DNA of 33,905 nt from positions 1 through 33,905 of the forward strand of contig JAKFYH010000034.1 of the NCBI GenBank assembly GCA_021730945.1. The letters run 5' to 3'. This document shows, piece by piece, positions 1-33,905 of the stretch; positions within the stretch are counted from its first letter, which is position 1; each line of letters starts with the position of its first letter. The DNA is from Acidobacteriota bacterium (lineage in GTDB: Bacteria; Acidobacteriota; Vicinamibacteria; Vicinamibacterales; UBA2999). Both the position numbers and the translations under genes were made by a program. Below the pieces are notes generated by a model. The model made no database searches, had not been told where the DNA came from, and worked only from the letters and a program-made list of their open reading frames with translations.

Positions 1-740
1 GCGGTGGGCACCAGCGGGCGGGGCCCCAGTTCGGCCTGGCCGATCTTGAACGGCCCGCCCAGTGCGGCGCCGGTCACCCTGAGGTGCATGCTGTCGGACG
101 GGCCGCCGGCCTCGCCCCCTGACCGGGCCGCCCACGAAGCCGCGAAATGTCCTGAGCAGCCAAACTCGCGCGCCAGCGGTTCGCGCAGGCGCCGGCCATA
201 GGTGGCGCCGATCAACGGGCGAAGTAACTGGGTCACCAGCAAGCCTTCGCCCGGCTCGCGCTGGTAGACCGGCGCGACGAAGTCAAGACGCTGGTCGCGA
301 ACTGGCATCGCCAGCGCGGCGATCCACTCCGGCGTGATGGCGTCGACATCGGCATCGAGCACCACCACCGCCTGGGCCTGCAACAGGTCCCCGGCGGCCA
401 GGATCATCCGCACCAGGGCATCGTTGCCGGACACGCCCCGGTATGGCGCGCTGATGCGGTGGGTCGAGCGCAAGCCATGCGAGGTCGTGAGGGTCCGGGC
501 CGCGGCGTGCGAGCCGGCCTGCACCAGTTCCGCCGTGCCGTCGGTCGATCCGCCGTCGGAGTTGATGAGGACCGTCCGCTGCCGGGGAAAGTAGGTGCGG
601 AAGCAGGCGTCCACCGCCCGCACCACATCCGCGATCGTCGCGGCGTGGTTGTGGGTGGGCAAACCCACCAACAGGTCGACCTGTCCCACCGCCACGAGGT
701 GGCGAAGCAAGTCGTCCGAGATCAAGCTGTCGTCGGCCAC
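1..740 (-). CDS. GT-A fold family 2-like glycosyltransferase (C-terminus beyond window)
   Basis: The reading frame is open from the left edge to about 750, giving 246 visible residues. An N-terminal nucleotide-sugar region contains VGLPTHNHAATI and NSDGGSTDGT, the usual GT2 donor-binding pattern. A metal-binding DxD-type stretch, VVVLDADVDA, follows. The chosen GTG start at 740 has GGAG nine bases upstream; a second GTG at 746 is only three bases from it. The gene follows the treS stop by 34 bp on the same strand, so it is the last visible member of the glgX-glgE-treS operon. The sugar acceptor cannot be read from sequence. A compatible-solute glycosyltransferase such as a glucosylglycerate-type enzyme is one possibility given the trehalose/glycogen context, but this is inference. 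No maltokinase gene is visible where one is often found beside treS. Confidence 0.85.
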   Translation of the reverse strand, partial: MADDSLISDDLLRHLVAVGQVDLLVGLPTHNHAATIADVVRAVDACFRTYFPRQRTVLINSDGGSTDGTAELVQAGSHAAARTLTTSHGLRSTHRISAPYRGVSGNDALVRMILAAGDLLQAQAVVVLDADVDAITPEWIAALAMPVRDQRLDFVAPVYQREPGEGLLVTQLLRPLIGATYGRRLREPLAREFGCSGHFAASWAARSGGEAGGPSDSMHLRVTGAALGGPFKIGQAELGPRPLVPT

Positions 741-774
741 GGTCACAATCTCCGGGTCAGTAAGCCGGCGCGCA

Positions 775-2417
<1,643 letters not shown>

Positions 2418-2421
<4 letters not shown>

Positions 2422-4547
2422 CGCGAACCAGCCGTGGCCGATCCAGGGACGGCCATCGCCAGGGGCGGCACCCGCAGGATGTGAGCTGGAATGCCGGCCG
2501 GGTCGAGCCGCACGTAGTTCAGGCCCGCGGTCCATTCAAAGCGTGTGCCGGTCAGCAGGTCCTCCACCTCGTACCGCGGTTCGGTCGTGGCGCCAGGTGC
2601 CGAGGGGGGCATGGTGACCCAGCCGTGTTGCAGGTTGTGCGGGTCGAGGTTGACGACGACAAACACGGCGTTGGCGGCATCGGGCGAGGTCTTGGTGTAG
2701 GCGACCAACTGGGGGTTGTCGGTCGGATGGAACTGCAGGCTCCAGTCGTAGTGCAGGGCCGGGTTGTCGCGGCGAATGCGGTTCACCGTGGCCACCAGGT
2801 CCTTGATGTGGCCCGGGCGATCCCAGTCCCAGTGGCGCACCTGGTATTTCTCGGAGTCCAGATACTCTTCCGAGCCAGGCACAGCCCGGCCCTCGCAGAG
2901 TTCGAAGCCGCTGTAGATGCCGTAGCTGGCGCCCAGCGTGGCGGCGAGAATCAGCCGGATCTTGAACGCGGCGGGGCCGCCCCCTTGCAGATAGGCGTGC
3001 AGGATGTCGGGCGTGTTCGCAAACAGGTTGGGCCGCAGGTACTCACGCAGGCCCGGCGCCGTCAACTCGGTGAAGTACTCCTCGATCTCCGTCTTGGTGT
3101 TGCGCCAGGTGAAATAGGAGTAGGACTGCGAGAACCCCAGCTTCGCCAGGTACCCCATCACCTTGGGCCGCGTGAAGGCCTCGGACAGGAAGATGACGTC
3201 AGGATGTTCGTAGCGAATCTCGGCGATCAGCCACTCCCAGAACGCATACGGCTTGGTGTGCGGGTTGTCGACACGGAAGATGCGCACGCCGTGTCCGATC
3301 CAGAACCGGACCACGTCCAGCAGCTCCGCCCACAGTGGCTGCCAGGCGTCGGTCTCGAAGTTGAACGGATAGATGTCCTGGTATTTCTTCGGCGGATTCT
3401 CGGCGTACTTGATGGTGCCATCCGGCCGCTGGCGGAACCATTCCGGATGGGCCGTGACGTACGGGTGATCCGGCGAACACTGATAGGCCAGGTCCAGTGC
3501 CACCTCGAGGCCGTGCTGGTTGGCCGTTGCGACAAACGCGTCGAAGTCGTCCAGTGTCCCCAGCGCGGGATCGACGGCTTTGTGCCCGCCCGCTGCCGAA
3601 CCAATCGCCCACGGGCTGCCGGGGTCGCCGGGGCCCGGGGTCAGCGAGTTGCCACGACCCTTGCGGAAACTGATGCCAATCGGATGTATGGGCGGCAGGT
3701 AGACGACGTCGAAGCCGAGCGCGGCGACGCGGGGCAGATGAGCCGCGGCTTCGCCGAAGGTGGCACTGCGGCTGGCATCGGGCCCCCACGAGCGGGGGAA
3801 CATCTCGTACCACGCGCCGAAGCGCGCCCGCTCGCGCTCGACCGACACCGGCAGGATCCGGGAGTAGGTGGAGGCCAGGCGGCGGTCGGCACGGTTCGAC
3901 ATGATGGCCAGCAGCCGGGCATCCAGTGCCGTGGTAATCCGCAAGGCCGCTGCGGCCGGGTCGGCCATGGCCGCGGCTGCGGCGTCGAGCAGCTTTCGAT
4001 CGGCGGCCGCGAGGTCGTCGAGACGGGCGTCGGGCAGGCCGCATCGCGCGGCGGTCTCGGCCACCAGCGCGGCGCCCTCCATCAGCTCGGTGGCGACGTC
4101 CATGCCGGCCTTCACCTTGATCGCCAGTCCATGGCGCCAGGTCTGAAAGTGGTCGACCCACGCCTCGACGGTGTACTCGTAGCGGCCGAGGTGCCCGACC
4201 GCGAAGCGGGCCAGCCATTCGTCGTTGCCGGCCGGGGTCATCGCGATCTCGGTCCACGGTGCGCCGGCGTTGCCGCATCGGCGATGCCGCAGCCGCACCG
4301 CGAGAACGTCGTGACCGTCGGCGTGCACGTGAGCGGTCACCTCGACCACTTCACCGACAGTGCGCTTGACCGCGAACCGTCCTGACTCGACCTCGGGCAG
4401 AACGCGCTCCACCACCACGCGCCGGCGGCCGTCTTGCGCATCGAGGGCTGTGGCCGGCCGGGTTGGCCACACCGAAGGTGCCGCGGCCGGAGCGGCGGGC
4501 CGTGGCGGCGCCGCCGCAGCGGTCTGACGTCTGGGGTTAGCGGCCAT
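2418..4547 (-). CDS. glgE: alpha-1,4-glucan:maltose-1-phosphate maltosyltransferase (GlgE)
   Basis: Transfers maltosyl units from maltose 1-phosphate to alpha-1,4-glucan, a glycogen-building route that bypasses ADP-glucose. About 709 residues. After an Ala/Pro-rich N-terminal tail (about 1-35) comes the GlgE-specific N-terminal domain (about 40-145), then a helical insertion and the GH13_3 barrel. Diagnostic segments include [18 protein letters not shown], nucleophile Asp427 in [10 protein letters not shown], acid/base Glu456 in LSEAFTRP, and [13 protein letters not shown] 4547 is chosen because GGAGG lies eight bases upstream (4556-4560); a GTG at 4556 is in frame but sits on that Shine-Dalgarno. 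The gene overlaps the glgX end by 11 bp and treS by 4 bp, so the three are tightly coupled. The maltokinase that would make maltose 1-phosphate is not in the window. Confidence 0.95.
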
Positions 4548-6744
4548 GGGTTGCACCTCCGTGGGTTCGTTCGCGTGATGGCGCCAGGTCCGTGCCCGCC
4601 ACCCGTCGCAGCACCGCGACGGTGCGTCCAGGCAGCGGGTAGGTCCCGGCGGGCGCCATGGGATTCAGATCGGCGTGCGGGTCCGCGGTGTCGAGCACGC
4701 GCATCCAGACCTCGCCGCCGGACGGCGCCGGCAGGACAAAGGCCACTGCGGCCTCGCCTGAGTTGAACATCACCAACAGGGTCGCGCCGGTGACGCGGCG
4801 GCCGCGGGCGTCGGTCTCGTCGATGGCGTCGCCGGCCAGGAGCATGGCGAAGCACTTCAGGTCGCCCTGCCACTCGTGATCGCTCAACTCAGCGCCGGCG
4901 GCGTCCAGCCAGGCGATGTCCTTGACCGTGCTGCCGCGAATGGCGCGTCCCTGGAAGAATGAGCGCCGGTGCAGGACCGGCTCGTCCTGTTGCAGTTTTA
5001 TGAGGCGGGCCGTGAAGGCCAGCAACTCAACCGCCTCGGCCGACAGGTCCCAGTCGAGCCAGCTCAGCTCGTTGTCCTGGCAGTACGCGTTGTTGTTGCC
5101 GTGCTGGGTGCGCCCGATCTCATCGCCACCGCACAACATCGGCACACCCTGCGACAGCAGCAGGGTGGCCAGGATGTTGCGTTTCTGCTGCTCGCGTAGC
5201 CGGCGGATTGCCGCGTCGCCGGTCGGGCCTTCGTGGCCGCAGTTCCAGCTCAGGTTGTGATTCTCACCGTCGGTGTTGTGATCGAGATTGGCCTCGTTGT
5301 GCTTGTCGTTGTAACTGACCAGGTCATGCAGCGTGAAGCCGTCGTGGGCGGTCACGAAGTTGATGCTGGCCGACGGCCGACGGCCGCTGCTCTCGTAGAG
5401 GTCGCTGCTGCCGGCCAGACGCGTGGCCATCTCCGAGGTGGTGCCGGCGTCGCCGCGCCAGAACCGGCGGACGGTGTCCCGGTACTGGCCGTTCCATTCG
5501 GTCCACAGCACCGGGAACTGGCCGACCTGGTAACCGCCGGCGCCGAGATCCCACGGCTCGGCAATCAACTTGACCTGCGACAGCACCGGGTCCTGGTGGA
5601 TGATGTCGAGAAACGCGCTCAGCCGATCCACGTCGTGGAACTCGCGGGCCAGCGCACTGGCAAGGTCGAAGCGAAAGCCGTCGACGTGCATCTCCAGCAC
5701 CCAGTAGCGAAGGCTGTCCATGATCAGTTGCAGGACGTGGGGCTGAGTCACATCGAGGGTGTTGCCGCAGCCGGTGAAGTCGACGTAGTAGCGGCGGTCG
5801 GCCGGCGACAGCCGGTAGTAGGTCGCGTTGTCGATGCCGCGCAATGACAGCGTCGGTCCCATCTGGTTGCCCTCGGCCGTGTGGTTGTAGACCACGTCCA
5901 GGATCACTTCGAGGCCGGCCGCATGCAGGGCGCGCACCATCCGCTTGAATTCGAGGACGCACTCGCCCGGCCCCTGGCGGGCGGAGTAGCGCTGGTCGGG
6001 GGCGAGGAAGCTCAGGGTGTTGTAGCCCCAGTAGTTGCGCATGCCACGCTCCACCAGGTGGCGATCGTCGGTGTGGTGGTGGATCGGCATCAGTTCCACC
6101 GCCGTCACGCCGAGGCCGATCAAGTGGTCGAGCGCGGCGTCGCTGGTCAGGCCTTCGTAGGTGCCGCGCAGCGCTTCCGGAACGCCCGGGTGCCTCGCCG
6201 TGAAACCCTTCACGTGCAACTCGTAAATCACCGTCTTGTGCCACGGGGTCTTGAGCGGCTGGTCGGCGCCCCAGGTGAAGGCCGGATCGATCACGGCGGC
6301 CAGCGGCGCAAACGCGGCATTGTCGCGCGCGTCGTACGACTGGTCGGCGCCGGCGTGCCCGACCTCGTAACCAAACATCTCGAAGTTGCCCCACTTGACC
6401 ATGCGGCCCACGGCCTTGGCGTAGGGATCGAGCACGACCTTGTTGGGGTTGAAGCGATGACCGCGCTCGGGCGCATACGGACCGTGTACGCGGTAGCCGT
6501 AGAGTTGGCCCGGCCGCAGGTCGGGAAGATAGCCGTGCCACACCATGGCCGTCCGCTCGGGCAGCGGGATGCAATGCGACTCGTGATCCGACTCCGGCGA
6601 ATCAAACAGGCACAGATCGACGCGGGTGGCGTTGGCCGAAAACAGCGCGACATTCACGCCGAGGCCGTCCCACGTCGCGCCGAGTGGATACGGTGCGCCC
6701 GGCCAGATCGCCAGCGGCGTCACGTCGTCGATCCGCACATTCAT
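4537..6744 (-). CDS. glgX: glycogen debranching enzyme GlgX (isoamylase type)
   Basis: Hydrolyses alpha-1,6 branches of glycogen or limit dextrins. 735 residues, the usual size for GlgX/TreX. An N-terminal CBM48-like domain ([23 protein letters not shown]) precedes the GH13_11 barrel. Motifs: [11 protein letters not shown], nucleophile Asp360 in [10 protein letters not shown], acid/base Glu396 in LIAEPWDLG, and Asp468 in [20 protein letters not shown]. The frame continues upstream, but homology starts at [16 protein letters not shown], so ATG 6744 is used. No Shine-Dalgarno precedes it. A predicted sigma-54 promoter would start transcription at about 6746, giving an almost leaderless mRNA. 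First gene of the glgX-glgE-treS-glycosyltransferase operon. Debranching generates linear malto-oligosaccharides, so with GlgE and TreS it allows cycling between glycogen, maltose and trehalose. Confidence 0.95.
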
Positions 6745-6756
6745 ACAGGGGAGTAG

Positions 6757-6773
6757 TGCAAGCGCGCTGCCGG
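6757..6773 (-). promoter_or_regulatory. candidate sigma-54 (-24/-12) promoter of glgX operon
   Basis: Read on the minus strand, CGGCAG-N5-TTGCA has GG and GC separated by exactly 10 bases, as required for sigma-54. The -12 box matches fully and the -24 box matches 4 of 6 bases. The predicted start is about 6746, two bases before the glgX ATG. It is the weakest of three such sites around the sigma-54 activator gene. Confidence 0.4.
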
Positions 6774-6840
6774 GCACGCGCCGAGGCCAATGGCCTGAAT
6801 TACTGGGGATTTTGGCGATGCCGGCACACGCGGTACCGCG

Positions 6841-6859
6841 ATGTCGCGATATATCGCCA
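6841..6859. promoter_or_regulatory. palindrome, candidate activator binding site upstream of glgX
   Basis: Contains the perfect 12-bp palindrome GCGATATATCGC (6846-6857). Read on the minus strand it is TGGCGATATATCGCGACA, resembling the palindrome at 7199-7214. Its centre is about 104 bp upstream of the predicted glgX sigma-54 start, a normal distance for an enhancer-type activator site. Function is inferred. Confidence 0.4.
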
Positions 6860-6896
6860 GACCTTCGCAACCGGTCGTGACGCCGTGCGTGACGCG

Positions 6897-7121
6897 CTAC
6901 TCGACGATCGCCGCGCCACGCCGGCGCAGGGCGGCGAGAAAGTAGCGTGCCGGCTCGTCGATATCGACTGCCCGGTCGAGGCGAATCTCCACCGAGGTGG
7001 TTGCCGACTCGAGTTCCGGACCGCACGCTTCTTCCAGCCGCCGGAGATCGGCGGCATGCAGCGGTCCACGGACGACGATGCGACTGACCCCGTGGTGACG
7101 TTCAACCTGTACTTTGGCCAC
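6897..7121 (-). CDS. small STAS-domain-like protein
   Basis: A 74-residue protein with an alternating beta/alpha pattern. The segment [20 protein letters not shown], followed by [32 protein letters not shown], resembles the strand-helix layout of STAS/anti-sigma-antagonist-like domains, in which an Asp/Ser loop (here VDIDEPA) precedes a helix. The loop has no Ser or Thr at the usual phosphorylation position, so classic anti-anti-sigma switching is doubtful. The start is GTG 7121. It has no Shine-Dalgarno, but a predicted sigma-54 promoter starts about two bases upstream, the same geometry as glgX. It lies between the sigma-54 activator and the glycogen operon on the same strand. The assignment rests on fold pattern, not a strong signature; it could be an uncharacterised small protein. 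Confidence 0.6.
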
Positions 7122-7133
7122 AACAGGTGAGGT

Positions 7134-7149
7134 AGCAAATCGTGGGCCA
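7134..7149 (-). promoter_or_regulatory. candidate sigma-54 promoter of the STAS-like gene
   Basis: On the minus strand this reads TGGCCC-N5-TTGCT, with GG-N10-GC spacing correct. The -24 box matches 5 of 6 bases and the -12 box matches fully. The predicted start is about 7123, two bases before the GTG at 7121. The palindrome at 7199-7214 is centred about 84 bp upstream. Confidence 0.5.
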
Positions 7150-7198
7150 GCGCGACGCGCGCGAATTGGCGTGGAAGTCCGCCCGCGACCGGCACGGA

Positions 7199-7214
7199 TG
7201 GCGACATGTCGCCA
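7199..7214. promoter_or_regulatory. perfect 16-bp palindrome, candidate enhancer site
   Basis: TGGCGACATGTCGCCA is a perfect inverted repeat in the 118-bp gap between the sigma-54 activator gene and the STAS-like gene. It shares its TGGCG / TCGC half-sites with the elements at 6841-6859 and 9475-9490. It is well placed as an upstream activator site for the promoter at 7134-7149. Confidence 0.5.
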
Positions 7215-7239
7215 GCGGCGCGAAACGTTGGGGAATGGT

Positions 7240-8853
7240 CTAGCTGGTGGCGCCAGGCTTCGGACGCCGGATGCCGAGCTTCTTCATCTTCGCGTGCAGC
7301 GTCGTCGGCTTGACCTTGAGCTGTTCGGCCGCGCCGCCAGGTCCGCTGATGCGCCACTCGGTGGCGTCGAGCGCCCCGAGGATGGCGCGCCGTTCGGCGT
7401 CGGCGAGCGACACGCCGGTGCCGGCCTCGGCACGATCGCCGCCAGCCGGCGAGAGGGCCAGCGTCCGGGCTTCGAGGTGCGAACCGGCCGAGAGGATCAC
7501 GCCGCGTTCAACCACGTTCTGTAACTCGCGGACATTGCCGGGCCAGTCATAGGCGGCCAGCTTGGCCAGCGCGGCGGCGTCAACGTCGGCCACGCGGCGC
7601 TTCAGCCGCCGGGCGAAGTGCTTGAGGAAGTGCTGGACGAGCGCGGGGATATCGTCGCGCCGCTCGCGCAAGGGCGGCAACTGAATCGGAAACACGCTCA
7701 GGCGATAGAACAGGTCGGCGCGGAAGCGCTTCTCGGCGACCGCGGTGTCGAGGTCCTGGTTGGTGGCGGCGATCAGCCGGACATCGACGCGCGTGGACTT
7801 GGTGCCGCCCACCCGCTGGACCTGGTGATCCTGCAACACGCGCAACAACTTGGCCTGTGCGTCGGCCGGCAAGTCACCGATCTCGTCGAGAAACAAGGTG
7901 CCGCGGTGCGCCAACTCGAACTTGCCCGGCCGCGAGCTGACCGCGCCGGTGAAGGCGCCGCGCTCGTGCCCGAACAACTCGCTCTCCACCAGCGCTTCGG
8001 GCAGGGCGGCGCAATTGACGGGCACGAAGGGCCCCTTGGGCCGCGTGCTGCGTTCGTGAATGAAGCGCGCGACCATCTCCTTGCCGGTGCCGGTTTCCCC
8101 GAGCAGCAGCACCGTCGTGTCGCCAGGCGCGACCAGCGAGGCTTGCCGCATCATGGTCAGCAGGCCGGCGCTGCTGCCGATAATGTCGGTGTCGCCGATG
8201 ACCGACCGAATCTCTTCGCGCATCAACTGCACTTGACCACGCAGTTGGCGGCGCTCATCGAGCAGCGCGCGCAGGCGGGCGCGATCGCGCTCGCTGGCCT
8301 CGAACCGGCGGGCGTTGGTGATGGCGATCGCCGCCTGTGCGGCGAACGCCTGCAGCCGGGCGGTGTCGATGGGGCGTGGCAGCGCGCCGGCGGTGAACCG
8401 CGGGGAATCGAGTCCGATCACGCCAATCGCGCGGCGGTCGAACTCGAGCGGCAGCATGAACACCGAGCGCAGGCCCGAGGCATGGATGCGCGCCGAGTCG
8501 AACCAGCGGTCCTCGCGGTGGACGTCGGGAACAAAGACCGCCTCGCGGTTCGAGAAGGCCTGGCCGAGCAGGCCGCGGTCGGCCGGCAACGAGAGGTCGT
8601 TGTAGACGTGGGCGGCGGTCCCGCGCCAGACTTGCGTGCGCAGCGTCCGGGTCGACTCGTCATACAGCAGGACCCAGCTGGCGGTGGCGCCGAAGACCTG
8701 TTCGACGGCATCCAGTACCGCGGTGCAGACGCCGGAGACATCAAGCCGGGCGGTCAGCGCGCGCGCGGCTTCGATGAGCGTGGCCTCGGTCCGCTCAAGG
8801 GCGGGAACGTCGCGATCCTCGCTGGGCGGTGAGTTCGTCCCTCGGTCTGACAA
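7240..8853 (-). CDS. sigma-54-dependent transcriptional activator (GAF, AAA+, Fis-type HTH)
   Basis: An enhancer-binding protein of about 537 residues that would remodel sigma-54 RNA polymerase. An N-terminal GAF sensor domain (about 25-185) is followed by a short coiled linker (about 186-215), the AAA+ domain (about 220-455) and a C-terminal helix-turn-helix (about 495-530). Visible motifs are Walker A GETGTGK (about 252-258), the sigma-54-contacting GAFTGA loop (about 299-304) and Walker B TLFLDEIG. The HTH ([27 protein letters not shown]) resembles FhlA-type activators. TTG 8853 is preferred because AAGGG lies six bases upstream; TTG 8859 directly abuts it. The signal sensed by the GAF domain is unknown. 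The gene is divergent from the YtxH gene, which has a perfect sigma-54 promoter, and sits upstream of glgX and the STAS-like gene, which carry likely ones. Confidence 0.93.
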
Positions 8854-8906
8854 TTGCAACCCTTGCCGGCAGTCTATCAGAGCCCGAAGCGGCGCTTGTG
8901 AGCGGT

Positions 8907-8922
8907 TGGCACCGCATTTGCT
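8907..8922 (+). promoter_or_regulatory. sigma-54 promoter of the YtxH gene
   Basis: TGGCAC-N5-TTGCT is a complete match to the -24/-12 consensus with correct GG-N10-GC spacing. The predicted start is about 8933, giving a 60-nt leader that ends in AAGGAGG (8983-8989) before ATG 8994. A sigma-54 activator is encoded divergently right next to it. Confidence 0.8.
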
Positions 8923-8993
8923 TTGGCTATATGGGGATCGGATGAGCCGGCGCGTCCGCCGACATCTGTCCCCGCGATCCCGAAGGAGGGTTC

Positions 8994-9437
8994 ATGAGTA
9001 TCCACAAGACGACCTCGACGCTTCGAGAGTACGGAGCCGATCATCCCGTTCTATCCCTGGCGTGTTCGTTTCTCGCCGGTGCCGCCCTTGGTGCGGGCCT
9101 GGGCCTGCTGGCCGCCCCACAGTCCGGTCGCGAAACCCGCGCTGACATCACTGCCCGCGCCCGGCGCGGTCGCGAGCGGGCCGCCGAAGCCATGGCCCAG
9201 GGCCGCGCTGCCGCCGATCGCGCCCGTGTGCTGGTTGAAGACGAACGCGGACGGGCCGCTCGCGTGGTCGGTGAATCGCGGGAGGCGATGGCCGACATTC
9301 GTGCCCGGGGTGAACGCGCGCTGCAGGCGATTGGCACCGAGGCCGTGGGAGCGGTGGCGGATGTGAAAGCCGCCGGCCGCGACGTGCGCGCCACGTTGCG
9401 GGGGCAGCGCGACGGGGTGGTCGGACAGCCGTCCTGA
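8994..9437 (+). CDS. YtxH-domain membrane-associated protein
   Basis: A 147-residue protein. After a polar start, a single hydrophobic Ala/Gly-rich segment (about 19-41, VLSLACSFLAGAALGAG) runs into LLAAPQSGRETRADI, the YtxH signature of a membrane helix followed by an AP-x-SG-x-E-TR motif. The rest (about 50-140) is a charged Ala/Arg/Glu-rich helix, likely extended or coiled. YtxH-like proteins are general-stress associated in other bacteria, but their biochemical role is not established. A strong Shine-Dalgarno (AAGGAGG) sits five bases before ATG 8994, and a consensus sigma-54 promoter lies upstream, so expression is predicted to depend on the neighbouring activator. Its role in the glycogen/trehalose response is unknown. 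Confidence 0.88.
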   Translation: MSIHKTTSTLREYGADHPVLSLACSFLAGAALGAGLGLLAAPQSGRETRADITARARRGRERAAEAMAQGRAAADRARVLVEDERGRAARVVGESREAMADIRARGERALQAIGTEAVGAVADVKAAGRDVRATLRGQRDGVVGQPS

Positions 9438-9450
9438 GACGGGCCGTCCG
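9422..9450 (+). terminator. hairpin at the end of the YtxH gene
   Basis: CGGACAGCCGTC and GACGGGCCGTCCG pair with one mismatch and one bulge around a CTGA loop that includes the stop codon. It is a strong GC stem but no T tract follows, so classical intrinsic termination is uncertain. Confidence 0.4.
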
Positions 9451-9474
9451 GACGCGATCGAGACGTGACCGGTG

Positions 9475-9504
9475 TGGCGGGATATCGCGACCGGTGACGA
9501 TATC
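9475..9504. repeat. nested inverted repeats of the TGGCG / GATATC type
   Basis: TGGCGGGATATCGCGA (9475-9490) resembles the palindromes at 6841 and 7199. Overlapping it, GATATCG (9481-9487) and CGATATC (9498-9504) form an inverted repeat around a central ACCGGT. The site lies in the 97-bp gap between two converging genes, where no promoter is expected. It may be a distal activator site or a protein-binding boundary element; this is inference. Confidence 0.35.
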
Positions 9505-9534
9505 TTGCGGCCTGGGGTCCTCGCGTTTCGCGGC

Positions 9535-10845
9535 CTACTCCGAGATGCAGTAGAGGTAGCGAGAGCCGCGCAAGAAGATTTCCCGGTCGACCAGCGCCGG
9601 CGACGCATCGAAGCTCTCGTCGAGAATGTTCTCCGCGAGCAATTGGTAGGCCGGACCGTGTTTGAGCACCAGCGTCACGCCGTCGCGGCCGGAAATGTAG
9701 ACGCGGCCGTCGGCGCCCACCGGCGACGCGAACACCTCCTGCGCCTTGGGCAGCCGCTGCACCATGTAGTGCGGCTTGCCCGTGACGGCGTCGTAAGCCG
9801 ACAGCAGTCCGTTGTTGGTCTTGAGAAAGTACAGGATGTTGTCGTACAGCAGCGGCGATGGCACGTAGGGCGTATCGCGGTCGAGTTGCCAGGCGATCGC
9901 GCCGGTCGTGCTGATGTCGCCCTTCGCCTCGGCCAGCTTGATCGCCTTCAGGTTGTTGCCGCGGAATCCACTCATGATGTAGACCATGCCGTGGCCGAAC
10001 ACCGGCGACGGGATCACGTTCATGGTGGTGCCGGGCCCCTCCCAGACCAGCTTGCCGGTCGCCAGGTCGTAGCTGCGCACGCGGTTCATCGCATTGACGA
10101 TCACCTGCTGCCGGCCCTCGTGGCTCACCACGAGCGGCGTCGCCCACGTATCCATCTCCGGATGGTCGACCCGCCACAGCTGCTTGCCGGTGTTCTTGTC
10201 GAGGGCAATGACGTAGGACGGCTGGTCAAGGTGATCCCAGACCACGACGAGCGTGTTGCCGGCGAGCACGGGCGTGGACCCTTCGCCAAACTGATTGCGC
10301 ATCTTCTTGTCGCCGAAGTCGGCCTGCCAGATCAACGTGCCGTTCATGTCGTAGGCATACAAGCCTCGCGACTCGAAGTAGGCAAACACGTGCGTGCCGT
10401 CGGTGATCGCCGAACTCGAGGCCCAGGTGCCGTTGTCCTGATGGGAGGCTTCGTGCGGCTCCTGCTCCTGGGCTACTCGCTCCCACACCGTCTTGCCGGT
10501 CTTTCGATCGATCGCCAGGACCTTGTACTGGTGCACGCCGCGCTGGGGCAGGGCGCCGCGCGGTTCATGCTGCGCCGGCCCGGTAATGCCCACCGGCACC
10601 GCGGTCAGCAAGTAGAGGCGATCGCCCCACACCACCGGTGATGCCGAGCCGCGGCCGGGAATTTCGACCTTCCACTTGACGTTCTTGGTCTCGCTCCACT
10701 CGACGGGCGGGGTCGCCGTCCGCGACACACCGGTCATCGCGGGACCACGCCACTGTCCCCAGTACCGCTCGTCGGTCACCGAGGCATGAAGCAGGACCGT
10801 GGGGAGACCCAGCACGGCCGTGAGCAGGAACAGTCGCATGCGCAT
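9535..10845 (-). CDS. secreted PQQ-like beta-propeller repeat protein
   Basis: About 436 residues with an N-terminal signal peptide (MRMRLFLLTAVLGLPTVLLHA). Propeller blades follow, carrying repeats of the type VVWGDRLYLL, VFAYFESRGLYAYDMNGTLIWQADFG, VIALDKNTGKQLWRV and LATGKLVWEGPG, i.e. the xxAxDxxTGxxxW pattern of PQQ-binding-like (YVTN/BamB-type) propellers. The opening WGQWRGPAMTGVS is common in secreted propellers of acidobacteria and planctomycetes. No dehydrogenase catalytic signature is evident, so a structural or binding role is as likely as an enzymatic one. The open frame extends to 11340, but ATG 10845 begins the signal peptide and avoids overlap with the divergent ArsR gene; ATG 10839 is the alternative. 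No Shine-Dalgarno is visible. Confidence 0.85.
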   Translation of the reverse strand: MRMRLFLLTAVLGLPTVLLHASVTDERYWGQWRGPAMTGVSRTATPPVEWSETKNVKWKVEIPGRGSASPVVWGDRLYLLTAVPVGITGPAQHEPRGALPQRGVHQYKVLAIDRKTGKTVWERVAQEQEPHEASHQDNGTWASSSAITDGTHVFAYFESRGLYAYDMNGTLIWQADFGDKKMRNQFGEGSTPVLAGNTLVVVWDHLDQPSYVIALDKNTGKQLWRVDHPEMDTWATPLVVSHEGRQQVIVNAMNRVRSYDLATGKLVWEGPGTTMNVIPSPVFGHGMVYIMSGFRGNNLKAIKLAEAKGDISTTGAIAWQLDRDTPYVPSPLLYDNILYFLKTNNGLLSAYDAVTGKPHYMVQRLPKAQEVFASPVGADGRVYISGRDGVTLVLKHGPAYQLLAENILDESFDASPALVDREIFLRGSRYLYCISE

Positions 10846-10865
10846 GCCACGAATACGGCCAGGGC

Positions 10866-10895
10866 TTGACGGATGCTTACCCGGCCGGTTATTAT
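10866..10895 (+). promoter_or_regulatory. sigma-70-type promoter of the ArsR-methyltransferase gene
   Basis: TTGACG (10866-10871) and TATTAT (10890-10895) are separated by 18 bp, each one base from consensus. The predicted start is near 10902, which places ATG 10921 rather than ATG 10873 as the translation start. Confidence 0.55.
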
Positions 10896-10905
10896 CTCGT
10901 TCATC

Positions 10906-10921
10906 CGGATTGACGGATTGA
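10906..10921 (+). promoter_or_regulatory. tandem CGGATTGA repeat, candidate ArsR operator
   Basis: CGGATTGA occurs twice head to tail at 10906-10913 and 10914-10921, just downstream of the predicted start site and running into ATG 10921. ATCCG-N6-CGGAT is also present as an inverted repeat (10903-10918). The position suits autorepression by the ArsR-type protein encoded immediately downstream. Confidence 0.4.
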
Positions 10922-11859
10922 TGACCCAGATTCTTGAACACATGGCCGCACTGGCCGACCCGATTCGCTGCCGGATGCTCTTGCCGCTTGAACGGCACGA
11001 ACTCACGGTCAGTGAACTCTGTTCGGTGCTCCAGTTGCCCCAATCGACGGTCAGCCGTCACCTCAAGACGCTGGCCGACGATGGGTGGGTGGTGTCCCGG
11101 CGTGACGGAACCAGCCGCTTCTACGCCATGGTGTTCGAGGATCTCGATGGCGGCGCCCAGCGGCTCTGGCCGCTCATTCGCGAACAGGTATCGCCGACCA
11201 ACGGCGCCGAGCAGGACGAACGGCGCCTGAAGAGCGTGCTGTCGCGGCGGCGGTCGAAGTCCGAAGAGTTTTTTGCCTCGGCGTCGGGCCAGTGGGATCA
11301 CCTCCGCACCGAGATGTTTGGCGACACCTTTCACCTCCACGCGATGCTGGCCCTGCTCGATCCCACGCTGGTGGTCGGCGACCTCGGTTGCGGTACCGGA
11401 CAGGTTACGGAGTTACTGGCGCCGCACGTGGCCAGGGTGATCGCGGTGGACGGCTCCACCGACATGGTGCAGGCGGCCCGCCGCCGGCTGAAAGGTTCGG
11501 CCCACGTCGAGATCCGCCGCGGCGATCTCGAGGCGCTGCCCATCGACGATGGTTCGCTCGATACCGGCATCCTGACGCTGGTGCTGCATCACGTGCCCGA
11601 ACCGTTGCGGGCACTGACCGAGCTGCATCGTGTACTCAAGCCGGGGGGCCGCGCCCTGGTGGTCGACATGCTGCCGCACGATCGCGAGGAGTACCAGCAC
11701 CAGATGGGGCATGTCTGGCTGGGGTTTTCGGAGAAGACGATCACCAAGCACCTCGAGGCGGCCGGATTTGACCGGCCGGTCGTGACCCTGTTGCCTGCCG
11801 ATGCCAAAGCGAAGGGGCCGAGCTTGTTTGTGGCGACCGCCTTCAAGCACAGCGCATGA
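10921..11859 (+). CDS. ArsR-family HTH regulator fused to a SAM-dependent methyltransferase domain
   Basis: About 312 residues. The N-terminal winged helix (about 1-90: LADPIRCRMLLPLERHELTVSELCSVLQLPQSTVSRHLKTL) is ArsR-type without the metal-binding CxC motif. After a charged linker, a class I methyltransferase domain (about 125-312) shows motif I DLGCGTGQ (154-161), the acidic VIAVDGS and the post-motif LHHVPEPLRALTELHRVLKPGGRALVVD. Such fusions next to methionine/SAH-cycle genes fit a regulator that senses SAM or SAH through the methyltransferase fold. In other bacteria the ArsR-family regulator SahR controls SAH recycling. The gene ends 66 bp before ahcY on the same strand, consistent with co-transcription. 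ATG 10921 is chosen because the upstream promoter would start transcription near 10902; ATG 10873 is the longer option. Confidence 0.9.
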   Translation: MTQILEHMAALADPIRCRMLLPLERHELTVSELCSVLQLPQSTVSRHLKTLADDGWVVSRRDGTSRFYAMVFEDLDGGAQRLWPLIREQVSPTNGAEQDERRLKSVLSRRRSKSEEFFASASGQWDHLRTEMFGDTFHLHAMLALLDPTLVVGDLGCGTGQVTELLAPHVARVIAVDGSTDMVQAARRRLKGSAHVEIRRGDLEALPIDDGSLDTGILTLVLHHVPEPLRALTELHRVLKPGGRALVVDMLPHDREEYQHQMGHVWLGFSEKTITKHLEAAGFDRPVVTLLPADAKAKGPSLFVATAFKHSA

Positions 11860-11925
11860 CGACGACCTGATAACGAATCACTGATCACGAAGAACGAAGT
11901 TCGAACAGTTTAAGGAGACAGAAAC

Positions 11926-13464
<1,539 letters not shown>

Positions 13465-13465
13465 C

Positions 13466-14191
13466 ATGGCGACGCGGTTGTGGTGGGTGGCCTGTTGCTG
13501 CGCGGTCGTGACCGCGTGCGGCGGGTCCACCCCAACCGGTCCGACCAGGCAGCCGACGCTGTCCCGAACGCGGTTCCTCGCGTTCGGCGACAGCCTCACG
13601 GCCGGCGAAGTGACCGCGCCGGTCAGCGGCGGCCGCTCGTCGCCGTATTTCAAGATGGTCGTCATTCCGACGGCCTCGTATCCCTCGCAGTTGCTGTCGC
13701 TGGCACAGGCGCGCTACGCCACCCAGGCGGCCGTGTTGGCGGTGACCAATGCCGGCCGGCCGGGCGAGACGGTGCAGGAAGGCGCCGCGCGCTTTCCGGA
13801 GGCGCTGGCCGCGAGCGACGCCGACGTCGTGTTGGTGATGGAAGGCGTGAACGGCTTGAGCTTGGTCGGACCGGATCTGTCCGCCGAGTTCATGCGCGCC
13901 ATGGTCCAGGCGGCCAGGACCCGCGGTGCCCGGGTGTTTGTCGGATCGATGGCGCCGACCATCGCCGGGCGGCAGCGGTCGCAGAATCCGGCAGACCTGG
14001 TGGCCTACAACGCGAAGCTGCAGCAGATGGCGCTGGCCGAAGATGCGGTCTACGTCGACCTCTACAACACGCTGCTGCCGGAAGCCAACAGCGTGATCGG
14101 TGCCGATGGCCTGCACCCCACCGAAGTGGGATACAGGCGCATGGCCGAAGTTTTCTTCGCCGCCATCCGCGCGGCGCTGGAAGTCCGCTAA
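13466..14191 (+). CDS. SGNH/GDSL-family hydrolase lipoprotein
   Basis: A 241-residue predicted lipoprotein. The short hydrophobic signal (WWVACCCAVVTAC) ends in a lipobox with Cys18, then a Pro/Thr-rich linker. SGNH blocks are all present: FGDSLTAGE with nucleophile Ser43, the Gly block around Gly97 (TNAGRPGET), EGVNGL with Asn129, and DGLHPTEVGY with Asp214 and His217. It is therefore a likely active esterase or lipase-like enzyme tethered to the outer membrane or periplasmic face; the substrate is unknown. ATG begins one base after the ahcY stop, so it is probably read on the same mRNA despite no obvious functional link. Its end nearly touches the converging NHL gene (one base gap), leaving no room for a terminator. 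Confidence 0.9.
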   Translation: MATRLWWVACCCAVVTACGGSTPTGPTRQPTLSRTRFLAFGDSLTAGEVTAPVSGGRSSPYFKMVVIPTASYPSQLLSLAQARYATQAAVLAVTNAGRPGETVQEGAARFPEALAASDADVVLVMEGVNGLSLVGPDLSAEFMRAMVQAARTRGARVFVGSMAPTIAGRQRSQNPADLVAYNAKLQQMALAEDAVYVDLYNTLLPEANSVIGADGLHPTEVGYRRMAEVFFAAIRAALEVR

Positions 14192-14192
14192 C

Positions 14193-15335
14193 CTATTTCA
14201 CCGTCACCTTCTGCACGCGCCAGTTGGTGCGTTCGCCGATCAGCAGTTCGTTGTCGGTGCGGCAGTCGATCGAGTTGGCGAGGCCGAACTCCTTGACCAC
14301 CTTGCCGGCGGCGCCGAACTTGCCGACCACCGTGCCGTTCAACTGCACCTTGTAGATCGCGGCATCCTCCATCCCGTCCTCGTCGCCGGCATGGGAGATG
14401 TAGAGATGCTGCGTGGCGCCGCGCGTCATGCACATGGCGATCGGCGTGCCGACACCGGCAAATTCCGTCTTGAAAGTGCCGGTGGTGTCGAACACCTGGA
14501 TGCGCTTGTTGCCCCGGTCGGCGGCGTAGACGTTGCCCTGCGCATCAATTGCCAGCGCCTTGATCCCCGCGAACTGGCCGGGACCCTTACCGGTCGACCC
14601 CCAATGGCTGATGAAGCGGCCGTCCTTGTCGAACTTGGCAATGCGGTTGTTGGCGCCGATGCCGTCGGCGACGTAGATGTTGCCGGCGCCATCCCAGGCC
14701 ACATCCGTCGGGCGGCTGAAACTCGAGCCCGGGGTGCCTGAACCGGGCGAGCGGCCCCCCTGGCCGCCGCCAAACCCGCCCGCCGGCGCGGCCACTGCCG
14801 GCGCGCCACCCGCACCCGGCGCACCCGGCGCAGCCGCGCCGGCCGGTGGGCCACCGGGGCCGCCGCCGGGCGCATTGGGACGCACACCGATCGCCTCAGG
14901 CTTGCGGCCAAGCACGAGCGCAATCCGTCCCTCGGTGTCGAACTTCACCACCTGGTTGGCGCCCTCGTCTATCGTCCAGACGTTGTCCTGCGGATCCACG
15001 CGCAGGCCAATCGCCGCGTTGAAGCCGTAGACGTCCTGGCCGAACTCGCGCAGGAACTTGCCGCCGGCGTCGAACTGAAACAGGCGCGAGCCGCCGTGAT
15101 AGAACGTGCGGTTATCGCCGAGCGTGGCGTAGGGGTGACCGGTCCGCGTGTAGACGTAGATCAACCCCTTCGAGTTGGCGCCCACGCCGCCAACCTCGCC
15201 GACGTAGACATCACTGGGCGTCTTCAGCAGGTCGACGGCGGTGAACGAAATTTCGGGCACGCCGGCCTGCGCGATGAGCGAACCGCTCACCGCGAGCACG
15301 GCGGCGGCCACCGTGGCGGAAAATGTGCGTGTCAT
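14193..15335 (-). CDS. secreted NHL-repeat beta-propeller protein with Gly/Pro/Ala linker
   Basis: A 380-residue protein with signal peptide (about 1-23, ending SLIAQA). Propeller repeats include IGLRVDPQDNVWTIDEGANQVVKFD, PTDVAWDGAGNIYVADGIG, NRIAKFDKDGRFI, IKALAIDAQGNVYAADRGNKRIQVFD, the NHL pattern. An unusual low-complexity Gly/Pro/Ala-rich stretch (about 160-205) splits the propeller. It is paralogous to the gene just upstream; both share the VYKVQLNGTVVGKFGAAGK / VYKMELDGTIIGKFGRAGK module and a near-C-terminal NWR-x-QK motif. AGGAG lies six bases before ATG 15335, and the upstream NHL stop is nine bases away, so the pair forms an operon. NHL propellers usually mediate binding; some are lyases, but I see no catalytic signature. 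Confidence 0.88.
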   Translation of the reverse strand: MTRTFSATVAAAVLAVSGSLIAQAGVPEISFTAVDLLKTPSDVYVGEVGGVGANSKGLIYVYTRTGHPYATLGDNRTFYHGGSRLFQFDAGGKFLREFGQDVYGFNAAIGLRVDPQDNVWTIDEGANQVVKFDTEGRIALVLGRKPEAIGVRPNAPGGGPGGPPAGAAAPGAPGAGGAPAVAAPAGGFGGGQGGRSPGSGTPGSSFSRPTDVAWDGAGNIYVADGIGANNRIAKFDKDGRFISHWGSTGKGPGQFAGIKALAIDAQGNVYAADRGNKRIQVFDTTGTFKTEFAGVGTPIAMCMTRGATQHLYISHAGDEDGMEDAAIYKVQLNGTVVGKFGAAGKVVKEFGLANSIDCRTDNELLIGERTNWRVQKVTVK

Positions 15336-15344
15336 GGCGGTCTC

Positions 15345-16412
15345 CTAGTTCTGGCTCGAGGTCTTCATGGCCTGCGGCTTCAACAGAATCTTCTGCGAAC
15401 GCCAGTTGTTGATTTCCGCCGTGAAGATCACGTCGGGATCGCGGCAGTCCATCTGGTGGATGGTGGCAAATTCCCCGGCCGCCTTCCCGGCGCGGCCGAA
15501 CTTGCCGATGATGGTGCCGTCCAGCTCCATCTTGTAGACCTCGCCGGTGAACTCGGCGCCGGCGGCCGGCGCGCTGTCCTGCCAGGAGTTGGAGACGTAG
15601 AGATACTGCTTGCCGGGGTTCTTCGGTCCCGGCCCGCCCGACACACACACCGCCCACGGGTTGCCGACGTTGGGGTAGTTCGCTTTCCAGTTCAGGTCGT
15701 TGTCGAGCACCTGGACCCGCGCGTTGCCGCGGTCGCCGACGTAGACGTTGCCCTGGAAATCCGTGGCGATCGAGTGCGGGGTGTTGAACTGCAGGACGGC
15801 GTTGCCGCGCGTGCCCACCGCCTTCACGAACCGCCCGTTCTTGTCGTACTTGACGACGCGCGCGTCGAAGTAGCCGTCGGAGACGAAGATGTTGCCTTGT
15901 TGATCGAAGGCGACATCGGTCTGCCGGCCGAAGCGGTACTTCTCGTTGCGCCCGTGGAACCGGCCCTGGCCCGGCATGTTGCCCAGGCTGGCGATCGGAT
16001 CCTCGCGCCGGCCAATCGTCATCAGCACCTTGCCCTCGGGGCTGAACTTGACCAGCATGTCGGTGCCCTCGTCGACCGCCCAGATGTTGTCCTGCGCATC
16101 GACGCGCACCGAGTGGGCGAAGGCGAAGCCGTAGTTGCCGCGCCCGATCTCACGAATGAACTGGCCCTGCGGCGAGTACTCGAACAGCCGCGTTTCGTTG
16201 GCGCGGTGGTAGATGAAGAGGTTGCCCTTCGAGTTGGTGGCAATGCCCATGTTCTCGCCGGTGTAGATGCCCGGCGGATTCTTGAAGAAGTTGGGTACGG
16301 CTTCGTGCGGAATGGTCGCCACGTTGGTCGCGGTGGCGCGGGTCTGGGCGGCGATGGCGCCTGTGCCAAGAATCACCACGGCCAGCAAGCAATAGCTCAA
16401 TCGTCTCTGCAT
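15345..16412 (-). CDS. secreted NHL-repeat beta-propeller protein
   Basis: A 355-residue exported propeller. The signal peptide is MQRRLSYCLLAVVILGTGAI with cleavage near AAQ. Blades include GIATNSKGNLFIYHRANETRLFEYS, SVRVDAQDNIWAVDEGTDMLVKFS, DVAFDQQGNIFVSDGYFDARVVKYD and SIATDFQGNVYVGDRGNARVQVLD. It lacks the Gly/Pro linker of its downstream paralog. The frame reaches 16466, but ATG 16412 has a strong GGAGG Shine-Dalgarno and begins the signal peptide. The Shine-Dalgarno lies in one arm of a 6-bp hairpin (16416-16435), which may restrict translation. It is divergent from the TonB-dependent receptor gene with a 157-bp gap, suggesting joint control. Confidence 0.88.
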   Translation of the reverse strand: MQRRLSYCLLAVVILGTGAIAAQTRATATNVATIPHEAVPNFFKNPPGIYTGENMGIATNSKGNLFIYHRANETRLFEYSPQGQFIREIGRGNYGFAFAHSVRVDAQDNIWAVDEGTDMLVKFSPEGKVLMTIGRREDPIASLGNMPGQGRFHGRNEKYRFGRQTDVAFDQQGNIFVSDGYFDARVVKYDKNGRFVKAVGTRGNAVLQFNTPHSIATDFQGNVYVGDRGNARVQVLDNDLNWKANYPNVGNPWAVCVSGGPGPKNPGKQYLYVSNSWQDSAPAAGAEFTGEVYKMELDGTIIGKFGRAGKAAGEFATIHQMDCRDPDVIFTAEINNWRSQKILLKPQAMKTSSQN

Positions 16413-16415
16413 GTA

Positions 16416-16435
16416 ACTCCTCCGGCAGCAGGAGT
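16416..16435 (-). promoter_or_regulatory. hairpin that masks the Shine-Dalgarno of the first NHL gene
   Basis: On the minus strand ACTCCT-N8-AGGAGT forms a perfect 6-bp stem whose 3' arm contains the AGGAG ribosome-binding site, three bases before ATG 16412. It could reduce translation until melted or bound; function not shown. Confidence 0.4.
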
Positions 16436-16475
16436 GTAGCCCAACTCCGACATGTGCAGAACGCATGGATCGTGC

Positions 16476-16504
16476 TTGCCTTGCCGATGGATTCCGCTTA
16501 TCGT
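16476..16504 (+). promoter_or_regulatory. possible sigma-70 promoter of the TonB-dependent receptor
   Basis: TTGCCT and TATCGT are separated by 17 bp, each a partial match. The predicted start is about 16511, with a leader of about 60 nt ending in a GGGGGAGG Shine-Dalgarno. It is the best sigma-70 candidate in the 157-bp divergent gap. Confidence 0.3.
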
Positions 16505-16569
16505 CTCGAATTATTCATAGCGTGTCCGGCACTTTTTCTTGCTCTGGTTGGTTTCAGGGGGAGGACTGT

Positions 16570-19500
16570 ATGTGGACAAGACACGGTGCGCGTGGGTGTG
16601 TGGCGGTGTGGGCGGCCGTCCTGTTGAGCGGAGCGTCCTGGGCCCAGGCCCAGTCTTATCAAGGCGGCATGCGTGGCGCGGTCAAGGATGCGCAGGGGGT
16701 GATTCCTGGCGCGACCGTGACCCTGGCTAACGAGGGGACCGGCGTCAGCCGCGACACTGTTACCAACGAATCTGGCGCCTACTCCTTCCCGGCACTGGAT
16801 TCCGGCACTTATACCGTCAAGGCCTCAGTCACCGGATTCAAGTCGTTCGAGCGCAAGGGCATCCGCATCGCCACCCAGACCTTTGTCACCCTCGACATCA
16901 CGCTCGAAGTCGGCACGCTCGAAGAGACCATCACGGTGACGGCCGATGCGCCGCTGATCGAGACCTCGAATGCCTCGCACGCCGATGTCCTCGATGCCGC
17001 GACGCTCGAAGTGCTGCCGAGCGCGGGCCGCAACGTCTTCCTGATGGCGGTCACCGTGCCGACCGTGCAGAGCAGTGGCGACACGCACTGGAACCGCATG
17101 CAGGACCAGACCGGATCGTCGACGCTGTCGATGGGCGGCGGCGGCGTGCGCAGCAACAACTACCTGCTCGACGGCTTCCCGACCACCGACATCGTCAATC
17201 GCTCGTCGGTGAACCCGAGCGGCGAGATGGTTGAGGACGTGCGCGTGCAGGTCCACACCTACGACGCCGAGATGGGCCGGACCGGCGGCGGGGTGATGAA
17301 CACCACGGCCAAGTCCGGCAGCAACCAGTGGCGCGGATCGGCGTTCTACCTGAGCCGCCCGTCCGCGCTGGTGGGGCCCAACTTCTTCAACGAGATTCGC
17401 GGGTTGCCGACCAACGACGCCTACTGGAAGAACGGCGGCGGCGGGTTTGGCGGCCCGATCTTGCGTAACCGGACCTTCTTCTGGGCCGCGGGCGAGGTCT
17501 ACCAGGACGTGCAGTCGCAAAACGCCGGGCTGCGATTCCCGACCGCGGCCATGCGCGGCGGCGACTTCTCGCAGTTGACCGACGTGCAGGGGCGCCCGAT
17601 CATTATTTACGATCCGTTGACCACCGACGCCGCCGGCAACCGCCTGCCATTCCCCGGCAACATCATTCCGGCCAACCGTATCAACCCGGTGGGACGGGCG
17701 CTGCTGGCGGCACTGCCGATGCCGACGATCAACATCGACAACGGCGGCGTCAACTACCCGGCTCAGGACGCGCTCAAGAACAAGGCGCGGCAGGGTTCGC
17801 TCAAGATCGACCACACGATCAACGGCTCCATCTCGCTGAACGGCGTCTACCTCTACCAGAAGTCGTCGGAGCCCGACGCCAACTACTTTCCCGACGCCAA
17901 GTACGCGGCGCCGAGCTACCAGCTCGATCGCACCGTGAACATGTTCGTGCTGAACAACACCTACATCGTGAACTCCAGCACGGTGGCGACCCTGCGTGTG
18001 GGCCTGAACACCTTCACCGACGACAACAGCCTGCCGTTCGAGTTTGATTCGAATCAATTGGGATGGAATCCGGCCTTTGCCGGCGCCATCCCGGTGCAGA
18101 AGTTCCCGTCGCTGACCTTCACGGGCTACAACGGCACGGGGTTCTCCGGCCAGGCCGACCGCACCTACTACTCGTGGGGCGTGAACGGCGCGCTGACCCG
18201 GCTGGCCGGCTCGCACAGCTTGAAGACCGGCGCCGACTACCGCATCCTGGGCATTGATGCCCTGGCGCATGGCGCCTCGGCCGGCAGCTACACCTTTAAC
18301 GGCCAGTTCACCGGCAGCAATGCCAACAACCCCAGCGCCACCAGCCGCAACTCGATCGCCGACTTGCTGCTGGGCTACCCGTCGGCCGGCAGCATCACGC
18401 TCAACAGCCGCTTCGACGACTTCGTCAAGTACTACGGGTTCTTCGTCCAGGACGACTGGCGCGCAACCGAAAAGCTGACCGTGAACTTCGGCGTGCGGCT
18501 CGAACACGAGACCGGCCTGGCCGAGAAGAACAACCAGCTTGCGGTCGGCTTCGACCGCGCAGTCGTGAGCCCGCTCAACGTGACGATTCCCGCCGACGCG
18601 GTGGCCGGCACGCCGGCTCGCCAGGTGATGGGCGGCCTGGTCTTTGCCGGGCAGAATGGCGGCAACGAGTACGTCGGCAACCCGCCCGCCGTCAAGTTGT
18701 CGCCGCGGGTCGGCGTCGCCTATGCCATGAATCCGATGACCGTGATTCGCGGCGGCTACGGCTTGTTCTGGGCGCCGTGGCAGGGCGGTGTGCAGCAGCC
18801 GCCCGGCTACTCGCAGACCACCGCGCTGCAGCAGGATACGCTGCGGCCGATCACGTCGATCAACGATCCGTTCCCGGCCGGCCTGACACCGATCACCGGC
18901 AACTCGGCCGGGCTGCTGACCGGTACCAGCACCGCGATCACCTATATCGATCCCGACCGCACGGCGCCCAAGGTGCATCAGTACTCGGCCGATATCCAGC
19001 GGCAACTGCCGTGGGATTCCAGCATTGGCTTCACCTACATGGGTGCGACCGGGCGTGACTTGACCTGGGGCGGCACCGGCACCGGCGCCGTGAACATCAA
19101 CCAGGTGGATCCGAAATACCTGGGCCTCAACAACCCGGGCGGGACCAACTTCCTGACCCAGTTGGTGCCCAATCCCTTCAATGGCGTCGCCGGTGCCGGA
19201 TCGTTTGCCACGCGCGGCGCCACCATCCAGCGCAACCAGTTGCTGCGCCCGTTCCCGCAGTACGGCGACATCAACATGATCTACAGCACGCTCGGCAAGT
19301 CGCAGTACCACGCCGCGGTGCTGCAGGTGAACAAGCGCGCCAGCGGCTGGTGGGGCGGGCGCATGAGCTACACTTGGAGCCGGCTGGACGACAACCAGTT
19401 CGGCCAGGGCAACTACTACACCAGCGCGCCGGGCATCCTGAACAACCTGACGGCCGTGCCCTGGTCCGAATACTTCGATCCCGATGCGGAGTACGGACGC

Positions 19501-20085
19501 AGCCTGCTCGACTCGCCCCACAAGCTGGTGGCGAGCCCGATCTTCCGCTTGCCGTTCGGCGAGGGACAGCGGTGGCTGACGAGCGGCATCGGCAACGCCC
19601 TGGCCGGCGGCTGGACGGTGTCGTTCGTGATCCAGATGCAGAGCGGCTTCCCGATCGGCGTCACCCAGACGGTGAACAACACCAACCTGCTGGGACACGG
19701 CCAGCGTCCCAACCTGGTGCCCGGCACGGAGCTGCTGGTCCCCGGGAGCCTGACCGATCGGCTCAAGGCCAACCCCGGCGACGACCTGTTCCTCAATCCA
19801 CAGGCGGTGTCGCAGGCGGTGGCCGGCACGATTGGCAACGCGCCGCGCATTGTCGACGGCGTCTACTCGCCGTGGCGCAACTCCACCGACATGGGCATCA
19901 ACAAGGACATCCGGCTTGGCGGCGCCCGCCGCGCGACGCTGCGCCTGGAGATCATCAACCTGTTTGACAATCCTTGGTACGCGGCCCTGGCCAGCGTGTC
20001 GCAAGGTAACGCCAATTTCGGCCGCGTTACCGCGCAGGCCAACTATTCACGCACCATGCAGGTGACCGGGAGGTTCAGCTTCTAG
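16570..20085 (+). CDS. TonB-dependent receptor, Oar-like, with carboxypeptidase-regulatory domain
   Basis: An outer-membrane protein of about 1171 residues. A signal peptide (about 1-27, ending WAQAQ) is followed by a CarboxypepD_reg-like Ig fold (about 32-115: MRGAVKDAQGVIPGATVTLANEGTG, YSFPALDSGTYTVKASVTGF), then ETITVTADAPLIETSNASHADVL leading into the plug (about 130-270), and a large beta-barrel to the C-terminal aromatic end TMQVTGRFSF. This architecture is the one greatly expanded in acidobacteria; ligands are rarely known and may be oligosaccharides or aromatic compounds. ATG 16570 is chosen because GGGGGAGG lies just upstream and it begins the signal peptide, although the frame opens at 16465. 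No SusD-like partner is present. The tannase-family enzyme downstream and the divergent exported NHL proteins are possible functional partners. Confidence 0.93.
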   Translation: MWTRHGARGCVAVWAAVLLSGASWAQAQSYQGGMRGAVKDAQGVIPGATVTLANEGTGVSRDTVTNESGAYSFPALDSGTYTVKASVTGFKSFERKGIRIATQTFVTLDITLEVGTLEETITVTADAPLIETSNASHADVLDAATLEVLPSAGRNVFLMAVTVPTVQSSGDTHWNRMQDQTGSSTLSMGGGGVRSNNYLLDGFPTTDIVNRSSVNPSGEMVEDVRVQVHTYDAEMGRTGGGVMNTTAKSGSNQWRGSAFYLSRPSALVGPNFFNEIRGLPTNDAYWKNGGGGFGGPILRNRTFFWAAGEVYQDVQSQNAGLRFPTAAMRGGDFSQLTDVQGRPIIIYDPLTTDAAGNRLPFPGNIIPANRINPVGRALLAALPMPTINIDNGGVNYPAQDALKNKARQGSLKIDHTINGSISLNGVYLYQKSSEPDANYFPDAKYAAPSYQLDRTVNMFVLNNTYIVNSSTVATLRVGLNTFTDDNSLPFEFDSNQLGWNPAFAGAIPVQKFPSLTFTGYNGTGFSGQADRTYYSWGVNGALTRLAGSHSLKTGADYRILGIDALAHGASAGSYTFNGQFTGSNANNPSATSRNSIADLLLGYPSAGSITLNSRFDDFVKYYGFFVQDDWRATEKLTVNFGVRLEHETGLAEKNNQLAVGFDRAVVSPLNVTIPADAVAGTPARQVMGGLVFAGQNGGNEYVGNPPAVKLSPRVGVAYAMNPMTVIRGGYGLFWAPWQGGVQQPPGYSQTTALQQDTLRPITSINDPFPAGLTPITGNSAGLLTGTSTAITYIDPDRTAPKVHQYSADIQRQLPWDSSIGFTYMGATGRDLTWGGTGTGAVNINQVDPKYLGLNNPGGTNFLTQLVPNPFNGVAGAGSFATRGATIQRNQLLRPFPQYGDINMIYSTLGKSQYHAAVLQVNKRASGWWGGRMSYTWSRLDDNQFGQGNYYTSAPGILNNLTAVPWSEYFDPDAEYGRSLLDSPHKLVASPIFRLPFGEGQRWLTSGIGNALAGGWTVSFVIQMQSGFPIGVTQTVNNTNLLGHGQRPNLVPGTELLVPGSLTDRLKANPGDDLFLNPQAVSQAVAGTIGNAPRIVDGVYSPWRNSTDMGINKDIRLGGARRATLRLEIINLFDNPWYAALASVSQGNANFGRVTAQANYSRTMQVTGRFSF

Positions 20086-20126
20086 GCTGGTTCGCCGAAT
20101 CGGGTGCTGAAGAAGGGAAGGGCGGG

Positions 20127-20132
20127 TAGACT
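20127..20132 (+). promoter_or_regulatory. -10 box for a leaderless tannase-family mRNA
   Basis: TAGACT lies six bases before ATG 20139, so transcription would start at or next to the A of the ATG. No Shine-Dalgarno is present at normal distance. Confidence 0.45.
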
Positions 20133-20138
20133 CTGCGC

Positions 20139-21674
20139 ATGAGTCGACCCGCCCTTTTGCTTGCGTTCGTGCTCGCCCTGCTCGTATCGGGCCCGGTGGC
20201 CCACATCGGCGCGCAGATCGAGTGCGCGGTTCCGGTGCTTCAGGCCAAGGCGCCGCCCGGCACCACCATCACCAGCGCGGCGATCGTGCCGGCCGACGGC
20301 CCGCGGCCGCGATATTGCCGGGTCGACGGACAGGCGGCGTCGCCCGGCAATCAAGTCAATTTCCGGCTCGGCCTGCCCGACGGCTGGAACGGCAAGTTCC
20401 TGTTCCAGGGGGTTGGCGGACTGGGCGGCACGATCGCCAACCTCGACGCCAGCCTGGTGCGTGGCTATGCCGCCGCCTCCACCGACACCGGTCATGTCGC
20501 CACCGACCCCGACTGGGGATCGAATCGCGCGAAGGAGATCGACTACGGCTACCGCGGCACGCACGTCACCGCCGTGGCCAGCAAGGCGCTGACTGCCGCG
20601 TTCTACACCCGGCCGGTGCAGTTCGCCTATTTCAACGGCTGCTCGAACGGCGGCCGCCAGGCGATGATGGAAGTGCAACGTTATCCCGACGACTTCGATG
20701 GGGTCATCGGCGGCCATCCGGCGACCGGCACGCCGATGCAGGCCGGCCGCGCGGTCGTGTATCAACATATGTTGGCATCGGCCGACAACTTCCTGTCGCC
20801 GGAGAAGGTGGAAGTGCTGTCGAAGGCCACACTGGCGGCGTGCGATGGCACCGACGGCCTGGTGGACGGCCTGATCACCACGCCTCAAGCGTGCCGATTC
20901 AATCCGGACGTGCTGACCTGTCGCGGAGGCGATGGTCCGGACTGCCTCACGGCCGGCCAGGTGGCGACCGTCAAGAAGGTCTACGGCGGGGCCTCGGCCA
21001 ACGGCCGGCCCTTCGCCCATGGCTTCCCGCCGGGTCATGAAGGCGGCCCCACCGGCTGGGCGCAATGGATTTCCGGCGTGGCGGCGCCGGTCACGCAGCC
21101 GGATGGCTCGCTGGCCTACGCCGGCGCGCGCTTGCCGGCGGGATATGGCCTGATGGATTCGAATTTCCGGTTCCTGGCGCTCGAGGATGACGATCCGGCG
21201 TTTGGTTGGAAAGTGCTGAACCTCGATCGCGACCTGCCGCGCCTCAAGACAATGACGGAGATCCTCAGCCCGCTCGATCCCGATCTGCGGCCCTTCAGCA
21301 AGTCGGGAGGCAAACTGATCATGTACCACGGCTGGTCAGACCCCGGCATCAGCGCGGCCGGCACCGTTGCCTACTACAACCAGATGGTGCAGGCGGTCGG
21401 TGGTCAGCAAGATGCTGACCGTTTCACGCGCCTCTACATGGTGCCGGGTATGCACCACTGCGGTGGCGGCCCCGGCCCCAACACCTTCGACATGCTCCCC
21501 GTCCTCGAGGCATGGGTGGAGAAGGGCATCGCGCCGGCCCGGGTCATTGCCTCACGGATCACCGACGGCAAGGTGGAGCGAACCCGCCCGCTGTGCCCGC
21601 ATCCGCAGGTGGCGCGCTACCTGGGCACGGGCAGCATCGACGAGGCCGCGAACTTCCGGTGTGAAGCGCGGTAA
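20139..21674 (+). CDS. tannase/feruloyl esterase family alpha/beta hydrolase
   Basis: A 511-residue secreted esterase with a signal peptide (about 1-26, LLLAFVLALLVSGPVAHIGAQ). The tannase-family catalytic set is visible: nucleophile Ser169 in FNGCSNGGRQAM with the preceding Cys168, the Asp in YHGWSDPGIS, and the His in GMHHCGGGPG next to a Cys. This is the CS-D-HC arrangement in which the two Cys bridge the catalytic Ser and His. The lid region (about 200-330) carries further Cys pairs (LAACDGTDGLVDG, CLTAGQ). Substrates in the family are phenolic esters such as tannins or feruloyl sugars; the exact one cannot be told. It follows the TonB receptor by 53 bp but has its own probable -10 box six bases before ATG, so it may be independently transcribed. 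Confidence 0.92.
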   Translation: MSRPALLLAFVLALLVSGPVAHIGAQIECAVPVLQAKAPPGTTITSAAIVPADGPRPRYCRVDGQAASPGNQVNFRLGLPDGWNGKFLFQGVGGLGGTIANLDASLVRGYAAASTDTGHVATDPDWGSNRAKEIDYGYRGTHVTAVASKALTAAFYTRPVQFAYFNGCSNGGRQAMMEVQRYPDDFDGVIGGHPATGTPMQAGRAVVYQHMLASADNFLSPEKVEVLSKATLAACDGTDGLVDGLITTPQACRFNPDVLTCRGGDGPDCLTAGQVATVKKVYGGASANGRPFAHGFPPGHEGGPTGWAQWISGVAAPVTQPDGSLAYAGARLPAGYGLMDSNFRFLALEDDDPAFGWKVLNLDRDLPRLKTMTEILSPLDPDLRPFSKSGGKLIMYHGWSDPGISAAGTVAYYNQMVQAVGGQQDADRFTRLYMVPGMHHCGGGPGPNTFDMLPVLEAWVEKGIAPARVIASRITDGKVERTRPLCPHPQVARYLGTGSIDEAANFRCEAR

Positions 21675-21703
21675 TCTGGCGTTCAGCGATACGAGGAGGC
21701 GAC

Positions 21704-22153
21704 GTGAAGACGATATTCGACGCGCAGGTATTCGAGGAGACCGTAAACCGGCTGGAAGGACTGGCACCGGCGGCGGCGCGGCAGTGGGGCAAGATGTCAC
21801 CGGCGCAGATGCTCGAGCACACCGCGCGCACGGTGGACATGGCCCTGGGCCGAGGCAAGCAACAGCAGATGCTGCTCGGCAAGTTAATCGGGTGGACGGT
21901 GCGGAAGCGTTTTCTTGGCGCCGAACCGTTCCAGAAGAACGCCCCAACCGGTCCTGACTTTGTCGTCAAGCATGAGCCCGAGTTCGAAGCGGCCAAGGCG
22001 CGCCTGATCGGCCTGGTGCGCGAACTGCACGCGAAGGGCGAGGCCGGCGTCGAGGGCCACGTGCATGGCTTCTTCGGGGCAATGAGTGGGGCCGACTGGG
22101 GTCGCACCCAGTACAAACATCTCGACCACCACTTGCGCCAGTTCGGCGCCTAG
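21704..22153 (+). CDS. DUF1569 (DinB-like four-helix) protein
   Basis: A 149-residue cytoplasmic protein. MSPAQMLEHTARTVDMALGRG and the C-terminal GRTQYKHLDHHLRQF match the DUF1569 pattern, in which spaced His residues (here in MLEHTA and KHLDHHLRQF) could bind metal as in DinB/YfiT-like helical bundles. The start is GTG 21704, supported by GGAGG five bases upstream; no in-frame ATG fits. It begins 29 bp after the tannase gene on the same strand, so may share its mRNA. Function is unknown. Its end is 13 bp from the converging metallo-beta-lactamase-fold gene. Confidence 0.82.
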   Translation: MKTIFDAQVFEETVNRLEGLAPAAARQWGKMSPAQMLEHTARTVDMALGRGKQQQMLLGKLIGWTVRKRFLGAEPFQKNAPTGPDFVVKHEPEFEAAKARLIGLVRELHAKGEAGVEGHVHGFFGAMSGADWGRTQYKHLDHHLRQFGA

Positions 22154-22166
22154 CGCCCGGCCTCGG

Positions 22167-23159
22167 CTACTTGGCCACGCGTCCGGGCGCGATGCCCTTC
22201 GCCAGCGAGTAGGACGCGCCCACCGCGCCGACCATGCAGGTCTGCCGCGTCAGCCCGACGAGATCGCGGATGCGGTAGACCGACTCGATACCCGTGCAGT
22301 GCGCGCCCAGCAGTTGCTGCACACCGAAGGCCTTGAGCTGTCCGGCCGTCCACGCCAGATGCTGGTCGGTTGCGGCGAAGAGGTGCAGCCCGCCGATCAC
22401 GGCCTTGACCGGCGCCGGGTCGATAGTCTTGCGCGCATGCTCCAGCGTATTGATTACGCCGGCATGGCCACACCCGAACAGGTAGACGGGTCCCTGCGCG
22501 GTCTGAAACACCAGCGTCATGTCTTCCGGCACGGTGTCTTCGACGTCGCCGTCGCCGGTGCGGACCTTGCCGACCGAGCTCCAGTTCCGCTCGGGATGAA
22601 TCCGGGGCACCGGCCCGGTCAGCCACACGCCGGGCAGAATCTCGGTCGGCCGATTCACCTCGATGACGCGGCCACCGGTGGCTTCGTAGTCGCGCCTGAG
22701 AGTGGCCATACGGTCGCTGACCTGGCCGTTGGGGCTGATGCGCGGCAGGAAGATGCCGCGGCCGCCGTAGATCGTGCCCAGCGCCACGGCTGACTTGGCG
22801 GCGAACTGGCGCCGCAGCGTCAGCACGCCGGCCGTGTGATCGTCGTGGTTGTGACTGAGGACGACCAGCTCGACGTCGGACAGGTCCAGCCCCATGGCCT
22901 TCAGGTTGCGTTGCACCGTGTCGTCGTGGGCGCCGGTGTCGAACAGGATGCGCCGGCCGTCCACTTCCACCAGTGCCGCGAAGCCCCACTCGCCGAACCC
23001 CTCGTCGGCCAGCATCGTCGACAAAATTTTGATCTCGAGGCTGGCGACGCGGTGGCCCGACGGCGCCGGTTGGGTCGCGGCCGGAGTGGCACCGAGCACG
23101 GTTACTGCGAGACACCAGCCGGCCATCCATGCGAAACGGCGAGAGGGCGACATATCCAT
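22167..23159 (-). CDS. exported metallo-beta-lactamase-fold hydrolase
   Basis: About 330 residues. A signal peptide (RRFAWMAGWCLAVTVLGATPAATQ) is followed by an MBL fold with FDTGAHDDTVQRNLKAMGLDLSDVELVVLSHNHDDHTAG, in which His103, His105, Asp107 and His108 form the HxHxDH metal site, then LFGCGHAGVINTLEHAR and IGGLHLF further on. The layout resembles the 7,8-dihydropterin-6-methyl-4-(beta-D-ribofuranosyl)aminobenzene-phosphate synthase-like branch of MBL proteins, but this one is exported and its substrate is unknown. ATG 23159 is six bases after TATAGT, suggesting a leaderless mRNA; ATG 23153 is an alternative. It is divergent from the M61-like gene with only 23 bp between start codons. 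Confidence 0.85.
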   Translation of the reverse strand: MDMSPSRRFAWMAGWCLAVTVLGATPAATQPAPSGHRVASLEIKILSTMLADEGFGEWGFAALVEVDGRRILFDTGAHDDTVQRNLKAMGLDLSDVELVVLSHNHDDHTAGVLTLRRQFAAKSAVALGTIYGGRGIFLPRISPNGQVSDRMATLRRDYEATGGRVIEVNRPTEILPGVWLTGPVPRIHPERNWSSVGKVRTGDGDVEDTVPEDMTLVFQTAQGPVYLFGCGHAGVINTLEHARKTIDPAPVKAVIGGLHLFAATDQHLAWTAGQLKAFGVQQLLGAHCTGIESVYRIRDLVGLTRQTCMVGAVGASYSLAKGIAPGRVAK

Positions 23160-23165
23160 CGAGGA

Positions 23166-23175
23166 ACTATACACT
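23166..23175. promoter_or_regulatory. overlapping divergent -10 boxes
   Basis: On the minus strand TATAGT (23171-23166) lies six bases before ATG 23159; on the plus strand TACACT (23170-23175) lies seven bases before ATG 23183. Both genes would be leaderless and share one bidirectional promoter of under 30 bp. Confidence 0.5.
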
Positions 23176-23182
23176 TCGGCGG

Positions 23183-24622
23183 ATGAAGATCATGGCCCTG
23201 GCCGCGCTCGCGGCCGTATTGGTGTCGGGCAAGGCGGCGGCCCAGCCGGCCGCCGGTGACGTGTCCTATCAAGTGAGCTACGCCCGCGCCGGCGATGCGT
23301 TTCTCGAAGTGCAGATCGCCTGGGGCCGTCCGCTCGCTGAACCGCGGGCGCTCGTCATGCCGCGCGCCATTCCCATGGGCTACGGTGAACAACGCTACGA
23401 CGCCTTTCTCGGCGAGCTGCAGGCGTTCACCGCCGACGGCCGCAAAGCGGCACCGGACCGAGAGGAAGGCCCGCGCTGGAGACTGAATGCCGGGACCACG
23501 CGGGTGTCGTACCGCATCGATTTGGCACGGATGGAACGCGACGTCAAGGCTGCGTCCGATGCATCGCGCGTGCGCGATGGCTACCTGGGGGCGCTCGGTT
23601 ACTCGATCTTTGCCTTCGTTGAAGGATTCGAGACCAGGCCCGTGCAGGTGCGCGTGTCGGGGCCGGCGGACTGGCCGGTGTTTGTCACCCTCGCGCCGAC
23701 TTGGCCGGTCGTGGCCGGCGCGGTCGAGACGCGCGTCGCCGACTTCTACGAACTTGCCGACGGGCAGATCGTGATGGGCCCGAAGGCCGTGGTCCGGCGC
23801 CTGGCCACCGCGCCCGTGCCGCTCTACCTTGCCGGCTACGCCGAGGGCGCCGTCGACCTCGATCGCGTGGGGCGGCTGGCTGTCAGCGCTTTCCAGCGGG
23901 TCGCCGACTACTTTGGCACCGTGCCGTTCGCGCACTACACCGTCCACCAGGAGTTGCTGGTGCCGCTGTCGCCCCAACACGAGTACGGCATGAGCATGGA
24001 ACACCTCGGGTCGAGCACCTATTACCTCGCCGCCACGACCGGGTTGACGACGGCGTCAACCGCGGAAGACGAGGCGAGGGTCCTCTATAACTTTGCGCAT
24101 CACATGGCGCACGCGTGGGTGCCGAAGCGGGCCTACGGACACGGCTACTTTCCCTTCCAATGGGAACTGGCGCCGGTGCTCGACTCGATCTGGTTTGCCG
24201 AAGGATTCGGCCAGTACGCGGCCATCATGGCCCTGGCACCGGGCGCGCCCGACGCTGGCGGGTTTCGGGACGGCATGTTGAACCGGCGGTTCCGGCCCAA
24301 CCTGGCGAGCGCGCCGGCGTTTCTCAAGCAGCTGAGCCTCGTCGACCTCAGCCGAGTCGCCTCGACCCGCTACGCCGAGGACTTTCGCACTGGCCGCCTC
24401 GTGTTTTCACGTGGCGGCCTGATGGCGGCGGCCATCGACGACCTGATTCAAAAAGAGTCGAAGGGCGCCAGGAGCCTGCGGGATGCGTTTCGTTTTCTGG
24501 TGGCCTGGACGGCACGCGAACGCCGCGCCTTCGCCAACGACGAGTTGGCGGGTTTGATACGCCAGGCGACGGGTGTCGACACCGCCGGCGTGATCGTGGC
24601 CTGGCTCAATCCGCTGCCGTAG
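23183..24622 (+). CDS. M61-like secreted peptidase homolog with altered zinc motif
   Basis: A 479-residue exported protein (signal peptide about 1-21, ALAALAAVLVSGKAAAQ). The N-terminal beta domain (about 25-210) and the thermolysin-like domain match the M61 glycyl-aminopeptidase layout, including HEYGMSMEHLGSST before the zinc motif and IWFAEGFGQYAA after it (Glu340 as third ligand). The zinc motif itself reads HHMAH (306-310) within NFAHHMAHAWVPKR, where M61 enzymes have HExxH; the catalytic Glu is replaced by His307. The C-terminal PDZ domain of typical M61 proteins is also missing. It is probably not a standard peptidase. No Shine-Dalgarno; TACACT lies seven bases before ATG 23183. Its 3' end overlaps the converging Cys-cluster gene by 17 bp. 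Confidence 0.85.
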   Translation: MKIMALAALAAVLVSGKAAAQPAAGDVSYQVSYARAGDAFLEVQIAWGRPLAEPRALVMPRAIPMGYGEQRYDAFLGELQAFTADGRKAAPDREEGPRWRLNAGTTRVSYRIDLARMERDVKAASDASRVRDGYLGALGYSIFAFVEGFETRPVQVRVSGPADWPVFVTLAPTWPVVAGAVETRVADFYELADGQIVMGPKAVVRRLATAPVPLYLAGYAEGAVDLDRVGRLAVSAFQRVADYFGTVPFAHYTVHQELLVPLSPQHEYGMSMEHLGSSTYYLAATTGLTTASTAEDEARVLYNFAHHMAHAWVPKRAYGHGYFPFQWELAPVLDSIWFAEGFGQYAAIMALAPGAPDAGGFRDGMLNRRFRPNLASAPAFLKQLSLVDLSRVASTRYAEDFRTGRLVFSRGGLMAAAIDDLIQKESKGARSLRDAFRFLVAWTARERRAFANDELAGLIRQATGVDTAGVIVAWLNPLP

Positions 24623-25871
24623 CCGGCCCGCCGTGGCCGAACACATGCAACGCCGTCACACCGCCCGCCAGGCGCGTCGTCAGCCGGCCCAGGAGGCCAT
24701 GGGGCATGGCGTGCGCCAGGTCATTGGCCTCGACCAGCGCCTGGCGAAATCCGTCGGCATCGACCGCCTGCTTTGTGGCGGCGGCGTTCATGATCGCCAG
24801 CGCGCAGGCGCTGTTCAGGATCGAAACGGCGACCGCCACCGTGTCGGTCAGCGACCGGTCGCCGGCGTCGATTGATTCGAGGCTGGCCCGGAGATAGTGG
24901 GCGACGGCTGGCTGAAGTTCGGGCGAGTTGACATCCAGGCTGGCGCGCCGCAGGTGAGCGAGATTGACCTGGCCGACCGCCGGTCCAATGCCGTGAAAAT
25001 GCAGCAGCAGCCGCGCGTTCAGGAGGCGCAATTGCAGCCGTGACGTGCCGCGCCGCGCGAGGCGCAGACGCATGGCCGCCGCCGCGAAGAGAAACCCGCG
25101 TTGCAGGAGCCGTCCCACGCGTGACGGCGCCTGCCGGGTGACGGCCGCGCGACTGGCGGCCGCATAGGGCACAGTCAACGCCACGTACTCGGCGAAGTCT
25201 GCGTCCGCAAGCCGGCGGACGCGAACCCTGGTCAAATCGTCGAGCATCATCGCCATACGCCGCACGTTGGCGCGCAGGTCGCGCGCGCCGCCCTCGGTGC
25301 GGTCGAGCAGCTGGAGCAGGTGAGTGCGAAGTATGTGAATCGACCGCGCGTCGATGGGGCGGCCGGCGACCAGGACCGTGGGCAAGGCGGGCGGGCGGAA
25401 GGTCGAGAACCATTCGTCGCGAAGTGAACCGATCTCATGGCTCGCGGCCCCGGTGCCGAGCGCCGCGCCCTCGTTGGCGGCAATCGTCGGACAGCCGAAG
25501 CTGGTGGTCACAATCACCGCCGACGGCGTGGGATGAAAGCTGTAGGGAAAGACGCGGCACGCCAGCGGCTTGCGAGCCCCGCCCAGTTCTTCGTGGATGC
25601 GGCAGCGGTTATCCGGCGACAGGAAGCCGCACGCCCCGTCGCGCCGCTTACGGATGCGCGCGAAGCCGGCCAGGCCGGCAATCGGTTCAAACGGGTTGTG
25701 CGCGGCGCCCTCGGCGGCCTGGTCGGCTTCGCGAAACCAGCGGCCGGCACCACGGGCGGTCAGCGCCTGGGCCTCGGCCTCCGACACAACGATGTCCCAT
25801 CGGCGGCAACAGCGTCCGCACTGCGCGCAGGAGAATCGCTGGGCGGGATCGACGCGAAGAGGAATCGCCAA
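24606..25871 (-). CDS. YkgJ/FliB-type cysteine-cluster protein
   Basis: About 421 residues. The N-terminus carries FSCAQCGRCCRRWDIVVSEAEA (Cys15, Cys18, Cys21, Cys22), then CGFLSPDNRC (Cys81, Cys90), HEELGGARKPLACRVFPYSF (Cys105), the CxxCxxCC ... C ... C pattern of the YkgJ/flagellin-lysine-N-methylase metal-cluster family, thought to bind Zn or Fe-S. The long C-terminal part is helical and not recognised. The start is uncertain: no ATG lies near, and TTG 25871 is preferred because it begins 17 bp after the amidohydrolase stop and has TATACT ten bases upstream. ATG 25982 would overlap the amidohydrolase by 94 bp. No flagellar genes are in the window, so a flagellin role is not supported. Confidence 0.75.
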   Translation of the reverse strand: MAIPLRVDPAQRFSCAQCGRCCRRWDIVVSEAEAQALTARGAGRWFREADQAAEGAAHNPFEPIAGLAGFARIRKRRDGACGFLSPDNRCRIHEELGGARKPLACRVFPYSFHPTPSAVIVTTSFGCPTIAANEGAALGTGAASHEIGSLRDEWFSTFRPPALPTVLVAGRPIDARSIHILRTHLLQLLDRTEGGARDLRANVRRMAMMLDDLTRVRVRRLADADFAEYVALTVPYAAASRAAVTRQAPSRVGRLLQRGFLFAAAAMRLRLARRGTSRLQLRLLNARLLLHFHGIGPAVGQVNLAHLRRASLDVNSPELQPAVAHYLRASLESIDAGDRSLTDTVAVAVSILNSACALAIMNAAATKQAVDADGFRQALVEANDLAHAMPHGLLGRLTTRLAGGVTALHVFGHGGPATAAD

Positions 25872-25881
25872 ACCAGAGAGC

Positions 25882-25887
25882 AGTATA
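25882..25887 (-). promoter_or_regulatory. -10-like box before the Cys-cluster gene
   Basis: TATACT on the minus strand lies directly after the amidohydrolase stop codon and ten bases before TTG 25871. It could give a transcript with a leader of two or three bases. Confidence 0.3.
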
Positions 25888-25888
25888 A

Positions 25889-27640
25889 TCAGCCACCGAA
25901 CGGGAGGGCACCGCGGCGGGCCTGAGCGGCCGGCGCGAAGTTGTCGGCCCGGAACACCTCGCGGCCCTCTTTGAGCGTCCACACGACCCGCGCCTTGTGA
26001 ATCTCCTCAACCGGAATCTCGAAGAGGTGGCGGTCGATCACGATCAAGTCGGCGAACTTTCCCGCCTCGAGCGACCCGCTGACCCGTTCCTCGAAGTTCA
26101 CGTAGGCGCCACCGTTGGTATAGGCAGCGAGCGCGGTCGGCAGATCCAGGCGCTCGCCGGGGAGCCACGCGGCGGTTGCGCCTGACAACGCGCGCCGGGT
26201 CACGGCCACCTGAATGGCGTCGAGCGGGTTGACCGACGAGACGGACCAGTCGCTGCCGCCGGCCAGCACCGCGCCGGCCCGGTGCAGCGCGCCAAAGGGA
26301 TAGAGCCACTTCGACCGATCGGGGCCAAGCCGGGGCTCGGTCAGCTTGACGATGTAGTCATCGGCATAGGCCCAGAGGGGCTGGAGGTTGGCCACCACGC
26401 CAAGCGAGCGGAAGCGGCCGATGTCCGCCGGATCGATCAGCTCGAGGTGGGCGATGTGGTGCCGGCGATCGCCGCCGCCGTTGGCGCGCGCTGCCGCCTC
26501 AATCGCGTCGAGGCCCTGCCGCACCGCGCCGTCGCCAATCGCGTGCATGTGCACCTGGAACCCGTCGCGGTCGAGCCGCGCCACCAGTGCGTGCAGCCGG
26601 CTGTCGGTGAAGGCGGGCAATCCTCTTGGATGCGCGGCCGGCGCACGCTCGCCGGCCAAGGGCAAGTACGGCTCGAGCAGCATCGCCGTGCCCGACTCGA
26701 TCACGCCGTCGAGGAACACCTTGGCGGCTCCCGCCGTGACGCCCGGTTCCACGGTGCCGGCGCGCACTTGTATCAACCGGTCCACCTGAGAGGCCTCCTC
26801 ATCAGGATTGGTGTACAGCGAGAGCCGCGCCCGCGCGGTGAGCTGGCCTTGCCGCGCCACGGCTCGATAGGCCGCCACCATCGGTTCGCGGGCGTTGGCT
26901 TCCTGGAACGAGACGATGCCAAACCGATTCAACTGCGCCAGCGCGATCCGCAGCCCCGTCTCGTACTCCGCGGCCGTGACCGGCGGCTGCACCTTGCTGA
27001 CGATTTCGGTGGCCGACTCCAACAGCACACCGGTGGCCTCGCCGTTGGCATCGCGCTCGATGCGGCCGGCAGGCGGATCCGGCGTGCTCTTCACGATCGC
27101 CGCCGCCGCCAGCGCCGCCGAGTTGACCCACATGGAATGACCATCCGCGGAGCTGAGCGCTGCCGGTATCTTGCCCGTCACTTCATCGAGCGCCTCCCGG
27201 CGAGGACCGCCAGGGAACGTCGTCATGGACCAACCGCCGCCCACGATCCACGGCCGGCCGTTGCGGGCTTCCACGCATCTGCCGACTGCGTTCAGCGTGG
27301 CCGCTGCGCCGACCACCTCGTTCAGGTTGCACTGACCCAGCTCGACACCGGCGCTGACGGGATGCACGTGCGCGTCGTGAAACGCCGGCATCACGAACCG
27401 ACCGCCGAGATCGACCACACGGGTCTGGCCGCCGGCCAGAGGCGCAATATCGGCTGTCGCGCCGATGGCGATGATGCGACCGTCACGCACGGCGAGGGCC
27501 TCGGCCCACCGGCGTTCCGCGTCGAGGGTGTAGATCTTGCCATTGGTCAGCAGGAGCTCCGGCGGCGGAGTGGCGCCGGGTGGCGTGGCGCACCCCGCGA
27601 TCAGCATCAGCAATGACAGCGCGAGCGACGGGCGGATCAT
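25889..27640 (-). CDS. amidohydrolase family 3 (YtcJ-like) lipoprotein
   Basis: A 583-residue TIM-barrel hydrolase. The N-terminus is a lipoprotein signal (SLLMLIAGCATP, Cys17), followed by the flanking beta domain LLLTNGKIYTLDAERRWAEALAVRDGRIIAIG. Metal ligands His91 and His93 sit in FHDAHVHP; later blocks are HMHAIGDGAVRQGLDAIE, IAHLELIDPADIGRF and GGSDWSVSSVNPLDAIQVAVTRR with the conserved Asp. The match is to the YtcJ/N-substituted formamide deformylase-like branch; substrate unknown. It starts nine bases after the upstream MBL-fold gene, so the two form an operon of exported hydrolases. No Shine-Dalgarno is visible, so translation may be coupled. Confidence 0.9.
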   Translation of the reverse strand: MIRPSLALSLLMLIAGCATPPGATPPPELLLTNGKIYTLDAERRWAEALAVRDGRIIAIGATADIAPLAGGQTRVVDLGGRFVMPAFHDAHVHPVSAGVELGQCNLNEVVGAAATLNAVGRCVEARNGRPWIVGGGWSMTTFPGGPRREALDEVTGKIPAALSSADGHSMWVNSAALAAAAIVKSTPDPPAGRIERDANGEATGVLLESATEIVSKVQPPVTAAEYETGLRIALAQLNRFGIVSFQEANAREPMVAAYRAVARQGQLTARARLSLYTNPDEEASQVDRLIQVRAGTVEPGVTAGAAKVFLDGVIESGTAMLLEPYLPLAGERAPAAHPRGLPAFTDSRLHALVARLDRDGFQVHMHAIGDGAVRQGLDAIEAAARANGGGDRRHHIAHLELIDPADIGRFRSLGVVANLQPLWAYADDYIVKLTEPRLGPDRSKWLYPFGALHRAGAVLAGGSDWSVSSVNPLDAIQVAVTRRALSGATAAWLPGERLDLPTALAAYTNGGAYVNFEERVSGSLEAGKFADLIVIDRHLFEIPVEEIHKARVVWTLKEGREVFRADNFAPAAQARRGALPFGG

Positions 27641-27649
27641 CGCGAGTGG

Positions 27650-28738
27650 CTACTTCACTTTCCCGTCAAGAATCTCGTAGGCGCGGCGCATGCCGTGATT
27701 GGGCGTCAGGCCCACCGTCCGGATGCCGGGGAAGTGCACCGCGTTGCCGCGCAGATCGACCTGCCTGGCGGCGTCCTCCCACGGCGTGCCTGCCTTGTGG
27801 AACCGTTGCGCCTGCGACCAGAAATCGCGCAGGTAGGCCTGCCAGTGATCCAGCTTGGCCATGTCGGTAAAGGCCGCGCCGTGCCCAGGCAGCACGGTGC
27901 CGAGGTCGAGTTTCTTCATCGCCTCGATCGTGTCCACCCACTCCGGGACGAAGGCATCGCCCATGTACGACGTGCCATTCACCATCAGGTCGCCGGTCGC
28001 GACGATGCGCTCTTTCGGCAAATAGACGACCACGTCGCCGGCGGTGTGGCCGCGGCCAAGGAAGAGGATGCGAATCTCGCGCCCACCGCGAAACAGCGTC
28101 ATGGTCTCAGTGAGCGTCAGCGTCGGCGGCGTCGGCTTCACCGCGTTGGTGCTCTCGAGGTGATTGCGCTGGATGTCGAGTTGATTCTGGATCGTAGCCT
28201 TGGTCTTGTCGGCGGATGCAGTTGCAAGCCTCGCTTCGAGGCCCTTGATCTGCGCGGGCACGCCGCCGACATAGAACTCGCGAGCGGGTGAGTCCTGCGA
28301 CTTGCCGGCGAGGATCTGCTGACGGGCAAACTCGTGGCCGATAATCTCCACATCGGGACCGTAGATCTGATTGCCGTGCGAGTGATCGAAGTGGTAGTGA
28401 GAGTTGACGACCCAGCGAATCGGCTTGGGCGTGATCGCCTTCAACTCGTCGCGCAGCGCCCATGCGGCACCGGGTGAGACCTGCGAGTCGACCACCAGCA
28501 CATCGCGGTCGCCCTCGATAATTGTCGCGTTCGACATCACCACCAGGCTGCCCGTGCCCACGGCGTGATAGACGCCGTCGGTGATCTTGTTGAATGTCCA
28601 CGCCGGCGCCTTGTAGCTCGTGCCCGGCGGGCGGGTGTCGGCCGGCGATCCTTGCCGGGCCGCCACCGGCCCGAAGGCCAGCGCGATGGCGCCGAAGACG
28701 GCAATCGTGAGGAGCAGGAGTGGTCGCTGGCGTGTCAT
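27650..28738 (-). CDS. exported metallo-beta-lactamase-fold hydrolase (subclass B-like)
   Basis: A 362-residue protein with a signal peptide (about 1-28, LLLLTIAVFGAIALAFGPVAA). The metal site is VNSHYHFDHSHG (His114, His116, Asp118, His119), followed by FLGRGHTAGDVVVYLP, ATGDLMVNG and VLPGHG, the ordered ligands of active MBL-fold enzymes. A charged helical insertion (about 150-205, LEARLATASADKTKATIQNQLDIQ) separates the first two metal motifs, and the C-terminal 70 residues are an extra helical region. Substrate unknown; a role in beta-lactam resistance should not be assumed. ATG 28738 begins the signal peptide and has TAGAAT ten bases upstream. It is co-directional and nine bases from the amidohydrolase gene. 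Confidence 0.88.
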   Translation of the reverse strand: MTRQRPLLLLTIAVFGAIALAFGPVAARQGSPADTRPPGTSYKAPAWTFNKITDGVYHAVGTGSLVVMSNATIIEGDRDVLVVDSQVSPGAAWALRDELKAITPKPIRWVVNSHYHFDHSHGNQIYGPDVEIIGHEFARQQILAGKSQDSPAREFYVGGVPAQIKGLEARLATASADKTKATIQNQLDIQRNHLESTNAVKPTPPTLTLTETMTLFRGGREIRILFLGRGHTAGDVVVYLPKERIVATGDLMVNGTSYMGDAFVPEWVDTIEAMKKLDLGTVLPGHGAAFTDMAKLDHWQAYLRDFWSQAQRFHKAGTPWEDAARQVDLRGNAVHFPGIRTVGLTPNHGMRRAYEILDGKVK

Positions 28739-28748
28739 GGTGCCGGGG

Positions 28749-28754
28749 ATTCTA
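28749..28754 (-). promoter_or_regulatory. -10 box before the MBL-fold/amidohydrolase operon
   Basis: TAGAAT on the minus strand lies ten bases before ATG 28738, predicting a leader of about three bases. No Shine-Dalgarno is present. Confidence 0.4.
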
Positions 28755-28768
28755 CCTGAACCGTCGGC

Positions 28769-28774
28769 TATACT
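28769..28774 (+). promoter_or_regulatory. -10 box before the Ser/Thr kinase gene
   Basis: TATACT lies 14 bases before ATG 28789, predicting a leader of about seven bases without a Shine-Dalgarno. It is arranged divergently from the TAGAAT box at 28749-28754. Confidence 0.4.
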
Positions 28775-28788
28775 CACCAGACGCCGAC

Positions 28789-31530
28789 ATGTCAGCGCTT
28801 CCCCTTGGTACCCGCCTCGGCCCATACGAGATCATCGAGCAGATTGGCGAAGGTGGCATGGGCGAGGTGTATCGGGCCACCGATCCGCGACTGAAGCGGC
28901 AGGTGGCGCTGAAGGTCTTGCCCGTGGCGGTGACGGCGGATCCGGAACGCCTGGCCCGCTTCCAGCGCGAAGCGGAAGTGCTGGCATCGCTCAATCATCC
29001 CAACATCGCAGGGCTGTACGGCGTCGAGGATGGTCCGGCTGAAGCCAAACATCACATGCGCGCGCTGGTGATGGAACTGGTCGAAGGTCCGACGCTGGCT
29101 GATCGGATCGCGCAAGGGCCGGTGCCGGTTGTCGAGGCGCTGGCAATCGCACGGCAGATCGCCGAGGCGCTCGAAGCGGCGCACGACCAGAACATCATTC
29201 ATCGCGACCTGAAGCCCGCCAACATCAAGCTGCGCCAGGACGGCACGGTGAAGGTGCTCGATTTTGGCCTCGCCAAGGCGATGGATCGGTCGGAGGGCGA
29301 TGGCTTCAGCCGTCGCCAGGCGGCTGACGCGTCCGCCCTCCGAACGGTCACGTCACCAGTCGTGACGGGCGCCGGCATCATTCTCGGCACGGCCGCCTAC
29401 ATGAGCCCCGAGCAGGCGGCGGGGAAGCCAGTCGATCGCCGCACCGACATGTGGGCGTTTGGGGTCGTCCTGCTGGAAATGCTGACGGGGAAGCGTGTCT
29501 TCGACGGCGAATCGGTGTCACATGTCATCGCGGCCGTGTTGAAGGACGAACCTGACTGGTCGGCGCTACCTCCGGACACCCCGGGCGTAGTCCGCAAGCT
29601 GCTGCGGCGCTGCCTGGAGAAGGATCGCCGAAAGCGTTTGCCAGATGCGGCGGCGGCCCGTCTTGAGTGTGATGACGCGATCGCGACACCTCGCGACGCC
29701 GCCGTCGCGCCGTTGCTGGCGCCGAAGTCTCGGCCGTGGCCCGTGGTTGCCGGCGCCATCGCCGGGGCGTTGGTCGCAGGCCTAGTCGGCTGGACGCTCT
29801 GGCCCGCGGACCCGGTCGCACCGCCGAGTACCCGGTTTGCGATCGATCTACCGGCCGAACAGGTGTTCACCCGCGCCGGTCGCCACGTGCTGGCGCTGTC
29901 GCCAGACGGCATGCACCTGGTCTACATCGCCAATCGTGCGCTGTACCTGCAGTCGTTCAACCAACTGGCGCCGACGATGATCGGGGGTACGGCTAATGCG
30001 GACCCGTCGGAACCCGTGTTCTCACCCGACGGCGCCTGGATTGCCTTCTGGTCAAACGGCGTGCTGAAGAAGATCCCGTTCGGTGGCGGAAGTGCCATCG
30101 CCCTGGCGGAGATCGACAATCCCCTCGGGTTGACGTGGATCGGCGACCAGATCGTGGTGGGCCAGGCTCGCACTGTCCTCCAGGTGCCGGCCGACGGCGG
30201 CACGGTCCGGACGCTGCTATCGATCGACAAGACCGCCGGCGAGTGGATCCAGACGCCGCAACTGATCGATGACGGTCGCGCGGTCCTCTTCACACTGCGG
30301 ACCGACGAGCGCGACTGGACCGGCTCGAACATCGTCGTGCAGGACCTTGCGAGCGGGGCGCGGATGACGCTGGTTCAGGGAGGAACCGATGGCCGCGCGC
30401 TGCCCGGCGGGCTGCTGCTCTACGCGCGCGAGAATGCGTTGTTCGCCGTCGCCTTCGATCCGCGAAAACGCGAAACATCAGGTCCGACCGTGCCGGTGGA
30501 GCGCGGCGTACTCCCATCGGTGGGCGGGTTCACCGGCGCCTCTCAAATAGCGTGGTCGCCGTCCGGCAGCCTGGCCTACGCCGTGGACGACCTCGGGGCA
30601 GACAGCGCACTGACCTGGATGACGCGGCAGGGCGTCCTGCAACCCACGGCATTGCCGGCGCGGCCGATGTTCCAGGGGCCGCGCTCGTTCTCCTTGTCAC
30701 CGGACGGCAAGTACGTGTCCATGCGCCTGATGGGGGCGTCGCGATCGCAGACCGACGTCTGGATTGGCGACATCGCGCGCGGCACGTTCACGCGGTTGAC
30801 GTCCAGCGGTACGGCGACCGATGCGCAATGGACGCCCGATGGCCGTCGGGTGTGTTACCGGGAGAGTCCCTACGATGTGCGCTGCCAGCCCTTCGACGGC
30901 AGTGCTCCGGCAGAGAGCCTGTTTCAGCTGAACAAGCTGAGCACCATCGCCGAGTTCTCGCGCGATGGTGACTGGCTGCTGCTGAGCATCAGCGGGCAGA
31001 ACGGGGGCTTCGACATCTGGGTCACCCCCAACCGGCCGCCGTACGAGGCGAAGCCACTGTTGGCGACCGACGCTGATGAGGGCATGGCGGTGCTGTCGCC
31101 AGATGGACGATGGCTGGCGTACCAATCCGGCGAATCGGGCAGGGATGAGATCTATGTGCGTCCATTCCCGAACGTCGGTCAGGCCCGGTGGCAAGTGTCG
31201 GCATCTGGAGGCGCGGCGCCACGATGGTCGAGAGATGGCCGTGAGTTATATTTTCTGGCCATGGAGTCGGCCGGCGCGACTCTGCGAGCGACGCTGACGG
31301 CGGTGCCGGTCATCGCCGGCGCGTCCTTCAGCACCGGGGCGGCCGTGCCGCTCGCCACGATGGCGTCCAGCGCACGCGGGTACGACGTCGCCCCTGATGG
31401 CCGATTTCTGATTGGCTCGACCGGAAGCAGTACCGGCGGCTCGATCGGCACGCGCCAGCGCATTGTCGTCGTGCAAAACTGGCTCGATTCGCTGCGCCGC
31501 CGCATGACGGAGTCCACCGCCGCGCGCTGA
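28789..31530 (+). CDS. transmembrane Ser/Thr protein kinase with PD40/TolB-like propeller
   Basis: A 913-residue Hanks-type kinase. The kinase domain (about 13-285) is intact: glycine loop GEGGMGEVY (20-28), VALKVL with Lys42, HRDLKPANIKL with catalytic Asp140, DFGLAKA with Asp158, GTAAYMSPEQA and DMWAFGVVLLEMLTGKRVF. A single membrane helix (about 318-338, VVAGAIAGALVAGLVGWTLW) leads to an extracytoplasmic beta-propeller (about 360-900) with WD40-like PD40 repeats such as SPDGMHLVYIAN, SPDGAWIAFWS, SPDGRWLAYQSGESGRDEIYVRPF and WSRDGRELYFLA. This layout is widespread in acidobacteria; the propeller presumably senses a ligand outside. ATG 28789 fits the kinase homology start MSALPLGTRLGPYEI; the frame opens further upstream. 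Its end is three bases from a converging gene. Targets unknown. Confidence 0.94.
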   Translation: MSALPLGTRLGPYEIIEQIGEGGMGEVYRATDPRLKRQVALKVLPVAVTADPERLARFQREAEVLASLNHPNIAGLYGVEDGPAEAKHHMRALVMELVEGPTLADRIAQGPVPVVEALAIARQIAEALEAAHDQNIIHRDLKPANIKLRQDGTVKVLDFGLAKAMDRSEGDGFSRRQAADASALRTVTSPVVTGAGIILGTAAYMSPEQAAGKPVDRRTDMWAFGVVLLEMLTGKRVFDGESVSHVIAAVLKDEPDWSALPPDTPGVVRKLLRRCLEKDRRKRLPDAAAARLECDDAIATPRDAAVAPLLAPKSRPWPVVAGAIAGALVAGLVGWTLWPADPVAPPSTRFAIDLPAEQVFTRAGRHVLALSPDGMHLVYIANRALYLQSFNQLAPTMIGGTANADPSEPVFSPDGAWIAFWSNGVLKKIPFGGGSAIALAEIDNPLGLTWIGDQIVVGQARTVLQVPADGGTVRTLLSIDKTAGEWIQTPQLIDDGRAVLFTLRTDERDWTGSNIVVQDLASGARMTLVQGGTDGRALPGGLLLYARENALFAVAFDPRKRETSGPTVPVERGVLPSVGGFTGASQIAWSPSGSLAYAVDDLGADSALTWMTRQGVLQPTALPARPMFQGPRSFSLSPDGKYVSMRLMGASRSQTDVWIGDIARGTFTRLTSSGTATDAQWTPDGRRVCYRESPYDVRCQPFDGSAPAESLFQLNKLSTIAEFSRDGDWLLLSISGQNGGFDIWVTPNRPPYEAKPLLATDADEGMAVLSPDGRWLAYQSGESGRDEIYVRPFPNVGQARWQVSASGGAAPRWSRDGRELYFLAMESAGATLRATLTAVPVIAGASFSTGAAVPLATMASSARGYDVAPDGRFLIGSTGSSTGGSIGTRQRIVVVQNWLDSLRRRMTESTAAR

Positions 31531-31533
31531 GGC

Positions 31534-31899
31534 CTATTCGGCCACCTGCGTTAGCGCCCGTTCGAGCAAATCAGCGACGCCAAGCTCGGCCGCCCAGCGA
31601 TGCAAGTACCCCGCATCGGCGTTGGGGTTGACGCGAAGCACGCCGACGATGTCCCACCATTGCCGTTCCGAAGTCTCGCCGCCACGCCGGAACCACTCAA
31701 GCTTCGCCAGCACGGTGTCTTCCGCCGACGCCACAATGACCCGAGCAGCCCCAGCCGTTTGATCAATAGCCTGGGCGCGGGCGCGGGCGACGCCGTGGGC
31801 AGAACTAGCCACCGAGCCGGTCACGTAGTATCGAACCCGCAGACGTTCAAGGGCCTCGACGACCGGCGTCAGCGCCGCGGTGAGATCGCTCCCGCTCAT
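31534..31899 (-). CDS. nucleotidyltransferase-like protein, internally shortened, probably inactive
   Basis: Only 121 residues. The N-terminal YYVTGSVASSAHGVARA (24-40) matches the GS-containing start of a nucleotidyltransferase fold, and the C-terminal SAEDTVLAKLEWFRRGGETSERQWWDIVGVL (59-89) matches the end of the same family. In full-length relatives, as I recall them, the GS motif is followed within a few residues by an Asp-x-Asp metal site and about 60 residues of core before SAED. Here RARAQAIDQTAGAARVIVASAED joins the two ends directly, so the catalytic aspartates and core are absent while the frame stays open. The ATG overlaps the stop of the 95-residue partner gene (ATGA, 31896-31899). 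It is likely an in-frame deletion remnant. Confidence 0.7.
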   Translation of the reverse strand: MSGSDLTAALTPVVEALERLRVRYYVTGSVASSAHGVARARAQAIDQTAGAARVIVASAEDTVLAKLEWFRRGGETSERQWWDIVGVLRVNPNADAGYLHRWAAELGVADLLERALTQVAE

Positions 31900-32183
31900 G
31901 ACCCAACCGGCGCTGCCGACTGGCGCCGGGCCAGGTCTCGCCTAAGCGCCGCCGCGAGTTCGCGGCCGTAGTGCAGTTCGACGAATCTGGCATCGAGGGC
32001 GTCTTGTGACTGCCGTGGACTCTGCCGCGCCAGTGCGATCCGTGCCGCGCCGATGACGGTAGCGGACAGCGACCACGCCAGGTGCAGGCGCCGCGACACC
32101 GGAGCCGCGCGTAGCAGATCAATCTGCACGCGTTCGGCTTCCGCGGAAGTGTCCGAGGGGCGGGGCGGAATCAACGCGGCCAT
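31896..32183 (-). CDS. conserved small protein paired with a nucleotidyltransferase-like gene
   Basis: A 95-residue, mostly helical, Arg-rich cytoplasmic protein without a recognised domain. The pattern DTSAEAERVQIDLLRAAPVSRRLHLAWSLSATVIGAARIAL ... RFVELHYGRELAAALRRDLA recurs, to my knowledge, as a small ORF immediately upstream of GSVAS-type nucleotidyltransferase genes. It overlaps the shortened nucleotidyltransferase by 4 bp, so the two are translationally coupled. The two-gene layout recalls toxin-antitoxin modules, but nothing here shows toxicity. ATG 32183 has TATCAT eight bases upstream and no Shine-Dalgarno, so its mRNA is probably nearly leaderless. Divergent from the tricorn-like gene with 33 bp between start codons. 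Confidence 0.75.
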   Translation of the reverse strand: MAALIPPRPSDTSAEAERVQIDLLRAAPVSRRLHLAWSLSATVIGAARIALARQSPRQSQDALDARFVELHYGRELAAALRRDLARRQSAAPVGS

Positions 32184-32191
32184 CTGTCGCC

Positions 32192-32207
32192 ATGATACGA
32201 GTAGAAT
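32192..32207. promoter_or_regulatory. back-to-back divergent -10 boxes
   Basis: Minus-strand TATCAT (32197-32192) lies eight bases before ATG 32183, and plus-strand TAGAAT (32202-32207) lies nine bases before ATG 32217. The whole divergent control region is 33 bp and leaves at most one to three leader bases on each mRNA. Confidence 0.5.
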
Positions 32208-32216
32208 CGCCCCATC

Positions 32217-33905
32217 ATGAAGCGATTCCTTGGGCTTGCGACGTTGACTCTACTGTTCCTGCCGGGTCCGGTGGAACTGGCCGCCAACGGCACGCTTGGG
32301 CGCCGAAGCGCGGAGCGCGAAGGTGGCCCTACCCGGATGTTGCGTTCGCCGTCGATCAGCGCGACCCACGTCGCGTTCGTCTACGCCAACAATATCTGGG
32401 TGGTCGAACGCGCCGGTGGCAATGCCCGGCGGCTGACCAGCTTCCAGGGGCAGACGGTCAATCCCAAGTTCTCTCCCGATGGGACGACCATCGCCTTCAG
32501 CGGCGACTACGGCGGCAACGTCGATGTCTATACCGTGCCCGCGGAGGGCGGCGAACCGAAGCGGCTGACCTGGCATCCCGGCGCCGATACCGTGCAAGGG
32601 TGGACCGCCGACGGCAGCGGCGTGATGTTCGCTTCGGCACGAGCGACGTCGGCGCCGAATGCGACGCCGCGCTTCTGGACGGTGCCGGCGAGAGGCGGCG
32701 TCGAGGAACCACTGCCGCTGCCGCGCGGCTACCAGGGCAAGATCTCCGCGGATGGCAAACGCATTGCGTATCGCATGAACACCTCGTGGGACGAGGAGCG
32801 CCGCAACTATCGCGGTGGCCAGAACCGCCCGGTCTGGATTGTCGATCTCAAGACGTTCGACCTGGTCTCGCCGCCGTGGACCGATTCGAAGGACGTCGAC
32901 CCGGTGTGGCTCGGCGACACTGTGTTCTTCATCTCCGATCGTGACGGGATGGCCAACGTCTGGTCGTACGACACCGCCACCAAGGCGATGACCCAGCGCA
33001 CCAAGTTCATTGACTACGACGTGAAGACGCTCGATGCCGGCGGCGGGATGGTGGTCTTCGAGCAGGCGGGCTGGCTGCACACGCTCGATCCCAAGACCGG
33101 CAAGACGACGCAGCTCACCATCACCGCGTCCGGTGACTTCCCGTGGATGATGCCGCGGTTTGAGGACGTGACCGGCCGGATGACCAACCTCGGGATCTCG
33201 GCGACGGGCAAGCGCGTGGTCGTCGAGGCTCGCGGCGAGATCTTTACCATTCCCGGCGAGAAGGGCGACGTCCGCAACATCACCAACTCCAGCGGCTCGG
33301 CCGAGCGTCAGCCGGCGTGGTCGCCCGACGGCAAGTGGATCTCGTACTTCAGCGACAAGTCGGGGGAATACCGGCTGGTGATCGAGGCGCAGGAGGGCAT
33401 CGCGCCCTCGCGCGAGATCGCGTTCCAGAAGGCGGCGTTCTACTACACGCCGGTGTGGTCGCCCGACTCGAAGAAGCTGCTCTACACCGACACCAACCTG
33501 AACGTGTGGGTGATGGACATCGCGACCGGCCAGGCGAAGATTGTCGGCAACGATCCCTGGATGGTGCCGCAGCGCACGCTGGCACCGACGTGGAGTCCCG
33601 ACTCGAAATGGGTGGCGTTCGCCTCGCGCCTCAATACCCTCTACCGCGCCATCGTCGTCGCCAACGTCGAGACCGGCGAGAAGCGGCAGGTGACCGACGG
33701 CCTGGCCGATGCGATGTATCCGGTGTGGGACGCGAGCGGCAAGTACCTGTGGTTCCTGGCCTCCACCAACTTCGGCCTCGGCTCGCAGTGGCTCGACATG
33801 ACGTCGTACGGCGTCCAGGAGACGTTCGCGCTGTATCTGGCGGTCCTGAAGAAGTCCGATCCGAGCCCCCTGCTGCCGGAGAGCGATGAAGAGGCGGGTG
33901 GGGCG
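32217..33905 (+). CDS. tricorn-like protease, N-terminal propeller region (cut by right edge)
   Basis: The frame is open for 563 codons to the window end, so no stop is seen. A signal peptide (MKRFLGLATLTLLFLPGPVELA) is followed by MLRSPSISATHVAFVYANNIWVVERAGGNARRLTSFQG, the typical start of bacterial tricorn homologs, and by propeller blades such as FSPDGTTIAFSGDYGGNVDVYTV, LGDTVFFISDRDGMANVWSYD, WSPDGKWISYFSDKSGEY and WSPDSKKLLYTDTNLNVWVMD. The second propeller, PDZ and S41 serine-protease domains would lie beyond the edge. Tricorn-type proteins degrade peptides; here export is predicted, so periplasmic or extracellular action. It has no Shine-Dalgarno; TAGAAT lies nine bases before ATG 32217. 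Confidence 0.88.
   Translation, partial: MKRFLGLATLTLLFLPGPVELAANGTLGRRSAEREGGPTRMLRSPSISATHVAFVYANNIWVVERAGGNARRLTSFQGQTVNPKFSPDGTTIAFSGDYGGNVDVYTVPAEGGEPKRLTWHPGADTVQGWTADGSGVMFASARATSAPNATPRFWTVPARGGVEEPLPLPRGYQGKISADGKRIAYRMNTSWDEERRNYRGGQNRPVWIVDLKTFDLVSPPWTDSKDVDPVWLGDTVFFISDRDGMANVWSYDTATKAMTQRTKFIDYDVKTLDAGGGMVVFEQAGWLHTLDPKTGKTTQLTITASGDFPWMMPRFEDVTGRMTNLGISATGKRVVVEARGEIFTIPGEKGDVRNITNSSGSAERQPAWSPDGKWISYFSDKSGEYRLVIEAQEGIAPSREIAFQKAAFYYTPVWSPDSKKLLYTDTNLNVWVMDIATGQAKIVGNDPWMVPQRTLAPTWSPDSKWVAFASRLNTLYRAIVVANVETGEKRQVTDGLADAMYPVWDASGKYLWFLASTNFGLGSQWLDMTSYGVQETFALYLAVLKKSDPSPLLPESDEEAGGA

What the first reader, a model, noticed from the sequence alone, without database searches (positions are those of the whole stretch)
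20127..32217. Recurrent TANNNT 6-10 nt before start codons: a leaderless-gene signature
Seen: TAGACT-N6-ATG (20139), TATAGT-N6-ATG (23159, -), TACACT-N7-ATG (23183), TATCAT-N8-ATG (32183, -), TAGAAT-N9-ATG (32217), TAGAAT-N10-ATG (28738, -) and TATACT-N10-TTG (25871, -). None of these has a Shine-Dalgarno, whereas ahcY, glgE, the YtxH, NHL, TonB-receptor and DUF1569 genes do. In such GC-rich DNA, this many TANNNT hits at this spacing is unlikely by chance. It implies two initiation modes in one genome.
Basis: partly seen in the sequence, partly recalled or inferred. Interest (0 to 1): 0.55.

Follow-up and report, generated by a model that had tools for sequence, protein, structure and literature searches.

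The report
Leaderless genes in an acidobacterium
In this bacterium many genes appear to begin transcription right at their first codon, so their messages lack the usual ribosome landing site; the trick is already known in bacteria, but here it is well supported by sequence, and some back-to-back gene pairs may share one tiny two-way start signal.

Summary
All seven TANNNT-N6..10-start sites are present as described. In a 1.23-Mb sample of the genome, with starts called from codon usage alone, TANNNT lies 6-9 nt before 138 of 975 starts, against 22 expected (dinucleotide shuffles, maximum 33 of 200) and 27 of 6,493 internal ATGs. The sites behave like sigma70-type -10 boxes: 91 of 377 starts with a divergent neighbour against 11 of 395 operon-like starts (p 6e-20), Shine-Dalgarno cores the reverse; -35-like hexamers peak 17 bp upstream; most close orthologues keep the box. 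The leaderless reading is supported; no RNA 5' ends were available. It is a known kind: Zheng et al. 2011 predicted leaderless genes in 3 of 3 Acidobacteria genomes (9.7-19.4%). Beyond the finding: of 12 divergent pairs with 14-27 bp between codon-called starts, 5 have TANNNT on both strands; with motif-aware starts, 10 of 18 (nine of eleven decoy motifs 0-1). These resemble bidirectional promoters between two leaderless genes, as at 23159(-)/23183(+). Shared use is not shown.

The parts
20127..20132 (+). -10-like box TAGACT, 6 nt before ATG 20139 (tannase/feruloyl esterase family gene, PF07519)
   Evidence: the close homologue in G006 (L219) has TATACT-N6-ATG
20139..21674 (+). predicted leaderless gene, tannase family
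23166..23171 (-). -10-like box TATAGT, 6 nt before ATG 23159(-) (metallo-beta-lactamase-fold gene)
   Evidence: G003 (L064) has TAGATT-N6-ATG; G001 (L063) has no clear box at N6-10 (read by eye)
23170..23175 (+). -10-like box TACACT, 7 nt before ATG 23183 (peptidase M61-like gene); shares the TA at 23170-23171 with the opposite-strand box
   Evidence: TACACT at N7 in L063 and N6 in L064 (read by eye)
23160..23182 (.). whole 23-bp gap between two divergent start codons, holding both overlapping boxes (ANNNTANNNT): proposed bidirectional leaderless promoter
   Evidence: controls. With codon-only starts the caller put this gap at 83 bp
22167..23159 (-). predicted leaderless gene, metallo-beta-lactamase fold
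23183..24622 (+). predicted leaderless gene, peptidase M61 N-terminal domain
25882..25887 (-). -10-like box TATACT, 10 nt before TTG 25871(-) (CxxCxxCC putative zinc/iron-chelating family)
   Evidence: TATACT-N6-TTG (L212), TACAAT-N6-GTG (L211), TATACT-N8-GTG (L216); none in L213
24606..25871 (-). predicted near-leaderless gene (0-4 nt leader)
28749..28754 (-). -10-like box TAGAAT, 10 nt before ATG 28738(-) (metallo-beta-lactamase fold)
   Evidence: box at N8-N10 before the orthologous ATG in 7 of 7 loci examined, own included
27650..28738 (-). predicted near-leaderless gene (0-4 nt leader)
28769..28774 (+). -10-like box TATACT, 14 nt before ATG 28789 (protein kinase domain with PD40 repeats): short-leader gene, divergent from 28738(-)
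   Evidence: conserved in L194 at N15; domains
32192..32197 (-). -10-like box TATCAT, 8 nt before ATG 32183(-) (95-aa conserved gene of unknown function)
   Evidence: exact TANNNT at N5-11 in 9 of 13 loci from 11 genomes, own included
32202..32207 (+). -10-like box TAGAAT, 9 nt before ATG 32217 (PD40 beta-propeller gene); non-overlapping divergent neighbour of the previous box
   Evidence: TAGCAT-N7 (L202), TAGGAT-N8 (L204), TACAAT-N9 (L205); L201 and L203 lack an exact match (read by eye)

Best explanation
The TANNNT motifs are sigma70-type -10 promoter boxes placed so that transcription starts at, or within a few bases of, the start codon. The genes behind them give leaderless or near-leaderless mRNAs that ribosomes recognise by the 5'-terminal start codon rather than by a Shine-Dalgarno sequence. 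Genes inside operons, which have no promoter of their own, use Shine-Dalgarno sequences more often. Where two such genes stand head to head, the two -10 boxes can overlap on opposite strands, so one pseudo-symmetric box of 7-10 bp may serve both genes with about 17-25 bp between the two start codons. Shown by computation: the motif, its spacing, its gene context, -35 coupling in a minority, and conservation in most close orthologues examined. Inferred: the actual RNA 5' ends, translation of the leaderless form, and use of a shared box in both directions.
For: Position: peak at N6-N9 (53, 34, 29, 23 of 972) with starts called from codons only; 138/975 against shuffle mean 22.4, maximum 33 of 200 shuffles; 27/6,493 internal in-frame ATGs and 10/4,251 out-of-frame ATGs; 25/100 unambiguous starts against 2.75. 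Sequence: a two-motif EM started from TANNNT ended at T.77 A.91 (t/g) a (a/c) T.98, middle preferences it had not been given. Promoter partners: TTGACA-like hexamers (4 or more of 6 matching) at spacer 17 in 17 of 162, against a mean of 4.8 (range 1-9) at 21 other spacers, p about 3e-4 after correction; TG in extended -10 position in 25 of 162 against about 9 at most other positions (a second value of 20 lies two bases further upstream). Context (1.63-Mb sample): 91/377 divergent against 11/395 operon-like (gap 20 nt or less), p 6e-20; Shine-Dalgarno core 66/377 against 119/395, p 5e-5. Shine-Dalgarno core in 17/138 TA-led and 208/837 other starts. Conservation, own genome counted: 28738- 7/7, 25871- 4/5, 23183+ 3/4, 23159- 2/3, 32217+ 4/6, tannase 2/2 close homologues, 95-aa gene 9/13 loci. 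Positive control with the same pipeline: 44 actinobacterial loci, 47/533, mode N6. Published precedent: PMC3160421 and the experimentally tested -10 motif of Deinococcus in PMC12340547.
Against: No transcript data. Most TA-led starts show no -35-like hexamer at 17 bp (145 of 162). Footprints are not universal: L213, L201, L203 and the 23159- orthologue in L063 lack an exact box at N6-10; of four tannase paralogues (40-45% identity) two have no box near the projected start and two only before an ATG 11 and 17 codons downstream, not credited; the M61 homologue in L065 has GGGGGGAGG before its ATG instead. In reciprocal-best pairs from small samples only 3 of 5 (G005) and 1 of 4 (G026) TA-led starts kept the motif, with shifted-spacer controls 1 of 3 and 0 of 3. 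100-kb samples of four other acidobacterial families show no N6-9 excess. N9-N10 sites may carry leaders of a few nt. The gene caller is home-made; 471 of 983 starts carry neither signal. With codon-only starts the window's own 23159/23183 gap is not recovered (83 bp instead of 23).
Confidence: 0.9

Rival explanations
1. The boxes are -10 elements of ordinary promoters with very short but non-zero leaders (about 2-9 nt), and translation depends on an unstructured AT-rich start region rather than on a true 5'-terminal start codon.
For: N9-N10 sites and the kinase at N14; the box of the 95-aa gene family stands at N6 to N11 by script and at about N14-N15 in three loci by eye.
Against: The mode in the sample is N6, where +1 would fall on the start codon, and counts drop from 23 at N9 to 8 at N10. 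Ten of eleven other AT-containing hexamer skeletons at the same spacing mark 70-137 of 1,302 genes against 255; the eleventh, TNNNAT, marks 204 but matches every TANNAT box by construction.
Confidence: 0.25
2. Chance matches in AT-poor DNA, or an artefact of choosing starts by eye.
For: Seven sites were picked by eye; the N10 sites lie outside the peak.
Against: Shuffles, internal ATG controls, unambiguous starts and orthologue conservation.
Confidence: 0.02
3. The overlapping opposite-strand boxes arise only because TA is self-complementary and leaderless starts need little upstream DNA: there is no selection for, or functional use of, a shared bidirectional promoter.
For: Shared-base arrangements need four specified bases rather than six, so they are the likeliest way to fit two boxes in a short gap (reasoning). 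The TANNNTA pattern is not enriched in other genera of the same family (20 against 24 for the reversed control, ten genomes). Of its six matches inside the fetched DNA of this genome only two lie between two called starts. The gap distribution with codon-only starts shows no peak at 20-26 bp.
Against: Own genome 9 against 0, six genomes of the genus 47 against 18; nine of eleven decoys 0-1 against 10 pairs; 5 of 12 short-gap pairs have both boxes at codon-only starts.
Confidence: 0.45

Closest known systems
TA-led (leaderless) genes of bacteria, Zheng et al. 2011 (PMC3160421)
   Same: TANNNT around 12 bp upstream of the start, counted from its first T, which equals N6; TAnnnT form in high-GC genomes; Acidobacteria 3 of 3 genomes, average 13.3% (9.7-19.4) in their Table 2
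   Different: This genome is probably from a part of the phylum that their three did not cover (inference; the three are not named in the text I saw). Context, -35 coupling and orthologue footprints are added here.
-10 motif adjacent to ORFs in Deinococcus-Thermus (PMC12340547)
   Same: TANNNT about 6-7 bp before the ORF, alongside genes with a GGAG-type ribosome binding site
   Different: There shown by experiment to act as a -10 region interacting with RpoD, in nearly one third of D. radiodurans genes; here sequence evidence only
Bidirectional promoters with a shared -10 (PMC12825309, PMC10268837)
   Same: Opposite-strand -10 boxes sharing bases; the two commonest offsets here equal TSS distances of 18 and 23 bp if +1 lies 7 bp after the box
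   Different: Reported in E. coli and Salmonella from mapped TSSs; here the start codons themselves would be the two TSSs, and no TSS is mapped

Membership tests
Bacterial leaderless (TA-led) genes | TANNNT positioned so that +1 falls on the start codon, above shuffled background | tested here: met
   (sample of 1.23 of 4.73 Mb)
Bacterial leaderless (TA-led) genes | no Shine-Dalgarno at these starts | tested here: met
   0 of 7 window sites; 17 of 138 against 208 of 837 elsewhere, with 387 of 6,493 at internal ATGs
Bacterial leaderless (TA-led) genes | the box is a sigma70-type promoter element | tested here: inconclusive
   indirect support only: 17-bp -35 signal in 17 of 162, promoter-proximal context; no binding or transcription test
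Bacterial leaderless (TA-led) genes | RNA 5' end at or within a few nt of the start codon | not testable with these tools
   no transcriptome held
Bidirectional promoter with shared -10 | opposite-strand -10 boxes sharing bases in a short divergent gap | tested here: met
   10 of 18 pairs at 14-27 bp with motif-aware starts, boxes overlapping in 9; 5 of 12 with codon-only starts have both boxes
Bidirectional promoter with shared -10 | two opposite-strand TSSs 7-25 bp apart | not testable with these tools
   definition from PMC10268837

The most novel reading that the evidence does not exclude
In this genus, head-to-head leaderless genes are repeatedly fired from one self-complementary -10 box that, with its 5-9 nt flanks, is the entire 17-25 bp between the two start codons. 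Each initiator codon would be both the +1 of its own transcript and upstream promoter sequence of its neighbour, so promoter symmetry and leaderless translation together set a lower limit on gene spacing. (Probability lowered from 0.4 to 0.35 after one search showed that only two of six examinable pattern matches lie between two called starts.)
Probability: 0.35. Interest if true: 0.55.

Novelty: new member of a known kind. Interest (0 to 1): 0.4.

Why it matters
It gives a well-controlled sequence case for leaderless initiation in an acidobacterial lineage. It shows a division of labour (TANNNT boxes at promoter-proximal starts, Shine-Dalgarno cores more often inside operons), and it warns that starts and promoters in such genomes may be misannotated if only Shine-Dalgarno sequences are expected. 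The compact divergent pairs make a testable link between bidirectional promoters and leaderless translation.

Tried and rejected
Rejected: chance; AT-richness near starts as the whole story (decoy skeletons); the idea that the 95-aa ORF is spurious.

Inconclusive or against: anti-Shine-Dalgarno status of this genome, since no 16S rRNA gene is found in the assembly; the reciprocal-best orthologue test, too few pairs. A phylum-wide reading of the shared-box pattern is not supported: one search gave 20 against 24 in ten other genomes of the family, 109 against 75 in 27 genomes of other families of the order and 22 against 11 in six genomes of other orders of the class (sums checked); I did not sum the remaining rows of the 396 genomes, many of which show no excess. 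One search drew evenly from the phylum with completeness of at least 80 asked for, and three of the nine genus genomes (G001, G006, G007) are not in its table. 100-kb samples of four other acidobacterial families showed no N6-9 excess: 2/52, 4/63, 2/90, 2/69 (mononucleotide shuffles 2.3, 3.3, 2.3, 1.4). Small sets not relied on: Gemmatimonadota 4/68 (shuffle 1.8), Fibrobacter 5/17 (shuffle 1.5). Of 80 loci fetched, 75 were used; L104, L107, L119, L126 and L137 were left out. In footprinting I did not examine the weak or partial matches L066-L091, L199, L206-L209, L214, L215 and L217.
Full report
What was checked. The seven sites were read from the window and match the finding letter for letter. 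The window is contig C48 of a 4.73-Mb, 67-contig genome. A same-order genome, G026, is one contig of 7,480,314 bases, which fits the 7.48 Mb listed for Luteitalea pratensis DSM 100886 in PMC8841776 (passages only). That identity, and hence a placement near Vicinamibacteria, is inference.

Test on a genome sample. I wrote a gene caller that uses codon log-odds and start-codon weights only, so that start choice cannot favour the motif, and ran it on 1.23 Mb (983 genes). TANNNT peaks at N6-N9. It stands before 138 of 975 starts, against 22.4 (sd 4.0, maximum 33) in 200 dinucleotide shuffles, 27 of 6,493 internal in-frame ATGs and 10 of 4,251 out-of-frame ATGs. Where only one start codon is possible, 25 of 100 carry it (shuffles 2.75, maximum 9). 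Miscalled starts dilute the raw rate: in 44 actinobacterial loci the same pipeline gives 47 of 533, or 8.8%, where Zheng et al. report an average of 19.2% for that phylum. The 14% here may therefore be a lower bound.

Is it a promoter? Four lines say so. (a) An EM fit started from TANNNT learned TATAAT-like preferences in the middle bases; its class shares (TA 0.29, Shine-Dalgarno 0.49, neither 0.22) rest on noisy starts. (b) TTGACA-like hexamers stand out at spacer 17: 17 of 162 against a mean of 4.8 and a maximum of 9 at 21 other spacers. (c) In the 1.63-Mb sample, TANNNT at N6-9 marks 91 of 377 starts with a divergent upstream neighbour, 23 of 199 co-directional starts after a gap over 100 nt, 34 of 289 after 21-100 nt, and 11 of 395 after 20 nt or less; Shine-Dalgarno cores run the other way at the extremes, 66/377 against 119/395. 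(d) Close relatives mostly keep the box while the surroundings change (own genome counted in each case). For 28738(-), 7 of 7 loci examined have TAGAAT or TATAAT at N8-N10. For 25871(-), 4 of 5, with TTG or GTG starts; one of these loci, L212, has an in-frame stop in the gene. For 23183(+), 3 of 4, the fourth (another family) having GGGGGGAGG instead; for 23159(-), 2 of 3; for 32217(+), 4 of 6 (spacings at these starts read by eye from the printed upstreams). For the 95-aa gene, 13 loci from 11 genomes: 9 have an exact box at N5-N11, three more have TACCAT at about N14-N15 by eye, one has no placed start; three of the 13 have an in-frame TGA. The close tannase homologue (80% identity) has TATACT-N6-ATG; four paralogues at 40-45% identity gave no creditable box.

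Breadth. An N6-9 excess over mononucleotide shuffles appears in a same-genus genome (20/162, shuffle 4.9), the same-order G026 (12/149, 3.3), eleven named acidobacterial loci (13/145, 3.4), Actinobacteria (47/533, 7.1) and ten Planctomycetota loci (15/99, 3.7), but not in 100-kb samples of four other acidobacterial families (2/52, 4/63, 2/90, 2/69). The named loci were fetched as neighbours of ahcY and I assigned phyla from their titles.

Divergent pairs. In the 1.63-Mb sample (1,302 genes, 192 divergent pairs), with starts allowed to follow the motif, 18 pairs have 14-27 bp between start codons; in 10 both starts have TANNNT at N6-9, and in 5 more one does. Nine of eleven decoy motifs give 0-1 such double pairs; TNNNAT (4) and ANNNTA (6) match many of the same boxes by construction; TANNNT at three shifted spacer ranges gives 1, 0 and 0. 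With codon-only starts, which cannot favour the motif, 12 pairs have gaps of 14-27 bp; 5 have the box at both starts and 4 at one. Five of the ten motif-aware pairs keep the same gap with codon-only starts; the window's 23159/23183 pair does not (83 bp), and the codon-only gap distribution has no peak at 20-26 bp. In eight of the ten, the boxes share bases as TANNNTA (four pairs) or ANNNTANNNT (four pairs); the others have offsets 2 (overlapping) and 6 (adjacent). With +1 on each start codon and N6 spacing, the two main arrangements equal TSS distances of 18 and 23 bp; in E. coli 18 is the commonest, with 10 and 23 also common (PMC12825309, passages).

Whole-genome pattern. CAT-N5..8-TANNNTA-N5..8-ATG has 9 matches in this genome and its reversed control none. 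Six of the nine lie in the fetched stretches: two sit between two called divergent starts, three touch one called start, and one touches none. Over six genomes of the genus the counts are 47 against 18; in ten other genomes of the family 20 against 24; in 27 genomes of other families of the order 109 against 75; in six genomes of other orders of the class 22 against 11 (sums; tests of all but the last). The arrangement is credible in this genus and unproven beyond it. Because TA is self-complementary, base sharing is also the cheapest way to fit two boxes in a short gap, so selection for co-expression is not shown.

What is known. Leaderless TA-led genes in Acidobacteria were predicted in 2011 (PMC3160421: outline, passages and one section seen). 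The -10 motif next to ORFs has been tested experimentally in Deinococcus (PMC12340547: outline and two sections seen). PMC10783764 (passages) lists 41 for Vicinamibacteria in what appears to be its percent-Shine-Dalgarno column. Four searches joining leaderless genes with bidirectional or divergent promoters (20 of 20 rows listed, 15 of 78, no paper, 12 of 29) showed in their listed rows no paper whose title or abstract start describes shared-box leaderless pairs; none of the listed papers other than PMC12825309 and PMC10268837 (passages) was opened for this, and the library lacks most subscription papers. PMC5333194 (listing only) holds the words leaderless and overlapping promoters and concerns restriction-modification systems; it was not read. 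No acidobacterial TSS map appears in the listed rows (20 of 42; 20 of 69) or 59 (1 of 1).

Verdict. The kind is known; the lineage detail, the operon/promoter division of labour and the compact divergent pairs are the added value.

Noticed in passing
28769-28788: The protein-kinase gene at 28789(+) has a conserved TATACT at N14 (N15 in L194), implying a leader of several nt; it is divergent from 28738(-), with 14 bp between the two boxes.
   Followed up: partly
31534-32183: A 95-aa gene conserved in relatives (11 of 40 genomes, own included) overlaps by 4 nt a 121-aa ORF; neither matches Pfam or NCBIfam at the thresholds used.
   Followed up: partly
8859-8876: The NifA-like regulator ORF has TAGACT at N11 before a TTG start: another possible short-leader gene.
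   Followed up: no
L099, L101, L103, L118, L123, L124, L129, L136, L143, L164: Planctomycetota loci show TANNNT with mode N6 (15 of 99 starts at N6-9, shuffle 3.7): possible leaderless genes there too.
   Followed up: no
L064 and window 23130-23190: In relative G003 the intergenic DNA of the M61/metallo-beta-lactamase pair differs, yet both starts still have a TANNNT at N6 (read by eye).
   Followed up: partly
whole assembly G000: No 16S rRNA gene is found in this assembly, which is rated 100% complete, so the anti-Shine-Dalgarno end cannot be read.
   Followed up: no
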